Shown here: piece by piece, positions 1-64,000 of the stretch
Layout of the letters: each line of letters begins with the position of its first letter
Numbering within the stretch: the stretch's first letter is position 1
NCBI GenBank assembly: GCA_021204045.1
Contig: JAJQAA010000065.1
Span: forward strand, 1 to 64,000
Reading direction: 5' to 3'
Length of the DNA: 64,000 bases
From: Clostridiales bacterium
GTDB lineage: Bacteria; Bacillota; Clostridia; Lachnospirales; Lachnospiraceae
Position numbers and translations under genes: made by a program
Notes under the pieces: model-generated
What the model saw: only the letters and a program-made list of their open reading frames with translations
The model's database searches: none
What the model was told of the DNA's origin: nothing

Positions 1-131
1 ATTTAAAGTCAAAATCTCAGTCCGTCTTTTCCCCACCCCGTGAATAGTAACTTTTGCTTTCCATTGTCCACAAGTTTATCTGCCAGTATAAGTCCTTTCA
101 AAAGCCGGATGTATCGGTATCCGAATCCGCT

Positions 132-878
132 CTAGTCCATCCCGGCGACATCCTCGACCGGCAGCGACATCACGACGCCGTGCGCAGCGCTTTGCATGCC
201 GCATTTTTCATTGATCGCCTGTAAAATATCACGCTTTTTCGCCTTATCGACGAGAACCAGCAGGATCTCACGCTCCTGCTGGACGCTTATCCCCCAGAAT
301 TTCATCGCTTCCTCCACGCCGACCCGACGGCTGTGGAAAACGGTACCGCCCGTCGCGCCGCGCGGCCTCGCCGCGCTCATAACTTCCTCGCTGTAGCCCT
401 GATTCACAATCACCATAATCAGGCTGTATCCGCTCTCCGTCATGTTCCCAACCTTCCTTTCCGCCGAACGCCCCATCGGAGTTTCTTTCAACACCCCCAT
501 CGGTGCGACTGTTTCCCCAGATGAGTCTTCTTCCCCGGCATTTTTCGCATTAACCAGATTGTACAACCGGCTGCTCACGCCCGTGAGCGCGATCGTAAAG
601 GCCACACCAGTGTTCGGAAAACCCAGATGAAGCTGCTTCCCCATCTGCCGCACCAGCGGACCGGCTTTCGGGCCGGGAAGCACGCCAAGCAAAATCTCTT
701 TTTCCACGCTGCCAACCCCAAGCATATCAGCGATCTCCTTCGTCGCCGTTCCCCGGGCGCGAAAGCTGTGCAGAACCGGCACCTGCTCCGCCTCACACAG
801 AGCCGCCGCTTTTTTTGTGAGCTTCGGCGTACCGATCAGCAGCAATACGCGCAGCGCCTCATCCTTGCTTCTTATCAC
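132..878 (-). CDS. PII-like (nitrogen regulatory protein P-II family) protein with two tandem PII-like halves
   Basis: ORF 132..959; a GTG start at 876-878 directly follows the upstream gene's stop (883-885), with an AGGAAGGGG-type RBS. Both halves share a hhhI...V.HSR..G...EkEILL.V layout. Confidence 0.7.
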   Translation of the reverse strand: MIRSKDEALRVLLLIGTPKLTKKAAALCEAEQVPVLHSFRARGTATKEIADMLGVGSVEKEILLGVLPGPKAGPLVRQMGKQLHLGFPNTGVAFTIALTGVSSRLYNLVNAKNAGEEDSSGETVAPMGVLKETPMGRSAERKVGNMTESGYSLIMVIVNQGYSEEVMSAARPRGATGGTVFHSRRVGVEEAMKFWGISVQQEREILLVLVDKAKKRDILQAINEKCGMQSAAHGVVMSLPVEDVAGMD

Positions 879-882
879 AGCG

Positions 883-2409
883 TCACACCCCTTCCTCGAA
901 CTCAATAATCTCATCCGGCCCATCCGCAGCCAGCACGCCGGAAACCGTCCGCGCCGCACTCGACATGCGGAAACGATACCACAATCCCATAATCTGGACA
1001 GCGATCAGCGGCGTCAACGCCACCAATGCCACCACTCCGAACGCATCAGTCATAACATTGCCGCCAACCGCCTCGCACGCTCCCATACTCAGCGGCAGCA
1101 AAAACGTCGTTGTCATCGGCCCGCTGGCCACACCGCCGGAATCGAAAGCAATACCGACGAAAATCTTCGGCACCAGCCGCGATAAAATCAGCGCCGCTAT
1201 ATAACCGGGAATAACGATATAAATAATCGGAATACCGGTCAATACTCGCATCATCGACAAGCCAACGCTAACCGCAACGCCGACAGAAAGGCAGGTATTC
1301 ATCGAGGCAGCGGACACTGAACCGTTCGTCACGCTCTCTACCTGATGGTTCAGCACCTGGATCGCCGGCTCCGCCTTGACAATATAATATCCGATCAGCA
1401 TGCCGATCGGCACCAGCACCCATCTCCAGCTTTCTCCTGCGATTGCGCTTCCCAGAAACGAACCGACCGGAGCGAAACCAACGTTAACCCCACAGAGAAA
1501 TAATATCAGTCCCACACAGGTATAGAAAAAGCCGACAATAATCCGCTTTACCTGTCGTTTCTGATAGCGATGGCTCAACAACTGGAAGAATACGAACATC
1601 ACGACAACCGGAAGCAAAGAGACCAGCACCTCTCTGGCATAGGGTGAAAGACTGCTCACGAACTCCCGCACAACGTCCCAGGTTGTAACGACGTCCGCCA
1701 CGCCGGCCAGACTGTATGCCGCCTCGGAAGGATGATAAAAGCAGCCAAGCAGCAGCACGGCGATAACCGGACCCACGCTTGCGAGCGCGACCAGGCCGAA
1801 GCTGTCGCTCGCCGCGTCCTTATCGCCGCGCACCGAAGCCAGGCCGACGCCGATCGCCATGATAAACGGCACTGTCATCGGTCCGGTCGTCACACCGCCG
1901 GAGTCAAAGGCCACCGCAAGAAAATTTTCCGGGGCACAGAACGACATCGCGATCACCAGCACATACAGGACAGCCAGGATCGCCGACAGGCTGATCTGAA
2001 AAAGAATACGCGCCACCGCCAGCGCCAGAAAAACGCCGACGCCCATCGCCACGGTCAGAATCAGCGCCTGGTTCGGGATCGACGGTACCTGCTCCGCGAG
2101 CACCTGCAGATCCGGCTCCGCGATCGTGATGATCGCTCCCATCGAAATGCTCATCGCCACGACCAGAATGACGCTGCGGCTCCGGGAAATCTGCACGCCA
2201 ATGCCCTCGCCGATCGGCGTCATCGCCATCTCTGCGCCGAGCTGGAAAAATCCCATGCCGACCACCAGCAGGATCGCACCGACAAGGAACATTACCATCG
2301 CTCCCAGCTCAACCGGAACCAGAATCACGCTGATCAGCAGAACAATACCCGTGATCGGCAAAACCGCCGCCAGCGATTCCATCGTTTTTTCCTTCAGTTT
2401 CGGATTCAT
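883..2409 (-). CDS. DUF1538 family integral membrane protein
   Basis: 508 aa, many TM segments, duplicated motif AFDSGGV(T/A)(T/S)GPMT in each half; AGGTGG RBS upstream. Confidence 0.8.
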   Translation of the reverse strand: MNPKLKEKTMESLAAVLPITGIVLLISVILVPVELGAMVMFLVGAILLVVGMGFFQLGAEMAMTPIGEGIGVQISRSRSVILVVAMSISMGAIITIAEPDLQVLAEQVPSIPNQALILTVAMGVGVFLALAVARILFQISLSAILAVLYVLVIAMSFCAPENFLAVAFDSGGVTTGPMTVPFIMAIGVGLASVRGDKDAASDSFGLVALASVGPVIAVLLLGCFYHPSEAAYSLAGVADVVTTWDVVREFVSSLSPYAREVLVSLLPVVVMFVFFQLLSHRYQKRQVKRIIVGFFYTCVGLILFLCGVNVGFAPVGSFLGSAIAGESWRWVLVPIGMLIGYYIVKAEPAIQVLNHQVESVTNGSVSAASMNTCLSVGVAVSVGLSMMRVLTGIPIIYIVIPGYIAALILSRLVPKIFVGIAFDSGGVASGPMTTTFLLPLSMGACEAVGGNVMTDAFGVVALVALTPLIAVQIMGLWYRFRMSSAARTVSGVLAADGPDEIIEFEEGV

Positions 2410-2424
2410 GATCTACCACCTGTC

Positions 2425-3051
2425 TCAGATTTGATACATCAGCGCGTTGCAGATCGCCGCGGCAATGTTGCTGCCGCCTTTACGGCCGCGCGCAATGATA
2501 CAGGGAATATCCAGACTGCGAATCAGCTCCTTGGCCTCCGTCACGTTGACAAAACCGACCGGGGCAGCGACGATAAAGGCAGGCACAAATTCTCCCGACG
2601 TAATCATCTCATACAGACGAACCAGTGCTGTCGGAGCATTACCGATCGCAAAGAAAACCGGTTCCTCCAGCGCCGCGGCCCGCTCCATACTGACAATGGC
2701 ACGCGTAATGCCGCGTTCTTTCGCCTCAGCCGCCACGTCCGCGTCGGCCATAAAGCAGCGCACCGTAGCATGCAGCCTTGTGAGCGCCGCCTTATTGATA
2801 CCCGCCGCGGCCATATTGGTATCCGTGACAATCGTCACGCCGCCTCGCAACAGCGACAACGCCCGGTCGACGGCCCCCGGAGAGAAATACAGATTTTTGG
2901 CGTAGTCAAAATCTGCCGACGTGTGAATACAACGCTTTACCACCGCCAGTTCGCCGTCTGTCCAGTCTCCGGACGGCATCTCGCCGGAGATGATTTCCAT
3001 GCTGCGCGCCTCGATTTCCCCTGGGCTGACCCAGGTCATTTTCTCAAGCAT
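2425..3051 (-). CDS. cbiC: precorrin-8X methylmutase (CbiC/CobH)
   Basis: Motifs PVGFVNVTEAKELI and ARGRKGGSNIAAAICNAL; start at MLEKMTW, overlapping the upstream gene end. Confidence 0.85.
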   Translation of the reverse strand: MLEKMTWVSPGEIEARSMEIISGEMPSGDWTDGELAVVKRCIHTSADFDYAKNLYFSPGAVDRALSLLRGGVTIVTDTNMAAAGINKAALTRLHATVRCFMADADVAAEAKERGITRAIVSMERAAALEEPVFFAIGNAPTALVRLYEMITSGEFVPAFIVAAPVGFVNVTEAKELIRSLDIPCIIARGRKGGSNIAAAICNALMYQI

Positions 3052-5584
3052 TGTTCTCTGCCCTCCACTCCCGCATAATCCGGTAGACCGCATCCATATC
3101 CAGAGAGGCGCGCACCAGATCGGCCAGCTTATCATACTGCCGCTCCCGGTAGGCCTGGCTGCTCTCCTGATCATCGGACTGCGGAAGAACAATCCCCTTT
3201 TTCGCAGCCAATGAGGATAAAAGCGAGTGCGTCAATGCCTCATTGTCAAACAATCCGTGCAGATAGGTACCGAAAACCAGGCCGTCGGCGCGCTCCAGGC
3301 CGTTCGCCTGCTCCGCTCCCTCCGCACACGCTTGACCATCCGCCTGCTTTTTATCATATGGCCCCAAGCCGTCGGTGCGTCCGCTTTCCAGCAAGATGGG
3401 CGCGAAGGCCGTTCCTTCCCGCAAAAGGCGCGTCTCTCCCATATGAATCTCGTAGCCCTGCAGCGCCGTTTCCGCCACTCCGGCAAAGAGCCGGCTTTCC
3501 GAGCACAGCTGCCCCAAAACACGCGCACGATGTTTTTGTTTACAAAATACTGTCTCCGCCGCAAGCAGACCGAGGCCGCGCTCCCGCGCCCCCGCCTCGC
3601 CCTCGACGCCATCCGGGTCATACAATGTCTCACCCAGCATCTGATAACCACCGCAGATACCAATCACCGGGATCTTCTCAGCAGACAGCCGCAGGATTTC
3701 CGCCTCCAGGCCGCACTCCCGCAGCCACCGCAGGTCGGCGAGCGTGTTTTTCGTTCCCGGCAAAATCACAAGATCCGGCATGCCAAGACGGGAAATGCGG
3801 TCCACATAGCGCAGCGAAACGCCTGGTTGCCGCTCCAGATTATTAAAGTCCGTAAAATTGGAAATGTGAGGCAGGCGGATCACAGCGATATCGAGAAACG
3901 CTTTTGCTTCTGATTGCTCTGTGCAGGGCGCTCCATTCTCCTCCGAAGACAGGCGCTGCGCAAGACTGTCCTCGTCATCCAGATCGATCGCTTCCATCGG
4001 CACTACGCCGATCACCGGGATGTGCAGCTTTTCCTCAATCATGCGAAGCCCCGGCTTCAGAATTTCCACATCACCGCGAAATTTATTGATAATCAGCCCA
4101 CACACCCGCGCCCGCTCCTCGGGCGTCATCAGCTCTACCGTGCCATAGAGCGAGGCGAAAACGCCGCCTCGGTCGATATCCCCCACCAGCAGCACCGGGG
4201 CATCGGCGATCTTCGCCATACCCATATTGACAATGTCATTCTCGCGCAGATTGATCTCCGCCGGACTGCCCGCCCCTTCGAGCACAATGACGTCAAACTG
4301 CTGCTCCAGCCGGGAGAACGCCTCCCGGATCACCGGAACAAATTCCGGCTTGCGGCGGTAATATTCCATGGCGTCCATATTTCCGTACACCTCGCCGTTC
4401 ATGATCACCTGGCTGCCCATCGTGCCCGTCGGTTTCAGCAAAATCGGATTCATATCGACCGTCACGTCGATCCCGGCCGCCTCCGCCTGCATGGCCTGCG
4501 CGCGGCCGATCTCCAGCCCGTCCGCCGTGACGAAGGAATTGAGCGCCATGTTCTGTGATTTGAACGGGGCGGCGCGCAGTCCGTCCTGATGAAAAATCCG
4601 GCACAGAGCCGCAACCAGGAAGCTCTTGCCCGCATTGGACATCGTGCCCTGGATCATGAGGCGCGGCGGACGGGCAGATAGATCCTGGCTCGCGCCCATC
4701 TCCGTCCCCATATCTGCGCACACCTCGCATGTCGAACGGATAATATGAACGTTCCCGGCTTCCCGCGAATTCGAATCCACTCGTGGCGTCTTATTAGCAT
4801 TCGGCAATCTAACGCCCGGCAGCGTCGTCCGCGCCGCCCGGTAGCCATGACTGAAACTCGCGTCGTAGAGCTTTGAGGGAGCGAACGTATCGCCGAGAAA
4901 ATTGCCGACCAGCACCAGCGCCGTCCTTGTGATCCCGGCTTCGCGCACGCGCGCGGGCAGGTTCTGCAGCGTTCCCGTCACGGAACGTTCTTCCGGCCAG
5001 GACGCCTTGTAAACCACCGCCGCGGGCGTGTCCGCAGGATAACCCCCCGCAATCAGGCGGGCGCAGACCGTCTCAATCTCGCCGACACTCAGAAAAATCA
5101 CCATTGTCGCCCTGTGAGCCGCAAGCTGTTCCAACTGCTCGCCCTCCGGCACCGGCGTCCGCCCTTCCATACGGGTCAGAATCACGGTCTGGCTGGCCCC
5201 GGGCAGCGTGTATTCTTTCTTCAGGGAAGCCGCCGCCGCGAGGAACGAGCTGACGCCGGGAACGACGTCATAGGGGATCCCCAGCTCGTCCAGCCGGGCC
5301 ATCTGCTCCCGGTGTGCGCCATACACGGACGGATCCCCGGTATGCAGGCGCACGACCCGGCGACCGGAACGCGCCCCGGTGCTGATTACCGCGATCACCT
5401 CATCGAGCGTCATCCCCGCGCTGTTATAAATCTCTGCTTGCGGCCTGGCATGCTCAAGCAGACGCGGATTGACCAGGGATCCGGCGTAAATAATCACATC
5501 CGCTTCCTCGATCATACGCTTTCCCTTCTCGGTGATCAGCTCCGGATCACCGGGACCGGCTCCGATAAAATGTACTGTATGCAT
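3044..5584 (-). CDS. fusion: precorrin-4 C11-methyltransferase (CbiF/CobM) + cobyric acid synthase (CbiP/CobQ)
   Basis: N-term MHTVHFIGAGPGDPELIT...HTGDPSVYGA (CbiF); C-term IQGTMSNAGKSFLVAALCRIF...GICGGYQMLG (CobQ) in one uninterrupted frame. Confidence 0.88.
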   Translation of the reverse strand: MHTVHFIGAGPGDPELITEKGKRMIEEADVIIYAGSLVNPRLLEHARPQAEIYNSAGMTLDEVIAVISTGARSGRRVVRLHTGDPSVYGAHREQMARLDELGIPYDVVPGVSSFLAAAASLKKEYTLPGASQTVILTRMEGRTPVPEGEQLEQLAAHRATMVIFLSVGEIETVCARLIAGGYPADTPAAVVYKASWPEERSVTGTLQNLPARVREAGITRTALVLVGNFLGDTFAPSKLYDASFSHGYRAARTTLPGVRLPNANKTPRVDSNSREAGNVHIIRSTCEVCADMGTEMGASQDLSARPPRLMIQGTMSNAGKSFLVAALCRIFHQDGLRAAPFKSQNMALNSFVTADGLEIGRAQAMQAEAAGIDVTVDMNPILLKPTGTMGSQVIMNGEVYGNMDAMEYYRRKPEFVPVIREAFSRLEQQFDVIVLEGAGSPAEINLRENDIVNMGMAKIADAPVLLVGDIDRGGVFASLYGTVELMTPEERARVCGLIINKFRGDVEILKPGLRMIEEKLHIPVIGVVPMEAIDLDDEDSLAQRLSSEENGAPCTEQSEAKAFLDIAVIRLPHISNFTDFNNLERQPGVSLRYVDRISRLGMPDLVILPGTKNTLADLRWLRECGLEAEILRLSAEKIPVIGICGGYQMLGETLYDPDGVEGEAGARERGLGLLAAETVFCKQKHRARVLGQLCSESRLFAGVAETALQGYEIHMGETRLLREGTAFAPILLESGRTDGLGPYDKKQADGQACAEGAEQANGLERADGLVFGTYLHGLFDNEALTHSLLSSLAAKKGIVLPQSDDQESSQAYRERQYDKLADLVRASLDMDAVYRIMREWRAENNA

Positions 5585-5711
5585 CCGTTTCCCTTCCTTG
5601 TTTCTGTTTTTCCCTGACATTTGGCAATGTATCCTCCGCAGGCAGAACTTTTTTGCTGTGCCGCCTTCCGGCCTTCCGCCCACACACCTGGTTCGGTCAG
5701 ATATGCTGCAT

Positions 5712-5740
5712 ATCATACTATCAATTCATGAAATTGTCAA
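5712..5740 (-). promoter_or_regulatory. sigmaA-type promoter for the cbiF-P/cbiC operon
   Basis: Minus strand TTGACA-17 nt-TATGAT. Confidence 0.65.
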
Positions 5741-5888
5741 TTTGTGTTAAATTCTTGCAAAATCGCAAGGGAATCGCAAGATTTTAACCATGTGCATTCC
5801 CTTGCTTTTTATTTAGAATAGGCATCGAGAAGCATCCGCGGCATCCGGAGAAAAGCATTACAATTTTATAAAATAAAGGAGAAGAAAC

Positions 5889-6959
5889 ATGAAAAAGAAA
5901 AAAGTATGTTCCGTAATTGTGGCAGCAGCGCTGGTGATGGGACTGGCGGCCTGCGGTTCCGGCAGTAAGAGCACGAAAACGGCAGCAACGACGGCAGCGG
6001 CTGCAGAGACAACGGCAGATACAGCGACAACGGCAACCAGCGCAAGCGCGGAAGCGGCGGAGACATCGGCGGCAGCCTGGGCGCCGGATGAGCCGGTAAC
6101 GATCATCGTCGCTTACAAAGCGGGATCCGGTACCGATACAACGGCACGTATCCTTACCCAGTATGCCACGGAGCAGATCGGGCAGACAATCGTCATTGAT
6201 AACCTGGAAGGCGGTTCCGGTTCCATCGGCTGGACGGCGCTGGCCAAAGCGGACCCGGACGGATACACGCTCGGTTTTGTAAATCTGCCGACCCTGTGCT
6301 CCAACATTGTTGAAGAGCTGGGCGACTATACCATGGACGATTTTGTCTCGATTTGTAATCATGTAAATGAAACGGCACTGGTGCTGGTGGCGGCAAATTC
6401 TCCTTTTGATACCCTGGATGACCTGGTGGCCTATGCAAAGGAACATCCGGAGGAGCTGAAGGCCTCCACCAATGGCGAGAAGGCTTCCAACCATATCGGC
6501 GCGCAGCTGTTCGCGAATTCGGCTGATTTCCAATATTCCGCAATTCCTTACGGCGGCACGGCTGACCAGTTGCTGGCGCTTCGCCAGGGCGAGGTGGATT
6601 TCAGTGTGGCGAAAGAGGCGGACATCAAATCCATGCAGTCCGAATTGAAGGTCCTTGGCGTATTCGATACGAAGCGGATGGAGTCTTTCCCGGATGTCCC
6701 GACGCTGGGGGAACTGGGCTATTATGATCAGTGGTATGGCTCCGCGCGTGCGATCGTAGCGCCGAAGGGAACGCCGCAGGAGGTTATCGATTTTTACAGC
6801 GAGGCGTTTAAGAAAGCGATGGAGGATCCGGAATATCTGGAGACGGCGGCGAACGCCGGAGTTACGACCGCTTATATGGATGCGGAGGAGACGGACGGGC
6901 TTCTCCAGTCGCAATATGATTTCTGCGTGAACACGGCGGCAAATCTCTGGGACGAGTAA
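5889..6959 (+). CDS. tctC: tripartite tricarboxylate transporter substrate-binding lipoprotein (TctC family)
   Basis: Lipobox LAAC, TctC-type VTIIVAYKAGSGTDTTARIL...QTIVIDNLEGGSGSIG; followed by tctB and tctA. Confidence 0.88.
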   Translation: MKKKKVCSVIVAAALVMGLAACGSGSKSTKTAATTAAAAETTADTATTATSASAEAAETSAAAWAPDEPVTIIVAYKAGSGTDTTARILTQYATEQIGQTIVIDNLEGGSGSIGWTALAKADPDGYTLGFVNLPTLCSNIVEELGDYTMDDFVSICNHVNETALVLVAANSPFDTLDDLVAYAKEHPEELKASTNGEKASNHIGAQLFANSADFQYSAIPYGGTADQLLALRQGEVDFSVAKEADIKSMQSELKVLGVFDTKRMESFPDVPTLGELGYYDQWYGSARAIVAPKGTPQEVIDFYSEAFKKAMEDPEYLETAANAGVTTAYMDAEETDGLLQSQYDFCVNTAANLWDE

Positions 6960-7036
6960 ATTCAGGCAGGTATACCCGGCAGGGCGGCGTTTTGGCTGCG
7001 CCGTCCCGCCGCACAAACGAAAGGTGATTTGCGGAT

Positions 7037-7477
7037 ATGAAAAAAACAGATATCGTTGTAGTGGCGTTTATGTACGCGATTGCGGCCCTTTTCTTCAAAA
7101 TGACGCTGGAACTGAAAGCGGCGGCACAGACATACCCGTTGTTCATCATTGGCCTTTTGGTCTTTCTCACGACACTGTATGTGCTTCAGATGATACGGGG
7201 CGCGAGAAAAAACGGAATTACCAGCGGGCTGGAGGATTTTGAGGGATTCCTGCCAAAGCAGTTTATTCCGATTGTGGCCATGATTGTCCTGTATCTCATC
7301 GTAATGTATGCTGTGGGATTCTGGATTTCGACTCTGTTGTTTATGATGTTCTGCCTGTGCTTTCTGAAAGTAAAACTGTGGCAGTCCGTTCTTTCGACGG
7401 CGGCGATTCTTGCACTGGTTTACTGCGCGTTTACACTGTTTTTGCATGTAAAACTGCCGTCGGGAATCTTATTATAG
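7037..7477 (+). CDS. tctB: TctB family small membrane subunit
   Basis: 146 aa, about 4 TM, between tctC and tctA. Confidence 0.8.
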   Translation: MKKTDIVVVAFMYAIAALFFKMTLELKAAAQTYPLFIIGLLVFLTTLYVLQMIRGARKNGITSGLEDFEGFLPKQFIPIVAMIVLYLIVMYAVGFWISTLLFMMFCLCFLKVKLWQSVLSTAAILALVYCAFTLFLHVKLPSGILL

Positions 7478-7486
7478 GAGGCGAAC

Positions 7487-9007
7487 ATGATTGAGACATT
7501 CGTAATGATGGGCCAGGGGTTTATGAATGCCCTGATGCCGGTTAACATCCTGGCCATGATAGCCGGTACGACGATCGAAATTGTGATCGGCTGCCTTCCC
7601 GGCCTGTCGGCCGCGATGGGCGTGGCGCTGCTGCTCCCGATGACATTCAGCATGGATGCGTCAACGGGCCTGATCGTGCTGGGAGCGATTTACTGCGGAG
7701 CGATTTTCGGAGGTTCGATATCGGCGATCCTGATCCACACCCCGGGTACGCCCGCGTCGGCGGCGACCGCGATTGAGGGCTACCAGCTTACGCTCCAGGG
7801 AAAAGCGGGGAAAGCGTTGGGAACCGCCTGTATATCCTCATTCTTCGGAGGACTGCTGTCCTGCATATCCCTCTATTTTTTCGCGCCGCTGCTGGCAAAG
7901 CTGGCGATGAAATTTGGATCCCCGGAGTACTTCTGGCTCTCTATTTTCGGGCTGACGATTATTGCCGGGGTTTCCTCAAAGTCTATGGTTAAAGGCTTGA
8001 TGTCCGGCGCCCTGGGCCTGCTGCTTTCAACGATCGGCATGGACCCGATGCAGGGCGTAAAACGCTTCATGTTCGGGCAGGCGTCGCTTTATGAAGGCAT
8101 CAATGTGACATGCACGCTAATCGGGCTTTTTTCCATGAGCCAGGCGCTGATACTCGCGGAAACAAAGATCAAACAGCGCGCCAGGGCGTCCAGATTCAGT
8201 GACAAAATGCTCCTGAGCAGGGATGAACTGAAAATGATCGCGCCGACCATCGGGCGTTCATGGATCATCGGCAACCTGATCGGGATCCTTCCGGGCGCGG
8301 GGGCGTCGATTGCCTGCTTCCTGGGTTATAATACATCGAAACAGTTCTCAAAACATAAAGAAATGTTCGGCCACGGGAGCATCGAAGGCGTAGCCGGATC
8401 TGAGGCCGCGAATAATGCGGTTACGGGCGGTTCCCTGATCCCGATGCTGACTCTGGGTATCCCCGGCGAGAGCGTTACGGCGGTCCTGATGGGCGGCCTG
8501 ATTATCCAGGGGCTGACCCCCGGCCCGGATCTTTTTGTGGGCGAAACAGCAAAAATGACCTACACCTTTTTTGCGGGTTTTGTGCTGATCCAGTTTTTTA
8601 TGCTGGGGATTGGCCTCCTGGGGTGCCGCGGCTTCGCGCAGATATCCCGGTTGTCGGACGCGATTCTGATTCCGGCGGTTTCCGTGCTCTGCGTGGTTGG
8701 CTCTTTTGCGATCCACAAGAATTTTGTAGATGTCGTGATTATGATGATTTTTGGCATACTGGGATATTTTGTCAGGAAAGTCGGCCTGAACAACGCGGCG
8801 ATCGTGCTGGCGCTGATTCTGGGACCGATTGGGGAAAAGGGCCTGCGCAGATCCCTGGAGCTCTCAAAAGGCGATATAAGAATTTTGTTCTCAACGCCGG
8901 TATGCTGGGTCCTGATCGCGCTTTGCGTATTTGGTATTCTCTCTCCGGTTTTGATGGACCGCATGGAAAAGAAGGCGGTCAAGGATGCGGAGGAAAGCGG
9001 TTCATAA
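7487..9007 (+). CDS. tctA: TctA family large membrane subunit
   Basis: GCLPGLSAAMGVALLLPMTF, GSISAILIHTPGTPASAATAIEGYQ, LGIPGESVTAVLMGG. Confidence 0.92.
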   Translation: MIETFVMMGQGFMNALMPVNILAMIAGTTIEIVIGCLPGLSAAMGVALLLPMTFSMDASTGLIVLGAIYCGAIFGGSISAILIHTPGTPASAATAIEGYQLTLQGKAGKALGTACISSFFGGLLSCISLYFFAPLLAKLAMKFGSPEYFWLSIFGLTIIAGVSSKSMVKGLMSGALGLLLSTIGMDPMQGVKRFMFGQASLYEGINVTCTLIGLFSMSQALILAETKIKQRARASRFSDKMLLSRDELKMIAPTIGRSWIIGNLIGILPGAGASIACFLGYNTSKQFSKHKEMFGHGSIEGVAGSEAANNAVTGGSLIPMLTLGIPGESVTAVLMGGLIIQGLTPGPDLFVGETAKMTYTFFAGFVLIQFFMLGIGLLGCRGFAQISRLSDAILIPAVSVLCVVGSFAIHKNFVDVVIMMIFGILGYFVRKVGLNNAAIVLALILGPIGEKGLRRSLELSKGDIRILFSTPVCWVLIALCVFGILSPVLMDRMEKKAVKDAEESGS

Positions 9008-9054
9008 TCGGAAGAAACGGTTCCTAATCTCCCCCTTCCCAAAATCAATGTGAT

Positions 9055-10128
9055 TCAAAACCGCCGGTACGCGTCAATACGGATATCCGCGAACGTGCAA
9101 TTTTCCCCGTACACCGCCAGCGCCTGGTCAAGCATCGGAAACAAGAGCACCGCGCCGGTGCCTTCTCCGAGAGCCAGATCCGCCCGGATCACCGGACGCA
9201 GTCCGAGCCGCTGCATGGCCGGAACACAGAGCGGCTCCCTTCCCAGATGGGAGGCGAGCAGATAATCCGTCACCTGCGGACAAAGCAGCTGTGCCAGCAG
9301 CGCGGAAGCGGCAGTGATCATCCCGTCAAGGACAACCGGGATGTGGTAAATCGCACCGCCCAGCATCAGCCCGGTGATTCCGGCGATATCAAATCCACCC
9401 ACGGCGGACAGCACCGCTATGGCGTCGCTCGGATCCGGATGATGCAGGGTAATCGCCCCGCGGATCACCTCCAGCTTGCGCCGCAGCCCCTCGTCTGACA
9501 GGCCGGAACCGCGGCCGGTTACGGCCTCCGGCTCCTCACCGAGCACAATACAGGCGATCGCGCTGCTCGTCGTCGTGTTGCCGATTCCCATCTCGCCCAC
9601 GGCAAGGATATCATAACCGGCGTCCTTTAATTCCCCGGCGATCGCGATCCCCGTGTGAATCCCGGCCAGCGCCTGCTCGGCTGTCATCGCCGGTTCCCGG
9701 TACAGATTGGCTGTGCCGCGTCCCAGCTTACAGCTGCGGATCCCCGGTTCCTGCAGATCGGCAGCCACACCGATATCCACCGGAAGCACATCCGCCCCGG
9801 CGACCGTCGCCATGCGGTTGACACTGGCAATGCCGCGCGCAAAATTCTCCGCCACTACCGCGGTCACGCTGCTGTCCGTCTGGCTGACGCCCTCGGCGAC
9901 CACGCCGTTGTCCGCACAGAACACGACGACGCCCTTCCGCGCCAGGCTGACCTCCTCGCTGCCGCGAATTCCCGCAAGTTTTATAATCATCCGCTCCAGC
10001 TCACCCAGCCCACCGATCGGCTTGGCGATCCCGTCCCAGCGCCGGGCTGCGGCGCGCATTGCGTTCTCATCCGCCGGCCTTACGCCGCGCAGCAAAACAG
10101 CCAGCTGCTCACGATAATATTCTTCCAT
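9055..10128 (-). CDS. cobT: nicotinate-nucleotide-dimethylbenzimidazole phosphoribosyltransferase
   Basis: VFCADNGVVAEGVSQT, GEMGIGNTTTSSAIACIVLG, GAIYHIPVVLDGMITAASALLA. Confidence 0.9.
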   Translation of the reverse strand: MEEYYREQLAVLLRGVRPADENAMRAAARRWDGIAKPIGGLGELERMIIKLAGIRGSEEVSLARKGVVVFCADNGVVAEGVSQTDSSVTAVVAENFARGIASVNRMATVAGADVLPVDIGVAADLQEPGIRSCKLGRGTANLYREPAMTAEQALAGIHTGIAIAGELKDAGYDILAVGEMGIGNTTTSSAIACIVLGEEPEAVTGRGSGLSDEGLRRKLEVIRGAITLHHPDPSDAIAVLSAVGGFDIAGITGLMLGGAIYHIPVVLDGMITAASALLAQLLCPQVTDYLLASHLGREPLCVPAMQRLGLRPVIRADLALGEGTGAVLLFPMLDQALAVYGENCTFADIRIDAYRRF

Positions 10129-10191
10129 GGAAATTTCCTCCGGATCGTTTCTTTTGCATGGTGCCAAAAAGCAGCAAAGCCGCGAGGCGCC

Positions 10192-10929
10192 CTAGATTGG
10201 GTACCCCCGCGGCGTCACCAGTTTCCCGCCAACTGTCTTTGTCTGCGAATTGCCGATGAAAACAGTCGTAAACATATCCACCGGCCGTTCACGCAGCTGC
10301 GCCAGCGTCAGCACCTCGCAGGATTCTCCCTTGCGGCCAAGCCGCGCGGCCAGACCGCAGGTGCGCTCCGGCTCCAGCGTTTCCAGCAAAATATCGCAGG
10401 CACGCTGCAGATAATCCGCCCGTTTTCTGCTCGCCGGATTGTAAAGGCAGATCGCCATATCCGCCACCGCCGCGCAGCGCAGGCGCCGCTCGATCGTCTC
10501 CCAGGGCGTGAGCAGATCGCTCAGACTGATCACCGCGAAATCATGCATCAGCGGCGCGCCCAGCGCGGCCGCACCCGAGAGCGCCGCCGTGACGCCGGCC
10601 ACAACCTCCACCTCACAATCCGGATACCCCGGCGACAACTCCAGCATCAGGCCCGCCATGCCGTATACCCCGGCGTCGCCGCTGCAGACCATCGCCACCT
10701 TTCGCCCCCGCTGTGCATTCTCGAAGGCGATACGGCAGCGCTCCGTCTCGCGGCGCATCGGCGTCGTCAGCCACTCCTTATCCGGAAACTGCGATTTTAA
10801 CAACTCCACATAAACTGTGTAGCCGACAATCGTATCGCAGCTTTCCAGTATCTGCCTGGCCTGCAGGGTCATGGACTCTCCGCCGCCCGGTCCGATGCCT
10901 ACCACATAAAGCTTATTCATAGGTTTCAT
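10192..10929 (-). CDS. cbiH: precorrin-3B C17-methyltransferase
   Basis: VVGIGPGGGESMTLQA, VCSGDAGVYGMAGL, FAVISLSDLLTPWETIERR, LYNPASRKR. Confidence 0.88.
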   Translation of the reverse strand: MKPMNKLYVVGIGPGGGESMTLQARQILESCDTIVGYTVYVELLKSQFPDKEWLTTPMRRETERCRIAFENAQRGRKVAMVCSGDAGVYGMAGLMLELSPGYPDCEVEVVAGVTAALSGAAALGAPLMHDFAVISLSDLLTPWETIERRLRCAAVADMAICLYNPASRKRADYLQRACDILLETLEPERTCGLAARLGRKGESCEVLTLAQLRERPVDMFTTVFIGNSQTKTVGGKLVTPRGYPI

Positions 10930-11617
10930 CCGTTTTTTTGTCTTTCACGATCATCAGGGAATAATATCCCGCATCCCCGTCAATCTCCCCGGCGTCGCGA
11001 AAAATCCGCTCACCGGACATTCCCAGCCGCTCCACCATAGCAACCTCAAAATCGCCCTCGCGCAGCTGCTGACTGACTGTGCCAAGATGCTTTCCCATCT
11101 TCATAATCACCTTGGTGCCGGGCAGTGCCAGTCCCTCCGGCACCTGCTCCGGCTCCGACAGGACATGCAGCTGCTCCTCGTCCTCCACGAGCCCCATGCC
11201 CAGGCGCGCGGCCGCCGCGCAGAACGAGGGCACGCCATTGATCAGCTCCGCCTCATATCCCCGTTCGCGGATCAGACGATACAGGTATAAAAACGAAGCG
11301 TAAACCGTCACATCCCCGAGATTCAGTACGCCGACCCGGCAACCCTCGTCAAGATAACCGGACAGCAAATTCGCGGCCTGCTGATGCGCCTGCTTGCGCG
11401 CAGCCACATCGCGCGTCATCGGAGCCGGGAAACCGACGCAGCATTTCTTTGCCAGCTCCGGCACAGCCTGCACGGCGATCTGGTAGGCCACGCTCTTACG
11501 GGCGTCCTCCCCAGGCGCTGCGATCACGTCGCAGGAAGCGATCACCCGCGCCGCCTTGATCGTCAGAAGCTCCGGATCGCCCGGTCCGACGCCAATTCCA
11601 TATAAAATACCCGCCAT
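10913..11617 (-). CDS. cbiL: precorrin-2 C20-methyltransferase
   Basis: GIGVGPGDPELLTIKAARVI, NLGDVTVYASFLYLYRLI, INGVPSFCAAAARLG. Confidence 0.85.
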   Translation of the reverse strand: MAGILYGIGVGPGDPELLTIKAARVIASCDVIAAPGEDARKSVAYQIAVQAVPELAKKCCVGFPAPMTRDVAARKQAHQQAANLLSGYLDEGCRVGVLNLGDVTVYASFLYLYRLIRERGYEAELINGVPSFCAAAARLGMGLVEDEEQLHVLSEPEQVPEGLALPGTKVIMKMGKHLGTVSQQLREGDFEVAMVERLGMSGERIFRDAGEIDGDAGYYSLMIVKDKKTDETYE

Positions 11618-11654
11618 CGGTCATAGTCCTCCTGCCGTCCGTATGAAAAACGTG

Positions 11655-12575
11655 TTACTCCGCGTCCGTCTCCAGGATATAATTCGTGGTCTGGTATACA
11701 TAATAATTCAGCCAGTTCGCGTACAGCGTGTTGGCGACGTTGCGCCAGCTTAACACCGGATGGCTGAATGGATCGTTGTTCTCATAATAATTGCAGGGCA
11801 GCGCCGGATCCAGCCCGCGGTCGAGATCGCGATGGTACTCATTGTTCAATGTCATCCGGTCATATTCCGGATGGCCCTGTAAAAAGACGCGGCCGTTTTT
11901 CTCATCCAGGATCAAGAAAAGCCCCGCCTCATCCGACTCGATGAGAATGTTCAGCTCCGGATGCTTCTCGACATCCTCGCGACGCACCTCCGTATAGCGG
12001 GAATGCGGCACCATCACATAGTCGTCCAGACCGCGCACCAGCGGCAGACGGTGATGCAGGACCTTGTGCCGGTAAACGCCGGAAAGCTTCTGTTCCCGCG
12101 GATATTTGGGAATCCCGTAATGATAATACAACGCGGCCTGCGCGCCCCAGCAGATGTGCAATGTTGAATGGACGTGTGTGTTCGTCCATTCCATGATCGT
12201 GCTCAGCTCCTGCCAGTAATTTACCTCCTCGTACTCGAGATTTTCCACCGGCGCGCCGGTAATAATCATACCGTCAAACTTACGGCGGCGGATCTCCGCG
12301 AAGGTCACATAAAATTTATTCAGATGACTGGCCGAGGTGTTTTTGGACTCGTGCGTGGAGAGCATTAAAAAGGTGCAGTCCACCTGCAGCGGCGTGTTTG
12401 ACAGCGCGCGCAGCAGCTGCGTCTCCGTATCCTCCTTGATCGGCATCAGGTTAAGAATCAGAATCTGCAGCGGCCGAATATCTTGGCTCATCGCACGTTT
12501 TTCGTCCATCGTGAAAATGTTTTCCGATTCCAGGATCGCCCTGGCCGGAAGATCATTCTGTACTTTAATCGGCAT
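11655..12575 (-). CDS. metA: homoserine O-acyltransferase (MetA family)
   Basis: MPIKVQNDLPARAILESENIF, ILNLMPIKEDTETQLLRALSNTPLQVD, HICWGAQAALYYHYGI. Confidence 0.93.
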   Translation of the reverse strand: MPIKVQNDLPARAILESENIFTMDEKRAMSQDIRPLQILILNLMPIKEDTETQLLRALSNTPLQVDCTFLMLSTHESKNTSASHLNKFYVTFAEIRRRKFDGMIITGAPVENLEYEEVNYWQELSTIMEWTNTHVHSTLHICWGAQAALYYHYGIPKYPREQKLSGVYRHKVLHHRLPLVRGLDDYVMVPHSRYTEVRREDVEKHPELNILIESDEAGLFLILDEKNGRVFLQGHPEYDRMTLNNEYHRDLDRGLDPALPCNYYENNDPFSHPVLSWRNVANTLYANWLNYYVYQTTNYILETDAE

Positions 12576-14553
12576 TGTCCATTCCTCCTAAGAGCTCCAG
12601 AAAATCCTCCTCCGAAAGGATCGGGATCCCGAGCTCTTTCGCTTTTTTATTTTTCGATGAATTCGATGTCACATCGTTATTAATCAGATAAGATGTCTTC
12701 GCCGTCACCGTACCGGCTGCCCGTCCTCCCCGCGCCTCGATCAGCTCCTGGAGCGCGCGACGATTGGCAAAATGGGTAAGCGAACCGGTAATCACAAAGG
12801 TCTTTCCGGCAAGCTCCGGCTGAACCGGATCATCATAGGCTTCCGCCTCAATATCCAGTTCCGCGTAAAGCCGGTCCAACTGGCGATTGTTTTCTTCTGA
12901 ATGAAAATACGTAATCCAGGCGTCAGCCAGCACCTCGCCGATACCGTCCACCGCCGTCAGTTCTTCGCGCGCCGCGGCGCGCATTCGCGCGAAGTCCCCG
13001 CGAAACGCGCGACAGAGGGCACGGGCATTTGCCAGGCCAATACCTGCAATTCCCAGACCGTAGATCAGACTCGGCAGCGTCGTATGCCGGGCGCGTTCGG
13101 CTGCCTCCACAAGATTCTCAAAGGATTTCTCTCCAAAACCCTCCATGGCCACGATCGTCTCCCGGTGCTGTCCCAGATGGAAGAGGTCCGCGTACTCGTG
13201 GATCAAACCGGCCGCGATCAGCTTTTCCAGCGTCATCTCGGAAAGGCCGTCGATATTCAAAGCGTCGCGGCTCGCCAGAAGCGCGAAGCTTTTGATCCGT
13301 TTTGCCTGGCAGGCCGGGTTGACGCAGTAAAGACATTTCACATCATTTTGCTGGCGGATCTCCGTCGCGCCGCCGCACACTGGACAATGGTCCGGGATTT
13401 CAATATGTCCGCTGCGTGTGAGATTGTCCGCGATCTGCGGAATGATCATATTGGCCTTGTAGACCGTGATCACATCCCCCTCGCCAAGACCAAGCGCCTC
13501 CATAATACTCAGATTGTGCACGCTGGCGCGGCTGACCGTGGTTCCCTCCAGCTCCACCGGATCAAAAATCGCCACCGGATTGATGAGGCCGGTGCGCGAA
13601 GCGCTCCACTCAATCCGCTGCAGATGCGTCTCGCTGATCTCGTCCGCCCACTTATAGGCGATCGAATTGCGCGGGAATTTGGCCGTGCGCCCCAGGCTGT
13701 CACCATAGGCGATATCGTCCAGAAGCAGCACCAGGCCGTCCGAAGGAAGATCGTTGGCGTCAATCGCCGCAGCGAAGGCCTGCACCGCGTCCGGCAGCGT
13801 CCCGGCCGTCACCTCTCGGTACTCCACCACGTCAAAGCCCTGGCCGCGCAGCCATTCAAACTGTTCGCGGCGCGAATTGTGGAAATCAACACCGTCCGCG
13901 CGTACGAGGAAAAACGCCTCAAAACGGACACTGCGCCGCGCCGTCACCCGGTTATCGAGCTGGCGCACGGAACCGCTGCAGAGATTGCGCGGATTTTTGT
14001 ATTTCGCGTCCGCATCGCCGATCTTATCGTTAATGCGGTTAAAATCCGAATAGCGGATCACCGCCTCGCCACGCAGAATCAGGGAACCGGTAAACGGAAT
14101 GTGCAGCGGCACATTGGCAAAGACGCGCGCGTTGTTCGTGATCACCTCGCCGACCTCGCCGTTGCCGCGGGTAACCGCCTTGGCCAGCTCGCCGCCCTCG
14201 TAGGTCAGCACGATCGTCAGACCGTCAAGCTTCCAGGAAAGCAGCGCCTTCTGATCTCCCAGCCACTCCTGCAGCGCGGCCGTGTCCTTCGTCTTATCCA
14301 GCGAGAGCATCGGCGTCTCGTGCGTCTCCTTGGGCAGCTCGCCAAGCACTTCCCAGCCGACGCGCTGCGTCGGGCTCCCGGCCAGGATAATGCCGGTCTC
14401 CCGCTCCAGCGCCGCCAGCTCGTCGTAAAGACGATCATATTCATAATTGCTCATGATTTCGCGGCTTTCCTCATAATAAGCTTTCGCTGCCGGCAAAAGT
14501 TCTGCCGTCAGCGCCCTCATCCGCTCCATCGCGGCAATATTATTCTGTGTCAT
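12565..14553 (-). CDS. ligA: NAD-dependent DNA ligase
   Basis: WKLDGL active-site motif, NPRNLCSGSVRQLD, Zn-finger CPVC..C..C, C-terminal BRCT (GKTFVITGSLTHF). Confidence 0.9.
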   Translation of the reverse strand: MTQNNIAAMERMRALTAELLPAAKAYYEESREIMSNYEYDRLYDELAALERETGIILAGSPTQRVGWEVLGELPKETHETPMLSLDKTKDTAALQEWLGDQKALLSWKLDGLTIVLTYEGGELAKAVTRGNGEVGEVITNNARVFANVPLHIPFTGSLILRGEAVIRYSDFNRINDKIGDADAKYKNPRNLCSGSVRQLDNRVTARRSVRFEAFFLVRADGVDFHNSRREQFEWLRGQGFDVVEYREVTAGTLPDAVQAFAAAIDANDLPSDGLVLLLDDIAYGDSLGRTAKFPRNSIAYKWADEISETHLQRIEWSASRTGLINPVAIFDPVELEGTTVSRASVHNLSIMEALGLGEGDVITVYKANMIIPQIADNLTRSGHIEIPDHCPVCGGATEIRQQNDVKCLYCVNPACQAKRIKSFALLASRDALNIDGLSEMTLEKLIAAGLIHEYADLFHLGQHRETIVAMEGFGEKSFENLVEAAERARHTTLPSLIYGLGIAGIGLANARALCRAFRGDFARMRAAAREELTAVDGIGEVLADAWITYFHSEENNRQLDRLYAELDIEAEAYDDPVQPELAGKTFVITGSLTHFANRRALQELIEARGGRAAGTVTAKTSYLINNDVTSNSSKNKKAKELGIPILSEEDFLELLGGMDNAD

Positions 14554-14633
14554 CAGATCGCTCCTGTTCTGAATTACTCCCACTAAACCGACATGCGCCG
14601 CTGTCGCAGCACTCCGTCGCGCATAAAAACCGA

Positions 14634-15434
14634 TTACTCCCACTGATCATCCATATCACGCGAGTCTTCCCCGGCATTGTTGTAGCCGGACTGCTCCGCG
14701 GACAGCGCCAGCTGCCGCATCAGCTCTTCCATCTCCCCCGCCGTCGCGCGCCGGTAATCTCCGACATTCAGTCTGCCCAGGCTAAGATTCATAATACGCA
14801 CGCGCCGCAGTTCCACAACACGGTAACCCAAAGCGCCACACATGCGGCGGATCTGACGGTTCATCCCCTGTGTCAGCGTGATGCGAAACGTCTTTGCTCC
14901 GACCGTCTCGACCCTACAGGGGCGCATCCGCACGCCGAGCGCCTCGAGCTTCACGCCCTCGCGCATCCGCCGCAGAAACGCGGCGTCGTAGGGTCGCTCA
15001 AGCGTCACCAGATATTCCTTTTCATGCAGCTGTCCGGCATGGATAATGCGGTTGGCCAGTTCGCCCTGGTTTGTCAACAGCATCAGCCCCTCGGAATCCT
15101 TATCCAGACGTCCTACCGGATACACGCGGGTCGGATACTGCACCAGATCGATAATATTCGGAGCTCGGTCCTTGTCCGAGGTAGTGCAGACAATGCCCTG
15201 CGGCTTGTTGACCAGCAGCAGCACCGGCTTCGTGCTTTTCTCCCCCGCTGCCCGGCCTACGGGTCTGCCGTCGCAGACGATCGTCTCTTTGCCGTTGACC
15301 CGCTCGCCCATCTGCGCTGGGCGTCCGTCGACCGTCACCTTTCCGGCCTCGATTAGCCGGTCCGCCTCGCGGCGGGAACAGACGCCAAGCTCGCTTAAAT
15401 ATTTGTTGATGCGCACGGGTTCCATTTCTTCCAC
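14634..15434 (-). CDS. rluF: RsuA/RluF-type pseudouridine synthase
   Basis: S4-like N-term RINKYLSELGVCSRREADRLIEAGKV; VGRLDKDSEGLMLLTN. Confidence 0.85.
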   Translation of the reverse strand: MEEMEPVRINKYLSELGVCSRREADRLIEAGKVTVDGRPAQMGERVNGKETIVCDGRPVGRAAGEKSTKPVLLLVNKPQGIVCTTSDKDRAPNIIDLVQYPTRVYPVGRLDKDSEGLMLLTNQGELANRIIHAGQLHEKEYLVTLERPYDAAFLRRMREGVKLEALGVRMRPCRVETVGAKTFRITLTQGMNRQIRRMCGALGYRVVELRRVRIMNLSLGRLNVGDYRRATAGEMEELMRQLALSAEQSGYNNAGEDSRDMDDQWE

Positions 15435-15541
15435 CTCTTATAAGGCTGGCAGGATTATGCGCCAACCATAAAACAGCCGTCCCGCACATCCTGCCGCTGA
15501 ATATCTTTCCTTTTCTATTTCGTTAGTGTATCAGATATTTT

Positions 15542-16144
15542 TCATTTTGACAATAGCTGGTTTCGCTCCTCCTCCGACAGCGTATCGCCCTTCTCCAGCA
15601 TCGCCGACAAACAGCGCGCCAGGAATGCTTTTCTGTCCGGCTGCGATGAAATGCGGGACTTCGCCTGCGTCCGCAGCTGTTCCATCTGCTCCAGCATTTC
15701 GTCAAAATGCTCCGGTATCTGCTCCTTTGCCCGGTCCCGCACCCAGGCCGCCGCCAGCGGACTTGTTCCCCCGGTGGAAACCGCCAGCGTCAAATCCCCA
15801 TCCCGGTGCATCGCCGGGAAAATGAAGCTGCACAACGACTTCTCATCTACCACGTTCAAAGGAACACAGGCCTTTCTGCACGCCTCCGCCAGCATCATTC
15901 CCACTTCTTTCCGGCCCGTTGCATCCACCACCAGGCACATCCCATCAATATCCGAAACGCAAACTGCTCTCTCCCGGATCTCAAGCGGCAGTCCGGACAA
16001 CTCCGGAAGCACATTCACTGCCACCACACGCACTGCCGCTCCAAAATCCAGCAGCAGCTTTGCTTTACGCAGCGCCACCTTGCCCCCGCCAATGACCAGA
16101 CAGGGAGCATCCTGCAGATCAACAAACATCGGAAACCATGCCAT
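15542..16144 (-). CDS. precorrin-2 dehydrogenase/sirohydrochlorin ferrochelatase-like (CysG N-terminal/SirC)
   Basis: FPMFVDLQDAPCLVIGGGKVALRKAKLLLDFGA...VDEKSLCSFIFPA. Confidence 0.85.
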   Translation of the reverse strand: MAWFPMFVDLQDAPCLVIGGGKVALRKAKLLLDFGAAVRVVAVNVLPELSGLPLEIRERAVCVSDIDGMCLVVDATGRKEVGMMLAEACRKACVPLNVVDEKSLCSFIFPAMHRDGDLTLAVSTGGTSPLAAAWVRDRAKEQIPEHFDEMLEQMEQLRTQAKSRISSQPDRKAFLARCLSAMLEKGDTLSEEERNQLLSK

Positions 16145-16256
16145 CGTCCATTCCCTCATAATGATTCTTTCTATTATTCTTTCCGCCTGTTTTTTCAATC
16201 CTCTTTGTTAATATAATGATTTGGGCAACAAAAGATATGATACTATACCAGAAAAG

Positions 16257-16280
16257 CCTGCGCGATACCCATCGCGCAGG
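16257..16280 (-). terminator. hairpin terminator downstream of asrC
   Basis: Perfect stem CCTGCGCGAT-ACCC-ATCGCGCAGG, followed on the minus strand by CTTTTC. Confidence 0.6.
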
Positions 16281-16367
16281 CGCTTCCCGCAAATTCTTTT
16301 CAAACATTCATAACCGGACTCCGGCCGGACTGTCCGCTGCCTGGATGTCCGTTGTCTGGCTGTCCGC

Positions 16368-17435
16368 CTAAGCCTGCGGCCCCGCCGTATGGTGCATCGC
16401 CGGGGGCTTCACGTTGAAGTTGGAGCGGTACTCCGTCTCGTGCCAGAAGATATCCTCCGCCACCAGGCACTCCGGATTCAGCTTTACGCCGTCCAGAATC
16501 AGCTCCTTGAATTTCTTGTAACCCGCGCGGTCGATCAGATGGCCGCCATGCAGGTACTCCGGCTTGTAATCCATCACCCACGCCGAGAACTTCTGCCAGT
16601 TTTTCAGTACCCCTAGCACCACGTCCTCGCTCGCCCAGTTTAAGAACATCTTGCCCGTGCGCGGCGTCTGGCGGCCGGTACGCCCGCCGAGGATCACGCG
16701 GTAGAGCGGCTCCTCCCGCCTCGTCCACGCGCTGGTCGGGCAGGCCTTCACGCACTCGCCGCACCCCACACAGCAGCAGGGATCCTTATCAATGCGCCCG
16801 CTTCCTTCATTTAACGACAGCACGCGGGTGGCCCCATGCTCGCAGGCCCGCACGCAGGCGCCGCACCCGATACAACGCTCCGGGTGGTAATCGATCTTCG
16901 AGACCCCGATAATACCGAAATCGCACATATGTGCCTTGTTGCAATCGTTCGGGCAGCCGGAAATATTGATCTTGATGTGGTAATGGCTCGGGAAGATGAT
17001 CGGCTCGATCTTCCTCGCCAGCTCAAACGTGTTAATGTTGCCGCAGATGCAATGGTAGTTGCCGATGCAGCCCGTGATGTTGCGCGCGCCGATCGTCGGG
17101 TAACCCGCTTTCGGATCCCACGGCTGCGGCTCATGCGCAACCTGATCCATGTCCACCGAGCAGAGTTCCTCATCGACCTCACGGATGTAGGTCTCCAGGT
17201 ACTCGTTCACCTCCGGGATTTTATCGTACTTGATCCCCGTAATGTCAAAGGTCTGGCGGGTACCGAAGTGGAAATTCCCGTCGCCCCAGGTATTGGCGAT
17301 ATGCTGGACCATCGTAAGGTATTTCGCGTCCACCGTACCGCCCGGCACGCGCAGCTGCAGCATAAATTCCCCAGGCACCTTGGACTGCCGAAAGCAATTG
17401 AGACGCAGTTTCTTTATATTAATATCATGGTTCAT
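16368..17435 (-). CDS. asrC: anaerobic sulfite reductase subunit C
   Basis: Siroheme reductase-type motifs GCIGNYHCICGN...NISGCPNDCNKAH, two 4Fe-4S ferredoxin motifs. Confidence 0.92.
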   Translation of the reverse strand: MNHDINIKKLRLNCFRQSKVPGEFMLQLRVPGGTVDAKYLTMVQHIANTWGDGNFHFGTRQTFDITGIKYDKIPEVNEYLETYIREVDEELCSVDMDQVAHEPQPWDPKAGYPTIGARNITGCIGNYHCICGNINTFELARKIEPIIFPSHYHIKINISGCPNDCNKAHMCDFGIIGVSKIDYHPERCIGCGACVRACEHGATRVLSLNEGSGRIDKDPCCCVGCGECVKACPTSAWTRREEPLYRVILGGRTGRQTPRTGKMFLNWASEDVVLGVLKNWQKFSAWVMDYKPEYLHGGHLIDRAGYKKFKELILDGVKLNPECLVAEDIFWHETEYRSNFNVKPPAMHHTAGPQA

Positions 17436-17453
17436 CTGTCCTCTCTCCTTTCT

Positions 17454-18245
17454 TTAGTCTACCAGGTCCCTGGCAACCACATAGGGGAACACCGGCCCGT
17501 CGAGGCAGACGTAGGTCTCGTCGATCCGGCAGTGCCCGCACTTGCCCACCGCGCAGGACATCTTGCGCTCAAAGCTCATCCAGATTTTCTCCGAATCCAT
17601 GCCGTTTTTCAGAAGCTCCAGCCCGGTAAATTTCATCATTGGCGGCGGCCCTACCACGGCCACGGCGTAATTGTCCTCAAACGAATCCCAGGGGATCTCT
17701 TTGACAAACGCCGTCACCATGCCGGTGCGCCAGCCCTCTTTGGTGTCATTATCCAGTGTATAAATCGTATGGAATGCATCTTTCCACTGCTCCAGCTCCT
17801 TCTGGAACACAATGCCTTCCTCATTTTTAAAGCCGGAAATCAGATGAACGTCCACTGCGAAATCCGGCTGCGCGCAGCACATGTTCAGCAGCGAGCGCAC
17901 GGGCGCCAGGCCGGTGCCTCCGGTGATTACCACCAGGTGTTTCCCCGCAAATGCGTCCGTCGGCCATCCTTTGCCGTACGGCCCGCGCAGGAAAAGCGTA
18001 TCGCCGGCCGTCTTCTCAAAAATCACGTTGGTAACCTTGCCGACGTTGCGGATCGTAAATTCCAGCCAGCCCTCTCCCTGGGCCGATACGGAAATCGGGC
18101 ATTCCCCGATCTTTGGGATGGACAGCTGCATAAACTGCCCGTGGGCTACTTTCGCGTCCGTAGCCACGCGGAAGGTCCATTCATGGGCACTCTCTTTATG
18201 TACGTCAAGGATGGTGCACGGTTTTGGCTGTACCGGGTTCATCAT
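17454..18245 (-). CDS. asrB: anaerobic sulfite reductase subunit B
   Basis: FAD/NAD reductase fold: LRGPYGKGWP, VITGGTGLAPVRSLL, C-terminal Cys cluster CAVGKCGHCRI. Confidence 0.92.
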   Translation of the reverse strand: MMNPVQPKPCTILDVHKESAHEWTFRVATDAKVAHGQFMQLSIPKIGECPISVSAQGEGWLEFTIRNVGKVTNVIFEKTAGDTLFLRGPYGKGWPTDAFAGKHLVVITGGTGLAPVRSLLNMCCAQPDFAVDVHLISGFKNEEGIVFQKELEQWKDAFHTIYTLDNDTKEGWRTGMVTAFVKEIPWDSFEDNYAVAVVGPPPMMKFTGLELLKNGMDSEKIWMSFERKMSCAVGKCGHCRIDETYVCLDGPVFPYVVARDLVD

Positions 18246-18260
18246 GGCAGGCCCCTCCTT

Positions 18261-19298
18261 TCACTGCTTCGCCATCCCGGATTTGATCTCCGAAACGGCG
18301 GCGTTCATCTTGTTGACAGTTGCGGAAATGGAGATCATCTCCGGGCAGCGGTGCGTGCAGCGCCCGCAGCCCACGCACATATGGCTCTCGCCAAAGCGCA
18401 CCTTGTAATCGTGGAATTTATGCAGGACCTTATAGCGCATCCGGTCCCCGGCGGTGGCGCGGAATTCCTTCTGGCCCGCCATCTGATCAAAGCCTGCGAT
18501 CTGGCAGGACGCAGTGACGCGGCGGCGCTCGCCAACCTCCGGGTTGTCCCCGTAGATAATATCCCGCGTCGTGAAGCAGGTACAGGTGGAGCAGGCCACC
18601 GTACAGGCCCCGCAGGAAATACAGCGCCCGTCAAACTCCTTCCACATCAGGTGTTTCTTCAAAGCCTGCCTTACGGCCTTATCTTCCAGATCCGGGACCG
18701 TGACCTTGAGTTCATTTTCCTCGACAAAGGACGGCGTGTAACCGCTCTGTGGCATTCCCGCAAAATAAGCCGCAAAATCCGGGTCTTTCACCTCGGCGTC
18801 AAGGCCCTCCTCGGAGAACCGGAACGCCAGTGAATACTCGTCCGTCTTATTGCTCCCCATGGATACGCAGAAGCAGGTATCGTCCCCGCCATTGCATTCC
18901 ATCATCGCAAAACGCACCTTCTCGCGCATGCGCTCATAATAGACGTCCGTGAAGCCGCCGTTCCCCGCAAAGATTTTGGCCTGGACACGCTGCGCATTGA
19001 TGTCGCAGGGGCGCGCCAGGATCAGAACCGGCTTCGCCGGCCCCTTGCTCTCGCGGTACTCATCTTCCGTAAAATAGAAGAGCGCCTGCTGGATCGGGTT
19101 GATGACCTCCTTTGCCGGATAGTCCGACTTCTGCTGCCAGACGATCTCCGAGAATTTCCCCACTTCCCCGTAACGGATCACGTCCGTCGCCGAATAGCGT
19201 CCCTGATTGCGGAAACGCCTGGGGGCGTATACCCGGTAATCCTTCGCGAGCGCGGACAGAAGCGCATCCGCCTGCGCGATGTTTAACGAATATCCCAT
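18261..19298 (-). CDS. asrA: anaerobic sulfite reductase subunit A
   Basis: CISCGACTVACSTCTCFT and CVGCGRCTHRCPE; order asrA-asrB-asrC. Confidence 0.92.
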   Translation of the reverse strand: MGYSLNIAQADALLSALAKDYRVYAPRRFRNQGRYSATDVIRYGEVGKFSEIVWQQKSDYPAKEVINPIQQALFYFTEDEYRESKGPAKPVLILARPCDINAQRVQAKIFAGNGGFTDVYYERMREKVRFAMMECNGGDDTCFCVSMGSNKTDEYSLAFRFSEEGLDAEVKDPDFAAYFAGMPQSGYTPSFVEENELKVTVPDLEDKAVRQALKKHLMWKEFDGRCISCGACTVACSTCTCFTTRDIIYGDNPEVGERRRVTASCQIAGFDQMAGQKEFRATAGDRMRYKVLHKFHDYKVRFGESHMCVGCGRCTHRCPEMISISATVNKMNAAVSEIKSGMAKQ

Positions 19299-19349
19299 AC
19301 TCCTTCCTCCTGCTGTGAAAATTTATCTGACCCGTAAAACATTGTCTGA

Positions 19350-19378
19350 ATTATATCAAATTTCGTTAATGATAACAA
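19350..19378 (-). promoter_or_regulatory. sigmaA-type promoter for asrABC
   Basis: Minus strand TTGTTA-17 nt-TATAAT, flanked by palindromic TCRTTAATGA sites. Confidence 0.6.
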
Positions 19379-19430
19379 GCTGTCATTAATGATGGTTTAT
19401 TAATTATGTTTCTTCAGCTACATTATAGCG

Positions 19431-19466
19431 AAAAAGCTGTCCGGCATTTGCCTGAACAGCTTTTTT
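19431..19466. terminator. bidirectional hairpin terminator
   Basis: AAAAAGCTGT...ACAGCTTTTTT with A-run and T-run on either side. Confidence 0.7.
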
Positions 19467-19498
19467 GTCTAACCAGCAAATCAACCATAACCATCAAA

Positions 19499-19840
19499 TT
19501 AACAACTCATTACACACACTGGACGAATAACTCCATATGCATTCTCACATTGCATGATCATGCCATCCTCACCAATACGTAAAACCGTTAATACATTTGA
19601 ATCTTGATTCGCACAAATCAACATATCATCGATCAACTCCACATCTCGAGGTGCACTACCATGAACGGAACAAATTCCTGTCAGCTTTAACCTTCCATTT
19701 TCAATAACTTCATATACAGCCACACTATCGTGTCCTCTATTGGAAGCATATAGGAACTTGCCATTCTTACTTACTTTGATAGCCGCTCCTTTATTCAATC
19801 CCTGAAACATCTGCGGGAGCATCGGTAAATCCTGAAGCAC
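19499..19840 (-). pseudogene. C-terminal remnant of a 6-phosphogluconolactonase-like (YbhE/Pgl-type) beta-propeller lactonase
   Basis: KGAAIKVSKNGKFLYASNRGHDSVAVYEV...APRDVELI..ANQDSNVLTVLRI; only about 113 aa, no N-terminal part in the window. Confidence 0.7.
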
Positions 19841-19859
19841 ACTTCCATGATTAATTAAT

Positions 19860-20299
19860 TTTTATGGTCAGAGCGGTGGTTATATTTCCACACTCTATGC
19901 TCAGCAAATGCTTTTGAGAATCGGTATTAACAGCCAGGCAATTAACGATAACGTAGATATGCAGTTAGCCGCGACCACACTGGGCAACGGCGATGTCGCT
20001 GTAGGGATCAACTATAGCGGAGAAGCCCTCTCTGTTATTAATGCTTTAAAATACGCAAAAAAAATGGGGCAGCCACAATTGCCATAACGGCCAACCCAAA
20101 TTCCACAATGGCGAAAATGGTCACTTATCCTCTTTTTTACAGTCATAATATTCCTGATGATCTGCGTTATCTCCACCTTGGAAGCATCTGCGAAATTAGT
20201 GTTCTCGGCGCTATACAAGCCGAAATTCTGCGGCACCCATCTCAATTAGAACGCCTAAACATCTGTAGAGATGTGGTACGCAGTAGTCGTATAAAATAA
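19860..20299 (+). pseudogene. RpiR/MurR-family regulator remnant (SIS domain), 5'-truncated and frameshifted
   Basis: Frame 1 FYGQSGGYISTLYAQQMLLRIGINSQAINDNVDMQLAATTLGNGDVAVGINYSGEALSVINALKYAKK, shifting at an A-run to GAATIAITANPNSTMAKMVTYPLFYSHNIPDDLRYLHLGSICEISVLGAIQAEIL. Confidence 0.75.
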
Positions 20300-20310
20300 A
20301 CTTCCCCTCT

Positions 20311-20820
20311 CTACTCCTCCACATACGGCAGCCGCAACGTCTTCATATAACGCCTTACTGCCCCGTCCCATTCCTGCTCTATCTGTTTATCAAGGGTAAA
20401 CATATTCAATGAAGTGCCGCTGACACAATGCAGCGTAAGATTTTCATAGCGAATATCCAGATAAAGACCGGCGATCTGCCCGGCCGTGAAACCGGGACTG
20501 ATACTTTTTAAAAATTTTTCAACATTCTCCGGCGAAAGCTGCAGCGTAATCCGGAAGCTTTCCGGCAGCTTTTTCCCGCGGATCAGGCTGTAACAAAATG
20601 GCCGCAGCTGTCTCCAGGAAGACAACTCACCGATCTTTTCCGCCTCCATCTCTTCCTCCGAGAAAAAGCCGCGGCGGGTATGACCATCGATTGTGAATGT
20701 GTTGAACGTGACGATCGTCGCCTCGCGCACCAGCCAGGAATCAAACGCTTCACCGACAAACAGCCGGGAGGTAAACAACCGGATATCTTCCATTTTCAGC
20801 GCTATCATACCGTTTCCCAT
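20311..20820 (-). CDS. DUF5721-like conserved protein
   Basis: Intact 169 aa ORF; family recalled from LVREATIVTFNTFTIDGH..FF. Confidence 0.5.
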   Translation of the reverse strand: MGNGMIALKMEDIRLFTSRLFVGEAFDSWLVREATIVTFNTFTIDGHTRRGFFSEEEMEAEKIGELSSWRQLRPFCYSLIRGKKLPESFRITLQLSPENVEKFLKSISPGFTAGQIAGLYLDIRYENLTLHCVSGTSLNMFTLDKQIEQEWDGAVRRYMKTLRLPYVEE

Positions 20821-20927
20821 CCCTCTCTGTCTGGTGATTGCCGCCCGGATTGTCTAACCGTATTTTACCATCCGGGCTATCCATACTCTATCCCCATATT
20901 CCTGTCTTTTCCCTGCCTCGTTCACAC

Positions 20928-21914
20928 TCAGGTATCTGAAAAATATTCTTTGTAGAGCGTAAAAAAGTTTGTCGTCGTCGAATCTCCGCCCTCCGCAAAC
21001 GAGATTTCACGCCAGACGTCGCCGCGCAGCTCCACCGGATGTTCCTCCGCAAATGCGTCATAAATCGCGCCAAACGCCCGCGCCTTGCGCTGGATCGCCA
21101 GCTTTTCCTTGCGCTCCAGCGTCTTCGCCTCATCATAATCCTCAAGGCATCTGACGATATAATATTGGCCGTCCAGCGCGATTACCGGACTGATTTCCCC
21201 ATCCTCGAGGGAAAAAACAATGTCTTCGTATGCCGATGGGCGTTCGCCGCGGCCGATTGACACCTCGGATTCCTCATTTTCTGCGTAGGAACGCACCAGG
21301 GAAAGGAAATCACTGCCCCCCGCGGCTGCTTCATAAACCTGACGCGCCGTATCGGCATCGCTCACACAGATCTCCTGCATGTTGACCACGCGCGCCTCGC
21401 TGTCGCTGATCTCAAGATTAACGTCCTGCGTGAGCTGGTCAACCAGGCAGTTGGCGCGGTAATACTCCTCATAAAGTTCATACACGTCATCCACATCCGC
21501 GCCGATATAGGACAGATCCGCCTCTGTCAGCCCGTCATAATATGCCTGAGACAACTCGGTCAGCTGTTCCTTCTCCTGGCCGCTTACGCGCAGTTCCCTC
21601 TCGTCGGCCAGCAGATTCATCGTCTTGAGTTCCTTCAGAAATCCCTCAATCTGGCCGGTCAGATATTCTTCAAAGGTTGTGCCGTTTTCATCCACCTCGG
21701 CCTGCCAGATCTGCTTTGTATAAACGCTCTGGTAACGATTGCGCTCCGTAGCAACTACGAGGCGAATCTGGGCGTCCGTGTAGCCCTGGCTGCCGCTTAC
21801 TTCGGACACAATCGGTGAACTGCTCCCGCAGCTGGCCAGAAGAAGCACCATAGCCAAAAGAAGCACCGCGCCCAGCGCAGATGTAAATATGGAGACTTTC
21901 CCTGTTTTTTTCAT
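20928..21914 (-). CDS. peptidylprolyl isomerase (SurA/PrsA-like) lipoprotein
   Basis: Signal peptide with LLASCGSS lipobox; rotamase-like FLSLVRSYAENEESEVSIGRGERPS...LEDGEISPVIALDGQYYIVRC. Confidence 0.7.
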   Translation of the reverse strand: MKKTGKVSIFTSALGAVLLLAMVLLLASCGSSSPIVSEVSGSQGYTDAQIRLVVATERNRYQSVYTKQIWQAEVDENGTTFEEYLTGQIEGFLKELKTMNLLADERELRVSGQEKEQLTELSQAYYDGLTEADLSYIGADVDDVYELYEEYYRANCLVDQLTQDVNLEISDSEARVVNMQEICVSDADTARQVYEAAAGGSDFLSLVRSYAENEESEVSIGRGERPSAYEDIVFSLEDGEISPVIALDGQYYIVRCLEDYDEAKTLERKEKLAIQRKARAFGAIYDAFAEEHPVELRGDVWREISFAEGGDSTTTNFFTLYKEYFSDT

Positions 21915-21983
21915 TCTCGTTCCACCGTCATTTTGCGTAAACTGTTGTTTGCGAGAACCACCGTAATTTTTGCCCGACTGGCA

Positions 21984-22766
21984 TCAAAGCAGACCCTTTA
22001 AGATCTTCAGTACACCGTCATTTACATTGCTGTCCGTCTGAAAACGGGCCGCCTTCCGAACCTCCGGTCTGGCATTGGCAACCGCGAAGCTGTAGTATGC
22101 CCGCCCCAGCATCTCGATATCATTGAGCTGATCGCCGAAAGCGATCGTCTCACGCGGCGAGATATTGAGATCTTCCTGCAGATGTCGCACCGCTTCTCCC
22201 TTGCTGACTCCGGGCGCGGAAAAATCAATCCACTGGCTCCCGGAAACCACGATTTTCAATCGGTCAGTGTATCTTTCACGCAGCTCCACCATCGCCTTCT
22301 CCGCGTCCGTCGGGTGAAAGATCGATGCTTTGATAAAATCATCTTCCACCTTGAGAAGATCGTCCACCCGTTCCAGACGGTATCGATATCCCTCAATCAA
22401 AAGGCGATAAAGCACCTCATCCTTTGAATCCAGATAAGCAACATCCGGCCCGCCAAGCATAATCTCCAGCCCCATGGCACGGGCATCCCTCACAACCTCA
22501 AACATCAGCTCCCGCCGGATCGTATAAGCATAAAGATTACGGCCGCAGCAGCCGATACAGGCACCGTTATCCGATAAATAAAATATTTTTTCCTTAATTG
22601 GCTCAAACGCCTTCTCAATGCTCGCCCACTGGCGTCCGCTGGCCGCGGCGAACTGCATCCCTTTTGCCCGGAGCTTTAAAATAGTATCAATCAGCTCCGG
22701 ATTCAGCGTATGGCCGCCGTCAGGCAGCAATGTACCGTCGATATCCGATACAATCAGCTTGATCAT
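21984..22766 (-). CDS. Cof-type HAD-superfamily hydrolase
   Basis: IVSDIDGTLLPDGG...AASGRQWASI...AFGDQLNDIEML. Confidence 0.9.
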   Translation of the reverse strand: MIKLIVSDIDGTLLPDGGHTLNPELIDTILKLRAKGMQFAAASGRQWASIEKAFEPIKEKIFYLSDNGACIGCCGRNLYAYTIRRELMFEVVRDARAMGLEIMLGGPDVAYLDSKDEVLYRLLIEGYRYRLERVDDLLKVEDDFIKASIFHPTDAEKAMVELRERYTDRLKIVVSGSQWIDFSAPGVSKGEAVRHLQEDLNISPRETIAFGDQLNDIEMLGRAYYSFAVANARPEVRKAARFQTDSNVNDGVLKILKGLL

Positions 22767-22850
22767 ATGTGAATCCTCCCTGGTTCTGCGCTTTGCTCTT
22801 ATCTTACCATATTTTTATAATATCTGTAAACGGCGATTTAAGCCCTGCCT

Positions 22851-23525
22851 TTGACACCCATCCGCATCGGTGTTATACTTTTTGGCATGAAAAGAGAAAT
22901 CCGGATTTTGTTCGCCTGCGGCCTCGTTCTGCTCGGATGCGAAATTTACAAACAGTTGTTCTTATATTTTATATTCTTTGACCGGCAGTATGACTGGTGG
23001 TATTTCCCGTTCCAGCTCTGCTCGCTGCCGATGTATCTCTGTCTTATCCTGCCATTTGTGCACAGAAATACAGTGCGACGCGTGATCTGCACCTTTATCC
23101 AGGATTTCGGCATCCTGGGAGGAATCGCGGCAATCCTCGTTCCGGACGGTTTCCGGCATCTGCACTGGTCTCTGACCCTGCACGGCTACGCCTGGCATCT
23201 GATCCTGATCCTGGCCGGACTTTTTATCTGCCAGACCGGCCTTTCCGATCCCGGTCTCAAAGGCTGGCTGCGCACGCTGCCGCTCTTTGCCGTCTGCTGT
23301 CTTGCGGCCACCGCCATCAACGTCCTGGCTCCGGATCAGGCGGATATGTTTTACATCTCACCCTTTCACGACAGCGTCCAGCCCGTCGTGCGACAGCTTA
23401 CGCCCATTCTCGGACGGTTGCCCGCACATCTGCTCTACCTGGCGACGGTCTGCGCCGGTTCCGGAATCATCCACGGGCTTGCGTCAATCTTCCATTTTTA
23501 CAGCAAATCCCCCATCCGGAGATAA
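22851..23525 (+). CDS. YwaF-type integral membrane protein
   Basis: Multi-TM ORF, YWWFPFQLCSLPMY-like motif and LHGYAWHLILI. Confidence 0.6.
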   Translation: MTPIRIGVILFGMKREIRILFACGLVLLGCEIYKQLFLYFIFFDRQYDWWYFPFQLCSLPMYLCLILPFVHRNTVRRVICTFIQDFGILGGIAAILVPDGFRHLHWSLTLHGYAWHLILILAGLFICQTGLSDPGLKGWLRTLPLFAVCCLAATAINVLAPDQADMFYISPFHDSVQPVVRQLTPILGRLPAHLLYLATVCAGSGIIHGLASIFHFYSKSPIRR

Positions 23526-23542
23526 GAAAATCACACGGACAT

Positions 23543-24931
23543 TCACGCCTGAGCGCGTTCCACTTCACCCATTTTTCTCATATGGCAGCGAATCACGAGA
23601 TAACAAATGACATGCGCGAGAAACGTGATCGTCCATGAAATCGGGTAAGAATAATACAGCACATCCAGCGTCCGGTTGGCCGCAAACACCGTGAATATCC
23701 AGAATACGCGAAACAGACAGGCTCCGGTCAGGGAGACAAACATCGGCACGATCGAATGCCCCATGCCACGCAGTCCGCCTACCATTGTATCCATGAGACC
23801 GCAGATAAAATAAGGCGCGCATACAATGATCATCCGGCGCATGCCGTATTGGATCACCTCTTCGTCCGGGGAATAAATTCCCAGAAGCTGCCGGCCAAAT
23901 ATGCACGCACCGACGCCGGTCACAACGCCGACGAAGGTCACCATAAGCAGACAGTACACGAGGATTTTTGTCATCCTTCCGTATTTTTTCGCACCGTAAT
24001 TCTGGCTTGTAAAGCTCACAGACGTCTGGTACATGGCATTCATCGCGATATAGACAAAATTTTCAATGCTCGCGGCCGCCGAGCTTCCCGCCATCGCCAC
24101 CGAACCAAACGAATTGATCGACGACTGAATCAGTACGTTGGAAATGGAAAACACCGAGCCCTGCAGACCCGCGGGCAGACCGATCTTTAAAATCGCTTCC
24201 ACCCGGCGCGGCACAAGGCGCAGCCGCCGCAGGTTCAGATGATAGGGCGCATCCGCCACCGCCAGAGAGCGCACCACCAGCGCCGCCGAAACACACTGCG
24301 AGAGAGTCGACGCGAGCGCTACCCCGGCCACATCCAGCTTACAGACAATCACAAAAAACAGATTCAATATCACATTGATGATCCCGGCCGTGACCAGATA
24401 ATAAAGCGGCCGCCTCGTATCGCCCACCGCACGCAGAATCGCACTGCCAAAATTGTACAGCAGTGTCGCTGGCATACCGATAAAATAAACCTGCACATAC
24501 AAAATCGCGAGATAGAGCACGTCCTCCGGCGTACCCATCAGCGTCAGAATCGGCCCGGCCAGGCACCCGCCGACCGCAATCAGAATAAAACCGCCCAGCA
24601 ATGCCAGCAACATCGAGGTGTGGATCGTCTCTTCCAGTTCCTTTTCTTTTTTGGCGCCAAAAAACTGCGCCACCAGCACATTGGTACCGATCGATAACCC
24701 GATAAACAGGTTGATCAGCAGATTAATCAGCGACGTCGTCGAGCCGACCGCCGCCATCGATTCCCTTCCGGCAAACCGTCCGACCACAATAACGTCCGCG
24801 GCGTTGAACAGCAGCTGCAGGATACCGGAAATCATCACCGGCACTGCGAAAACCACCAGTTTCGTAAAGAGCGGCCCGTTGCACATATCCATCTCATAAT
24901 TTCTCGTCCGCGACGAGCGCATATGCATCAT
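23543..24931 (-). CDS. MATE family efflux transporter
   Basis: 12-TM pattern, ADVIVVGRFAGRESMAAVGSTT, VGDTRRPLYY, FGSVAMAGSSAAASIENF. Confidence 0.9.
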   Translation of the reverse strand: MMHMRSSRTRNYEMDMCNGPLFTKLVVFAVPVMISGILQLLFNAADVIVVGRFAGRESMAAVGSTTSLINLLINLFIGLSIGTNVLVAQFFGAKKEKELEETIHTSMLLALLGGFILIAVGGCLAGPILTLMGTPEDVLYLAILYVQVYFIGMPATLLYNFGSAILRAVGDTRRPLYYLVTAGIINVILNLFFVIVCKLDVAGVALASTLSQCVSAALVVRSLAVADAPYHLNLRRLRLVPRRVEAILKIGLPAGLQGSVFSISNVLIQSSINSFGSVAMAGSSAAASIENFVYIAMNAMYQTSVSFTSQNYGAKKYGRMTKILVYCLLMVTFVGVVTGVGACIFGRQLLGIYSPDEEVIQYGMRRMIIVCAPYFICGLMDTMVGGLRGMGHSIVPMFVSLTGACLFRVFWIFTVFAANRTLDVLYYSYPISWTITFLAHVICYLVIRCHMRKMGEVERAQA

Positions 24932-25139
24932 AATTTCACACTTTCCTCTGTTTGTTCATGTTTCTCAAGAGCAATCGCTACTATAACACGTTTCCCATTT
25001 TGTGGCAAGAGATAAAGTTTCCTAAAGCAAAAGAATGAAATTTATGGACACACAAATATTTTACACAAAGCACTACCCATTTTTTAATTTTTGTGATACA
25101 ATTTGTACATAAGTTTTTAATATTTCAGGGGGAACTATT

Positions 25140-26348
25140 ATGGCAAAAGAAATGATTGCAATGCTTCTTGCCGGCGGACAGGGTTCGCGCCTCTACGCAC
25201 TCACCCAAAAACTGGCAAAACCTGCAGTTCCTTTTGGCGGAAAGTACCGGATTATCGACTTTCCGCTCTCGAACTGCGTCAACTCAGGCATTGATACGGT
25301 CGGCATCCTGACCCAGTACCAGCCGCTCGTCCTCAACGAGTACATCGGCAACGGCCAGCCCTGGGATCTCGACCGCCTCCACGGCGGCGTCCATGTACTG
25401 CCGCCCTACCAGCAGGCCTCCGGCTCCGACTGGTACAAGGGAACCGCCAATGCCATCTACCAGAACATCCCATTCATTGAGCGCTACGATCCGCAGTACG
25501 TCATCATCCTTTCCGGTGACCAGATCTGCAAACAGGATTACAGCGATTTCCTGCGTTTCCACAAGGAGAAGGGCGCGGAATTCTCCGTAGCGGTCATGGA
25601 AGTGCCGTGGGACGAGGCTTCCCGTTTCGGCCTGATGGTCGCGGATGAAAACGACAAGATCACCGAGTTCCAGGAAAAGCCCAAGAACCCGAAATCCAAC
25701 CTGGCTTCCATGGGCATCTACATTTTCAACTGGGATATCCTCAAAAAATATCTGGAAGAAGACGAAGCGGATCCAAACTCGGAGAATGACTTCGGCAACA
25801 ACATTATCCCCAATCTGCTCAAAGACGGCCGCCAGATGTACGCTTACCATTTCAGCGGCTACTGGAAGGACGTAGGCACCATCTCCTCCCTGTGGGAAGC
25901 AAACATGGAAGTCCTCGATCCGGAAAACAGCGGCATCAACCTGTTCGATGAAAACTGGAAGATCTACAGCCGCAACAGCGGCATGACCGGCCACCGCATC
26001 AGCAGCGACGCCACCGTTGAAAATTCGATGATCACGGACGGCTGCCGTATCAGCGGTGAGATCAAACATTCCATTCTCTTCGCGGGCGTGATCGTGGAAA
26101 AGGGCGCGGTCATTGAGGACGCCGTCGTGATGGGCGGTACCGTGATCAAAGCCGGCGCTGTCGTCAAACACTGCATTATCGCGGAAAATGTCACCATCGG
26201 AGCGGGCGCCGTCGTCGGCGCGATGCCGACGGAAGATCAGAAGGGCGTAGCCACCGTAGGTTCCGGTGTCAGCATCGGAGCGGGCGCTGTGATCGGCCCG
26301 AACGCCATGGTCAGCAAAGATGTGAAAGGCGGTGAAGAACAATGGTAA
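25140..26348 (+). CDS. glgC: glucose-1-phosphate adenylyltransferase
   Basis: [45 protein letters not shown]. Confidence 0.95.
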
Positions 26349-27484
26349 ATTCCAACGCAAACGCACTGGGCATTATTTTTCCAAACAGCTATGATTCCAT
26401 GGTCCCCGAGCTGGTCGGTGACCGCCTGATGGCCTCCATCCCGTTTGCCGGCCGTTACCGCATGGTAGACTTTATTCTTTCGAGCATGGTCAACAGCGGG
26501 ATTGACAACATCTCCCTGATTGTCCGCAAAAATTATCATTCCCTGATGGATCATCTCGGTTCCGGCCGTGAGTGGGATCTTACCCGCAAAAATGGTGGTC
26601 TGAATATCGTCCCGCCGTTCGCGGAGAAGACCGTCAAGGTCTACAACGGACGCGTCGAGGCTCTGGCCAGCATCCTGCAGTTTTTAAAGAGTCAGAAGGA
26701 AAAATACGTCGTCATGGCCGACACCAACCTTGCCGTCAATTTTGACTTCAAGGCGTTCATTGACGCCCACATTGCCAGCGGCGCTGACGTAACCATGGCC
26801 TACACCGAGGAAATGGTACCGGAGAGCATGCTGGAGTCCCAGGCCTCGATCAATTCCATGTATTACAATCTCGACCTCGACGGCACCCGCGTCAAGGAGA
26901 TCCATATCAATTCCAGGGCGATCGGCCTGCAGAAGATGTCGATGAACATTTATATCATCAGCCGTGAGATGCTGATCAATCAGGTTCGCGAAGCTTATAT
27001 CCGCGGCTATGTCTACATGGAGCGCGATATCCTCGCTCCCAACCTGGATTCGCTCAATGTACAGGCCTATAAATATGACGGTTATCTGGCGCGTATCCGC
27101 GACATCCGCAGCTATTTTGAAGAAAACATGAAGCTGCTCGACGAGAAAAATCTTGACGCGCTGTTTTCGGGCGGCCCGATCTACACGAAGATCCGCGACG
27201 ACAACCCGACCCGCTATATCAACGGCTCCAAAGCGAAAAACATCATGGCAGCCGACGGCTGCGTGATCGGCGGCGAGGTCGAGAACTCCGTCCTCTTCCG
27301 CGGCGTCAAGATCGGCAAGGGCGCGAAGGTCAAAAACTGCGTGCTGATGCAGGATACGGTCATCGAGGCCGGCGCCTCCGTCGAGAACATTATCACCGAC
27401 AAGAACGTGACGATCACTTTCGGCAAGGAAGTCAAGGGCACGGACACCTTCCCGGTGTATATCGCCAAAAACCAGACCGTATAA
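26342..27484 (+). CDS. glgD: glucose-1-phosphate adenylyltransferase subunit GlgD
   Basis: GlgC paralogue lacking the GGxGxR motif ([47 protein letters not shown]); overlaps glgC by 7 nt. Confidence 0.92.
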
Positions 27485-27653
27485 CGTCGGTCCCGGCCAC
27501 TGATACGAAAACCAGATCGTTAAAACAGTCAGAAGCTGTGCGCTGTGATAAACAACGCATGGCTTCTATTTATTTTCCATGCGGAAGATAAACAGACAAT
27601 TCATGAATTCTTATCGATCTTTGTCTCCCAATGCAAAAAAATTTTCAAAAAAA

Positions 27654-27680
27654 TTAGCACTCACCTATTGACAGTGCTAA
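27654..27680 (+). promoter_or_regulatory. CIRCE operator (HrcA site)
   Basis: TTAGCACTC-N9-CAGTGCTAA, one mismatch to the TTAGCACTC-N9-GAGTGCTAA consensus. Confidence 0.9.
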
Positions 27681-27696
27681 CAAAATGTGTTATAAC
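27668..27696 (+). promoter_or_regulatory. sigmaA promoter of hsp20
   Basis: TTGACA-17 nt-TATAAC; the -35 lies inside the CIRCE. Confidence 0.8.
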
Positions 27697-27767
27697 ACAG
27701 ATAGAACAAAGGAAACGAGTTCGAACCACCAACAATCACATATTTTATTATAAAGGAGAGATGACTT

Positions 27768-28205
27768 ATGTTATTTACACCAGTTAGAAGGAACCATGGT
27801 TTTGATCTGTTTGACGACTTTTTCAATGATCCGTTTTTCTCCGCTCCGGTCAGCCACACAACGACCACGCTCATGCGGACGGATGTCCGCGAGGACGACA
27901 CCAACTACATGCTTGACATCGAACTTCCGGGCTTTAAGAAGGAGGACATCAAAGCGGAACTGAAGGACGGCTACCTTACCATCAATGCCAGCCATGAAGC
28001 AAACAACGATGAGAAGGATGCAAACGGCAAGATCATCCGCCAGGAGCGCTACAGCGGTTCCTGCAAGAGAAGCTTCTACGTAGGTGAGAATCTGAAGCAG
28101 GAAGACGTACAGGCTGCGTTTGAAAACGGCGTCCTGACGCTGAAATTCCCCAAGGAAGCTCCGGCTGCCGTCGAGGAAACGCCGAAATATATCCAGATCG
28201 GCTAA
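27768..28205 (+). CDS. Hsp20/alpha-crystallin family small heat shock protein
   Basis: DIELPGFKKEDIKAELKDGYLTINA...FENGVLTLKFPK. Confidence 0.95.
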   Translation: MLFTPVRRNHGFDLFDDFFNDPFFSAPVSHTTTTLMRTDVREDDTNYMLDIELPGFKKEDIKAELKDGYLTINASHEANNDEKDANGKIIRQERYSGSCKRSFYVGENLKQEDVQAAFENGVLTLKFPKEAPAAVEETPKYIQIG

Positions 28206-28227
28206 TTGTATCCAGATCGGCTGATTG
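28190..28227 (+). repeat. 19-bp tandem duplication across the hsp20 stop codon
   Basis: TATCCAGATCGGCTAATTG / TATCCAGATCGGCTGATTG. Confidence 0.9.
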
Positions 28228-28266
28228 ATTGCGACCTCCAACTACTATCTCCATATTATCCCCCAC

Positions 28267-28349
28267 GCGGCTTCCGCCTGACGGAAGCCGCAATAAAAGA
28301 ACGAGTGCGGCTCTTATATTACAGAGCATCCGCGCTCGTTCTTTTTATT
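28267..28349. terminator. double-hairpin, bidirectional terminator region
   Basis: GCGGCTTCCG-CCTGA-CGGAAGCCGC, then AATAAAAGAACGAGTGCGG...CCGCGCTCGTTCTTTTTATT, between convergent genes. Confidence 0.8.
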
Positions 28350-28367
28350 GCGTAAACAAAGTGCTCT

Positions 28368-29195
28368 TCAACGCCAGTATCGTTCGAGTAAAATTCCTTT
28401 GTAATCCTCCCTGCGTTCCCAGTTTTCTGTCAGCAGGCGGGAAAGCTCGGTCACAGCAAGTTCCACCGCCTCCCGAAGCGTTTTCCCATCCAGCAGTGCT
28501 CCGGTCATGAACGCGGAAAAGATATCGCCGCTCCCGGCCACACGCACAGGCAGGTAATCATAAGGCACACGAAAGTACTCCCGCAAACGATGGTCATAGC
28601 CGCAGACCAGATGTTCCCCTGTCTCTGTTTCCACCGCGCTGGTGATCACCACCGAGCGTCCCGAAATGTCACGCAGTCCATCCACCAGCGCGCGAAGCTC
28701 CTCACGAGTGCCGCTCTCCGCGCCGGGACAAAGCCCGGTCAGAAAACCAGCCTCCGTGATATTCGGCGTCATCACATCCGCGCAGGCGGCAAGCCGGCGC
28801 ATGAGGACAACGCGCTCACTGCCAATACCATGATACAGGCGACCGCCGTCAGCCATAATCGGATCAACGATAACCAGACGTTTCTTTCGATCTGCAAGTC
28901 TGTTAAGAAAACCGGCAATCAAATCCGCCTGTTTTTCATTAAGCACATAACCAGTACAAATACAGTCATAATCAAAGCCAAGTTCTTCCCAGACCCGCAG
29001 CGAATCCCTCATATAATCCGTCATATCCTCGATCCGGTATTTTCCGAAATCCAGGGTATTGGAGATCACCGCGGTCGGAAGCAGAAACGGATAATGCCCC
29101 AGCTTCGAGAGAATCGGCGTCATCGCCGCCAGCGCCGCCTTCCCATATCCCGGCAGATCATTGATCAGCAAAACGCGCTTCGCATTCTTTTCCAT
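28368..29195 (-). CDS. pyridoxamine/pyridoxal kinase
   Basis: INDLPGYGKAALAAMTPILSKLG...DPIMADGG...TPNITEAGFLTG. Confidence 0.85.
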   Translation of the reverse strand: MEKNAKRVLLINDLPGYGKAALAAMTPILSKLGHYPFLLPTAVISNTLDFGKYRIEDMTDYMRDSLRVWEELGFDYDCICTGYVLNEKQADLIAGFLNRLADRKKRLVIVDPIMADGGRLYHGIGSERVVLMRRLAACADVMTPNITEAGFLTGLCPGAESGTREELRALVDGLRDISGRSVVITSAVETETGEHLVCGYDHRLREYFRVPYDYLPVRVAGSGDIFSAFMTGALLDGKTLREAVELAVTELSRLLTENWERREDYKGILLERYWR

Positions 29196-29200
29196 GATGG

Positions 29201-30418
29201 TTATCTTCCTCCCACCAGTGTCCGCACGACATTCCCGGACGGATCCAGCAGCACCAGATCGGCGTCCTTGCCCACCTCGATCGAGCCAATATGGTCGAAA
29301 AGCCCCAGAAGCCTGGCCGGGTTTTCCGTCAGTATCGGAATGATCTCTTCCATCGGACGACCGGTGAACGTCAGAAGATTGCGGAAACCCTGTCCGGCCG
29401 TCAGCGTGCTGCCCGCGCGGCTTCCGCCGTCAGCCAGGCGCGCATCGCCGTCCTTTACGACCACATCATTCACACCAAGCTTGTAATTGCCATCCGGCAG
29501 CCCCGCGGCCATGATCGAATCCGTAACCGCCACCACGCGATCCAATCCCTTCGTCTTGATAATCAGACGCACCGTGCCCGGATGCAGATGACGCCCATCG
29601 CAGATCATCTCGCAGTAAACCTCGTCATCCTCCAGCACCGCGCCCCAGATCGCCGGCTCATGCTGATGCAGCAGCCGCATCGCGTTGCTGGTGTGCGTCG
29701 CGGCGGCCGCGCCCGCCGCAATCGCGCGGCACGCCGTCTCATAATCCGCGCCGGAATGGCCGATCGCCACCGTGATGCCCAGCTTTCGGATCTCCGGGAT
29801 GAAATCGATCACGCCCGGAATCTCCGGTGATACCGTAATATAGCGGATATCTCCTCCCGCCGCCTCCTGATATTCTTTCAGCAATGCCAGATCCGGCTTC
29901 CGCAGCAGATATTCTGGCATCGCTCCCTTGTACTCCGGGCTCAGAAACGGCCCTTCCAGATGAATCCCGATCAGCTTCGCGCCGCGATGCTCCAGCTTTT
30001 TCCAGCGCTCATACTCCCCGATGCACCAGAGCGTCTGTTCACGCGTGTCCGTCAAAATAGACGCCTGCCAGCCTACAGCGCCCTGACTGGCCTGAAAACG
30101 GGAAAGCTTCTCGTAATCTTCCGCTGTCGCCGCATTGACGTCAACCCCGGCGCAGCCGTGGGTGTGAATGTCCAAAAATCCCGGCGATACGATCAGACCC
30201 GTCGCATCGATCACCTGCGCACCGGATACTTCCATCCCGTTGATATGCTCTCCATGCTGTCCGGGATGTCCGGTCAAACCGCCCGTTTTCGGGTGCTCCG
30301 CCGCGGCTGCCTCTTCAAACTGTTTGATCGCGGCAATGCGCCCCTCTGCAATCTCCAGATCCGCTCTGACCAGAGCATGCCGGTAATAGACCTTTCCATT
30401 TTTGATAATTGTTTTCAT
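29201..30418 (-). CDS. nagA: N-acetylglucosamine-6-phosphate deacetylase
   Basis: SPGFLDIHTHGCAGVDVN, GIHLEGPFLSPEYKGAMP, ATHTSNAM, VTDSIMAAG. Confidence 0.92.
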   Translation of the reverse strand: MKTIIKNGKVYYRHALVRADLEIAEGRIAAIKQFEEAAAAEHPKTGGLTGHPGQHGEHINGMEVSGAQVIDATGLIVSPGFLDIHTHGCAGVDVNAATAEDYEKLSRFQASQGAVGWQASILTDTREQTLWCIGEYERWKKLEHRGAKLIGIHLEGPFLSPEYKGAMPEYLLRKPDLALLKEYQEAAGGDIRYITVSPEIPGVIDFIPEIRKLGITVAIGHSGADYETACRAIAAGAAAATHTSNAMRLLHQHEPAIWGAVLEDDEVYCEMICDGRHLHPGTVRLIIKTKGLDRVVAVTDSIMAAGLPDGNYKLGVNDVVVKDGDARLADGGSRAGSTLTAGQGFRNLLTFTGRPMEEIIPILTENPARLLGLFDHIGSIEVGKDADLVLLDPSGNVVRTLVGGR

Positions 30419-30453
30419 TCCATGATTCTCCTTATCGACCTTGACGACCGTTA

Positions 30454-30981
30454 TCAACGATATTCCTCGCACCACACTGCGCTGCCCGCCGCCAGCGACG
30501 CCTTCACATCCAGCACGCGCTGGTTTTCCGATCCGCGGAATTTCAGCATCAGATTGCGCTTCTCCGCCATGAATTCGCCGTCCACCAGCACGTCGAACAT
30601 CGGCACCAGCTCGCGCGACGTTTCCGACTCCGCCATCATCCGCTCCACGATATCCCGGTCAAACAGATAACCGGAAAAGCACCAGATTGTTTTTTTCGGA
30701 AAGCGCTCGCGCACGCGGCGGATAAAGGGAAGCAGCGCCTCCTGGTTCTGCGGCTCCATCGGCTCTCCGCCCAGCAACGTCAGGCCGGAAATGTACGCGG
30801 GCTCCAGCATCTTCAGGAGTTCCTCCTGTGTCTGCTCCGTAAACGGTTTCCCGTAATCAAAATCCCAGGCTTCGGCGTTAAAACAGTCCTTGCAATGATG
30901 CGTACAGCCGCTGACGAACAGCGACACGCGCACGCCGGGTCCGTTGGCTACGTCAAACTGCTTAATCTCCGCGTAATTCAT
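30454..30981 (-). CDS. nrdG: anaerobic ribonucleotide reductase activating protein
   Basis: GPGVRVSLFVSGCTHHCKDCFN radical SAM CxxxCxxC motif; TLLGGEP. Confidence 0.92.
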   Translation of the reverse strand: MNYAEIKQFDVANGPGVRVSLFVSGCTHHCKDCFNAEAWDFDYGKPFTEQTQEELLKMLEPAYISGLTLLGGEPMEPQNQEALLPFIRRVRERFPKKTIWCFSGYLFDRDIVERMMAESETSRELVPMFDVLVDGEFMAEKRNLMLKFRGSENQRVLDVKASLAAGSAVWCEEYR

Positions 30982-31133
30982 AGCTTCCTTCCTTTTTTCA
31001 TAGATATACTACTGTAACAATAAATTTTTTTCGCTCCCTGTACAATTCTCTTTTTCTGCGTTATACTGATCTTGCGGCGGCCGCCAAAGACAGCGCACGC
31101 CCTCATTCATCAGAATAAATAAGGAGAAATACC

Positions 31134-31538
31134 ATGCTAAAGCAACTATCCGTATTTACCGAAAATTCTAAAGGCACCTTCCAGAGCATTACCGGCCTTC
31201 TTGAGGACGCCGGGATCAATATCTGGGGTTCCACAACTAACGGCAGCGCCGAGTTCGGCATTATCCGACTGATCGTGTCCGACCCGGAAGCGGCCCGGCA
31301 GCTTCTGGAGCAGTCCGGCTTTCTCTGCCGTTCCAACAGCATCCTCGGCGTCGAGCTTTTTGACGAGGTCGGCAGCCTCAATCATCTGCTGGTTTCTCTC
31401 GCCGAGAGCAACGTCAACGTTGACTATACCTACCTTTCCTTCAACCGTACCAGCGGTATGCCGGTCATGGTCATTCACACGGACAGCATCTGGGAAGTGG
31501 AGGAATGCCTCAAGGCCAAGGGATATTCCCTGATCTGA
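31134..31538 (+). CDS. ACT domain protein (tandem ACT)
   Basis: LSVFTENSKGTFQSITGLLEDAGINIWG...LIVSDPEAARQLLEQSGF. Confidence 0.85.
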   Translation: MLKQLSVFTENSKGTFQSITGLLEDAGINIWGSTTNGSAEFGIIRLIVSDPEAARQLLEQSGFLCRSNSILGVELFDEVGSLNHLLVSLAESNVNVDYTYLSFNRTSGMPVMVIHTDSIWEVEECLKAKGYSLI

Positions 31539-31624
31539 TGTGACGTTTTCAGCGACTATCCCAATTCCACCGGACGTTATGATTACCACTGCTCTGACCG
31601 GCAGACCCCAGGAGACGACTATTT

Positions 31625-32440
31625 ATGATCGGATTTTTTCTCGACTGCAGACGCATATGGGAACGTTTCTCCCGGGATGAAATCACCGTCTACGCGGCGC
31701 ACGCTTCTTTTTTTATCGTGATCGCCGCGGTTCCCTTCATGATGATCCTGCTGACGCTGATCCAGTTTATCCCGCAGGTAGGCAAATCGGATCTGCTCGA
31801 GCTACTGGTACGCCTGATGCCCGATATGCTGGACTCCCTCATTGTCAGCATCATCGATGATCTCTACGTCAAATCGCCCGCTACGATCATATCCATCACC
31901 GCCCTGCTGGCCCTCTGGTCAGCTTCCCGCGGCATGATGGGCATCGAGCGCGGCTTAAACCGCGTCTATGGCACGGACAATCACCGCGGCTATATCCTGC
32001 GGCGCCTGATCTGCACCGGCTATACCTTTGTCTTCATGATCGCCTGTCTGATCTCGCTGATCCTGATTGTGCTCGGCTCCGGCATTCAGAATATCATTCT
32101 TTCGGTACTGCCTGTACTGGGAAATCTCGTTCAGAGTATCATCAGTTTCCGCGCCCTGTTGTCCATGGCGCTGCTGCTGCTCTGCTTTATCGGCCTGTAT
32201 TCCGTCCTTCCCTCACGCAGACAGGATCCCTGGCAGCAGGTGCCCGGAGCCTTATTTTCCACGGCCGGCTGGATGATATTTTCCTATCTGTTTTCCGTCT
32301 ATTTTACCCATTTCAGCAATTTTTCCTATATGTACGGCAGCCTGACCGCCATCTTTCTGCTGATGCTCTGGCTCTACTTCTGCATCTGCATCCTATTCCT
32401 GGGTGCTGAAATCAATGTCTTTCTCGAACGGCAGCTTTAA
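31625..32440 (+). CDS. YihY/BrkB family membrane protein
   Basis: FLDCRRIWERFSRDEITVYAAHASFFIVIAAVPFMMILL...LWLYFCICILFLGAEINV. Confidence 0.88.
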   Translation: MIGFFLDCRRIWERFSRDEITVYAAHASFFIVIAAVPFMMILLTLIQFIPQVGKSDLLELLVRLMPDMLDSLIVSIIDDLYVKSPATIISITALLALWSASRGMMGIERGLNRVYGTDNHRGYILRRLICTGYTFVFMIACLISLILIVLGSGIQNIILSVLPVLGNLVQSIISFRALLSMALLLLCFIGLYSVLPSRRQDPWQQVPGALFSTAGWMIFSYLFSVYFTHFSNFSYMYGSLTAIFLLMLWLYFCICILFLGAEINVFLERQL

Positions 32441-32905
32441 CCGTCTCCCGTCCAGCACAGCTTCCAGAAGGCCATCATGGCCGTCGTAGACGAGCTTTAA
32501 CGAGAAAAATTCTCTCGTCACATTCAGCAGATGCAGGAAAATTTTGTCTCCCTCCCAGATATTCAATTCCGTCACGCGGTCCTTATCCACCCATTCCAGA
32601 TCGCCCTCATCGCAGGCAATCGGCGTCCCCTCAAAACCGTCCGCCGTATACAGCATCATGTACTCGGTCACACCGCCGCCGGAAATAAAGGTGACAATGC
32701 CGCGGAACTGCCACGAAGTCAGCGTATAGCCGGTCTCCTCCTTCACCTCGCGCAGCAGGCATTCTTCCGGGCTCTCGTCCTGCTCAAAGTGGCCGCCAAC
32801 GCCGATCCACTTGTCCTTGTTAACATCATTTTTCTTTGTCACCCGGTGCAGCATCAAATATTTCCCGTCCCGCTCCAGGTGGCAAAGCGTACTCATACCT
32901 GTCAT
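32393..32905 (-). CDS. NUDIX hydrolase
   Basis: Nudix box GHFEQDESPEECLLREVKEETGYTL. Confidence 0.9.
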   Translation of the reverse strand: MTGMSTLCHLERDGKYLMLHRVTKKNDVNKDKWIGVGGHFEQDESPEECLLREVKEETGYTLTSWQFRGIVTFISGGGVTEYMMLYTADGFEGTPIACDEGDLEWVDKDRVTELNIWEGDKIFLHLLNVTREFFSLKLVYDGHDGLLEAVLDGRRLKLPFEKDIDFSTQE

Positions 32906-32908
32906 CGT

Positions 32909-33700
32909 CTATTTCCCCTTCTTGTCTTTGATCAGGGTCTTAATCTTCTTGTACAGCTCTCCCGCTTTCTCGCTGCCATACTTCTTGACCAGCGCGTTGT
33001 TGACACCCTGTTTTGTTTTATATTTGTTAATAAAACGATAAATTGTCTGCTGCTGTTCTTCCTCTGAAATCAATTCGCTGATGCGCTCCTGGAGCCCCGT
33101 GTCCCCCTCAGCCTCAACCGCGGCCGCGGCCTCGTCGCGCGGTTGATCCGCCGGTTTCCCGGGATTTTCCTGGCACGGTGGGATCTCTGCCTTCGCAGAA
33201 TTATCCTGACACGGCGGATTCTCTGTCTTCATGGAGTTTTCCTGGCACGACTGGTTCTCCGATTTCGGGGGATTGGCCGGTTCCGCCGCTTTCCCCTGCT
33301 TCGGCTGGTTTTTCGGTTTCGGCTGATCATTCGGTTTTGGCTGCCTTAGTTTCTCCGCAATCGCCCCGATACGCCCGATTTTATGGTTTTCCCAGAAATC
33401 GACGATAAAATCAAATCCCGTATCCTTGCTGACAATGTAAAACACATCCGTTTCTTCCTTTGCCATCAGATATCCCAGATAGGTAGCAAGCTGAAAATCC
33501 AGAGCGTTCTTTTTCCCTGTATGGATTTTGCGGTACTCGACCTGTGCCTGGCACTCCCAGAGCTTCTGGTGCAGCCCAAAACTCATTTTGTCCGCGTTTT
33601 CACTATAAAAAATAATAACACGATCTTCTTCCTGCAGGGCTTCCAGGCCGGCCAGGCCGCTTTCCCCTGTGTTCTCATAGTCTATCAGATAATTTGTCAT
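32909..33700 (-). CDS. PIN-like domain protein with a Pro/Lys/Gln-rich linker and a C-terminal helical domain
   Basis: TNYLIDYENTG...RVIIFYSENADKMS...DVFYIVSKDTGFDFIVDFW; low-complexity QPKPKNQPKQ...PPCQENP linker. Confidence 0.65.
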   Translation of the reverse strand: MTNYLIDYENTGESGLAGLEALQEEDRVIIFYSENADKMSFGLHQKLWECQAQVEYRKIHTGKKNALDFQLATYLGYLMAKEETDVFYIVSKDTGFDFIVDFWENHKIGRIGAIAEKLRQPKPNDQPKPKNQPKQGKAAEPANPPKSENQSCQENSMKTENPPCQDNSAKAEIPPCQENPGKPADQPRDEAAAAVEAEGDTGLQERISELISEEEQQQTIYRFINKYKTKQGVNNALVKKYGSEKAGELYKKIKTLIKDKKGK

Positions 33701-33739
33701 ACTGTAAAAGATATCCTTTCTTCGAATTTCCCGTACTAT

Positions 33740-33807
33740 CAGCTTTTCCGCAACGCCAGCTTTTCCGCAACGTCAACTTTCCCGCAACGTCAACTTTCCC
33801 GCAACGT
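33740..33807. repeat. 17-bp tandem repeat, 4 copies
   Basis: CAGCTTTTCCGCAACGC / CAGCTTTTCCGCAACGT / CAACTTTCCCGCAACGT / CAACTTTCCCGCAACGT. Confidence 0.95.
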
Positions 33808-35525
33808 CAGCCGGTTTCCGGAAAGCTGTCGCGCAGGCACAGCGCGCCGAATCCCAGCTGCGGATTCGGCCAGTCGGTATAGCCGGGCAGCTGCCGCGCC
33901 CCGCGGCGCAGGCACGCCTTTATTTTCTCACCGTAAAGATACGGGTCGTTCCCCTCGACGATTCCCCACTGCATCATAAGCGCCGCGCTTCCGGCTACAA
34001 CCGGCGTTGCAAACGAGGTGCCGGTCACCACGCTGTATCCGCCTCCCACCGCGGGTGCCGTCAGTCCCACGCCGGGCGCGGCGATATCCGGCTTGATCTG
34101 ATCGGTCAGGCGCGTGAAACCACGGCCGGAAAAGGCAGCGTAGGCGTCATGAGCACTGTCATAAGCGCCCACCGTGATCACCGCGGGCGCTGCAGAGGGG
34201 ATCGTCAACGTCGTATCCGGCGTCGCAGCCAGAAAACGGGTTGCCGGATTGATCACCGACGCTCCGGGTAGCCAGAAATCATACCGTCCCTCGATGACGC
34301 GCTCCGCGGAAAGCAAAAACGTCCATATCCCGCTCTCCACATAGGTCCCGGCATCGGGGATGAAATCAAAATAAATCTCCTGCGCCTGGCTGTATGGTCC
34401 CGGTTTGCCATAATAAACCAGAATCGCGGTATCACCGAAGCGATAACGCTGCACGCCGAGCCGTTCCGGCAGCAGACCAATCATCTCTCCGGACGGCAGA
34501 CGCAGACGCAGGGCAAAACGGTCGACATAGGATTTCCAGAGCTGGATGGAAATTCCCGTCTCATACGGGGCGATGGAAAGCTCCACAGCGTTCTCCGCTC
34601 CCGGCGATGGGGACAACATCCCGGAGCAGTGTCCCTGCGATGCGCCTTCGTTGCCGCTGCCGACCACGATTGTCGTGCGGCCATAACCGGCGGCGCTGTC
34701 CAGAAACGTCTCCAGAAGGCTGGTGCCGTCGTGCGAACCATAGTTGTTGCCGAAACTGATATTGATCACCAGCGGCATTCCCAGGCGCACTGCCTCCAGC
34801 ACGGCAAAATTGACGGCCCGCATCAGCTCGGTCGTGCGCGGGAAGCCGTCGGCTCTGGCCATGCCCAGGCAGACCACGATCAGACTGCTTTCGTAAGCCA
34901 CGCCGCGCCAGGTCCCGCCGTTTTCCCGGCCATTTCCGGCGGCGATCCCCGCCACCGCGGTGCCGTGGCCGCTTGCATCTGTCTGCGGCAGCCGTTCGCG
35001 CGCCCGGGCGCGGCTGCCTGCCGCAAGCGCTTCGTTGATCTCATCCACCGTGTACACCTGATCCCGCGCCTGATCCCACAAAAGCGCGATCCGCGTCCGG
35101 CCGTCCGCGTCGCGGAAATCCTCATGGAAATAATCGATCCCGGAATCCAGCACAGCCACCAGCACGCCCCGCCCGCTCAGATGCAGTGGATCCTCCTGCA
35201 CAATATTGATACAGGAAGCCGCACGCGCACGCGACGCCGCAAACCAGAGCCGCTTCGGCTTCTCGACAAACAGAATCTGCGGAAGCTCACTGACCGCCTC
35301 CACCAGCGTTTCCGGCACCGTCAATATCGCGTATCCGCCAAGCAGCTCCTCCACAGAAGCACCGAGGCTGCGCGCGGCGTCAAGACTTCCCGCGTAGCGG
35401 ACAATCAGCTCCCACTCCCGCGTCTGCTCATCGTATCCGGTTTCCAGATCCCAGGAGCGTTCCCGCTCTTCCCTGGATGTTTGCAGCGCCAGGTTTAAAA
35501 GATTCTCTAACTTCTGGTCCGGCAT
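33807..35525 (-). CDS. S8 family (subtilisin) peptidase, Csp-like
   Basis: Triad motifs AVLDSGID, DASGHGTAVAGIAAGN, VTGTSFATPVVAG all present; bipartite layout typical of clostridial Csp proteases. Confidence 0.88.
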   Translation of the reverse strand: MPDQKLENLLNLALQTSREERERSWDLETGYDEQTREWELIVRYAGSLDAARSLGASVEELLGGYAILTVPETLVEAVSELPQILFVEKPKRLWFAASRARAASCINIVQEDPLHLSGRGVLVAVLDSGIDYFHEDFRDADGRTRIALLWDQARDQVYTVDEINEALAAGSRARARERLPQTDASGHGTAVAGIAAGNGRENGGTWRGVAYESSLIVVCLGMARADGFPRTTELMRAVNFAVLEAVRLGMPLVINISFGNNYGSHDGTSLLETFLDSAAGYGRTTIVVGSGNEGASQGHCSGMLSPSPGAENAVELSIAPYETGISIQLWKSYVDRFALRLRLPSGEMIGLLPERLGVQRYRFGDTAILVYYGKPGPYSQAQEIYFDFIPDAGTYVESGIWTFLLSAERVIEGRYDFWLPGASVINPATRFLAATPDTTLTIPSAAPAVITVGAYDSAHDAYAAFSGRGFTRLTDQIKPDIAAPGVGLTAPAVGGGYSVVTGTSFATPVVAGSAALMMQWGIVEGNDPYLYGEKIKACLRRGARQLPGYTDWPNPQLGFGALCLRDSFPETG

Positions 35526-37012
35526 AGGCTCCCATATTTTTCCTTCAGATATTCCACATAATAAGAAGGATTGAAATCCTCGCCCGTCATCTCGCGCAGC
35601 AGCTCGCGGCTGGTCTTACGTTTTCCCCAACGGTGAATATGGCTGCGCAGGTATTCCCGGATGGGCGACAGATCACCCGCTTCCAGCAAAGCGTCGATAT
35701 CCAGCTCGCTGCGCATGCCATGCAGCATCTGCGCGCCGAAGGCGCTACCGAGCGCGTAGGAAGGGAAGTAACCGAAGGATCCCTGCGCCCAGTGAATGTC
35801 CTGGAGCACGCCCTCCGCCGCATTTGCCGGGCGCACGCCGAGGTATTCCTCATATTTATCCGCCCAGAGCTGCGGCAGCCGGGACACCTCCAGATTCTCC
35901 TCGATGAGCTGCTTTTCCAGCTCGTAGCGCACCAACACATGCAGGCTGTAGGAAAGCTCATCCGCCTCCGTGCGGATCAGGCCGGGCTCTACACGGTTGA
36001 CGGCGCGCACAAACTCCTCGCGGCTCACGCCGGAAAGCTGCTGTGGGAACAGCTCCTGCAGCTTCGGGTAGACCGGGACCCAGAACGCCGCGCTGCGCCC
36101 GAGGATATTTTCAAAAAAGCGCGACTGGGATTCATGCATGCCCATCGAAGCGCCCTGGCCGAGCAGCGTCTGCGTCAGCTCGTCGTCGATCCCCTGCTCG
36201 TAAATACCGTGCCCGGCCTCGTGGATCACGGAAAACAGCGAACTGTCCACACGGTCGCTGTAATGCGTCGTCAGGCGGACGTCGCGGTTGTGGAGATTTG
36301 TCGTGAACGGATGGGCGCTGACGGCCAGCACACCGCGCTCAAAATCAAAGCCCACATACTCCGCCATATATTCCACCAGTTCCTGCTGTTTTTCCTCCGG
36401 ATAATCGCCGCGCAGAAAGCCATTTTCCGGCTGACAGCCGCTACGTGTGACTTCTTTGAAAAACGGTACCAGCTCGTCGCGCAGCAACCCGAAAAAGCCA
36501 TCGAGCGCTTCCATATCAAAGCCCTTCTCATACTCATCGAGCATCACGTCATAGAGCTTTTGTCCCGGCTTTGCACGGTATCCCGCGAAACGCTTCTGAA
36601 AATCGATGATTTTCTCCAGTGTCGGCGCGAACTGCTCAAAATCCTGCTCCTGCTTCACCTGCGCCCAGACGCGGGTCGATTTCGCCACCAGCTCCTGAAA
36701 CGCCCGGTATTCCTCCGGCGGGATACAGGCGAGCCGCTCGTACTCGTCCGCCGCCTCCCGCACGATCGCCGCCGGAATCTCATCCAGCTTCTCCTTCCGG
36801 CAGGCGTCCAGCAGCTCCTTCATCCCTTCGCCTGTCATCGCCTCCTGGTAAGCAGTGGAAAGCGCTCCCTGAACGCGGGCGGTTAGCTCTCCCGCCTGAC
36901 GCGGAGCCAGCGTCTCATTATCCCACTCAAACAAGGTCAGCGCCGTCTGCGCCGCCATCGCGCGCTCAAGACGCGCGGAAAGCGCTTCGTACGCACTGTC
37001 TGCATTCTGCAT
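35507..37012 (-). CDS. M32 family carboxypeptidase
   Basis: SVIHEAGHGIYEQGI, DVRLTTHY, GMHESQSRFFEN. Confidence 0.9.
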   Translation of the reverse strand: MQNADSAYEALSARLERAMAAQTALTLFEWDNETLAPRQAGELTARVQGALSTAYQEAMTGEGMKELLDACRKEKLDEIPAAIVREAADEYERLACIPPEEYRAFQELVAKSTRVWAQVKQEQDFEQFAPTLEKIIDFQKRFAGYRAKPGQKLYDVMLDEYEKGFDMEALDGFFGLLRDELVPFFKEVTRSGCQPENGFLRGDYPEEKQQELVEYMAEYVGFDFERGVLAVSAHPFTTNLHNRDVRLTTHYSDRVDSSLFSVIHEAGHGIYEQGIDDELTQTLLGQGASMGMHESQSRFFENILGRSAAFWVPVYPKLQELFPQQLSGVSREEFVRAVNRVEPGLIRTEADELSYSLHVLVRYELEKQLIEENLEVSRLPQLWADKYEEYLGVRPANAAEGVLQDIHWAQGSFGYFPSYALGSAFGAQMLHGMRSELDIDALLEAGDLSPIREYLRSHIHRWGKRKTSRELLREMTGEDFNPSYYVEYLKEKYGSLCRTRS

Positions 37013-37105
37013 GGCAAAAGCCTCCTTCTTGCATCATCATATGAAGAGTGTTCCCAGAAAATGAAAAAGACATTCTACCTTTGCAGAATGCCTTCCCGCC
37101 GTACT

Positions 37106-37558
37106 TTAAAAATACTTTTTGCTGCCCCAGAGGTTGGCTTTTTTCAGGTCCAGGTATTCGTTGTAGGCTTTTTCCAGTATTTGTTTTTCATTGGCAAATT
37201 TGAGCAAATGGTAGGCCTCATAAAATTTGTAATACCCGGAATCAACGAAATATTCCTCTCGTTGCGGCTTGCTGTAGTAACTGTCGGCCATCATCAGGTA
37301 CCAGTGAACGTCTTTCTCCACCATATCCCGCGGAATGCTGAACGAATACGAGCTCTTCCCGATATATTTGATGATGGAAGCGTTCACTCCGGACTCTTCC
37401 CTGACTTCGCGCAGCGCCATCTCTTTGTATTCCTCACCGGCTTCTACAGTTCCCTTTGGCAAGACCCAGCCCTCATACTTGTTTTTGTAATTCTTATAGA
37501 GCACCAGGAGCTTGCCGCGAAATATTACCACACCCTCACAGCTTGTTGCTTCAATCAT
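37106..37558 (-). CDS. NUDIX hydrolase
   Basis: WVLPKGTVEAGEEYKEMALREVREESGV. Confidence 0.9.
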   Translation of the reverse strand: MIEATSCEGVVIFRGKLLVLYKNYKNKYEGWVLPKGTVEAGEEYKEMALREVREESGVNASIIKYIGKSSYSFSIPRDMVEKDVHWYLMMADSYYSKPQREEYFVDSGYYKFYEAYHLLKFANEKQILEKAYNEYLDLKKANLWGSKKYF

Positions 37559-37711
37559 TGCAATTCCTCCTGATCGGCAGCGCGTACGCGCTGCTATGGT
37601 GTGTCTCGCAGACTGAACTCAGTATAGCGCTTTTTTTACAAAGATGCAAGATTTATGAGAAAGAATCCCTGCCTGTATGAGAAAGGATTTCCTGCCTGGG
37701 AACCGCGGCAT

Positions 37712-38635
37712 TTATCTTTGCTGCCACTGCGCCGCGTAACGCTTGTCCCGCTCGATCTGCGCCCGCAGCTCCTCGATCGAAGCGAATTTCTGTTCCGGCC
37801 GCTCAAAATTCAGCAGCTGGACTTCGATATTCTTGCCGTAAAGATCTTCCTCAAGATCAAAAATAAAGGTCTCCACACCCGCCCGGCTTTCTTTCCCAAC
37901 CGTCGGCTTACAGCCGATATTTGTGACGCCCCGGTACGTCTTCCCATCCACCAGCACATTCGACACATAGATGCCGAAGCGCGGCAGATGCTTTTCCGGC
38001 GGCGGCTGGATATTGGCTGTCGGGAAACCGAGCGTCGACCCGAGGTGCCTGCCGTGAATCACGGTACCGTGAATTGCGTACGGCTCGCCCAGCAGCTCGT
38101 TTGCCTTTTCAATATTGCCGCGATCCAGCTCTTCGCGCACATAAGTGCTGCTGATATCGCGGTGATCGTCCTGCTGTTTCTCGATAATGACGGCACGGTA
38201 GCCGTATTTTGGCGCAAGCTCCGCCAAAAGCGCGGCGCTGCCCGAACGCTTGTAGCCAAAACCACAGTCCGTACCGGCGACAATCGCCCGCGCCCGCATC
38301 TGTCCGACCAGGATCACGGCGACAAAATCCTCCGCCGACATGTGTGCCACCGATGCGTCAAACGGGTATTCGATCAGATAGTCAATTCCCATCTTTTCCA
38401 TGTTGGCGCGGCGCTCCTGGTTGGTCGTGATCACCGTCTGCGGCCTGCCGGTCACGATACCGGCAGGAGCCATATCGAAGGTGAAAACCGCTGTTTTCAG
38501 CCCTTCCTCCCTGCGCAGCCGCAGCATCTCGCGCAGCAGCTTCTGATGCCCGACATGCCGACCGTCAAATTTGCCGATCGTGACAACGGTCGGCTCCTCT
38601 ATTTCAAACTCTCTTGTCCCTGCGATCGTCCGCAT
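37712..38635 (-). CDS. ribF: bifunctional riboflavin kinase/FAD synthetase
   Basis: VTIGKFDGRHVGHQKLL...HGRHLGSTLGFPTANI...GVTNIGCKPTVG. Confidence 0.93.
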   Translation of the reverse strand: MRTIAGTREFEIEEPTVVTIGKFDGRHVGHQKLLREMLRLRREEGLKTAVFTFDMAPAGIVTGRPQTVITTNQERRANMEKMGIDYLIEYPFDASVAHMSAEDFVAVILVGQMRARAIVAGTDCGFGYKRSGSAALLAELAPKYGYRAVIIEKQQDDHRDISSTYVREELDRGNIEKANELLGEPYAIHGTVIHGRHLGSTLGFPTANIQPPPEKHLPRFGIYVSNVLVDGKTYRGVTNIGCKPTVGKESRAGVETFIFDLEEDLYGKNIEVQLLNFERPEQKFASIEELRAQIERDKRYAAQWQQR

Positions 38636-39579
38636 ACCTGGTTGCCTCCAAGAAAAACCTTCCGCGGCTTATAACGCCGCTTTCCGGCCTCGTAATCATA
38701 AATTCCGATAAAATGACCGCAGCTGTCATAGACACGCGCAGCCCGCGGCCACAGATTCCCGTCGTATGACGTCTCCAAAACTCCGGCGGAAACCGCATCT
38801 GTACCCATGTCCGCGAGCTCCGGCGCGAAGGGGTTGCCGTTGTTGACCAGCTTATCGCCCTGCGGCCGCACGGTAAGCCGCGGCAGATCAGCGAATGCCG
38901 CGTCCACGGCCAGTATATGACGCTCCAGATTCCCTCTGTCGCGCAGCGCCTCAATCTCATCCAGGCGCAGACTGTCCGCCAGCGCAAAACTGCCCACACG
39001 CGTGCGCAGCAAATATTCCATACAGCCGCCGCAACCAAGGGTTTCCCCGATGTCGTGGCAAAGCGTACGGATATACGTGCCCTTTGAGCAGGAAACCGTC
39101 ATCGTCACCCGAGGCAGCTCAATTCCATCAATCTGAATATCCGAAATTTCCACTTCCCGCGCCTCGCGCGCGACTTCCTTCCCGGCCCGCGCCAGCTCAT
39201 AGAGCTTTTTGCCGTTGACCTTCCGTGCCGAGTACATGGGCGGAATCTGCATATATTTCCCGACAAATCCCGAAATCACGGCGCACACCTGTGCTTCCTG
39301 CACCTCAACCGGACATTCGCGAAGCGTCCTGCCGGTCGTATCCTGCGTATCGGTCTCCCGTCCCAGAAGCAGCACCGCACGATAAGTCTTTGATTTGTCG
39401 GTCAGCAGATCACACAGCTTCGTAGCCTGCCCCAGACAGACCGGGAGCACGCCCTCCGCCTCCGGGTCAAGCGTCCCCGTATGGCCGATTTTTTTCATGC
39501 GAAGGATCCCGCGCAGCCGCGCGACCACATCGTGGGAGGTGTAGCCCTTCTCTTTGTACACGTTGAGAATGCCGTCCAT
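38599..39579 (-). CDS. truB: tRNA pseudouridine(55) synthase
   Basis: GILNVYKEKGYTSHDVVARLRGIL..KIGHTGTLDPEAEGVLPVCLGQATKL. Confidence 0.95.
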   Translation of the reverse strand: MDGILNVYKEKGYTSHDVVARLRGILRMKKIGHTGTLDPEAEGVLPVCLGQATKLCDLLTDKSKTYRAVLLLGRETDTQDTTGRTLRECPVEVQEAQVCAVISGFVGKYMQIPPMYSARKVNGKKLYELARAGKEVAREAREVEISDIQIDGIELPRVTMTVSCSKGTYIRTLCHDIGETLGCGGCMEYLLRTRVGSFALADSLRLDEIEALRDRGNLERHILAVDAAFADLPRLTVRPQGDKLVNNGNPFAPELADMGTDAVSAGVLETSYDGNLWPRAARVYDSCGHFIGIYDYEAGKRRYKPRKVFLGGNQVCGRSQGQESLK

Positions 39580-40541
39580 CACGCCTCCCCATCGGACAGC
39601 TGTTTTGCGATATGCAGCGAGAGGTTGTTGATCACATCGTACACGCTGCCGTTCATCGTGCACCCGGCCGCGCGCACATGGCCGCCCCCGCCAAAATAGG
39701 CGGCAACCTTGCTGACGTCAACCCGGTTATTGGAACGCATGCTGACCTTATGTACATGGCTCTCGATCTCGTGGAGGAAAATCGCGCACTCCACGCCCTC
39801 CGTGACCCGCAGCTGGTCAACAATGCCGTCCAGGTCAGAACTTTCCACGCCGTAAAATTTCACATCCTTCAGGCGCACGGCGCTGAAAATACACAGGCCG
39901 TCCATAAACATCACACTCTCCATCAGCGCGCGCCCGAGAATCTGGTTCTGCAGATACGTCTTCCGGTAAAATCCATCGTCAATGATACGGGAAAAGTCAA
40001 TGCCCTTAGCCATCATCCGCCCGGCAACCCGCATCGTGTTTTCCGTCGTATTGCTGTTTTTGAACACATTGGTATCGTGGAGAATTCCCGTATAAAGACA
40101 TTCTGCTACGTCTTTGCCGATCTTCTCATCCTCGAGCGATGCGTAAAGCACCTCGCAGCATGAGCTGGCGTCGGCGCGGATGTCATTGTACTCCGCGTAT
40201 CCCGGATTGGTAATATGATGATCCAGGCAGATGCTGTGTGTCGCCCCGTGAAAATAGACGCCGAAATCGCCCAGCCGCTCCTCGTCCGAGCTGTCCAGGC
40301 AAACGCACAGGTCGTAGACCTGGCCTGTGCCCGGATCCTGGCTGATCTCATCAAAATGCTTCAGATAATGAAACCGCTCCGGCGGTTTTTCCAGATAGAC
40401 CCGGACGCTCTTTTCCGGATACTGTTCCGTTATATATCCCAATGCCGCCAGACAGGAACCCACACAGTCCCCGTCCGGACGCACATGACCGAGAATGGCG
40501 ATCGTCTGCGCATCCCGGACCATCTCCATCAGTTTGCTCAT
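39579..40541 (-). CDS. nrnA: DHH/DHHA1 phosphoesterase (NrnA-like)
   Basis: ILGHVRPDGDCVGSCLAL, CLDHHITN, GGGGHVRAAG. Confidence 0.88.
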   Translation of the reverse strand: MSKLMEMVRDAQTIAILGHVRPDGDCVGSCLAALGYITEQYPEKSVRVYLEKPPERFHYLKHFDEISQDPGTGQVYDLCVCLDSSDEERLGDFGVYFHGATHSICLDHHITNPGYAEYNDIRADASSCCEVLYASLEDEKIGKDVAECLYTGILHDTNVFKNSNTTENTMRVAGRMMAKGIDFSRIIDDGFYRKTYLQNQILGRALMESVMFMDGLCIFSAVRLKDVKFYGVESSDLDGIVDQLRVTEGVECAIFLHEIESHVHKVSMRSNNRVDVSKVAAYFGGGGHVRAAGCTMNGSVYDVINNLSLHIAKQLSDGEA

Positions 40542-40551
40542 GCACGCCACC

Positions 40552-40932
40552 TCATTCTTCCTCTGCATCATCGTGCAGATCCTTCGTGACCTCGTCAATC
40601 AACCGCGTCATATTGACGCCGTACGCGATCGACTGGTCATGAAGGAACGTCAGTTCCGGCGTATTGCGCAGGTTGACGCGGCGCGCCAGCTCGCGCCGGA
40701 TAAAACCGGAAGCGCGAAGCAGCCCCTCAAAAGCGGCTGCGGCCGCCTCGTCGCTGCCGAGCGTGCTGATATGGACCTTACAATATTTCAGATCCGGCGT
40801 CACCTCCGCCGAGGTAACGCTGACCATCGCCCCCGCGACCCGCGGGTCCTTGATCTGTGTACGGATAATCTCACTCAGCTCACGCTGCACTTCCATGTTG
40901 ATTCTTGTATTTTTAACGCTGTTTTTCCGCAT
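40552..40932 (-). CDS. rbfA: ribosome-binding factor A
   Basis: EVQRELSEIIRTQIKDPRV..VSVTSAEVTPDLKYCKVHIS. Confidence 0.93.
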   Translation of the reverse strand: MRKNSVKNTRINMEVQRELSEIIRTQIKDPRVAGAMVSVTSAEVTPDLKYCKVHISTLGSDEAAAAAFEGLLRASGFIRRELARRVNLRNTPELTFLHDQSIAYGVNMTRLIDEVTKDLHDDAEEE

Positions 40933-40953
40933 AAAATTCCTTTCATTGATCGG

Positions 40954-43900
40954 TTAGCGCGGCACCTCAACCATCATATAAGCCTCAATCGCGTCGTCCT
41001 CCTGGAGATCGTTGAACTTATCAAAGACCAGGCCGCACTCATAACCGGCCGCGACCTCCTTGGCGTCGTCCTTGAAGCGCTTGAGCGATACCAAAGCGCC
41101 GTCAAACAACTGCTCTCCGGCGCGGCTCACGCGGCAGGAGCAGCCGCGCTGCAGCTTGCCGTCCAGCACATAAGAACCCGCGATTGTACCAACGCCGGAC
41201 GCCTTGAATGTCTGACGCACAACGGCATGGCCGATAACCTGCTCCTCGTAGACCGGATCGAGCATCCCCTTCATGGCCGCCTCGACGTCCTCGATCGCCT
41301 GATAAATGACACGGTACAGGCGCATATCTACTTTTTCCTGCTCGGCGACCGACTTCGCTGTCGCGTCCGGCCGCACGTTGAAGCCAATAATGATCGCGTT
41401 CGACGCGGACGCCAACGAAACATCGGACTCGTTGATCGCGCCGACGCCGCCGTGAATCACCTTGACGACAACCTCCTCGTTGGACAGCTTGAGCAGGCTC
41501 GTCTTTACCGCCTCGACTGAACCCTGCACATCCGCCTTGACGATAATCGGCAGTTCCTTGACGTTGCCCGCCTTGATCTGGCTGAACAGATCGTCCAGCG
41601 ACAGCTTGGATTTCGTCTCCTCGAGCAGACGGTTCTTGCCCTCTGCGATAAAGGTCTCGGCGTAGCTTCTCGCTTCCTTCTCGTTTTCTACAGCGATGAT
41701 CACATCGCCGGCGCCCGGCACATCGTTCAGGCCAAGTACCTCGACCGGCGTCGACGGTCCGGCCTCCTTCACACGGCGGCCCTTGTCGTCCATCATCGCG
41801 CGTACCTTACCATAACATGCTCCGACCGTGACATTATCACCGACATGCAGCGTACCCTTCTGGACGAGGATCGTTGCCACCGGGCCCTTGCCCTTGTCAA
41901 GCTCCGCCTCGATCACCAGGCCGCGGCAGCGGCGGTTCGGATTGGCCTTCAGCTCCTTGACCTCCGCAGTCAGCAGGATCATCTCCAGCAGCTCCGGAAT
42001 GCCTTCCTTCGTGTGCGCGGACACCGGAACAAAAATCGTACTGCCGCCCCAGTCTTCGGGAACCAGCTCATACTCGGTCAGCTCCTGCTTCACGCGCTCC
42101 ACATTCGCACTCGGTTTATCAATCTTGTTGATCGCGACGATAATCTCCACCCCGGCCGCCTTGGCGTGGTTGATGGCCTCGATCGTCTGCGGCATCACGC
42201 CGTCATCCGCCGCAACAACGAGAATCGCGATATCCGTAGACTGTGCGCCGCGCATACGCATGGCCGTGAACGCCTCATGGCCCGGCGTATCGAGGAAGGT
42301 GATTTTCTGTCCATTGATTTCCACCGTATAAGCGCCGATGTGCTGGGTAATGCCGCCCGCTTCGTGCGAGGTCACGTTCGTGGAACGGATCGCGTCGAGC
42401 AGCGACGTCTTACCATGATCGACATGACCCATGACGCAGACCACCGGCGGTCTCGGGATCATGTCGTTCTCGTCCTCTTCCTCTTCCTTAAGAAGCTCGG
42501 CGATCACATCGACCTTCTCCTCCTTCTCACAGAGGATCTCATATTCCATGGCAATCTCCTCCGCCTTCTCAAAATCGATATCGGAGTTCATCGTCACAAT
42601 CTGTCCCTGCAGGAACAGCTTCTTGATAATCGCGGAGGGCTGCAGCTTCATCTTGTCAGCCAGCTCCTTGATCGTCAGAGTCTCCGGGATCGTGATCACC
42701 TTGATCGTCTCCTCGGCTTTCTGCTCAGACTGCTTCTGCGGCATGATGAACGGATGCTTCGACACCTTGCCGCCCTTATTTCTCGGACCGTCCTCGTTGC
42801 TGTTGCGTTTATTGTAACGGTCGTTTTTATAGTTATTGTTGTTGCTCTTGCGGTTGCTCGTCGGCTTGGCCTGCAGCTGCGTATCAAAGCTCTTGGAGCC
42901 GCCGTCTCTCTGACCAGGACGGCTTCCTCCGCGCCCGGCGCCGAAACCGCCGCCCTGGCCGGTCCGGTTTCCAAAACCGCCCGGTCTTCCCTGGCCGCTC
43001 TGGCCACTCCGGTTCCCATAGCTGCCCTGGCCACTCTGGCCGCTCCGGTTCCCATAGCTGCCCTGGCCACCCTGGCCGGTCCGGTTCCCGTAGCCTCCCT
43101 GACCACTCTGGCCGCCACGATTCCCGTAGCTACCCTGACCGCCCTGGCCGCCGCGGTTCCCGTAGCTGCCCTGGCCGCCGCGATTCCCGTAGCTTCCCTG
43201 GCCACCTTGACCACTACGGTTCTCATAGCTTCCCTGACCGCCCTGACCACTGCGGTTCCCGTAGCTTCCCTGACCGCTCTGGTCGCTTCGATTTCCGTAG
43301 TTGCCCTGACTGCCCTGGCCGCTGCGATTTCCGTAGCTTCCCTGGCCACTCTGGCCGCTTCGATTTCCGTAGCTTCCCTGACCACTCTGGCCACTGCGAT
43401 TTCCGTAGCTTCCCTGGCCGCTCCGGTTCCCGTAGCTGCCCTGGCTCTGGCCATTCCGGTCGCGATTATCCCGGTATGGCTGCCCCTGGGTACGATCCGC
43501 GCCCTGCGGCCGATTCAGGGAAGACTGCTGAGAACGCTGTGTTTCCGACGATGATGCTACCGCACGCGTGCTTCCCTGCGCCGCAGTTTCCGGGCGCGCA
43601 CTTCCCTGTACGGATACAGCCGGATTTGCAGTTCCCTGCGTCGGTGCAGCCGGACGTGCACTTTCCTGTGCCGGTGCCACCGGACGTGCAACTCCCTGTG
43701 TCGGTGCCGTCGGACGTACGCTTCCCTGCGCCGCTGTCGCCGGACGTACACTTCCCTGTCCCGCGTTTGCCGGACGCGCACTTCCCTGCGCCGCTGTTCC
43801 GATCCCGCCTGCCTGCGGGCGAACTCCCTGCTGTCCCTGCAGACGACTCTGGCCCTGCGGGCGTTGCGATCGCTGCTGAGAATTTTGCGGACGGTACACA

Positions 43901-44328
43901 GCTACCATCTTCTTCTTCGGCGCCGTACCCGCGGCGGCACCATTCCCCGTTGCTCCGCTGCTCGGCGCGGCCGACGCGGATGCCGCCGATGTGGGTGCTG
44001 CAGACGCAGCCGGACGGCTGCCTGTACCTGCCTGCGCAGTCGCCGCCGCACGCGCTGTGCCGGACGACTGCGTGGACGATCCCGTCTGAATGGAAGATGC
44101 CGGGCGTACTGCTCCGGATGCCGAAGCAGAAACTCCCGCTGATACCGGCCGCGCCGCCGGTTTTACCGCTCCCGCTCCGCTAAGCGTCCGCTTCACAATG
44201 CCGATCTGTTCTGTGCTGATGCTCGACGAATGGGTCTTCACATCCTGATTCTGTTTCTGTAATATATCCAAAATTTCTTTACTGGTTTTTCCCAGCTCCT
44301 TCGCAAGCTCATTTACTCTCATACTCAC
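40954..44328 (-). CDS. infB: translation initiation factor IF-2 with a long repeat-rich N-terminal region
   Basis: [38 protein letters not shown]-terminal GQGSYGNRS repeats. Confidence 0.97.
42980..43450 (-). repeat. coding repeat array in infB (SYGNRSGQ(S/G)GQG, about 13 copies)
   Basis: 27/36-bp periodic DNA visible directly; residues about 295-450. Confidence 0.9.
43564..43800 (-). repeat. second coding repeat array in infB ([10 protein letters not shown]-like, about 8 copies)
   Basis: Roughly 30-bp period: [40 protein letters not shown]... Confidence 0.85.
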
Positions 44329-44644
44329 TACCTCCGATCATATTCATTTGTTTCACGATTTCCGCAGCCAGCCCTTCATCCTTCACTGCAAGAGACGCTC
44401 GCATCTCCTTGCCCATCGCATGACCGAGCTCATCTTTATTTCCGAAATAATATACAGGGATCTGATAGTAAGTACACATTTCGGTGAAATGCTTTCTGGT
44501 GTTGGCCGAGGCTTCCTCCGACACAATCACCAGCCGGGCTTTCCTCTCCTTCACCGCTTTTTCTGTAGAAAATTCTCCGCTTGCCGTCCGGCCCGCTTTC
44601 GTCGCCAGACCGATCAGGCTGAAGATCTTCTGCCTGTTATCCAA
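44309..44644 (-). CDS. ylxQ: L7Ae-family ribosomal protein (YlxQ)
   Basis: [41 protein letters not shown]; probable TTG start at 44642-44644 just after the ylxR stop. Confidence 0.85.
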
Positions 44645-44906
44645 GCTGCTCCATCTCCTTTTCCAACGCCTCATAAACCTCTTTGGGAATCGCCATCTTA
44701 AACGAACGATCCAGCCCCTTCGTCCGGACGGCTTTCCGAAAGCACTCCATCGAAGGACACAGATACGCGCCCCGCCCGTTTTTGCGGCCGGTGGCGTCCA
44801 CCGTAAATTCGCCCTCTGGAGTCTTCAGAATCCGAAGCATCTCCTTTTTATTTTTCATTTCACCGCAGCCGACGCACTGCCGTCTGGGAATTTTTTTAAC
44901 GCCCAC
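44637..44906 (-). CDS. ylxR: YlxR family protein (RnpM)
   Basis: KIPRRQCVGCGEMKNKKEMLRI...GRKNGRGAYLCPSMECF. Confidence 0.92.
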   Translation of the reverse strand: MGVKKIPRRQCVGCGEMKNKKEMLRILKTPEGEFTVDATGRKNGRGAYLCPSMECFRKAVRTKGLDRSFKMAIPKEVYEALEKEMEQLG

Positions 44907-44949
44907 TTCTCCACATCCTGTCTGTCATTTCGTTAATCAACCCGCTGTC

Positions 44950-46122
44950 TTACTGCATACTGTCCTGCTCATCGTAATTTTCCGGAAGGTAGTCATTTTC
45001 TGACGCCGAAATTTCAAAATCTGCCTGGAAATCATCATACACGCCTTCCTCCTGGTAATCGATTCCCATCTGCTCAAACAGACCCATCTCGCGCGCCTGC
45101 GTCTCACTCTTAATATCAATCTTATAACCGGTCAGCTTCGCGGCCAGACGGGCATTCTGGCCCTCCTTGCCGATCGCCAGCGAAAGCTGATAATCGGGTA
45201 CGATCACCTGTGCCTCGCGGCTCTCCTCATCCGCGACCACGCAGATCACCTTGGCCGGGCTTAACGCGTTCTCAATCAGGAACGCTGCGTTCTCATTCCA
45301 TGTAATGATATCAATCTTCTCTCCACGGAGTTCATTGACAACCGCATTCACACGCGCGCCATTCATACCCACGCACGCGCCGACCGGATCGACGTTCGGA
45401 TCATTGGAACTGACCGCCATCTTGGTGCGGGAACCGGCTTCCCTGGCGATCGCCCGGATCTCCACGGTACCGTCCCGGACCTCCGTCACTTCCTCCTCAA
45501 ACAGCCGCTTGACCAGCTCCGGGTGCGTACGCGACACGGAAATGCGCGGTCCCTTCGGGGTATCCTTGACTTCGAGCACAAACACCTTGATGCGCTCGGT
45601 CGGCCGGAAATTCTCTCCCTTTACCTGCTCCGCCTCGTTGAGGATCGCGTCCGCGCGGCCGAGATTGATGCTGATATTGCGTCCGAAATAACGCTGCACC
45701 ACGCCGGTAACCACATCCCGCTCCTTGCGGTACCATTCGTTGAACTGCATGCTCCGCTCCTCTTCGCGGATCTTCTGCAGGATAACGTTTTTCGCGTTCT
45801 GCGTGGCGATACGGCCGAACGATTTCGATTCGATCGGAACACGGACAATATCGCCGATCTCATACTTGGAATCTTTCCCTCTGGCTTCCTCCAGGCTGAT
45901 CTGCAGAGCCGGATCTTCAACCTCCTCAACGACCTCGCGCTCCGCGTAGACGGAAAAGTCGCCGGTATCCGGGTCGATGTTTACCCGCACATTGTCCGAC
46001 TTGCCGAAATGGTTCTTGCAGGCGGTCAGCAGCGAATTTTCAATCGCTTCGATCAGCGTCGATTTGCTGATGTTTTTCTCCTTCTCCAGAAGCTCCAGCG
46101 CCTCGATCAGTTCCTTATTCAT
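44950..46122 (-). CDS. nusA: transcription termination/antitermination factor NusA
   Basis: N-term MNKELIEALELLEKEKNISKSTLIEAIENSL; S1/KH: DPVGACVGMNGARVNAVVNELRGEKIDI. Confidence 0.96.
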   Translation of the reverse strand: MNKELIEALELLEKEKNISKSTLIEAIENSLLTACKNHFGKSDNVRVNIDPDTGDFSVYAEREVVEEVEDPALQISLEEARGKDSKYEIGDIVRVPIESKSFGRIATQNAKNVILQKIREEERSMQFNEWYRKERDVVTGVVQRYFGRNISINLGRADAILNEAEQVKGENFRPTERIKVFVLEVKDTPKGPRISVSRTHPELVKRLFEEEVTEVRDGTVEIRAIAREAGSRTKMAVSSNDPNVDPVGACVGMNGARVNAVVNELRGEKIDIITWNENAAFLIENALSPAKVICVVADEESREAQVIVPDYQLSLAIGKEGQNARLAAKLTGYKIDIKSETQAREMGLFEQMGIDYQEEGVYDDFQADFEISASENDYLPENYDEQDSMQ

Positions 46123-46148
46123 AATATTTTCCTCCTAAATCCTTTCGT

Positions 46149-46616
46149 TTAAAAATCGAACGCCAGCCGGATCAGAGCGATCTGGGCGCGGGAAAACTTA
46201 CGCTCACTCCCGTCCTCAAGCTCAATCGTCACATCCGCCGCATCGTAGGCCTTCAGAATACCGGTGTACTCTCTGGAGCCGTCCTGCGGCGCATAAAGAC
46301 GTATTTTGACTTCATCGCCGAGACTGCGCGCAAAATCCTTATCCTTTTTAAGCGGTCGGCCAAGCCCGGGTGAGCTGACTTCCATGATATAGCTCTCCTC
46401 GATAAAATCCTCCGCGTCAAGCCAATCGCTGAATTGCCGGCTGATCATCTCGCAGTCGTCCACCGTGATCCCGCCCGCTTTATCAATGTAAGCGCGCAGG
46501 TACCAGCTTCCGCCTTCTTTTACATATTCTACGTCAACCAGCTCAAAACCATGTTTTTCCATCAGCGGCAGCAGGAACTGCTCCGCTCTTGTCTCGTAGG
46601 TTTCTTTCCTTGTCAT
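46149..46616 (-). CDS. rimP: ribosome maturation factor RimP
   Basis: GFELVDVEYVKEGGSWYLRAYIDKAGGITVDDCEMISRQFSDWLD. Confidence 0.95.
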   Translation of the reverse strand: MTRKETYETRAEQFLLPLMEKHGFELVDVEYVKEGGSWYLRAYIDKAGGITVDDCEMISRQFSDWLDAEDFIEESYIMEVSSPGLGRPLKKDKDFARSLGDEVKIRLYAPQDGSREYTGILKAYDAADVTIELEDGSERKFSRAQIALIRLAFDF

Positions 46617-46654
46617 TTTCTCACCTCGATTCCTTTATACAAAAGACTGACTCC

Positions 46655-46808
46655 TTACGATTTGCGGCTGCCGCCTTCATTCGCAATCTTCGATTGCTCA
46701 TGAACGACGGGTGACTGCTTCGCAGTCACTCGGGAAACACCGGAACTGGCGCTTACGAGCAAGCTCGACGCGGCAGTTCCGGTGTTTCCCGCCAGCCGCA
46801 AATCGTAA
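46655..46808 (-). other. cloverleaf-like nested inverted-repeat element in the rimP-nusA-infB leader
   Basis: Outer arms TTACGATTTGCGGCTG/CAGCCGCAAATCGTAA (16/16); inner arms CGGGAAACACCGGAACTG/CAGTTCCGGTGTTTCCCG (18/18); plus two further hairpins. Confidence 0.85.
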
Positions 46809-46822
46809 CCCTATACCGCAAA

Positions 46823-46848
46823 TAAGAGTGGCCGTCAAGCCACTCTTA
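46823..46848. other. hairpin (possible terminator or attenuator)
   Basis: TAAGAGTGGC-CGTCAA-GCCACTCTTA. Confidence 0.6.
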
Positions 46849-46875
46849 ATCGTCAACCTTTTTGTTACTGTTGAA

Positions 46876-46904
46876 ATTATACCACCCTGTGCGGGGAAAT
46901 GCAA
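46876..46904 (-). promoter_or_regulatory. sigmaA-type promoter of the rimP-nusA-infB operon
   Basis: Minus strand TTGCAT-17 nt-TATAAT. Confidence 0.6.
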
Positions 46905-46922
46905 GTGATTTGGGGAAATATT

Positions 46923-48122
46923 TTACCAGCGTTCCATCAGGAGGAAATTCGTCATCTCCACAATCCGGATCCCATTCTCGATCCCTGCGTCCATGGGATT
47001 CATGGTGATTACATATTTGGGATAGTGATCACGGATTTCCATCAGATTGTCGATTTCGCGATCGGAATCCTCCGGCAGCTGCACGCAGACCTGGACATAG
47101 AGCTTCTCATCACGGCGCTGTGCGATGAAATCAATCTCTTTGGTGTCGTTCTTGCCGATAAATACCTCGTACCCACGGTGTTTCAGTTCCAGAAATATAA
47201 TATTTTCCATGGCGCCGTCCAGCATTTTGCGATTATAACCAAGCAAACAATATTTCAATGCCACATCGGACAGATAATATTTTTCCTGTGTTTTGAGTAT
47301 GGCCCTGCCCTGGATGTCATAGCGATGACAGGGATAGATGATAAACGCCTGCTCCAGCCAGCGCAGATAATTATAAATGGATTCCACCGACACCGTTCGC
47401 TGTTCACTGCGCAGAAATCTGGCGATGGAACTCGCGGAAAACGTCCTGCCCATATTTTCGATGATATACTTTACCACCCGGTCAAACAAATCCTGACGGG
47501 TGATGCGGTGACGTTTCACAATGTCCCGGGAAATGACCGTATGATAGATGCCATTGACGATCTGGTAAGCACTTTGCTGATCATAATTGCCCAGGGCAAT
47601 AATAGGAAATCCGCCGAAACGAATGTACTCCTCCAACAATTCTTTCTGAGAGAAGCCGCTTCCTGCCTTAAATGTCAGATACTCTTTGAAGGACAACGGA
47701 TAGACCGGGATGGATACAAAGCGCCCCGTCAGATAAGTAGAAATCTCACTGGACATCAGCCTGGAATTGGAGCCGGTAACATAAATGTCCACATCCTGGC
47801 TCTCCAGCAGGCTGTTCACCGCGCGTTCCCAGTTTTCCACCTCCTGAATCTCATCCAGCAGCAGATAACAATGACCCTTTCCGTCGATTTCCCGGATCAG
47901 TTCGTCGTACATTTTTCTTGCTGTGATGTCGGAGGGAATATCCATCTCCGTATATCTCTTCTGGATAATGTTACTGTCTGCCACACCACGCCGCAGCAGT
48001 TCCTGAGCCAGCATCTCAAAAATCGTGGACTTGCCGCAGCGCCGCACCCCAGCCAGGATCTTCACCAGCGGCTGATCCATGAACGGAAGAATCGCGTTGA
48101 CGTAATCTGGTCTTAAAATCAT
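46923..48122 (-). CDS. AAA ATPase with DUF4143-like C-terminus
   Basis: GVRRCGKSTIFEML, LLDEIQEVENWERAVNSL, ITGSNSRLMS-type motif, GRFVSIPVYPLSFKEYL; C-term ELKHRGYEVFIGKNDTKEIDFIAQR. Confidence 0.9.
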   Translation of the reverse strand: MILRPDYVNAILPFMDQPLVKILAGVRRCGKSTIFEMLAQELLRRGVADSNIIQKRYTEMDIPSDITARKMYDELIREIDGKGHCYLLLDEIQEVENWERAVNSLLESQDVDIYVTGSNSRLMSSEISTYLTGRFVSIPVYPLSFKEYLTFKAGSGFSQKELLEEYIRFGGFPIIALGNYDQQSAYQIVNGIYHTVISRDIVKRHRITRQDLFDRVVKYIIENMGRTFSASSIARFLRSEQRTVSVESIYNYLRWLEQAFIIYPCHRYDIQGRAILKTQEKYYLSDVALKYCLLGYNRKMLDGAMENIIFLELKHRGYEVFIGKNDTKEIDFIAQRRDEKLYVQVCVQLPEDSDREIDNLMEIRDHYPKYVITMNPMDAGIENGIRIVEMTNFLLMERW

Positions 48123-48145
48123 CAGTTTTCGCCCCTCTCATTCTT

Positions 48146-48226
48146 ATTATATGCAAAATTCTTTGAAGTATCAACAAGTTTTTCGTGTTAAACAAGAAAA
48201 ACTTTTCCATTTGTTTTGCATATAAT
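48146..48226. promoter_or_regulatory. nested inverted repeats in a divergent promoter region
   Basis: ATTATATGCAAAA...TTTTGCATATAAT (13/13) enclosing AAGTTTTTC...GAAAAACTT (9/9); minus-strand promoter TTGATA-17-TATAAT. Confidence 0.75.
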
Positions 48227-48326
48227 GATCGTAAGAGCTCCGCAACCGCCTTGCCACAGCCTGTCTGCCATCTGACAACCAGCTATCATTGGCGGTTTCC
48301 GGACAATTTATTTCCCGGAGATGACT

Positions 48327-49091
48327 ATGATTCCCAAACTGCAAGTGAACGATTTAAGCTACGCCTACCATTCGCTTGAGGGTGAGACGCCGGCGCTCTC
48401 CCATATCTCATTTCAGGTCGCAACGGGTGAGTTCGCCGCAATCGTCGGCCCGTCTGGCTGTGGAAAATCCACGTTGTTGTCACTCCTCTGTGGATTGCTG
48501 ACGCCGGAAGAAGGAGAGATTCTGATTGACGGCGCGCCGCTTTCCGCGTCGTCATCCGGTATCGGCTATATGCTGCAGCGCGACCATCTGCTCGAATGGC
48601 GCTCGATTCGCGCCAATGCCGCCCTCGGGCTGGAAATCCAGAAAAAGCTGAACGCCGATTCGCGCCGCGACGTCGATCAGATGCTGAAAGACTATGGCCT
48701 TGCCGGTTTTGAGGAAGCCAGACCGGCCGAGCTTTCCGGCGGCATGCGCCAGCGCGCCGCTCTGATCCGCACGCTGGCCTTAAAGCCCAGTCTTCTGCTG
48801 CTCGACGAACCATTCTCCGCCCTGGACTACCAGACCCGGCTGTCCGTCTGTGACGAGATCAGCGCCATTATCCGCAGAATGGGGAACACCGCCCTGCTGA
48901 TCACCCATGATCTGTCCGAAGCGATCAGCGTCGCCGACCGGATCATCGTCCTCTCCTCCCGCCCTGGTCGTATCAAAGCCGTGATGGATATTTCCTTCCC
49001 ACCGGAATGCGAAGGTTCTCTGCAGTGGCGCAACAGCGCTGGATTTTCCCGTTATTTTAATCAGCTGTGGGAATCGCTGCGCAACGAATAG
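48327..49091 (+). CDS. ABC transporter ATP-binding protein (nitrate/sulfonate/HMP-type)
   Basis: GPSGCGKSTLLSLLCGLL, LSGGMRQRAALIRTLALKPSLLLLDEPFSALD. Confidence 0.92.
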   Translation: MIPKLQVNDLSYAYHSLEGETPALSHISFQVATGEFAAIVGPSGCGKSTLLSLLCGLLTPEEGEILIDGAPLSASSSGIGYMLQRDHLLEWRSIRANAALGLEIQKKLNADSRRDVDQMLKDYGLAGFEEARPAELSGGMRQRAALIRTLALKPSLLLLDEPFSALDYQTRLSVCDEISAIIRRMGNTALLITHDLSEAISVADRIIVLSSRPGRIKAVMDISFPPECEGSLQWRNSAGFSRYFNQLWESLRNE

Positions 49092-50035
49092 AGCAACTGT
49101 TCCAGCTCCGCCAGCGTCCCCACCTCATTGGAGGCGCGGCGCAGCGCGGCGGAGTGCGGCAGCCCGGCCGTGTACCAGGCGATGTGCTTGCGCATCTCCT
49201 TCATCCCCAGAAGTTCGCCCTTCTGCTCTGTCTGCAGGTTCGCGTGACGCCAGATCATACGCGCGATCACATCCGCCGACGGTTTCGGGATGAGCTCCCC
49301 CGTCTCCAGATAGCGGCCGATACGGTCGAAAATCCACGGATCGCCCTGCGCGCCGCGGGCGATCATCAGGCCATCACAGCCGGTCTCTTCTAACATCGCC
49401 CGCGCGGCCTGCGGCGTAAAGATATCTCCGTTTCCGATTACCGGGATATTCACAGCTTCCTTCACCTGGCGGATGATATCCCAGTCCGCCTTTCCGGAGT
49501 AAAACTGCGCCCGCGTCCGCCCATGCACCGCTACCGCGCTGACGCCGCAGTCCTCGGCGATCCTGGCAATTTCCACAGCATTGACATGCTCCTCATCAAA
49601 ACCCTTGCGGATCTTTATTGTCACCGGCTTATCTACTGCTTTCACTAGCGCCGTGAGCAGACGGCGCACCAGCGCTGGGTCGCGCATCAGCGCCGAGCCT
49701 TCCCCATTTCCCACGACCTTAGGCACCGGACAGCCCATATTGAAATCAATGATATCATACGGTCCCTCCGCAATCTGGCGCGCCATCGCCGCGACCAGCT
49801 CCGGGTCAGAGCCAAACAGCTGCACCGCCAGCGGGTGTTCCTGTTCCCCCGCTGCCAGAAGCTCCTTCGTATTCCGGTTCCGATAATAGATCGCCTTTGC
49901 GCTGACCATCTCCGTGCAGGCCAGGCCGCAGCCCTGCTCGCGGCACAATAAACGAAATGGCAGGTCGGTAACGCCTGCCATCGGTGCCAGTATCCGGTTA
50001 TTTTTCAGCTCCACATTGCCGATCCGTAAGCTCAT
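49061..50035 (-). CDS. dusB: tRNA-dihydrouridine synthase
   Basis: LAPMAGVTDLPFRLLCREQGCGL, DFNMGCPVPKVVGNGEGSALM, GRTRAQFYSGKADW. Confidence 0.93.
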   Translation of the reverse strand: MSLRIGNVELKNNRILAPMAGVTDLPFRLLCREQGCGLACTEMVSAKAIYYRNRNTKELLAAGEQEHPLAVQLFGSDPELVAAMARQIAEGPYDIIDFNMGCPVPKVVGNGEGSALMRDPALVRRLLTALVKAVDKPVTIKIRKGFDEEHVNAVEIARIAEDCGVSAVAVHGRTRAQFYSGKADWDIIRQVKEAVNIPVIGNGDIFTPQAARAMLEETGCDGLMIARGAQGDPWIFDRIGRYLETGELIPKPSADVIARMIWRHANLQTEQKGELLGMKEMRKHIAWYTAGLPHSAALRRASNEVGTLAELEQLLYSLRSDSHS

Positions 50036-50379
50036 GGCGCCGTATCCTCCGTAATTCCCAGAACCATCGTCTTATAATAGAGTTCCAGCGCCTCCAGAAA
50101 TTCCCTACGCTCCTGCCGGTACTGTTTGATCTTTAAATCCGCCCCGATCTCATCATAATAACCGTCGTACTCCCGGGTGCGATGCCGGAATTCCAGCGTG
50201 CCGTCCTCCTCAAATTCCAGCGTCAGAATGCCGCCGCACTCCTCTGTGAACCAGACGCACATCACCTGCAGCTCCCGCTTCACCGCCTCGGGAAGACTGG
50301 CGAACTCTTCATTAAAATAATATTTTCGCTCATAACCGTTCGAACCGCAGAGTACCACGGTATCTTCCTGTTGATCCAT
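50032..50379 (-). CDS. conserved small protein (DUF6145-like)
   Basis: LCGSNGYERKYYFNEEFASLPEAVKRELQVMCVWFTEECGGILTLEF; family name from memory. Confidence 0.55.
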   Translation of the reverse strand: MDQQEDTVVLCGSNGYERKYYFNEEFASLPEAVKRELQVMCVWFTEECGGILTLEFEEDGTLEFRHRTREYDGYYDEIGADLKIKQYRQERREFLEALELYYKTMVLGITEDTAP

Positions 50380-50477
50380 TTTTCTCCTTTAATCGCCTCA
50401 CGGCCTCCCGGATACCAGGCCCATTCCATTTTGCCAGAAATCCTGCTGCGTCGCTCCGGTTTCATCGCATCAGCAGT

Positions 50478-51452
50478 TTACCGCACCAGCATTTTGCTGA
50501 TCTCATACTGCTCATCCGGGATATCTTTCTTCATCTGCAACGCTTCCTGAATGTCAAAGTCCACATATTCGCCGTTTTTGTAGGCCACAAGACGGTTGCT
50601 CCTGCCCTCGGCGAGCAGCGTCGCCGCCTTTGCGCCCATGATCGAGGCGTAGACGCGATCCTTGCAGGTCGGCGTGCCGCCGCGCTGCATGTAGCCGAGA
50701 ATTGTCGCCCGGGTCTCAATGCCGGTGGCCGCCTCAATGCGCCGCGCCATCGAGGTGGAATGCCCGATGCCCTCGGCGTTGATGATAATGTTGTGCTTCT
50801 TGCCCGCCTTGCGGTTGGCAATAATCCGGTTGATCAGAGCCTGCTCGTTGCCGTCATAACGCTCCGGCAGCAGGATATCCTCCGCGCCGTTGGCGATGCC
50901 GCACCAGAGCGCGATGTAGCCTGCGTTGCGGCCCATCACCTCGATAATGCTGCAGCGCTCGTGCGAGGTCGAGGTGTCGCGCACGCGGTCGATCGCCTCC
51001 ATCGCGGTATTGACCGCCGTATCAAAACCAATCGTATAATCCGTGCAGGCAATATCCAGATCAATCGTGCCAGGCACACCGACCGTGTTAACGCCCAGAG
51101 CCGCCAGCTTGCCCGCGCCCCGGAACGAGCCGTCGCCGCCGATCACCACGAGGCCGTCGATCCCGTGCTTGCGGCAGATCTCCGCTCCCAGCTCCTGGCC
51201 CTCCGGTGTCATAAATTCCATGCAGCGCGCCGTGTAGAGGATCGTTCCGCCGCGGTAGATAATGTTGGAGACATTCGTGCTCTCCATATCAATGATTTCT
51301 TCCTGCAGCAGGCCCGCGTAGCCCCGCATGATGCCCTTTACCTTCATCCCTTTATTGATCGCCGTGCGCACAACCGCACGGATCGCTGCGTTCATACCAG
51401 GAGCGTCGCCGCCGCTCGTCAAAACCCCGATTGTCTTAACTTCCTTTGCCAT
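50478..51452 (-). CDS. pfkA: ATP-dependent 6-phosphofructokinase
   Basis: IGVLTSGGDAPGMNAAIRAVVR, IGGDGSFRGA, GTIDLDIACTDYTIGFDTA. Confidence 0.95.
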   Translation of the reverse strand: MAKEVKTIGVLTSGGDAPGMNAAIRAVVRTAINKGMKVKGIMRGYAGLLQEEIIDMESTNVSNIIYRGGTILYTARCMEFMTPEGQELGAEICRKHGIDGLVVIGGDGSFRGAGKLAALGVNTVGVPGTIDLDIACTDYTIGFDTAVNTAMEAIDRVRDTSTSHERCSIIEVMGRNAGYIALWCGIANGAEDILLPERYDGNEQALINRIIANRKAGKKHNIIINAEGIGHSTSMARRIEAATGIETRATILGYMQRGGTPTCKDRVYASIMGAKAATLLAEGRSNRLVAYKNGEYVDFDIQEALQMKKDIPDEQYEISKMLVR

Positions 51453-51505
51453 GGTGAATTCCTCCTGACCTTTGTCTTTCAATCCGCAATTTTAAGCTAT
51501 TTTTT

Positions 51506-54500
51506 CTACCTTTTCAATCCCCTTTCCACAAGTTTGACATTCTTTTCACCCAGTATTTGCATAAGCTGTTCCTGTATTGGCGCATTTGCACAGATATTCC
51601 AGGTCGCGGGCAGGACTTTTTTGGCTCTTTCCCTTGCCAGATAGATGATGACCGTGTCGTTTCCTTTTTCGCCCGCACGCAGAATCCCCATAACCGCATC
51701 CCGTTTTTCATCATATTCGCGCTTATCCGGAAACTGTAACCATAACTCGCGCGGCACCGCGTCAAACGGCACGATGCGTTCACAGATCAGCTTGCCGACG
51801 GGATCGTCGCCGATCGAGACGCGGCCGACTAAAAACACTTTCGCCTCGTCCTCCAGCAACGGACGGCCCGTCTCAAAAACATTCGGGAATACCAGCGCCT
51901 CCACGTTACCGACCATATCCTCCAGCGTCACAAAGGCCATCAGCTTGCCGTTGCGTGTCGTCTTCAGCGTCTTCCCGGTAATCATGCCGCCCACCGTGAC
52001 AATCTCCCCGTCGGTGACCACGGCGCGCCCGGTCTCCTCATCGACGATAAAGTCCGCGGTCTTCGCGGTCACACTTTTGTTCCAGATATCCAGATACTCA
52101 TCCAGCGGATGGCCGCTGACATAGACGCCGAGCGTCTCCTTCTCGTAAGACAGCAGCTCTTCCCGTCCGTACTCCGGGATGTCCGGCATCGTGATCCGAT
52201 ACTGCTTTTTCTCTTCCTCGCCGCCGAAGTCAAACAGGCTCATCTGTCCTTCGAGCACATTCCTGCGGTCCTTTGTCTTCTGTTCGAGAAGCTCCGGCGC
52301 GACCAGAACCTTCTGATGGCGATTGCCCGGCAGGCTGTCCATGGCCCCGGCCTTGATGAAATTCTCCACCGCGCGGCGGTTGATCTCTTTCCCCGCTATG
52401 CGCTCGATAAAATCATCCAGCGAGCGGTAAGAACCGCCCCGGTTCCGCTCTTCAATGATCGCGGCGACCACACCGCGTCCGATGCTCTTGATCGCCGCCA
52501 GGCCGTAGCGGATGCCGTCACCGGAGACCGAGAAGCCGCTCTGTCCCTCGTTGATATCCGGCGGCAGAATCGGAATCCCCATCTGACGGCAGGTCAGAAT
52601 GTATTCGGACACCTTCGTGGTATTGTCCATCACCGAGGTCATCAGCGCCGCCATAAACTCTTTCGGATAATAATATTTCAGCCAGGCCGTCTGCAGAGCC
52701 ACCACGGCATAGCAGGCCGCGTGCGACTTGTTGAACGCGTATTTGGCGAAATCGATCATCTCGTCATAAATCTGATTCGCCGTGCGCTCATCGATGCCGT
52801 TGGCGACGCAGCCTTTTACCCGTTCTTCCTCATTTCCGTAGACAAAATTCTGGCGCTCTTTCTCCATCACCGCCGTCTTTTTCTTGGACATCGCGCGGCG
52901 CACCAGATCGCTGCGCCCCATCGTGTACCCGGCGAGATCGCGCACGATCTGCATGACCTGCTCCTGGTAAACGATACAGCCGTAGGTCGGCGCAAGGATC
53001 GGCTCCAGCTGCGGGCAGTCATAGGTGATCTGCGAGCGGTCGTTCTTGCCCTTGAGATATTTGGGAATGAAATCCATCGGTCCGGGGCGATAGAGCGAGA
53101 TCCCGGCGATGATGTCCTCCAGCGTTTCGGGTTTGAGTTCCTTCATGAAGTTTTTCATGCCGGTGCTTTCCAGCTGGAACACGCCATCGCACTTGCCCGT
53201 GCCGATCGAGGCCATCACCTCCGGATCATTGTAGTCGATGTTCTCCATATCGAGATGCACGCCGCTGTTCCGCTCCACCTCCCTGACCGCGTTCTGAATC
53301 ACGGTCAACGTGCGCAGGCCGAGGAAATCCATTTTCAGCAGACCCAACTCCTCCAGCGTCGTCATCGTAAACTGGGTTGTGATCGTGCCGTCCTGTGCAC
53401 GCGAGAGCGGCACAAACTCATCCATCGCTTCGCTTCCGATCACCACGCCGGCCGCATGCATCGAGGTGTGGCGCGGCAGACCTTCCAGGCGCTTCGCCAT
53501 ATCGATGAGGTAGCGCACCTCATCGTCCTCTTCGTAGGCCTTGCGCAGATCCGGACTCTGCTTGAGCGCCTTATCCAGAGTCATACCCAGATCCCCCGGA
53601 ATCATCTTGGAGATCGCGTCGCAGCGCGCGTAGGGCATATCCAGCACGCGGCCGACGTCGCGCACCACTGCTTTTGCCGCCATCGTCCCGAAGGTGACGA
53701 TCTGCACGACCTGATCCTTACCATATTTTTCAACGACATAATCGATGACTTCCTGCCGCCGTTCGTAGCAGAAATCAATGTCAATATCCGGCATCGAGAC
53801 CCGCTCCGGGTTCAGGAATCGTTCAAACAGCAGATTATAGCGGATGGGATCGATGTTGGTAATCTCCAGGCAGTAAGCGACAATGCTTCCCGCCGCCGAG
53901 CCGCGTCCCGGCCCGACCATGATATCGTGCGAGCGCGCGAAATGGATAAAATCCCACACGATCAGGAAATAATCCACATAACCCATGTTGTGGATCACGC
54001 CCAGCTCATATTCCAGGCGTTTCTGCAGCGTGCCGTCGTCGTCCGGATAGCGTTTTTTCATGCCCTGCTGGCAGAGGTGGTTGAGGTAACTCCAGGAATC
54101 AAAGCCCTCCGGCACCTCATAATGCGGCAGCTTCGTAACGCCAAACTCAATCTCCACATTGCAACGCTCGGCGATTTTGTGTGTATTTTCAATCGCCTGC
54201 GGCGCATAGGGAAACAGCGCGCGCATCTCCTCCTCGGACTTACAGTAGAACTGCCCGCCCTCATAGTGCATGCGGTTCTCATCAGAAACCTTCTTGCCGG
54301 TCTGGATGCAGAGCAAGATATCGTGCGGCGTCGCGTCCTCCGCGAGAATATAATGGATGTCGTTCGTAGCCACAAGATCAATACCCAGCTCCTCGCTCAG
54401 CCGCATGAGTCCCTGGTTGACCGTCTTCTGCGACGGAATGCCGTGATCCTGCATCTCCAAAAAATAATTTCCCTGGCCAAAAATGTCCAGATGACGCATC

Positions 54501-54976
54501 GCCGCCTGCTTCGCGTCCTCATAGCGGCCGCGCTCCAGGGCACGCGGGATCTCCCCGGCCAGACAAGCGCTGAGGGCGATGATTCCTTCATGATACCTGC
54601 GCAGCACCTCTTCATCCACGCGCGGTTTATAATAAAAGCCGTCCACAAAGCCCTTGGAGACCAGCTTCATCAGGTTTTTATAGCCCTGGTTGTTTTCCGC
54701 CAGCAGCACCAGATGATAATAACGATCCTCACCGTTTACCTTTTCGCGGTCGAAACGCGATCCGGGCGCGACATAGACCTCGCAGCCGATGATCGGCTTG
54801 ACGCCGGCCTCGCGCATGGCGCGGTAAAACTCGATCACGCCGTACATCACACCGTGGTCGGTGACCGCCATGCTGTCCATGCCAAGCTCCTTCGCCCGCG
54901 CCGCCAGCTCTTTGATTTTACAGGAACCATCCAGCAGACTGTATTCCGTGTGAACATGCAAATGTGTGAAGGCCAC
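51506..54976 (-). CDS. dnaE: DNA polymerase III alpha subunit
   Basis: N-terminal PHP FTHLHVHTEYSLLDGSCKI; GPGRGSAAGSIVAYCL; PDIDIDFCYERR. Confidence 0.97.
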   Translation of the reverse strand: MAFTHLHVHTEYSLLDGSCKIKELAARAKELGMDSMAVTDHGVMYGVIEFYRAMREAGVKPIIGCEVYVAPGSRFDREKVNGEDRYYHLVLLAENNQGYKNLMKLVSKGFVDGFYYKPRVDEEVLRRYHEGIIALSACLAGEIPRALERGRYEDAKQAAMRHLDIFGQGNYFLEMQDHGIPSQKTVNQGLMRLSEELGIDLVATNDIHYILAEDATPHDILLCIQTGKKVSDENRMHYEGGQFYCKSEEEMRALFPYAPQAIENTHKIAERCNVEIEFGVTKLPHYEVPEGFDSWSYLNHLCQQGMKKRYPDDDGTLQKRLEYELGVIHNMGYVDYFLIVWDFIHFARSHDIMVGPGRGSAAGSIVAYCLEITNIDPIRYNLLFERFLNPERVSMPDIDIDFCYERRQEVIDYVVEKYGKDQVVQIVTFGTMAAKAVVRDVGRVLDMPYARCDAISKMIPGDLGMTLDKALKQSPDLRKAYEEDDEVRYLIDMAKRLEGLPRHTSMHAAGVVIGSEAMDEFVPLSRAQDGTITTQFTMTTLEELGLLKMDFLGLRTLTVIQNAVREVERNSGVHLDMENIDYNDPEVMASIGTGKCDGVFQLESTGMKNFMKELKPETLEDIIAGISLYRPGPMDFIPKYLKGKNDRSQITYDCPQLEPILAPTYGCIVYQEQVMQIVRDLAGYTMGRSDLVRRAMSKKKTAVMEKERQNFVYGNEEERVKGCVANGIDERTANQIYDEMIDFAKYAFNKSHAACYAVVALQTAWLKYYYPKEFMAALMTSVMDNTTKVSEYILTCRQMGIPILPPDINEGQSGFSVSGDGIRYGLAAIKSIGRGVVAAIIEERNRGGSYRSLDDFIERIAGKEINRRAVENFIKAGAMDSLPGNRHQKVLVAPELLEQKTKDRRNVLEGQMSLFDFGGEEEKKQYRITMPDIPEYGREELLSYEKETLGVYVSGHPLDEYLDIWNKSVTAKTADFIVDEETGRAVVTDGEIVTVGGMITGKTLKTTRNGKLMAFVTLEDMVGNVEALVFPNVFETGRPLLEDEAKVFLVGRVSIGDDPVGKLICERIVPFDAVPRELWLQFPDKREYDEKRDAVMGILRAGEKGNDTVIIYLARERAKKVLPATWNICANAPIQEQLMQILGEKNVKLVERGLKR

Positions 54977-55150
54977 AGCAACCTCCTTTATCCTGAGCGG
55001 GGTTTTGTTCCCGCCCCTCTGTCCCGAAACGGATCCGTTTGTGTCCGTCTGTTTTATTCTCTGCTTCCAAGTGTATCACAGGCTGGAAACGGGCGCAAGC
55101 GAACCGGGAAATTTAAAATTATCATTTCTCCATTTTTTGCGTAAACGAAA

Positions 55151-55185
55151 ACCAGGAACTGTTTCAACCCAAAACAATTCCTGGT
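55151..55185 (-). terminator. terminator downstream of rbsK
   Basis: ACCAGGAACTGTTT...AAACAATTCCTGGT; minus-strand TTTTCGTTT tail. Confidence 0.65.
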
Positions 55186-55214
55186 CTTTTCCTGGTCTTG
55201 CGGTCAGTGATTGA

Positions 55215-56129
55215 TCAGGCCTCAGCCCATAGTTCCACTTCTTCTCTTGTCGGAATAGACGTCTGTGCGCCCGCTTTCATAACTGCCATAGCGCCTACCC
55301 GGCTTGCAAACTTCATCGCGGATTTTATATCTTTTTTCTCCGAAAGATTAACCGCGAACGCCGCCGTATAACTATCTCCCGCTCCCGTCGTGTCTACCGC
55401 TTTTACCTTATTTGCAGGCACATGAATCTCGCTTCCATCCTGCCCATAATAACAGGAGCCATCCGCTCCGAGTGTAACCAGAATGTTTTTTGCGCCTTTT
55501 TCTCTCAACAACCCAACCGCATTATCCAGAGCCAGACTGTCATCCGCCCCAAGCAAAGTCAGAATCTCATTCTCATTTGGTTTGATAACATCCGCGTTTT
55601 CAAGAAGCTCCTGCGGCAGATCACACTGTGCCGGAGCCGGATCCAGGATCACCGTTTTCCCGAATTCCTTCGCCCTGCGCGCCGCATATGCAACCGTTTC
55701 CACCGGAATCTCCAGTTGAAAAATCACAATATCGCAATCCTTTATGATATCCAGCATGCTGTCAATATATGGAATATCCACCTCTTTGTTGGCGCCCTGA
55801 ATGACCACAATACTGTTATCGCTGTTTTCATCTACCGTGATAAGCGCCATACCGGTGCTGCTGTCCTTTGTTTTTTTCAGATAATCTACGCACACACCCG
55901 CGTTTCTCAGATTGTCCATCAGCATCTGTCCGTAAGTATCATCCCCGATCGCTCCCAGCATCGTGACTTTCCCGCCAAGCTTCGCAGCCGCATATGCCTG
56001 ATTGGCGCCTTTCCCTCCGGGTGTCAGGCGAAAATCATCCCCGAGAATCGTTTCCCCGACCTTAGGAGCATGTTTTACATTCACAGCGAAGTCCATATTC
56101 AGACTTCCAATCACAACAATCTTCTTCAT
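55215..56129 (-). CDS. rbsK: ribokinase
   Basis: VVIGSLNMDFAVNVKHAPKVGETI..LTPGGKGANQAYAAAKLGG, DTTGAGDSYTAAFAV. Confidence 0.9.
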   Translation of the reverse strand: MKKIVVIGSLNMDFAVNVKHAPKVGETILGDDFRLTPGGKGANQAYAAAKLGGKVTMLGAIGDDTYGQMLMDNLRNAGVCVDYLKKTKDSSTGMALITVDENSDNSIVVIQGANKEVDIPYIDSMLDIIKDCDIVIFQLEIPVETVAYAARRAKEFGKTVILDPAPAQCDLPQELLENADVIKPNENEILTLLGADDSLALDNAVGLLREKGAKNILVTLGADGSCYYGQDGSEIHVPANKVKAVDTTGAGDSYTAAFAVNLSEKKDIKSAMKFASRVGAMAVMKAGAQTSIPTREEVELWAEA

Positions 56130-56134
56130 GTCGG

Positions 56135-56983
56135 TTATCCTTTCACACCACTGCTTGTAACGCCCTCAACGAAATATCTCTGAAGCGGAAGAAACAGCGC
56201 GATCGGAATCAACGCGGAAATAATAGACCCCGCGTACAAGCAGGACCACAAAGTCTGATGTTCCATTTTGAGAGTCGCAAGCGTAATCATGATTGTCCTG
56301 CTCGATTCCGTCCTCGCTACCAGCAATGGCCACATATACGCATTCCATTGATTTACCAGAAGCATAAGCCCTGCCGTAATAAATATCGGAACCGAAGAAG
56401 GCATAATAATACTAAAATAGATTCTCGGCCAGGATGCCCCGTCCACTCTCGCCGCCTCAATCAGGCTTGTGGGAATATCGCTGAAAAACTGCCGGAATAA
56501 AAACAGCACAAGTCCATTGGCCAACGCCGGAACGATCAACGCGGTTTTTGTATCCACCCATCCCAGATCATTGACCAGATTATACAGCGGAATCGCGATC
56601 GATTCGAACGGTATCATAAAGGATACCATAAATACCGCGAAAATCGCGTTTTTAAATTTAAAATCAAAAAAAGCAAACGGAACCGCCGCGATACTGTTGA
56701 TAATACACCCGCACGGAATCAGAACAAATACAACAATCAGGGTGTTTTTCAGAGAATGCAGGAAATTAAATTCTGTAAACAGCTGTACATAAGATTTCAC
56801 CGTAAACTCTACTGGTATCAAAGTATGAATGGAAAAAGGCATTGCATACGTATAAATCTCCGTATCGCTTCTCAGGGAAGATGAAATCGCCCACAAAAGC
56901 GGAAACAGCGTAACAAGCGCCATGATCACCAGGACCACATACAGAGCAATCTTCCTGCATCGTTTTTTACTCTTCGCGTTCAC
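56135..56983 (-). CDS. carbohydrate ABC transporter permease (CUT1 MalG-like)
   Basis: LWAISSSLRSDTEIYTY, DLGWVDTKTALIVPALANGLVLFLFRQFFSDIPTSLIEAARVDGAS. Confidence 0.9.
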   Translation of the reverse strand: MNAKSKKRCRKIALYVVLVIMALVTLFPLLWAISSSLRSDTEIYTYAMPFSIHTLIPVEFTVKSYVQLFTEFNFLHSLKNTLIVVFVLIPCGCIINSIAAVPFAFFDFKFKNAIFAVFMVSFMIPFESIAIPLYNLVNDLGWVDTKTALIVPALANGLVLFLFRQFFSDIPTSLIEAARVDGASWPRIYFSIIMPSSVPIFITAGLMLLVNQWNAYMWPLLVARTESSRTIMITLATLKMEHQTLWSCLYAGSIISALIPIALFLPLQRYFVEGVTSSGVKG

Positions 56984-57909
56984 TATGCTTTCCTCCTTTT
57001 CTTCTTTCCTTTTTCATCTTCGTTGTCGTTTCCAAGCACTAAGAACTGAAATGCTGCCACAAGAATAATGATTCCAAGCAAAACAGTCACAATCGCCGCA
57101 CTGCGGGAACGATCCGCGTATTTAAACGCCGATTTATATGCTTCATACATCAGTACATTCGTCGAGCCTTTTGGGCCTCCCTCCGTAACCAGCTGCATCG
57201 GAGCGAACAGCAGAATGTTAGAAGAGGTATTCGCCACACATACAAACAAAAGCATTTTTTTCAGAAGTGGCAGGGTAATCTTAAAAACCGTATCAAAAAA
57301 TCCAGCCCCGTCAATTCGTGCCGCTTCATAAATCCCCGAATCGATATTTTTCAAGCCGGCCAGCAGAAACATCATCCAGTAGCCGCACCCTTTCCACGAA
57401 GCGATTGCGATGATACACAAAAGCGCCTGCTTGGAATCTGTCAGAAATCCCTGTGCGCCTACGCCCAGAAGCTTCAGAATACTGTTGAGAACGCCATTGT
57501 TATAATTAAACATCAGGCTCCAGATCATGGTCGCCACCGTCAGCGATACCGCATAGGGAAGATAAAATATCGTCCGGAAAATGCCGATTCCTTTCAGGGT
57601 CGTGTTCGCCAGCATTGCAAGAATAAACGCGATGAAAACCTGAAGTGGAATACAGATCAGATTAAATTTGATCGTCACCCAGAGAGAATTCCAGAATGTG
57701 GAATCCGCTATCAGGTTTTTGTACGTCTGCAGGGAAAACGCGCCATTGTAGGTAAACCCATCTGAAAATGAGGAAATGACCGGGTATATCTTAAAAACAC
57801 AAACCAGCACAAAAGCCGGGAGAAGCATTGCGTATGGTACCCACTTTGTTTTTATTCTCAATTTTCTCCCCTCACACAATCCTTTCTCTTTCCGAAAAAG
57901 GCCTCTCAT
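56983..57909 (-). CDS. sugar ABC transporter permease (CUT1 MalF-like)
   Basis: MLLPAFVLVCVFKIYPVISSF, SWKGCGYWMMFLLAGLKNIDSGIYEAARIDGAGF. Confidence 0.9.
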   Translation of the reverse strand: MRGLFRKEKGLCEGRKLRIKTKWVPYAMLLPAFVLVCVFKIYPVISSFSDGFTYNGAFSLQTYKNLIADSTFWNSLWVTIKFNLICIPLQVFIAFILAMLANTTLKGIGIFRTIFYLPYAVSLTVATMIWSLMFNYNNGVLNSILKLLGVGAQGFLTDSKQALLCIIAIASWKGCGYWMMFLLAGLKNIDSGIYEAARIDGAGFFDTVFKITLPLLKKMLLFVCVANTSSNILLFAPMQLVTEGGPKGSTNVLMYEAYKSAFKYADRSRSAAIVTVLLGIIILVAAFQFLVLGNDNEDEKGKKKRRKA

Positions 57910-57953
57910 GAGACCTTTTCCGGAATGATTTTAATATTAAATTGCTATAACAG

Positions 57954-59324
57954 TTATTTATACGCTTCCATTGCCAGATTGATCTGTTCGATCGCGGAGT
58001 TTAAAGTCGCCTCTACTTCTTCTCCATTGCGGACATCTTCCCATGCTGCGTTCATGATCGTCTGATATTCGCTGAAGGCAGGCGTCAACGCACGGGAAAC
58101 CGCGGTATTCTGCGCCTCATAAGCTGCAATCTTCAGAGATTCGGCCGCACTGGCATCATCCTGAATAGATTCCAGAAGTGATACTTTTGTCGGCAGCTGG
58201 TTATATCCCGCATACCACAGATCCGCGCCCTCACCAATACTCATCCATTTGATGAAATCAGCCGCAGCATCCTTGTTCTCTGACGCGTAGTTGATACCAA
58301 AATTCCAGGAACCGGTTCCCGTTGCCACATCACTCTCATGTCCTTCAAACGTTGGCACCGGCATTACATCCCAGGTTTCCATACCATTGTTTCCGCAATA
58401 TGCATCCAGAGAAGTAGTATCAATCATGAACACAACTCTCCCCGCCGCAAACATTGTGCGAAGCTCATCCGCCGCCACGCCGCGGGACGCGATTCCTTCA
58501 TTGACCAGATTCTGATACCATGCCATGCCTTCTATCCATTCGTCAGAATTCAGCACTCCGTCTACCGTAAATCCATCTTCTCCGATATTCAGGCCCCCGA
58601 GGCTGTTCACGATCGGATTCATCTGGTATACACGGCTCACCTGACGGAACTCAATTCCATAAATTCCCGAGTTTCCATCCGGATTCACCACACTCAGCGT
58701 CTGCTTGGCCAGATCGATCACTTCATCCCAGGTCAGTCTGTTTTCCGGCGACACATCGTCTCTGATCTCAACCCCTGCCTGCTCAAGCAGCGCGGTATTA
58801 TAATACATGCACATGGAAGAAGTGTTCATCGGCGGAGCGTAAAACACGCCATCAACCGAGCCGCTCTTTACGGAAGCGTCTGTCAGCTGCGCCCGTTCCT
58901 CATCGGTAAAATACTCATCCATCGGCGCGAGATATCCTCTGTTTACATACGCGGAGACAAGAGGAACGTCCACCGCAAGTACATCATAATCCGTGGTGCC
59001 GCTTGAAATCTTAACTTCAATGACATCCTGAATATCCGTCGTCGTGTAGCCCTCAAGAACCACCTTCACGCCCGTTTCCTCATAATACTTCTCTACAATC
59101 GGCTCCAGTGTCGATATGAAATCCGTATTTGTCATATAGGTGATCGTTGTTTCACTTTCTCCTGATGCCTCAGATGAGGATGACTGGGAAGAACTTCCTG
59201 ACGATGCACTCCCTGACGATGTGCTTCCAGAGGATGTACCGCTGCTACTGCTCCCACAACCTGCCAGCGATGCGGTCATTACTGCCACCAGCAACGATAA
59301 AGCAACCAGTTTTTTTCTTTTCAT
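57954..59324 (-). CDS. extracellular solute-binding lipoprotein (CUT1)
   Basis: MKRKKLVALSLLVAVMTASLAGCGSSSSG lipobox, Ser-rich linker, periplasmic-binding fold. Confidence 0.9.
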   Translation of the reverse strand: MKRKKLVALSLLVAVMTASLAGCGSSSSGTSSGSTSSGSASSGSSSQSSSSEASGESETTITYMTNTDFISTLEPIVEKYYEETGVKVVLEGYTTTDIQDVIEVKISSGTTDYDVLAVDVPLVSAYVNRGYLAPMDEYFTDEERAQLTDASVKSGSVDGVFYAPPMNTSSMCMYYNTALLEQAGVEIRDDVSPENRLTWDEVIDLAKQTLSVVNPDGNSGIYGIEFRQVSRVYQMNPIVNSLGGLNIGEDGFTVDGVLNSDEWIEGMAWYQNLVNEGIASRGVAADELRTMFAAGRVVFMIDTTSLDAYCGNNGMETWDVMPVPTFEGHESDVATGTGSWNFGINYASENKDAAADFIKWMSIGEGADLWYAGYNQLPTKVSLLESIQDDASAAESLKIAAYEAQNTAVSRALTPAFSEYQTIMNAAWEDVRNGEEVEATLNSAIEQINLAMEAYK

Positions 59325-59376
59325 TTTCCCTCTCCTTGTCTCTTTTTTATATTCAGCCTGACGGCCTGAATTCACA

Positions 59377-60318
59377 TTATTGTGTCAGTTTACGAAACAG
59401 ATCTTCAAAAAGCGCATCACAATTAATATGATAAATATATCGGATTGGATGACGTTCTCTGTTAAACGCGTAATGATAATCATAGGTAGGTATCGGGCTC
59501 GGCTCATAACGTCCACACATAAAATCCCGATTTATGAGCCATGCGACTGCCGTCACATCCCATATGGGTTTTTTCCATGTCGGGAGGCAGTCTCTTTCCA
59601 CCGCATACCCCTTTGTGGCCTTCACCAGATAATCACAAAGCTGATTTTTTCCTTTCAGCCAGTAGTCCAGTTCCGGCGCGCTGAGCGTAAATGCCGAAAC
59701 CACTCCCTTGCACGGAAGAAGCACAACCGGCACACCGCTGGAGAAAAGTACTCTGGCTGCCGCGACATCCTGTGCCAGATTAAACTCCAGCGTATCCGGC
59801 CACTCAAAAGAATGTCCTCCCAGCCAGATCACAACCATCCGCTCCCTGATCTCCGGCTTTAAAAGTAACGCCGACGCTACATTTGTTATGGCGGCTATCG
59901 CTACCACATAAAGCGGATTATCCGGCGTATGCTTCATAGCCCTGTCCGCGAGATCACTCGCCGCATCTGACAGCACCGGCTCCGTCTCTGATGAAAGGTA
60001 TCTGTCGGAACCACGGAATACTGCTTTTTTGTATGTTTCCTGGCCCATCAGAGTGAGAATATTCATAATTTCCTGATAGCTTTTCTCCATACCGTCTTTC
60101 GGGCTGACAGACTTTGGCACCCGCACCGGAGCAAACGGAGGTACCGGGCGGAAAAATGGTGCGGCGTAAATCGCTTCTACGTTCAGCTTTTCTGTCGATC
60201 TGAGCATATATGCCAACGCATACTGATCATCAATCTCGTTGAAAGTGTCCGAATCCAGCACGACGTCCACTTTCTGTTCCGGCCATTCCAGCATTTTCAT
60301 AATTCCGGCATCATTCAT
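59377..60318 (-). CDS. nucleoside hydrolase-like protein (variant metal motif)
   Basis: VVLDSDTFNEIDDQYALAYMLRS, IAAITNVASALLLKPEIRERMVVIWLGG, WDVTAVAWLI. Confidence 0.8.
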   Translation of the reverse strand: MNDAGIMKMLEWPEQKVDVVLDSDTFNEIDDQYALAYMLRSTEKLNVEAIYAAPFFRPVPPFAPVRVPKSVSPKDGMEKSYQEIMNILTLMGQETYKKAVFRGSDRYLSSETEPVLSDAASDLADRAMKHTPDNPLYVVAIAAITNVASALLLKPEIRERMVVIWLGGHSFEWPDTLEFNLAQDVAAARVLFSSGVPVVLLPCKGVVSAFTLSAPELDYWLKGKNQLCDYLVKATKGYAVERDCLPTWKKPIWDVTAVAWLINRDFMCGRYEPSPIPTYDYHYAFNRERHPIRYIYHINCDALFEDLFRKLTQ

Positions 60319-60434
60319 CGCGTTGCGCCTCCCGTCTTTTTATCTTTTTCCCAAGAAAAACATTTTCTTAAATCATTTTCTTAAATAATACATCTTATTT
60401 ATCTTTTTGTCAATGCAGTTATATTAGTTATTTT

Positions 60435-60450
60435 GCACAATTATTTGTGC
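60435..60450. promoter_or_regulatory. candidate operator: perfect palindrome GCACAA-TTAT-TTGTGC next to the -35 of the lacI-kinase gene
   Basis: Perfect inverted repeat; promoter TTGATT (60451-60456)-16-TATAAT (60473-60478). Confidence 0.6.
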
Positions 60451-60516
60451 TTGATTTCTTGCATGTTTTCGATATAATAGAACACAGAATAATTTCACTC
60501 AAACAGGAGTCCAATT

Positions 60517-62436
60517 ATGACAATCAAAGAAATTGCCCAGTTGGCAGGTGTATCCATCTCCACCGTGTCCAAAGTCATAAATCGCAAAGATACCGGTATC
60601 CGTCCGGAAACCAGGGAGCGCGTTCTGCAGATTGTAAAGGAGTTCAATTATTCCCCTTACGCCAACGCAATCCCGAACACCGGCAGCACATTTATCCTGG
60701 GAGTGCTTGTTTCCTCTCACGCTGACAATCAAATCCTGAACGGTATCTTTCAGGCGGCTCGCGCACAGTCTTACACGATTCTGGTCGCTGAAACCAACCA
60801 TGACCCCGAAACAGAGCACAAAGGGATCACCGCTCTGTGCAGACACAAGGTGGATGCCCTTCTGTGGGAACCTGTGGACAAGGACAGCCTCCGGCATGCG
60901 GATGACCTGCGTTCCGCCAACATTCCCTATCTGCTGTTTCATTCTGACCAGTTTGAGGACGCTTATAATATCAATTTTGAACAGATCGGATACTTCGCCG
61001 CCTCGGCTCTGATCAGGGCGCGCCACCGGAATATTGCCTGCCTTCTCTCACCGGGGATACAATCCCAGCCATTTTTAAACGGGTACAAGCGATGTCTTTT
61101 TGAGTCCGGGATTCCGCTTAATGACAATATGATTTTCCATGATGTAGACGATCTGCTGCTGCGCAAGATTGCCAATCATTCTGTCACGGGAGTTGCAAGC
61201 ACGCACCTGGGAACCTCTCTGTATCTTTATGAAGCTCTCAGAAAGCTTCATTATCATATCCCTACTGACGTTTCTCTGATTTCGCTGAGGAAGGATTCTC
61301 AAAAAGATATTCAATTCCCGCCGATTTCCACGATCACCATCCCCTATCGGGAACTCGGCTTCCATCTTGGCGAAAATTTTATAAGAGCAAACGAACAGGG
61401 AGGAACGGTTCCCCCATTTGAATTTGAGGTTTGCCTCGACAACACGCTCTCCATACAGATTCCTTACGAGCAGCGTCAGCAGAAACTCACTGTGATTGGA
61501 AGCATCAATCTGGATGATTATCTGAAAGTAGAGGCGCTGCCTGTGACGGGCACCACAGTTATGACGTCCAACACCTCTCTCTATTCAGGAGGAAAGGCAA
61601 TCAACCAGTCTGTCGGCGCTTCCAAGCTGGGAGCGAATGTGAATCTCATCGGCGCTGTGGGCACTGACATGGATTCCGACATTATTTTTTCATTTTTATC
61701 AGAGCATGCCATCGATGCCTCCGGCATACGCCGCTGCGCCAACGAAGTTACCGGAAAAGCATACATATTTGTACAGCCGGACGGCGATTCCATGATCTCG
61801 ATCTTATCCGGCGCAAACAACGCGCTGCGGCCCGACGATATACTGGACAACGAGCGTGCTTTCAAGGATTGCCGTTATTGCCTGATGCAGACAGAAGTCC
61901 CACAGGAAGCGCTTATTCAGGCCGGCAAAATTGCTCATAAATATGGCGCAAAAACGATACTGAAACCTTCCGCCTGCACGGTCCTTGATAAAAAGCTTTT
62001 AAAATACATTGATATCATCATTCCAAACCGAAAGGAGATCAACGTCCTGTGTCCCGGAAAATCTCTTTCCGAGCAGGCTGATTATTTCCTGAATTCCGGA
62101 ATTGAAACCGTTATCATCACGCTCGGGAAAGACGGATGTTACCTGAAAACCAAACAGGAGGAAGAATATTTCAGCGCGTCTGATTTCACACCCATAGACA
62201 ACACCGGTGCCGGCGACGCGTTTATCTGCGCGCTGGCCGTATACCTGCAGCGCGGACATCATTTGCGCAATGCAATTAAAATCGCGACCTACGCAGCCGG
62301 TTTCAGCATCACCAGGGAGGGCGTTACCCCTTCCCTCATTGACAGGAATACTCTGGAAGCTTACATACGGCAAAAAGAGCCAGCACTTCTGGATCTTCCC
62401 GATACCCCCGCATCCACGATCGCACAACGGAGATAA
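60517..62436 (+). CDS. LacI-family regulator fused to a PfkB/ribokinase-family kinase
   Basis: HTH MTIKEIAQLAGVSISTVSKVINR..., LacI effector domain to about residue 320, then KLTVIGSINLDDYLKVEALPVTGTTV..GGKAINQSVGASKLG...DNTGAGDAFICALAV. Confidence 0.92.
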   Translation: MTIKEIAQLAGVSISTVSKVINRKDTGIRPETRERVLQIVKEFNYSPYANAIPNTGSTFILGVLVSSHADNQILNGIFQAARAQSYTILVAETNHDPETEHKGITALCRHKVDALLWEPVDKDSLRHADDLRSANIPYLLFHSDQFEDAYNINFEQIGYFAASALIRARHRNIACLLSPGIQSQPFLNGYKRCLFESGIPLNDNMIFHDVDDLLLRKIANHSVTGVASTHLGTSLYLYEALRKLHYHIPTDVSLISLRKDSQKDIQFPPISTITIPYRELGFHLGENFIRANEQGGTVPPFEFEVCLDNTLSIQIPYEQRQQKLTVIGSINLDDYLKVEALPVTGTTVMTSNTSLYSGGKAINQSVGASKLGANVNLIGAVGTDMDSDIIFSFLSEHAIDASGIRRCANEVTGKAYIFVQPDGDSMISILSGANNALRPDDILDNERAFKDCRYCLMQTEVPQEALIQAGKIAHKYGAKTILKPSACTVLDKKLLKYIDIIIPNRKEINVLCPGKSLSEQADYFLNSGIETVIITLGKDGCYLKTKQEEEYFSASDFTPIDNTGAGDAFICALAVYLQRGHHLRNAIKIATYAAGFSITREGVTPSLIDRNTLEAYIRQKEPALLDLPDTPASTIAQRR

Positions 62437-62441
62437 CCGAC

Positions 62442-64000
62442 ATGCATACTCTGAAAAAATTCATTGCCTACTACGCGCCCTACCGGGCCGTATTCGTTTT
62501 CGATTTGTTCTGCGCGGCCCTGATCAGCATCGTCGATCTGGCCTACCCGCAGCTGCTGCGCACGCTGACCAAAACCCTGTTTACCCGGGACGCGGCCGCG
62601 ATTCTGCGCGCGCTCCCGCTGCTGGCGGCGTCACTGTTTGCCATGTATGTGATTCAGGCATTGTGCAAATATTACGTCAGCGCCCAGGGGCATGTGATGG
62701 GCGCACGCATGGAGACTGACATGCGCCAGCAGCTCTTCGACCATTACGAAAAGCTTTCCTTTTCCTATTACAGCCGGAACAATTCCGGGCAGATGATGAG
62801 CAAGCTTGTCTCCGACCTTTTCGATATCGCGGAATTCGCGCATCACGGTCCGGAAAATCTGTTTATTTCCCTCGTAAAAATCGTCGGTTCGTTCATCTTC
62901 CTGTTTCTGATCAACTGGCGGCTGGCACTGCCCCTGATCGTACTGGTCATCTGCATGTTTCTTTTTTCCGTGCGGCAGAACCAGCGCATGCAGATCACCT
63001 TCATGGAAAATCGACGCAAAATCGGCGACGTCAATGCCAGCCTTCAGGATACTCTCTCCGGTATCCGCGTTGTGCAATCCTTCGCGAACGAAGCCATTGA
63101 ACACGACAAATTTGAGCGCAGCAACAACGCGTTTCTGCTTTCCAAGATCAACAATTACCACTGCATGGGCAGCTTCATGAGCTGGAATCTGTTTTTCCAG
63201 GGCATGATGTATCTGGTCACCCTGGTGTTTGGCGCCTGGCTGATCGCCGTCGGTAAGATGGAGGCGGCGGATCTGGCCATGTACGCCCTCTATATCGGTA
63301 TTTTTATCAGCCCGATCCAGATCCTCGTGGAACTGATCGAGACGATGCAGAAGGGTCTCTCCGGCTTTCGCCGTTTCCTTGATGTGATTGAGACAGAGCC
63401 GGAGATAAAAAATGCCCCCGACGCGACACCCCTGACCGATGTGACGGGTCATGTCTGCTATGAGGACGTTTCCTTTCATTACAACGATGATCCCGGCACA
63501 GAAGTGCTCTCCCATGTGTCATTTGACATCCCGGCCGGAAAGTCGATTGCTCTGGTCGGTCCTTCCGGCAGCGGCAAGACGACCATCTGCTCACTGCTCC
63601 CCCGCTTCTACGATGTAACAGGCGGCCGCGTGACCATCGACGGGCGCGATGTCCGCACGATCACTCTGGACAGCCTGCGCCGCAATATCGGCATGGTACA
63701 GCAGGACGTCTACCTCTTTGCCGGCACAGTCCGCGAAAACATCGCCTATGGCAAACCCGGCGCTTCCATGGAAGAGATTGCGGAAGCGGCCCGCCGCGCC
63801 AACATTGACGAATTTATCCGCTCCCTGCCGGACGGCTATGATACCTATGTCGGGGAGCGCGGCGCCCGTCTCTCCGGCGGCCAGAAGCAGCGCATCTCCA
63901 TCGCGCGCGTTTTTCTCAAAAATCCGCCCATCCTCGTTCTCGACGAGGCCACAAGCGCGCTGGACAACGAGAGCGAGCGTTATATCCAGAAAAGCCTTGA
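62442..64000 (+). CDS. ABC exporter (fused permease/ATPase), truncated by the window end
   Basis: ATG at 62442 (MHTLKKFIAYYAPYRAVF...); Walker A GPSGSGKTTICSLLPRFYD, signature LSGGQKQRISIARVFLKNPPILVLDEATSALDNESE; open at 64000. Confidence 0.9.
   Translation, partial: MHTLKKFIAYYAPYRAVFVFDLFCAALISIVDLAYPQLLRTLTKTLFTRDAAAILRALPLLAASLFAMYVIQALCKYYVSAQGHVMGARMETDMRQQLFDHYEKLSFSYYSRNNSGQMMSKLVSDLFDIAEFAHHGPENLFISLVKIVGSFIFLFLINWRLALPLIVLVICMFLFSVRQNQRMQITFMENRRKIGDVNASLQDTLSGIRVVQSFANEAIEHDKFERSNNAFLLSKINNYHCMGSFMSWNLFFQGMMYLVTLVFGAWLIAVGKMEAADLAMYALYIGIFISPIQILVELIETMQKGLSGFRRFLDVIETEPEIKNAPDATPLTDVTGHVCYEDVSFHYNDDPGTEVLSHVSFDIPAGKSIALVGPSGSGKTTICSLLPRFYDVTGGRVTIDGRDVRTITLDSLRRNIGMVQQDVYLFAGTVRENIAYGKPGASMEEIAEAARRANIDEFIRSLPDGYDTYVGERGARLSGGQKQRISIARVFLKNPPILVLDEATSALDNESERYIQKSL

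Follow-up and report, generated by a model that had tools for sequence, protein, structure and literature searches.

Bacterial MITEs and small palindromic repeats, among them the Correia/NEMIS, ERIC, RUP and BOX elements, are short, non-coding, intergenic sequences that have terminal inverted repeats and give rise to cotranscribed hairpins. The target duplication of Correia elements is TA, and target duplications of 7-8 bp are not expected from transposition by Y1 enzymes. In the Clostridia, a further system to be compared is Clostridiales-1 RNA (Rfam RF01699; Weinberg et al. 2010, PMC2864571). The leader upstream of rimP also has a described structure, the rimP-leader, which Naville and Gautheret (2010; PMC2965389) found to be the most widespread of the attenuators that they surveyed, and in Bacillus subtilis NusA is reported to regulate its own expression via attenuation in its own 5' leader (PMC12288461).

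Architecture of the palindromic element

The window is a stretch of 64,000 nucleotides from the genome of a Clostridiales bacterium (Lachnospiraceae) that is 99% complete. It carries a minus-strand operon with the open reading frames of rimP (46149-46616; the first gene, also identified by its orthologues), nusA (44950-46122) and infB (40954-44328). Upstream of rimP, the predicted fold, the inverted repeats and a covariance model, R1, delimited a palindromic element at 46654-46809 on the minus strand. Its 5' outer arm, GTTACGATTTGCGGCTG (46793-46809), and its 3' outer arm, CAGCCGCAAATCGTAAG (46654-46670), constitute a terminal inverted repeat; the family motif at the ends is GTTAC...GTAAC, with the outermost pair being a G/G mismatch in this copy. 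Script analysis confirmed that 46655-46670 and 46793-46808 are exact reverse complements, the perfect 16-bp outer arms of the original prediction, and the same was true of 46731-46748/46774-46791 and 46711-46718/46722-46729. The 8-mer CCGCAAAT was found twice, once in the outer arm (46796-46803) and once outside the element, in the flank next to the attenuator hairpin described below (46816-46823); it was absent from that flank in relatives.

The minus-strand RNA of 46640-46870 had a predicted folding energy of -129.4 kcal/mol, compared to -72.6 (sd 4.5) for 200 dinucleotide shuffles, none of which equalled it (z = -12.7). In the predicted fold the outer stem closes a cloverleaf of three arms, consistent with the three enclosed hairpins noted previously. 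Arm a (46671-46710) is a hairpin with a 2x2 internal loop, CAT-GA-GCAA...TTGC-GA-ATG, and arm b (46711-46729) is an 8-bp hairpin, GTGACTGC-GAA-GCAGTCAC; as had been proposed, the triloop of both is GAA when read on the minus strand. Arm c (46731-46791) has the perfect 18-bp stem that was originally reported and a conserved tip of the form NNN-GU-NNNN-loop-NNNN-UAA-NNN. The earlier description of this tip had to be amended; it consists, in order, of a C.C mismatch topped by a CGC/GCG stem, a GU/UAA internal loop and a CGAG/CUCG stem with a CUUG loop.

The rimP leader in related genomes

Searches of 24 genomes of the same genus, which included the window genome and two without a match, provided 21 other rimP loci. 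A promoter block, a GATAAC-type box, a small hairpin of the form GAGTGG...CCACTC and a GAGGTGA-type ribosome site were common to all of these loci. The promoter on the minus strand, TTGCAT-N17-TATAAT (46876-46904), lies in the block conserved among the aligned leaders, in agreement with its earlier assignment; it was not among the matches of a consensus promoter scanner. The hairpin, at 46826-46845 on the minus strand, was present at 22 of 22 rimP loci and lies outside the element. It is the rimP-leader attenuator, a small structure that is distinct from the cloverleaf and adjoins it in the same leader, and it is the sole conserved leader structure, which the original prediction had overlooked. 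The U-run behind it (46813-46826) was worn down, with TTATTTGCGG in the window compared to TTACTTTTTGG or similar in the 21 relatives, and attenuation may therefore be weaker in the window species.

The cloverleaf lies between the attenuator hairpin and the ribosome site of rimP, and it was missing at all 21 of the other rimP loci, as determined by alignment by eye and with the covariance model. The distance from the hairpin to the ATG was 209 nt in the window and 33-143 nt at the other loci. These results bear on the proposal that the cloverleaf acts as a regulatory RNA in the leader and has been conserved because it controls the rimP-nusA-infB operon. It maps to the predicted leader, behind a conserved promoter, and its fold is far better than that of shuffled sequences, which is compatible with such a role; however, it was absent from every orthologous site, its relatives were found at unrelated genes and the leader structure that is conserved is another hairpin, already published. 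The suggestion of an undescribed structured leader, for which conservation or covariation upstream of rimP was to be sought, is thus largely refuted, and we regard a leader-RNA role as extremely improbable. The identification of the cloverleaf with rimP-leader was also rejected, since the G-rich/C-rich terminator hairpin before rimP that is conserved between species is the one at 46826-46845.

Relatives in the same genome

BLAST and end-motif searches of the window genome identified at least three damaged copies of the element and six end fragments. Metagenome assemblies are among the genomes used in this study. The partly deleted copies were on contig C64 (about 5180-5291), which retains the arm c tip with covarying stems, and on contig C61 at 21969 and at 24302-24383; the end fragments were at C23:31806, C23:98743, C28:5280, C29:16405, C35:2484 and C57:23519. 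The copy at C61:24302-24383 is located upstream of a clpB-like gene that has an operator we read as CIRCE-like. An 8-bp direct repeat, GCGTTATA, identical on both sides, abuts the ends of this copy and was matched in none of 500 shuffles. The deletion in this copy ends at TTGC; because the complete element contains that word twice, the deletion may have arisen by slippage across the fold. When genomes of the same family were searched with either the window copy or the C61 copy as query, matches were obtained in the window genome only. No autonomous partner sharing the ends was found among the end-motif pattern matches in that genome.

A multi-copy family in a second genus

An end-motif search of 392 genomes of the class yielded three full-length homologues in the genome G220, which belongs to a different genus of the family; each of the three folded separately into a cloverleaf with an identical arm order. 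The dispersed family therefore spans two genera, and the copies that the original prediction had proposed to look for in this and related genomes do exist. At the sensitivities used, clear homologues were confined to this one other genome among 397 genomes of the family and 392 of the class. Three further end-motif matches from other genomes of the class (L145, L146 and L150) were rejected, their folds being unlike such an element. Phage and plasmid collections gave no match, and viral contigs gave six end-motif matches and none to a 23-base segment from the tip of arm c.

The outer arm GTTACGATTTGCGGCTG is homologous to GTTACTATTCACGGCC in the G220 copies, with compensatory changes. The arm a motif, CAT-nn-GCAA / TTGC-nn-ATG, was retained, as was the GAA triloop of arm b, in TTGACTGA-GAA-TCAGTCAC and CCTGT-GAA-GCAGG. 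The tip of arm c was common to the G220 copies and the C64 copy; the stem next to its GU/UAA loop varied in step, being CGC/GCG in the window and AUC/GAU in G220. In an alignment of five sequences with 60 pairs, 90.6% were paired and both sides had changed in 21 of the 60. None of 500 shuffles reached this value and slid controls gave at most 6; because the structure was derived from the same sequences, however, the comparison with slid controls is somewhat biased in its favour.

The R1 model was built from this alignment. It matched the window copy over 46654-46809 on the minus strand with 137 bits, this copy being one of its seed sequences, and a search of 637 kb of G220 outside the three seed places revealed four further strong matches. 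Extrapolation from this sample, full-length copies included, gave a copy number of approximately 18 per genome. At one of these four (L172) a 7-bp direct repeat, AATTTTT, abuts the ends (1 of 500 shuffles). Target duplications were thus seen at two copies only (8 bp and 7 bp), and at neither the window copy nor most of the others.

The original prediction had named a mobile interspersed palindromic element of the REP/MITE type. The mobile, MITE-like part of this description was upheld by the dispersed copies, the 21 empty sites, the two relatives with target duplications and the multi-copy family in G220. The REP part was not. A REP-like palindrome mobilised by a Y1 (RAYT) transposase would, like this element, be short, palindromic and dispersed; however, no match to Y1_Tnp (PF01797) was found in the window genome, the number of Y1 genes in the genus did not track how many of the similar RF01699 repeats a genome carries, and the duplications at two relatives were of 7-8 bp. 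A Y1/RAYT route is unlikely, and we consider the chance that it applies here to be very small. Since no Y1 transposase was found in the genome, a MITE-like label fits better.

Relationship to Clostridiales-1 RNA

Apart from RF01699, the Rfam scan matches, rliD and PssrA, were at chance level. The window copy scored 51.7 bits against the RF01699 cut-off of 48, on the minus strand and with the whole model matched, and nine other matches over the cut-off were found in the same genome. RF01699 copies matched R1 weakly, on the same strand every time. Clostridiales-1 also resembles the window element in its closed outer stem, its three hairpin arms, its dispersal in the same genus and the shared words GCTTGC, at the tip, and TGAGCAA...TTGCGAAT. 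In contrast, the arm sequences differ, as do the termini (GTTAC... in the window family, TGATACC/TGAAAGT... in RF01699), and RF01699 failed to detect the true homologues of the window element; three full-length homologues (L149, L152 and L154) had no RF01699 match at E<=1. The window copy was itself missed by fast filters, with which a scan of the whole window found nothing. Because its closest full-length relatives have no RF01699 match, the element was not filed under this family. Distant kinship is plausible; membership of this family, which Rfam annotates as an sRNA gene, is not established and we consider it doubtful.

RF01699 was present in 0-47 copies per genome in the genus, and one genome (G019) had a copy between rimP and nusA. 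Therefore, although Rfam lists it as an sRNA gene, RF01699 has the character of a dispersed repeat within the genus. Among the copies in L001-L011 and L117-L144, several also had similar flanks, with TTTACTA before and TGCGTGG after, for example, and the mobile unit may thus be longer than the Rfam model. A third type of cloverleaf was observed at L009:1494-1638 (C37:5420-5549 of the window genome), with GGACGGC/GCCGTCC ends and the GU/UAA tip retained; it scored with both models (51 bits with RF01699, 45 bits with R1) and is a possible link between RF01699 and the window family.

An exact match to the 23-base tip of arm c, CGCGTCGAGCTTGCTCGTAAGCG, was found in 21 stretches (L083-L103) of other Clostridia genomes, of the Oscillospiraceae and Lachnospiraceae (for example L096:3917-4235, L098:2446-2660, L099:2141-2473 and L088:5772-6292). 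It lay 100-160 nt downstream of a same-strand tRNA gene in 11 of the 21 and about 130 nt downstream of tmRNA in one. A segment resembling an inverted copy of the 3' end of the tRNA was located nearby downstream in 6 of 11 tested (P<0.02, as measured by shuffling), and L083 and L085 contained tandem 225-bp units. Tentatively, the window element, Clostridiales-1 and these tRNA-tail elements might form one superfamily of mobile cloverleaf palindromes, recognised as a folded single strand via the conserved GU/UAA-tipped hairpin, an idea to which we give limited credence.

Discussion

The reading that we favour, and hold to be very probable, regards 46654-46809 as a small, non-coding, MITE-like mobile element (about 155-200 bp), present here at full length and inserted behind the rimP attenuator. 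Terminal inverted repeats of the GTTACTATTCACGGCC type, multiple dispersed copies (the fragments in the same genome and the G220 copies) and empty orthologous sites at 21 of 21 rimP loci were all observed. Together with the two short duplications, they point to mobilisation by a DDE-type transposase, which would act in trans and make target duplications of 7-8 bp, in contrast to the TA of Correia elements. The absence of an autonomous partner among the pattern matches in the same genome, the small number of target duplications and the restriction of clear homologues to one other genome count against a mobile element. The covariation and the conserved loops could alternatively signify a function of the transcribed RNA.

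If the element is mobile, it would have inserted behind the attenuator hairpin in the lineage of the window species, and the transcript would now carry it, as a passive and very stable duplex, between the attenuator and the ribosome site, where it may serve as an RNase III substrate. Since the promoter, the hairpin and the ribosome site are intact, the simplest reading is that the cloverleaf is a passenger in the rimP leader. The element family is new but of a known kind, a mobile palindromic repeat, and it differs from MITEs and other palindromic repeats in its three-armed cloverleaf, its conserved loop motifs and its covariation. Because the arms covary while the loop motifs are fixed, the conserved entity is probably a folded single strand, either of DNA during transposition or of RNA. 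A striking fold in the leader of a key operon is most likely a passenger rather than a switch, and because its arms covary around fixed loops, the idea that a transposase or another protein reads the folded strand is open to test.
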